9,746 bases of DNA. Source: Xanthobacteraceae bacterium. GTDB taxonomy: Bacteria > Pseudomonadota > Alphaproteobacteria > Rhizobiales > Xanthobacteraceae. Each line of letters opens with the position of its first letter. The first letter of the stretch is position 1. The notes under the pieces were generated by a model. It made no database searches, had not been told where the DNA came from, and worked only from the letters and a program-made list of their open reading frames with translations. Position numbers and translations under genes: made by a program. Below are positions 1 through 9,746 of this stretch, in pieces. The stretch is from the NCBI GenBank assembly GCA_030037185.1, contig JASHRR010000206.1:1-9746 (forward strand), written 5' to 3'.

Positions 1-1
1 G

Positions 2-208
2 CTGCGCTGGTTTGCGGAGGTGTTGAAAGTCGGAGACGTGCCTGGGCTTGACGTGCCCGGTATCGACTTCCTCTCCCTCGCCAAGGGCTATGGCGTGGAG
101 GGCGTCCGTACCGCTACGGCCGACGGCCTCAAGCAGGCGCTGACAGCTGCGCTCGGCTCGCAAGCTCCAACCCTGATCGAGGTGCCCACCCTCGCTGGGG
201 GATTCTGA
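2..208 (+). CDS. mdlC: Benzoylformate decarboxylase, C-terminal end (partial)
   Basis: This is the last 68 codons of a gene that begins before the window, read in frame from base 2 to a TGA at 206-208. Visible stretches include LRWFAEVL, the VPGLDVPGIDF segment, LAKGYGVEGVR and a final PTLIEVPT. From memory these match the C-terminal part of benzoylformate decarboxylase, a thiamine-diphosphate enzyme that converts benzoylformate to benzaldehyde and CO2 in the mandelate pathway. The GYGV and LIEV elements are shared with other ThDP decarboxylases and acetolactate synthases, so a relative such as a 2-oxoacid decarboxylase is the main alternative. The catalytic histidines and most of the ThDP site are outside the window, so activity cannot be judged. 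No gene follows on the same strand; the next identifiable sequence is the IS630 remnant in the opposite direction. Confidence 0.8.
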   Translation: MRWFAEVLKVGDVPGLDVPGIDFLSLAKGYGVEGVRTATADGLKQALTAALGSQAPTLIEVPTLAGGF

Positions 209-250
209 GGAAGCCAGCCATCGCTGCTTATCCTGCTTATCTGGCATATA

Positions 251-323
251 GGACCCATGTGCTGGGGAGCGAGCGCACGGCGGCATTCAGTTCTCCTCGC
301 GTCGCTTTGCTCCCCTCGGGTCC
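251..323. repeat. Nested inverted repeat downstream of mdlC
   Basis: Two pairs of arms are nested. The outer arms are GGACCC (251-256) and GGGTCC (318-323); the inner arms are GGGGAGC (264-270) and GCTCCCC (309-315). All 13 pairs are perfect and separated by a 38-base centre. It lies between the end of mdlC and the end of the IS630 transposase. It could form a long hairpin in the mdlC transcript, or belong to the terminal region of the IS. It is not a textbook terminator, since no U-run follows directly; the nearest T5 is at about 350-355. A 9-bp tandem repeat CTGCTTATC occurs just before it (224-232 and 233-241). Confidence 0.4.
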
Positions 324-362
324 TCGGCGCCCTTTAGACTTAGACGGCCTTTTTGAATTCGG

Positions 363-446
363 TCACTTGGCCCGGTCGAGCCCATAGGACCAGGTGTGAA
401 CGACCGGTTCCTGATTGTAATCCATGGCGGCGATGATGCGCTCCTT
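363..446 (-). pseudogene. IS630-family transposase, C-terminal fragment
   Basis: Read on the minus strand from 446, this gives KERIIAAMDYNQ then EPVVHTWSY then GLDRAK and a TGA at 365-363. The AAMD(x)NQ-PVVHTWSY pattern is the usual C-terminal end of IS630-family DDE transposases. It has no start of its own. Its missing upstream part is at 3006-3200, and the two pieces are separated by the serine-recombinase element. Joining 446-445 (AA on the minus strand) to the GAG CTC at 3013-3008 restores E-L-K-E-R in frame. The IS end beyond the stop (209-362) could not be delimited because the opposite IS end is missing. Confidence 0.8.
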
Positions 447-465
447 AAGACACGAGTCATAATGC
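445..465. repeat. Left end of the recombinase element (attL core and arm)
   Basis: The TT core at 445-446 is followed by nine element bases (AAGACACGA, 447-455) and then the arm GTCATAATGC (456-465). The reverse complement of the right end has CAGAATGGC then GACATACTGC at the same distance from its TT. The arms match at 8 of 10 positions, and the AGA next to the core also matches. This is a plausible half-site for recombinase binding. Confidence 0.6.
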
Positions 466-472
466 ACCTCCT
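447..472 (-). promoter_or_regulatory. Stranded ribosome binding site and start codon of ORF1 at the element's left end
   Basis: On the minus strand, 7 bases after the recombinase TGA (481-479), there is a perfect AGGAGG (472-467). Six bases later comes ATG (460-458), then ACT CGT GTC TT up to the element edge at 447. In the integrated state this reads out of the element into the IS630 remnant, out of the transposase frame, and stops at a TGA at 289-287, giving a 57-codon hybrid peptide. If the element circularises through its TT core, the same ATG runs in frame into the small ORF at the other end (M-T-R-V-L-T-E-W-R-H). This is the best candidate for the true translation start of that ORF. Confidence 0.65.
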
Positions 473-478
473 CTTAAC

Positions 479-2533
479 TCATTGAAAGTTCAAGACCTGC
501 TGATCGGGATTTGGTGTTAGCGGAGGGTTTGATCGCTTGCGGCCATTGAAGTCGGTCAGATCCGCAACCTTGATCACCCAGGGAGCACCTGGACAAACTT
601 GCCGGCCCTTGATGTCGCCACGGCGAAGCATGCGCAGCGCCGTCATATTGCATACCCCGATGATTTTCGCAGCCTCTTCGAGCGTGATCTCGCCGCGTTC
701 AGCCCATTCGCCGTCGCGGTGGCGCGCAATCTCGTGGTGATAGCGGAAGTTGCATACGCGCTGCCTCGTCCACGCACCATATGTGGCCGCAATGCCGATG
801 CGATTGAGTAGGCGTGCAATCTGACAATCCGGCATCAGTCGGGCTAACTCACGCATGAGCAGGATCGTGTCGTGCGGAATGCGTGGATTGGGCTGACCGG
901 CTGCATTCAGCCGCTGCTCCAGGCGCAGCTCAGTATGGTCACCGCCTTGCCAGTGCAGGACTGCATGAATGATCGCGCCGTCGCGACGCACGATGACTTC
1001 CGTGAGCGCAGTGCGCAGAATACGCTTGCGCGTTGCAGCCGTCGCGCCGGGATGCAACCAGGCGCGCTCGAGATCGGCACCGAGCGCGATGAGTTTCTGC
1101 CGCTCTGCCTCACCAAGCGGCGGCGGACGATGCGCGATCATGGCTGCGATGTCGCTCTCGATCTTGGCAACCGTCTGCAAAGCTTCATTCCATCGGCGCT
1201 CCAGCTCGCTGGCGACGAGCCGATTGGCGGGATCAACAGCATCATATTGTCGACGGGCGTGGGCGACCTCATACCGAGCCTGCTGCAGGGAAAGTTCTAG
1301 GTGCCGCTCAGCCGCCGTTGTCTCACCCGACTGGGCTTCGATCGCCTTGACTGCGGCTTCCGTGCCGAGTGGCTTGAGGACGCGCAGAACCTCCGTGGCG
1401 ACCGGCGCGTCAATACTCAATCCACTCACCGATATGCATCGTTTGGTACCGTTGTCCATCACCGCGCCGTCGCAGCAGTAGCGACCAATCTTGCGGCCGT
1501 AATGCACATGGAACTTGCGACCGCAGTGGCCGCAGCGCAGAAGTCCAGACAGCAGCAGCTCACCTTCACGAGCTGCTCCGCGAGCCAGCGCGCTGGTCAT
1601 GCGGGTCGCGTTGTTGGCAATTGTTTTGAGGTTGCGTTCGAACTCATCCCAGCTGATGTAAGCGGCGTGGTGATCCTTGATCAGCACATCCCATTTATCC
1701 ATCGGCTGGTTCACGCCACGACGAACGCGCTTGCGACCATCCACCACGGTGATGAGGCTCGTCGTGCGTCCGAACGCATAAGCGCCAGCATAAATTGGAT
1801 TGACGAGGATGTTGTACACGATGCTGTAAGCCGGCAAGCGCCACACGACGCTGTGTGCCTCACCCCCACGCGATTTGACGGGCAATTCGATCCCTTCGTC
1901 TCTGAGCCAGATATGCACTTGCCGCACACTCCGGAATTCGGCGAATTTTGTGAAGACGAGTTGAATTGCCTCCTGCACGCGGCTGTCAGGACTCTTCTCG
2001 ATCTGGCCTCGCCTGACTTTTACATAGCCCGCCGCGACATTGAGAACCAGCACCCCGCGGCGTGCCATCTGGCGCAAGGCCGCCTGCGAGCGTTGACGGA
2101 GCAGCGACAATTCAAGTTCGCTCATCGTCCCCTTCATGCCGAGCAGCAAGCGGTCGTTGGGCGAGCGTGGATCGTAGACGCCGTCCTCGTCGACGAGGAT
2201 GGCGCCGACCAATCCACAGAATTCGATGAGTGTGTGCCAGTCGCGACCGTTGCGAGCGAGACGTGAAGCCTCGATCGCGAACACCGCACCTACACGACCG
2301 GCACAGATCGCGGCCAACAGTCGCTCGAAGCCTGGACGCGCTATGCCGTCACCCGATCGCCCGAGATCGTCGTCGATGATCTCGACAGTCGTCCAGCCAA
2401 GCTGCTTCGCACGGTCGGCAAGCGAATATTGTCGTCGCTGGCTTTCAAGATTGTGCACCAGCTGATCCGGCGTTGATTGACGGATATAAACGCAAGCGTT
2501 GCGCTGTAGATGCTCAGCGGTGATCTTGCTCAT
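479..2533 (-). CDS. Large serine recombinase with zinc ribbon, likely transposase of the element
   Basis: The 684-residue protein catalyses DNA strand exchange through a serine-DNA intermediate. The N-terminal resolvase-type domain (about 15-155) has YIRQS with nucleophile Ser20, then ESQRRQ (30-35), DDDLGRSG (54-61), EASRLARN (88-95) and the ELELSLLRQRS helix (139-149). A recombinase domain follows (about 165-315), then a zinc ribbon (Cys334-x2-Cys337, Cys353/354, Cys366), a coiled-coil stretch (about 405-465) and a C-terminal helix-turn-helix-like segment (about 614-662, ITLEEAAKIIGV). No catalytic residue seems lost. I chose the ATG at 2533 over the in-frame GTG at 2548 because GGGGAGA sits 6-7 bases before the ATG and the GTG lies in that same stretch. 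The ATG shares ATGA with the ORF1 stop and overlaps ORF2 by 20 bases, so translation is probably coupled. It most likely inserts and excises this element. Confidence 0.92.
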   Translation of the reverse strand: MSKITAEHLQRNACVYIRQSTPDQLVHNLESQRRQYSLADRAKQLGWTTVEIIDDDLGRSGDGIARPGFERLLAAICAGRVGAVFAIEASRLARNGRDWHTLIEFCGLVGAILVDEDGVYDPRSPNDRLLLGMKGTMSELELSLLRQRSQAALRQMARRGVLVLNVAAGYVKVRRGQIEKSPDSRVQEAIQLVFTKFAEFRSVRQVHIWLRDEGIELPVKSRGGEAHSVVWRLPAYSIVYNILVNPIYAGAYAFGRTTSLITVVDGRKRVRRGVNQPMDKWDVLIKDHHAAYISWDEFERNLKTIANNATRMTSALARGAAREGELLLSGLLRCGHCGRKFHVHYGRKIGRYCCDGAVMDNGTKRCISVSGLSIDAPVATEVLRVLKPLGTEAAVKAIEAQSGETTAAERHLELSLQQARYEVAHARRQYDAVDPANRLVASELERRWNEALQTVAKIESDIAAMIAHRPPPLGEAERQKLIALGADLERAWLHPGATAATRKRILRTALTEVIVRRDGAIIHAVLHWQGGDHTELRLEQRLNAAGQPNPRIPHDTILLMRELARLMPDCQIARLLNRIGIAATYGAWTRQRVCNFRYHHEIARHRDGEWAERGEITLEEAAKIIGVCNMTALRMLRRGDIKGRQVCPGAPWVIKVADLTDFNGRKRSNPPLTPNPDQQVLNFQ

Positions 2534-2696
2534 GGATGCTCTCCCCACTTCTTACGTTGGCCAGCGTCGCTGCGATCTCGCGGAGCAGAGCTTCCACGAG
2601 GCTCACGAGTTCGACCCTGCAAGCCGGGCACAGCTTCACGAGCGGCTTCTCCTCGTCGAACAGGCTTGGTTGCGGATGTTCGGATTTGCGGTCCAT
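2514..2696 (-). CDS. Small protein ORF2, overlapping the recombinase start
   Basis: This ORF encodes 60 residues starting MDRKSEHPQPSLFDEEKP, with one CPAC motif and a hydrophobic helix (VSLVEALLREIAATLANV). Its composition is balanced and protein-like, unlike the arginine-rich frame that overlaps it. A weak GGAG lies about 10 bases before the ATG. The stop is 20 bases inside the recombinase gene, which favours coupled translation. It lies wholly within the C-terminal third of ORF1 in another frame, so either the two genes truly overlap or only one is translated there. I do not recognise a named family. A role as recombinase accessory or directionality factor is possible from position alone. 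Confidence 0.5.
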   Translation of the reverse strand: MDRKSEHPQPSLFDEEKPLVKLCPACRVELVSLVEALLREIAATLANVRSGESIHEQDHR

Positions 2697-3005
2697 TGTA
2701 GGCTGTCTCCGCCTCTGATTCGGACAGGAGAAAGCCTAGGAGCGCATCGACCTCGACACGAATCGAGCGCAGAATATGTAGTGGAAAACGCGGCTCATCG
2801 CCGATCTCGAAACGAGATGCTGCCGGTTTAGTCATCCATGCCGGAAAGCTCGCGAATGAGCCGTCGGGTTGGACCAGGACAACGAATTCGCAGCTGCCGC
2901 GTTCGAACCGCCGTCTGATCCGAACCAGTTCTCCAAAGCGCGGATGGAACCGGTAGGTGATACGAGCTTCTTCTGGCTGTTCGTGGGCAGTATGTCGCCA
3001 TTCTG
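2530..3005 (-). CDS. ORF1 body, recombinase-associated small protein (DUF5372-like), lacking its start in this state
   Basis: The frame is open from the element edge (3005) to a TGA at 2532-2530, which overlaps the recombinase ATG as ATGA. The core reads EARITYRFHPRFGE, RIRRRFERG, QPDGSFASFPAWM, then FEIGDEPRFPLHILRS and VDALLGFLLSESE. It resembles, from memory, the small DUF5372-type proteins found beside such recombinases; its function is unknown. No ATG or GTG occurs in frame near its N-terminus inside the element. The frame extends by chance into the flank to a GTG at 3030 with no evident ribosome binding site. In a circular form the start at 460-458 would join it through the TT core, giving MTRVLTEWRH... 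and a 163-residue product (14+2+476 bases = 164 codons with stop). The last 55 residues are arginine-rich and overlap ORF2. Confidence 0.6.
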
Positions 3006-3007
3006 TT
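2987..3007. repeat. Right end of the recombinase element (attR core and arm)
   Basis: On the plus strand the arm GCAGTATGTC occupies 2987-2996, followed by nine bases (2997-3005) and the TT core at 3006-3007. Its reverse complement is the imperfect counterpart of 456-465. The equal 9-bp spacing from both cores independently supports the chosen boundaries. Confidence 0.6.
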
Positions 3008-3200
3008 GAGCTCTTGTTTGGATGCGACACGGATATGACGCAAAACGGAGCGGGCGAGTTTGGAGAAGAAGCCCTCGATGAGGTTGACAGGAGCCGTGGG
3101 TGGGGGTGAACGTGAATTCGAAGCGGTGCGCGGGCTGCTCCGCCACCCAGGCTCTGGTCTCTTTTGAGATGTGCGCGGAATGATTATCGGAAGGCGCCAA
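3006..3200 (-). pseudogene. IS630-family transposase, internal fragment with frameshift
   Basis: Read on the minus strand, the fragment gives SDNHSAHISKETRAWVAEQP, FEFTFTPTHGS, then after a frame change NLIEGFFSKLARSVLRHI and RVASKQEL up to the element edge. DNxSAH carries the second and NLIE the third acidic residue of the IS630 DDE triad. The expected TGG CTC AAC (W-L-N) reads TGTCAAC, so 2 bases are missing at about 3086-3089 and the gene was already broken. The first catalytic aspartate and the whole N-terminal half are absent beyond about 3190. The C-terminal end is at 363-446. The ATG at 3200 is fortuitous. Confidence 0.8.
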
Positions 3201-3262
3201 GCGAAGTTGGCGCGATCAGTCGGTGCAAGTCCGACCCAGGCAATGCCCAGCAGGCAGCCTGG
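3194..3262 (+). other. Structured RNA-like segment, possible group II intron remnant
   Basis: Three hairpins follow one another. The first is GCGCCAA/TTGGCGC (3194-3200 with 3207-3213). The second is GTCGG/CCGAC with loop TGCAAGT (3219-3223 with 3231-3235). The third is CCAGGC/GCCTGG (3236-3241 with 3257-3262), enclosing TGCC/GGCA (3244-3247 with 3253-3256). The phrase GGTGCAAGTCCGACC followed by TGGTAGCGAGTG, and the GGCGACGGCGGCC that comes later (to about 3300), remind me of the 5' domain of bacterial group II introns. No intron-encoded reverse transcriptase is present, and neither the intron 5' end nor a domain V was found, so at most this is a fragment. It abuts the broken end of the IS630 pseudogene. 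Confidence 0.35.
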
Positions 3263-3575
3263 TAGCGAGTGTTGCGTGAGCCGACGGCGACGGCGGCCAC
3301 GAAGCGTACACAGCGGGTGCGTGGGGTGTGTGAGAGAGCCACGAAATATTTCGCGGTCGTCTAGCATATCCGATGCGCTGCCGGCCGGCAGCCGTGCATG
3401 GCGTTAAATTCAAACTCGCGTGCGAAGTCCGCATCAATGCCGGGCGCAGGCGGCAGGGCGGAGTTGAATGCCGCAATCGGCGAAATGCTCAGGCACCCAA
3501 CGCACAACGAGCGATCCATCGCCTCGGCCGCACACGCCGCCAGCTGCTGGAACAACTTGGATCAGCCGGCATCCG
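3263..3575. other. Intergenic stretch without recognisable gene
   Basis: Open frames exist on both strands (for example 3361-3555 minus and 3398-3625 plus), but none shows a family motif or a convincing ribosome binding site, and they contradict each other. The region separates the efflux operon end from the IS remnants and is probably decayed mobile-element or gene debris. No clear intrinsic terminator for the efflux operon is visible just after 3576. Confidence 0.5.
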
Positions 3576-5102
3576 TCATCCCTCAACTGCGGTCGCGTGC
3601 GCGGTCGATCCGGTCGATCTCTTGAAAATGACGAGCAGCGCAAACAGAGCCAGCGTGGCGATCAGCAGCAGCTTGTAATCATCAATATACGCAATTACTT
3701 GCGCCTGCTGCGTGACCAGGGCATCGAGCGCCGCTCGGCCGGCATCGGTAATGGGGCTCAAAAATTGTCTGACGGTCGGATCGTCGAAGGCGCGATTGAC
3801 TGGGGTGACGTATGCCGAGATGTCAGCGTGGTTGACCTCGGTGTTGGTGGTCAACAACGCGGTGAAGGCGGAAATGCCGACGCTTGAGCCCAAGCTACGC
3901 GAGAGGCTGAAAATGCTCGCGCCATCCGCGCGATCCGGCGGAGAGAGCGTGGATAAGGTGACGGCACTCATGGGGACAAAGAGAATGCCGAAACCTGCGC
4001 CTTGCAACAGCCCGGCAATGATAATTTCCTGCGCTGGAACGTCTGGGGTCCATCCCGTCATCACATAGAAGGCCCAAGCGGAAAACCCAAGGCCAACTGC
4101 CAGCAGCAGACGTGTATCGACCTTTCCGACGAACCGGCCGACGACCAACGTGGCCACCATCGTTCCCACGCCACGCGGTCCCATCACCAAACCGGCGGTG
4201 AAAACCGGGTAGTTCATGAGGTTCTGCAGATAAGGGGGCTGCAGCGCGAGCGAGGCGTAAAGCGTGATGAAGGCGACAAGGCTGAAGATCACGCCGGCGG
4301 AAAAATTGCGATCGCGAAACAGCGCCGGCCGCATGAAGGGCCGCTCGGCTGTGAAGGTGTGAACCAGAAACAGATAGAACGCCGAGCCAGCAACGAGCGC
4401 TTCAATGACGATTTCGCTTGAACCAAACCAATCCTTGATCTCACCGCGGTCCAGCAGGATCTGCAGCGCACCAATTGCCAGGCTGAGAGTGCCAAAGCCA
4501 AACCAGTCAAATTTATGCGGTTCGCTTCGTGGGCTCTCTGGCAGAAAAACGATCATGCCTAGAGCGGCGATGGTTCCCAGCGGGCCGTTGATATAGAACA
4601 CATAACGCCAACTGTAATCTTGCGTCAGCCAGCCGCCGAGCACGGGGCCGAGCACCGGACCGACTACAACGCCAAGGCCGAACAGCGCCATCGCGAATCC
4701 GTGGCGTTCTTTCGGGTAAATTGTCAGCAAGACTGTCTGCGACAGCGGTATCATCGCAGCCCCGAACGCGCCCTGCACCAGCCGGAAAAGGACAATCTGT
4801 GTGAGCGACTCAGCCATTCCGCAGAGCATGGAGGCGATCGTGAAGCCGAGCGTAGAGATGATAAACAACCGCTTGAGACCAAAGCGCGCAACCAGAAAAC
4901 CGGTCGGCGGCGTCATGATCGCAGCCGCGGTGATGTAAGAGGTCAGCACCCAAGTGATCTGATCCGGGCTTGTCGCGACGCTTCCCTGCACATAGGGCAA
5001 AGCGACATTGACAATTGTCGTGTCGAGCGTCTGCATCGTCGCTGCAAGCAGCACCAGGACCGTGGTCGTGCCGCGATTGCGTTGGGTTGCGTTTTCGGCC
5101 AT
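3576..5102 (-). CDS. emrB: EmrB-type multidrug efflux transporter (MFS, DHA2 family)
   Basis: A 508-residue inner-membrane proton antiporter of the 14-helix DHA2 family, which exports hydrophobic drugs or natural products. Diagnostic elements are LDTTIVNVALP in helix 1 (26-36), the loop GFLVARFGLKR (68-78, motif A), the RLVQG segment (107-111) with a helix-4 arginine, and GLGVVVGPVLGPVLGGW (142-158, motif C of antiporters). Many hydrophobic segments follow, to a last helix at about 483-498. Length is normal for the family. The ATG at 5102 has GGAG 7-8 bases upstream. It begins 22 bases after the adaptor gene stop, so the two form an operon. An aspartate usual in many motif-A loops is alanine here (Ala72), which DHA2 members tolerate. 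The substrate cannot be told from sequence. Confidence 0.93.
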   Translation of the reverse strand: MAENATQRNRGTTTVLVLLAATMQTLDTTIVNVALPYVQGSVATSPDQITWVLTSYITAAAIMTPPTGFLVARFGLKRLFIISTLGFTIASMLCGMAESLTQIVLFRLVQGAFGAAMIPLSQTVLLTIYPKERHGFAMALFGLGVVVGPVLGPVLGGWLTQDYSWRYVFYINGPLGTIAALGMIVFLPESPRSEPHKFDWFGFGTLSLAIGALQILLDRGEIKDWFGSSEIVIEALVAGSAFYLFLVHTFTAERPFMRPALFRDRNFSAGVIFSLVAFITLYASLALQPPYLQNLMNYPVFTAGLVMGPRGVGTMVATLVVGRFVGKVDTRLLLAVGLGFSAWAFYVMTGWTPDVPAQEIIIAGLLQGAGFGILFVPMSAVTLSTLSPPDRADGASIFSLSRSLGSSVGISAFTALLTTNTEVNHADISAYVTPVNRAFDDPTVRQFLSPITDAGRAALDALVTQQAQVIAYIDDYKLLLIATLALFALLVIFKRSTGSTAHATAVEG

Positions 5103-5124
5103 GGTACTACTCCGATAAGAACGA

Positions 5125-6357
5125 TCAAAACAGTGCAGTCAGGAGGTGCGGCAGGCCACGCGTGTGGCCGGTATCAACATCGATTTCCACGCTCATCCCG
5201 GTCCGCAGCGGCGGCATCAGGCGATCACTCGTGTCGATGCGCACGCGCAGCGGGATTCGCTGGACGACCTTGACCCAGTTGCCGCTCGTGTTCTGCGCTG
5301 GCAGAAGCTGGAATTCCTGTGCGCCGGCCGGGCTGATGCTTTCAACGATGCCATGCCATTGGACGCTGGGATAAGTATCGACGTTCACCGTCACCGGCTG
5401 TCCTGGACGCACATAGGTCATCTCGGTTTCTTTGGGATTGGCCTCGACCCAGGCGTGGTCGGTGGCAACCAGGAAGAACGCAGTCACTGAGGCTGCCAGA
5501 AACTTGCCCGGTGCGATTGCGGGCACGTTTGTGACGGTTCCAGCGAACGGCGCCTTCACCACCGTGTGGTCAAGCTCGCGTTGAGCTTCATCGACCTTTG
5601 CCTTGGCCTCCAGGTATTGCGGATGCTGCGCGGTCTCGATATCGGCATTGCCGCCGAGCCGGGCCAATTGCGTTGCCGCCTGTTGCTCCAGCGACTCAAG
5701 CTTACTCTTGTCGTTGAGCAGCGTGTAGTGCGCGTTATCGAACGTAGCCTTTGACGCCGCGCCAGAGGGCAGCATCATCTTTTGACGATTGAAATTGATC
5801 TGGTCGAGATCGACCTGCGCCTGCTCGGCCGTAACGTCGCTGAGCACGCCCTTGTAACCTTGCTTCAGTGCATCGATCGACAGCGCAGTCTCGGCGAGAT
5901 TTGCTTTCGCGTTGTTGAGCGCGATTTGGAACTGGAGCGGGTCGAGCCGGTAAAGAACCTGCCCTGCCGATACATGCTCATTGTCGTGGACACCGATATC
6001 CTGAACGATACCGGAAACGTCGGTTGAGATGCCGACCTTGTCGGCGTCGACATAGGCATCGTCTGTCGACATGAACCGGCCACCGGTCGCGTACCAGTAA
6101 GCGCCGACACCCGCAGCGATCGGCAGCAGGGCGAACAATGCCCATCGGACCCTCTGCCTTCCCGCCGGACGCGACGGGCGATTTTCAGCGGCTGCCGTCG
6201 CGTCGGCCCGCTTCTCAAGCGGCGTGATCGAGGGCAGTTCACGACGCTCGATGCGCAACTCAGCGATTCTGTCAGCAGCCGGCGAGCTGCTTTCGACTTC
6301 ACGCTGCAACTGCACTCGTTGATCATTCGAACGCTCAATTTTCTCAGCTTTAAGCAT
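5125..6357 (-). CDS. emrA: EmrA/HlyD-type periplasmic adaptor protein
   Basis: A 410-residue membrane fusion protein that links the EmrB pump to an outer-membrane channel. A single membrane anchor (about 72-90, WALFALLPIAAGVGAYWYA) is followed by STDDAYVDAD (97-106), the first half of the lipoyl-like domain (PDQ-like GQVLYRLDP at 132-140), a long alpha-hairpin (about 145-265), the second lipoyl half (VVKAPFAGTV, 266-275) and a beta-barrel with the family phrase AGAQEFQLLPAQN (344-356). I preferred the ATG at 6357, which has GGGAG 7 bases upstream, over an in-frame TTG at 6420. The cytoplasmic N-terminus of about 70 residues is charged and longer than in enteric EmrA. No outer-membrane channel gene is adjacent, so the partner is encoded elsewhere. 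Confidence 0.92.
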   Translation of the reverse strand: MLKAEKIERSNDQRVQLQREVESSSPAADRIAELRIERRELPSITPLEKRADATAAAENRPSRPAGRQRVRWALFALLPIAAGVGAYWYATGGRFMSTDDAYVDADKVGISTDVSGIVQDIGVHDNEHVSAGQVLYRLDPLQFQIALNNAKANLAETALSIDALKQGYKGVLSDVTAEQAQVDLDQINFNRQKMMLPSGAASKATFDNAHYTLLNDKSKLESLEQQAATQLARLGGNADIETAQHPQYLEAKAKVDEAQRELDHTVVKAPFAGTVTNVPAIAPGKFLAASVTAFFLVATDHAWVEANPKETEMTYVRPGQPVTVNVDTYPSVQWHGIVESISPAGAQEFQLLPAQNTSGNWVKVVQRIPLRVRIDTSDRLMPPLRTGMSVEIDVDTGHTRGLPHLLTALF

Positions 6358-6458
6358 GAGGAAGCTCCCGGCTGTTGGTTTTCGAAAGCGCTGCGTTCGA
6401 GCCGGGCTCCGGGTAACCAAGACCTACGCTCGTCTCGGGACATCGCCTCCCGAAATCA

Positions 6459-6487
6459 AATATGCGAACGCCGCCAACCTTTTTTAA
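6459..6487 (-). promoter_or_regulatory. Candidate promoter for the efflux operon
   Basis: On the minus strand, TTAAAA (6487-6482) and CATATT (6464-6459) are separated by 17 bases. Each matches 4 of 6 consensus positions of a sigma-70-type promoter. The ATG of emrA would be about 95 bases downstream. It is the only AT-rich patch in this stretch. The match is weak and unproven. Confidence 0.22.
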
Positions 6488-6966
6488 TCTGGTGGAATTG
6501 GAATGCTTTGTTCGTCACTGCTGAACAATCGACGTCGAGCGCGCCACCCGATCGGCACGAGGTTGTCACTGATGTGTTCGGTACGATCCGTTACCTATGT
6601 GTCCGGGCTGGACAAACACGGGCGTGCCTAAGGCGGCGTTCGGATTTGCACCGGGGACCGCGCGGCCGAGCCCGCGGACCCCCGCCAACGGCCGGTGCCC
6701 GAGGCCAGGTCAGGATGGGGGACTTCGGCGCCGGGGCGCCGGGCAAGTAGTAGCGTTCCCGGCTCGTGCCACAGCGCTAGCGGCTTCGGGCCGGCGGAGC
6801 TATCGCAGGCAGCCCATCGAGCTTGACGCGCAGTTTTTCGTAGACGGCACTCAGCATCGGCGCTTCATCAATGTGCTAGGGTTGGCACACCTCAGAGCCC
6901 CTCAGACGGAGTGCGGTGCCCCGGGGGCGCCTTCGAGGCACAAGCCGGCGCCGCTCGTTGGCGGGA

Positions 6967-6984
6967 CTCGCGATCGCGATGGCG
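6967..6984. repeat. Palindromic repeat copy 1
   Basis: CTCGCGATCGCGATGGCG matches copy 2 (7075-7092) at 17 of 18 positions. Confidence 0.45.
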
Positions 6985-7074
6985 TCGTCCGGCAGGGCTT
7001 TGCCGCCCCCGCTTGGCGACGCGCAGCCTCACGGCTTGGTCGCGCCAGTCAGGTTGAAGATCAAGGCACGCAAA

Positions 7075-7093
7075 CTCGCCATCGCGATGGCGA
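7075..7093. repeat. Palindromic repeat copy 2, containing an 18-bp perfect palindrome
   Basis: Bases 7076-7093 (TCGCCATCGCGATGGCGA) are a perfect palindrome. The sequence CTCGCCATCGCGA recurs at 7236-7248 within the lysR remnant. It could be an operator-like site or part of a dispersed extragenic repeat. Confidence 0.5.
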
Positions 7094-7121
7094 AGCGAAA
7101 TTCCGTCATCTCGTAGAGCGT

Positions 7122-7295
7122 GAAGGATGACGCTCCGGCTTCCCGTGCGGGAAACGTCCTGACGCAGCGCGACGTCGTCGTCTCCGGCCGGCGTACCGCC
7201 TCACCGAGCGCGGAGGTGCTGCTGCCGTTTGCCCGCTCGCCATCGCGAAAACCCCCGGCGCGCGCCACTGCCACGAGAGCGTCCAGGTAACCCAA
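7122..7295 (-). pseudogene. LysR-type regulator, decayed DNA-binding N-terminus
   Basis: The frame read from 7295 gives LDALVAVARAGGFRDGER, then ANGSSTSALGEAVRRPE and further on REAGASSF. This follows the LysR helix-turn-helix pattern (FxxVAxxGSFxxAAxxLxxSxSAVSxxIxxLE ... TxAGxxL). The distance from the Phe of GGF to the Glu of RRPE is 22 residues, as in the family. The usual Ala-Ala of the first helix is Gly-Glu, the Leu before Glu is Pro, and about 5 residues of the wing are missing. Nothing like the rest of a LysR protein follows. The possible start is a TTG (7295) just past the oxalate decarboxylase stop. It is best explained as a relic of a regulator gene; a chance resemblance is possible. 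Confidence 0.5.
7236..7248. repeat. Palindromic repeat half-copy 3
   Basis: CTCGCCATCGCGA is identical to the first 13 bases of copy 2; the second half is not conserved. Confidence 0.35.
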
Positions 7296-7310
7296 CCGGT
7301 CTTAGACCGG
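7296..7310. repeat. Palindrome over the oxalate decarboxylase stop codon
   Basis: CCGGTCT (7296-7302) and AGACCGG (7304-7310) form a perfect 7-bp inverted repeat around one base and include the TAA stop (7304-7302). The loop is too short for an ideal hairpin and no T-run follows on the minus strand, so a terminator role is doubtful. Confidence 0.3.
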
Positions 7311-8513
7311 CGTGCGGAAGAACGTAGAGTGGGCAGGGAAATTCTTGAACGTGTCGGCCGGCACGCCGAAATTGTTGGCAAGCAGGTGCGGCGGGCTGGC
7401 GGCGATCCAGTCGGTCAGCGAGATTTCTTCGTAATGGCCACCGTCGAAGGTAAGAACGATTTCCAGATCCTCGGTACCGGTATTGCGAATCGCATGGCCG
7501 TAGCCGGCCGGCAGATATGCCACGTCGCCAGGCTTGAAGTCCGCCACCTTGCTGCGCCCACCGGAGCCGAACAGCAGCACCTGGGCTTGGCCTCGCAGAT
7601 AGTAGTGCCATTCGTTGGCGTTTGGATGCCAGTGCAGCTCGCGCAGCGCGCCGGGCCTGATCGTCATCAGGCCGCCTGACATGCCCTGCGAGACCGGAAA
7701 CTCCTTCGCCGTCGCAAGGTACAGCATGCCGCCAGGGAATTCGTGCGTTGGCTGCTGCTGCATTAGGCTGTACTTGTGCGACTGTGCAGGCGGCAGCATA
7801 GATTCCTTCGCCTTATCCGCAGGCAGGATGTCACCTGCCATGATGTAGGTTTCGCCCTTGGGGAACTTGATGAAGATTTCCTTCGGCACGCCGAAATTGT
7901 CGGCCAGAATGTCTTGTGGCGTCAGACTCACCCAGTCGGTGATCGAGAACGTGCCGTGCTCGGAGAACGCGCCGTTGTCGAACGCCAGGATGAAATGGCA
8001 GGGCTTGTCGCCGATTGTCTGGATCGAATGGCCGTGCCCCTTCGGGAAATACCAGATGTCGCCGGGACGGAAGTTTGCAACTTCCTTCGTACCGTTCGGG
8101 TCGATCACCATGACCTGGCATTCGCCGTCGATGATGAAGGCCCACTCGGTGGCGATCGCGTGCCAGTGCAGTTCACGCGACGCACCGGGGTTCAGGTACA
8201 TGTGAACGCCGGCGATGCCTTTGCTAATGGGAAAGCCTTCGACCGCCGCCTCCTTAGCCCAGCCGCCAGAGGTGACTTTCGGCTTCGAGCCGTCGAGCGA
8301 GTAGCGGAAGTCCGGCATGGCCTCGATGTCGCCGGGTTTATGCTGCACCACGGATTCGCCGGGCGGGAGCCGCACGGCGTTGCGGCCGAAGCCGCCGTCC
8401 CCAGGACTGAAAACCGGCGCTTCTGCTCGCGCAAGATGCGTCAGTCCGACAAGTCCACCGGCACCAACCATTGCGGTGCCGAGAAAATCACGCCTGTTGG
8501 ATTTCATTTCCAT
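7302..8513 (-). CDS. oxdC: Bicupin oxalate decarboxylase, Tat-exported
   Basis: A 403-residue Mn-dependent enzyme expected to convert oxalate to formate and CO2. The N-terminus has a twin-arginine signal (NRRDFLG, 6-12), a hydrophobic stretch and ARA (28-30) as likely cleavage site, so it acts in the periplasm. Cupin 1 has metal ligands His116, His118, Glu123 and His162; cupin 2 has His294, His296, Glu301 and His340. Each is preceded by the substrate arginine of RELHWH (Arg113, Arg291). The lid loop that gives decarboxylase rather than oxidase activity in Bacillus OxdC (SENST) is SEHGT here (184-188), keeping the key glutamate (Glu185). The cupin 1 motif has four residues between His and Glu, against three in Bacillus as I recall it. 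The ATG at 8513 has GGGGGG 9 bases upstream; a second ATG is two codons later. It stands alone on its strand, followed by the lysR relic. Confidence 0.9.
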   Translation of the reverse strand: MEMKSNRRDFLGTAMVGAGGLVGLTHLARAEAPVFSPGDGGFGRNAVRLPPGESVVQHKPGDIEAMPDFRYSLDGSKPKVTSGGWAKEAAVEGFPISKGIAGVHMYLNPGASRELHWHAIATEWAFIIDGECQVMVIDPNGTKEVANFRPGDIWYFPKGHGHSIQTIGDKPCHFILAFDNGAFSEHGTFSITDWVSLTPQDILADNFGVPKEIFIKFPKGETYIMAGDILPADKAKESMLPPAQSHKYSLMQQQPTHEFPGGMLYLATAKEFPVSQGMSGGLMTIRPGALRELHWHPNANEWHYYLRGQAQVLLFGSGGRSKVADFKPGDVAYLPAGYGHAIRNTGTEDLEIVLTFDGGHYEEISLTDWIAASPPHLLANNFGVPADTFKNFPAHSTFFRTPV

Positions 8514-8799
8514 CCCAGCACGCCCCCCAGGGTTACGTCCCGGTATAGCTGACCGGGCGCGGTTGGCATGAGGTATACCAGAGGGGCCGGCAGATCAATC
8601 AGGCACCCGCGGATTCCGTTGCATTCGAAAAATCTCCCCTTGCCAGTGGTTATCGACCCCGAGGCGAGGCGTCCTCGATCCGGCCGCAGCGCCACGTCCC
8701 CAACTCGATCACCACGATCCGTCGCGAGCTGGCCGCCGCGATTGCGAACAGACTTCACAGATGCCCGCACTGTGTGCTCCGCATTCGCAGCAGTCAGAG
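8514..8799. other. Upstream region of the oxalate decarboxylase
   Basis: No gene is recognised. A minus-strand promoter for oxdC is expected here or slightly upstream. The nearest AT-rich patch is at about 8815-8830, where a perfect TATAAT occurs on the minus strand but without a good -35 element at standard spacing. GGTATACC near 8572-8579 is an isolated 8-bp palindrome. Confidence 0.35.
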
Positions 8800-9003
8800 A
8801 TGGAATTTCTGAAACATTATATTATCTGTCCGGCCCTTATTGCGCCCAATAAATGGCTATGCAGCCATTCGCCGGAGTGGGACAAGGATTTGGGGCTTGA
8901 ACTGTGCTTTAAGGCATTACGCGAGGCAGCCCACCATCTGATCGGAGGGCGGTTAATCGCCCATCGTGTGATCAAAGAGCATTGGGAGCGCAAGAACGAC
9001 TAA
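8800..9003 (+). CDS. Hypothetical 67-residue protein, doubtful
   Basis: From the ATG at 8800 the frame gives MEFLKHYIICPALIAPNKW, a middle with two tryptophans, and a likely amphipathic helix (GLELCFKALREAAHHLIGG) ending HWERKND. The composition is protein-like and codon use is less GC-biased than in the neighbours, which may indicate transfer or a non-coding origin. No good ribosome binding site precedes the ATG, although the frame is also open from 8761. No family is recognised. It is the only plausible coding frame between oxdC and the glutamyltransferase gene. Confidence 0.3.
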   Translation: MEFLKHYIICPALIAPNKWLCSHSPEWDKDLGLELCFKALREAAHHLIGGRLIAHRVIKEHWERKND

Positions 9004-9520
9004 GAACGTCATTGCCCTCCAACGACGACTGCGACCACCCAATGTTGTAATCGAAGCTTGTGGAGTAGCGACCCCGCCGGAAGACCGAATACGATGAGGA
9101 CAACGCCCCAGAGTACGAAAAATATCGCGAAGAAAAAGGGATCTCACGCCAGCGAAACCCTCAGACTTCGACCCCAAAATAAACAGTGAGTGATTACAAC
9201 GGCTCGTGCTGTTTGTGGGCCTGCCCCGCGTCGTACTCCGGCGCCTATCCCGCAGGGGTTGTACCCGCGCCCCCTGGGGAGACCTTGTTTTTACCGGGTG
9301 GGCGAGCCGGCCCGGGTGGTTGGCTTGCGTTCGGGGTTGAGCTTTTTTCTTCCTTTGAGAGCGCGCGCGCCAGAAATTAAGTTGTCCGGCGTTAGAGCGC
9401 ACGCCCGGATCTGCGCGCGGGCGGAGAGTCTCGTCCGCGACCATTGGGCCGCGGGGTCCCAGGCTCGCGGCGCGCGCGGAATTGAGATAGCCTTGCGCCT
9501 AACGCCACAAAAAATCGCAT
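9004..9520. other. Intergenic region upstream of the glutamyltransferase gene
   Basis: No convincing gene is seen. The left part (to about 9180) is moderately AT-rich; the right part is very GC-rich with alternating GCGCGCGCGC tracts near 9360-9371 and 9468-9478. The minus-strand frame at 8953-9444 is arginine-rich and lacks family motifs. Confidence 0.45.
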
Positions 9521-9534
9521 CCAACATTTGTTGG
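9521..9534. repeat. Short palindrome before the glutamyltransferase ribosome binding site
   Basis: CCAACA (9521-9526), TT, TGTTGG (9529-9534) is a perfect 6-bp inverted repeat about 5 bases before the GGGAGG. It could be an operator or a small hairpin affecting translation; this is inference only. Confidence 0.3.
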
Positions 9535-9554
9535 AGCCGGGAGGACAAGACGTC

Positions 9555-9746
9555 ATGATGGATTTCGTGATCCGTACATATTCGTTTGCCGCAGCAATGG
9601 CCTTATTGGCTGGAGCCTCGCCTTCCTGGTCGCAATCCGGCCCGCAGCTGTCGACCTGCGAGGCTCCCAAGGCAGCGGCCTGCGCGGCGGTGCGCGGTGA
9701 CCGAGCCGAAGGTTGGGTGGCGCAGAGCCGGGCGGAAGTGATGGCG
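9555..9746 (+). CDS. Probable gamma-glutamyltransferase, N-terminal part (runs off the window)
   Basis: The first 64 codons are visible. The start MMDFVIRTYSFAAAMALLAG and a likely signal cleavage near SPSWSQ point to export to the periplasm. Then come CEAPKAAACAAVRGDR and EGWVAQSRAEVMA. The GDR-x-EGW-x-x-QSR-x-EV-x-A sequence is, from memory, the region just before the NGMVATSQPLAA motif of proteobacterial gamma-glutamyltransferases, Ntn-hydrolases that cleave glutathione and transfer its glutamyl group. The catalytic threonine and conserved core lie beyond the window, so this is a moderate call. GGGAGG (9539-9544) lies 10 bases before the first ATG (9555) and 13 before the second (9558), which favours the first. 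Confidence 0.6.
   Translation, partial: MMDFVIRTYSFAAAMALLAGASPSWSQSGPQLSTCEAPKAAACAAVRGDRAEGWVAQSRAEVMA

Follow-up and report, generated by a model that had tools for sequence, protein, structure and literature searches.

How does a mobile element come to carry, at one of its ends, a protein-coding frame that has no start codon? The question arose from a contig of a Xanthobacteraceae bacterium (JASHRR010000206.1), of which we analysed positions 1 to 9,746 (9,746 nucleotides, here called the window). By direct reading and from the joined ends of relatives, the minus strand at 2530..3005 holds the body of a putatively DUF5372-related gene, ORF1, which lacks a start and whose stop overlaps the start of a recombinase gene (ATGA). 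In the ORF1 frame, which is that of position 3006, no ATG occurs between the right end of the element and residue 58. A start codon with its Shine-Dalgarno sequence lies at the opposite end, reading outward. A first-pass annotation of this DNA proposed that integration splits ORF1 and that circularisation would rebuild it.

A serine-recombinase element in a transposase gene

Without its core copies the element occupies 447..3005 (minus strand), as judged from empty IS630 sites and from its length, which is 2561 bp when one AA core is counted. Almost none of its 2.6 kb is non-coding. Its recombinase (684 aa; 479..2533, minus strand) has a Resolvase, a Recombinase and a zinc-ribbon domain, all three above their cut-offs in profile searches, followed by a C-terminal HTH. 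The presence of these three domains in one protein, together with crossover at a central dinucleotide between half-sites and no target duplication, identifies it as a large serine recombinase. We rejected membership of the IS607 type, whose serine transposase is small and has its domains in inverted order: the NF033518 score is 22.5 bits against a cut-off of 110, and the catalytic domain is N-terminal in the 684-aa protein.

The interrupted gene is one that we take to encode an IS630 transposase. Its 3' end (363..446, minus strand, by direct reading) is continuous with the rest in empty sites, and its 5' side is left as a fragment (3006..3190, minus strand), for which 40 of 195 Bradyrhizobium genomes have a match. 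When IS630-related loci from Bradyrhizobium genomes were aligned across the site, 29 of 30 were uninterrupted through it and mostly read GARCTCAAGG, which makes the core common to both ends a minus-strand AA (plus-strand TT). Comparison of the ends and the empty sites place its left-end copy at 445..446, corresponding to spacer positions 12-13, and its right-end copy at 3006..3007 (both minus strand). The first-pass annotation had thus recognised the recombinase element correctly, and the empty sites give the same ends.

Each end carries an att half-site. The left one, GCATTATG (458..465, minus strand), overlaps the ORF1 start codon, mirrors positions 2986-2994 and is conserved in relatives; the right one, CATACTGCC (2986..2994, minus strand), was located by arm comparison and encodes H-T-A in the ORF1 frame. 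Part of a conserved start region, GCATTATG therefore doubles as a recombinase half-site mirroring CATACTGCC at the opposite end. In relatives the joined start codon is 24 nt from the opposite att arm, and the crossover core occupies positions 12-13, the exact centre of this spacer: the two ends of each insertion match best at positions 12 and 13 (59 and 55 of 75 loci; 46 and 44 of the 52 representatives, the next best position reaching 35). A replicon of S. medicae carries six copies of one element with five distinct left flanks, and there the right ends are common through position 13 and the left ends from position 12 onwards, so that the dinucleotide they share is TA. Two other multi-copy sets, read by hand, have central bases that are unlike between the ends, as a mismatched core would leave.

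Joining the ends restores the ORF1 frame across the family

We drew relatives from plasmids (527 matching records, eight of which were fetched first), from the best 80 of 570 species-level genome loci, from one viral contig and from multi-copy replicons. Arms were searched for blind to the ORF1 frame, ends were then joined at the fixed 24-nt spacer, and loci were grouped into clusters at 90% recombinase identity. Both arms were recognised in 89 loci, whereas a further 26, although their recombinase frame is long, had no recognisable end or arm; a profile detected ORF1 in 83 of 90 loci.

In the window element the joined ORF1 is open for 163 codons plus a stop, so the first-pass annotation was right that the frame is rebuilt; its figure of 164 codons includes the stop. 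It had also proposed looking for in-frame joins in related elements, and these are the rule: at a spacer of 24, 84 of 89 loci and 49 of 52 clusters give a joined ORF1 that stays open over 140 codons or more, compared to 0 of 89 loci at a spacer of 23 and 1 of 89 at 25. On rechecking, three of the five misses (L086, L115 and L118) proved to be mis-picked arms that are open once corrected; of the other two, L007 lacks a stop altogether, and the sole early stop is that of L087, at codon 119. Because the recombinase site itself dictates the 24-nt spacer, the independent evidence about frame comes from the variable stretch inward of the arm. In 84 of 89 loci the distances from arm to recombinase are equal modulo 3, although they take 16 values, from 443 to 521. 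Beyond the family, in sister families at 34-38% recombinase identity, a script found the joined frames of two sets (L222/L223 and L224/L225, 34-35% identity) open for 106-108 codons at a spacer of 24 versus 22-41 at 23 or 25, with central bases agreeing between the ends. A third set (L232-L234, 38% identity), read by hand, has a Shine-Dalgarno-like stretch, an outward ATG and a joined frame that is in frame. At the level of sequence, we regard the rebuilt ORF1 frame as a confirmed trait of the family, beyond chance.

We consider it likely that the element is a state switch. Its attP would lie within the first nine codons of its own ORF1, and the joined circle would re-form a closed ring of genes in the order recombinase stop, Shine-Dalgarno sequence, ORF1, a small ORF2 and the recombinase, whose start codon overlaps the ORF1 stop. 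A crossover at a host site, often in a gene of another mobile element, would separate the ORF1 start from its body; since integration cuts the two apart, the integrated copy would stop making ORF1 and would lose the translation coupled into the recombinase. If circles form in this host, ORF1 would be made from the circle only and be active there; ORF1 and full expression of the recombinase in the free circle would favour integration, and integration would itself switch both off.

Selection on ORF1 and its proposed coupling to the recombinase

An analysis of codon positions in 66 pairs, which include 39 of the 83 sequences, gave a third-position share of differences of 0.61 in the ORF1 domain and 0.53 in codons 13-20. 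Codons 2-9 show no third-position bias (0.24-0.31), so this stretch is conserved as att DNA, not as protein, and the rest as protein. The last third of ORF1, where it overlaps ORF2, carries no independent codon signal (0.29), and codon-level selection is seen in the first 100 or so codons only.

ORF2 (60 aa; 2514..2696, minus strand) overlaps both the ORF1 tail and the recombinase start. We identified it by ORF reading and from the annotation of plasmid relatives, six of eight of which have a hypothetical protein at this position, and it is an addition to the ring of genes originally proposed. The ORF1 tail is open across ORF2 in 45 of 48 representatives, compared to 9.9 expected from synonymous shuffles of ORF2 with codons drawn from the recombinase of the same element; the third frame is open in 2, versus 7.0 expected. 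This excess of open tails fits selection for the passage of ribosomes from ORF1 to the recombinase. The overlap of the ORF1 stop with the recombinase start, already noticed in the first-pass annotation, recurs in the family: in the window element the ATGA shares bases with the recombinase ATG (2533-2531), 68 of 89 loci have ATGA at this place, and a further 12 have a one-base overlap (80 of 89 together). The recombinase has a good Shine-Dalgarno sequence of its own (median energy -9.9), so it need not depend on ORF1. A scan for promoters, of the sigma-70 type only, found none between 300 and 3200 in the integrated layout, where 0.9 would be expected by chance; a conserved block at the 3' end of the recombinase gene is a candidate location for one.

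A tail that stays open across ORF2 without codon-level constraint, and a stop that in 80 of 89 loci falls on the recombinase start, could also mean that the joined gene is chiefly a leader delivering ribosomes to the recombinase, with the ORF1 protein secondary. This reading is compatible with a switch and differs in what is switched. The ORF1 domain is, however, conserved as a protein and confidently predicted, and we give the leader a modest chance of being the main function.

The ORF1 domain and DUF5372

A structural model predicts with confidence that the ORF1 domain is a small SH3-like barrel with helices. On its putative relationship to DUF5372 (PF17342) the profile scores are mixed: window ORF1 is unlisted at E 0.1, and among its relatives one exceeds the cut-off of 25 (L006, 25.6 bits), another reaches 20 bits (L003), and two (L095 and L119) give no match. 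DUF5372, which one database record (P0167) also names Y4bD/Y4pK, resembles ORF1 in context as well, with such a gene lying three genes upstream of a sister-family recombinase in S. fredii. In the open-licence literature we found no functional description of DUF5372 or y4bA, and for y4bD, y4pK and y4pH only unrelated matter.

Small accessory proteins serve as directionality factors of serine integrases; for example, a PDB entry shows the SPbeta integrase YokA joined to YotN, which we take to be its directionality factor. ORF1 could by analogy be such a factor for excision, its expression from the joined form being incidental. Against this, a factor made only by the circle would appear after excision had taken place, and the listed fold and sequence matches of ORF1 include no known directionality factor, so we find the idea rather improbable.

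The start signal and the att arm

The minus-strand order at the left end, by direct reading, is recombinase stop TGA (481-479), 6 bases, AGGAGG (467..472), 6 bases, and the ORF1 start with its first codons, ATG ACT CGT GTC TTA (460-446; 447..460 within the element, ending in the first T of the last codon), which read outward. AGGAGG is also marked as a Shine-Dalgarno sequence by its duplex with the anti-Shine-Dalgarno, with an energy of -13.3 versus -2.0 at the mirror arm. Among relatives the median energy is -7.35, a value reached by 5% of random 16-mers, versus -2.35 at the mirror arm, and the start arm is the stronger in 45 of 48 (p = 2e-8). The ribosome binding site that the first-pass annotation had placed upstream of the ATG is therefore borne out, with the strong pairing found on the start arm only. 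A strict word search found a Shine-Dalgarno sequence in just 28 of 48 representatives; by eye, a Shine-Dalgarno-like stretch and a GCATTATG-like motif directly follow the recombinase stop in most of 90 loci.

Four of 89 loci (L012, L055, L057 and L085) have a non-start codon at the predicted start; each of them has an ATG in the same frame 9 nt further upstream. Since as many as 68 of 89 loci carry GTG or ATG in frame at -9, these upstream ATGs lend weak support. The start in many members may in fact be the codon at -9, which would leave the frame unchanged.

Conservation of the ATG alone proves little, because it lies inside a half-site that is mirrored at the other end. We therefore considered whether the ATG is merely part of that half-site (GCATTATG, mirrored by CATAMTGCC), in which case the in-frame join would follow from attP geometry and ancestry and ORF1 would be a remnant. 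The arms are indeed mirror images with a fixed 24-nt spacer, and codons 2-9 are silent as to codon position. Strong Shine-Dalgarno pairing is nevertheless confined to one arm, the ORF1 domain is under codon-level selection, its tail is kept open, and the frame is kept in 84 of 89 loci although the length from arm to recombinase varies. On these grounds we think it very unlikely that ORF1 is a remnant.

ORF1 starts in integrated copies and a possible trace of the joined form

The state switch would leave integrated copies with few usable ORF1 starts. In the integrated form no in-frame host ATG precedes ORF1 before a stop in 40 of 48 representatives, and a host ATG or GTG with a Shine-Dalgarno sequence is found in 4 of 48. 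Between junction and domain, 2 of 48 have an in-frame ATG and 14 of 48 an ATG, GTG or TTG, with a Shine-Dalgarno sequence in 2 of 48. In six integrated, annotated copies that we examined ORF1 was left unannotated. ORF1 thus appears to be selected as a protein, yet it seldom has a start in the integrated form in which it is sequenced.

Among 198 listed ORF1 relatives (120 of 240, 71 and 7 from three listings), 197 do not begin at the predicted start; the N-termini are mostly in host-derived frames or within the domain. In the exception, P0134, exactly nine residues precede the H-N-A motif, and the N-terminus (MKQARAKQR HNAG) agrees in 12 of the first 13 residues with that predicted for the joined form of locus L047 (MKRARAKQR HNAG). 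It comes from a single metagenome contig of 2719 bp, and the L047 element is 2597 bp long; these lengths would fit a circle whose assembly left a short repeat at the ends. Joined-site patterns of the window type, allowing up to 2 mismatches, were absent from 195 Bradyrhizobium genomes, and exact joined-site patterns were absent from the viral contigs searched and from 234 loci. For the earlier claim that ORF1 is produced only from the circle, the rarity of integrated starts and the match of P0134 to the joined form provide indirect support.

That ORF1 is instead expressed from integrated copies, through fusion to host frames or from weak internal starts with the junction start minor, is suggested by where most listed proteins begin and by the 14 of 48 in which ATG, GTG or TTG precedes the domain in frame, but it is hard to credit given how few of these starts have a Shine-Dalgarno sequence (4 of 48 in host DNA, 2 of 48 internally), the 40 of 48 lacking a host ATG, and N-termini that vary with the target and look like choices of gene callers.

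Relation to known systems and implications

Tn4451, whose TnpX is a large serine recombinase, reportedly has a circle promoter. Joining of the ends turns on expression from the circle in ICEclc and ICEKp1, and reportedly in Tn4451/TnpX, as we propose here, with the difference that in those systems the recombinase or integrase gene gains a promoter, whereas here a coding sequence would regain its start with the Shine-Dalgarno sequence. ICEclc and ICEKp1 have state-dependent integrase promoters (PMC13023037).

A closer parallel in gene structure is provided by the archaeal suicidal integrases (SSV1, pTN3 and pT26-2), tyrosine recombinases that split their own integrase gene on integration, a process described as exclusively archaeal (PMC8371274). 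There too the element integrates through a site within one of its own genes, which is thereby split and is rebuilt in the circle (PMC8371274). Our element does not belong to that class: its 684-aa serine recombinase is intact in a frame of its own, in place of a split tyrosine recombinase gene, and it is an accessory gene that loses its start and Shine-Dalgarno sequence. In mycobacteriophage integration-dependent immunity (PMC9262239), attP likewise lies in a gene cotranscribed with the integrase, and integration alters the protein and so acts as a switch. That system uses a tyrosine integrase, the repressor gene loses its 3' end and activity belongs to the integrated form (PMC9262239), whereas here the recombinase is of the serine type, attP is in the 5' end of ORF1 and it is this 5' end that would be lost, so we do not assign the element to it either. 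Our searches of the open-licence literature listed no paper on a split-start arrangement with a serine recombinase.

On balance we lean towards the view that the element represents a widespread bacterial class of serine-recombinase elements with coupled genes in a closed ring and attP in the first codons of a DUF5372-type gene, in which integration would disarm the element by severing that gene's ribosome binding site and start, and circularisation would re-arm it. It would then sense the excised state post-transcriptionally and be a bacterial, serine-recombinase counterpart of archaeal gene splitting. For work on recombinases, these elements display their own att sites directly, with a 24-nt spacer and a central dinucleotide. 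If our interpretation is true, it would account for the missing annotation of ORF1 in the six integrated copies and would give DUF5372 a testable role. The switch would require no regulator, the recombination event itself removing and restoring the start of a gene, which suggests how an element of 2.6 kb could tell its free from its integrated state.

Sequences at the ends and junctions of the elements

Reading the crossover sites by hand, we found five related loci (L092, L093, L115, L118 and L119) in which the two ends of one insertion carry unlike central dinucleotides, which would mean that recombination took place across a mismatched core and was followed by repair. Two database proteins related to ORF1 are of note here. 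One of them (P0193) is a partial ORF1 from Paraburkholderia aspalathi; its contig, 2551 bp long, begins at approximately the core position and is about one element in length, cut at the junction. The other (P0049) has the N-terminus MHYDSCPHTTREQ, which looks like the left att arm, read in a different frame and fused to the right arm across a short spacer, and is perhaps a junction with a deletion.

At the 3' end of the recombinase gene (window 479-540, and relatives), fourfold-site variation is low in the final 20 codons (0.25, compared with 0.58 overall). This region contains a conserved block, approximately CTTTGA-TTTCAATGACATAG, which is perhaps a promoter or an additional binding site.

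Copy number and insertion targets

The genome of B. erythrophlei GAS478 (G001, reached through locus L009) has 56 recombinase matches, counting partial ones, and multiple multi-copy families coexist in it. In the window, the neighboring genes resemble an EmrAB-type efflux pair (3576-6420) and a bicupin oxalate decarboxylase (7302-8513).

By motif script, the element lies antisense in a P-loop ATPase gene, which we read as IstB of IS21, in 23 of the 48 representatives and in a tyrosine integrase gene in two; the target in the other 23 received no label. By hand, the target was assigned as an IS66 gene for L115, L118 and L119 and as an IS630 gene for the element in the window. The habitat of this element family (L003-L006, L015-L039 and others) seems to be the genes of other mobile elements.
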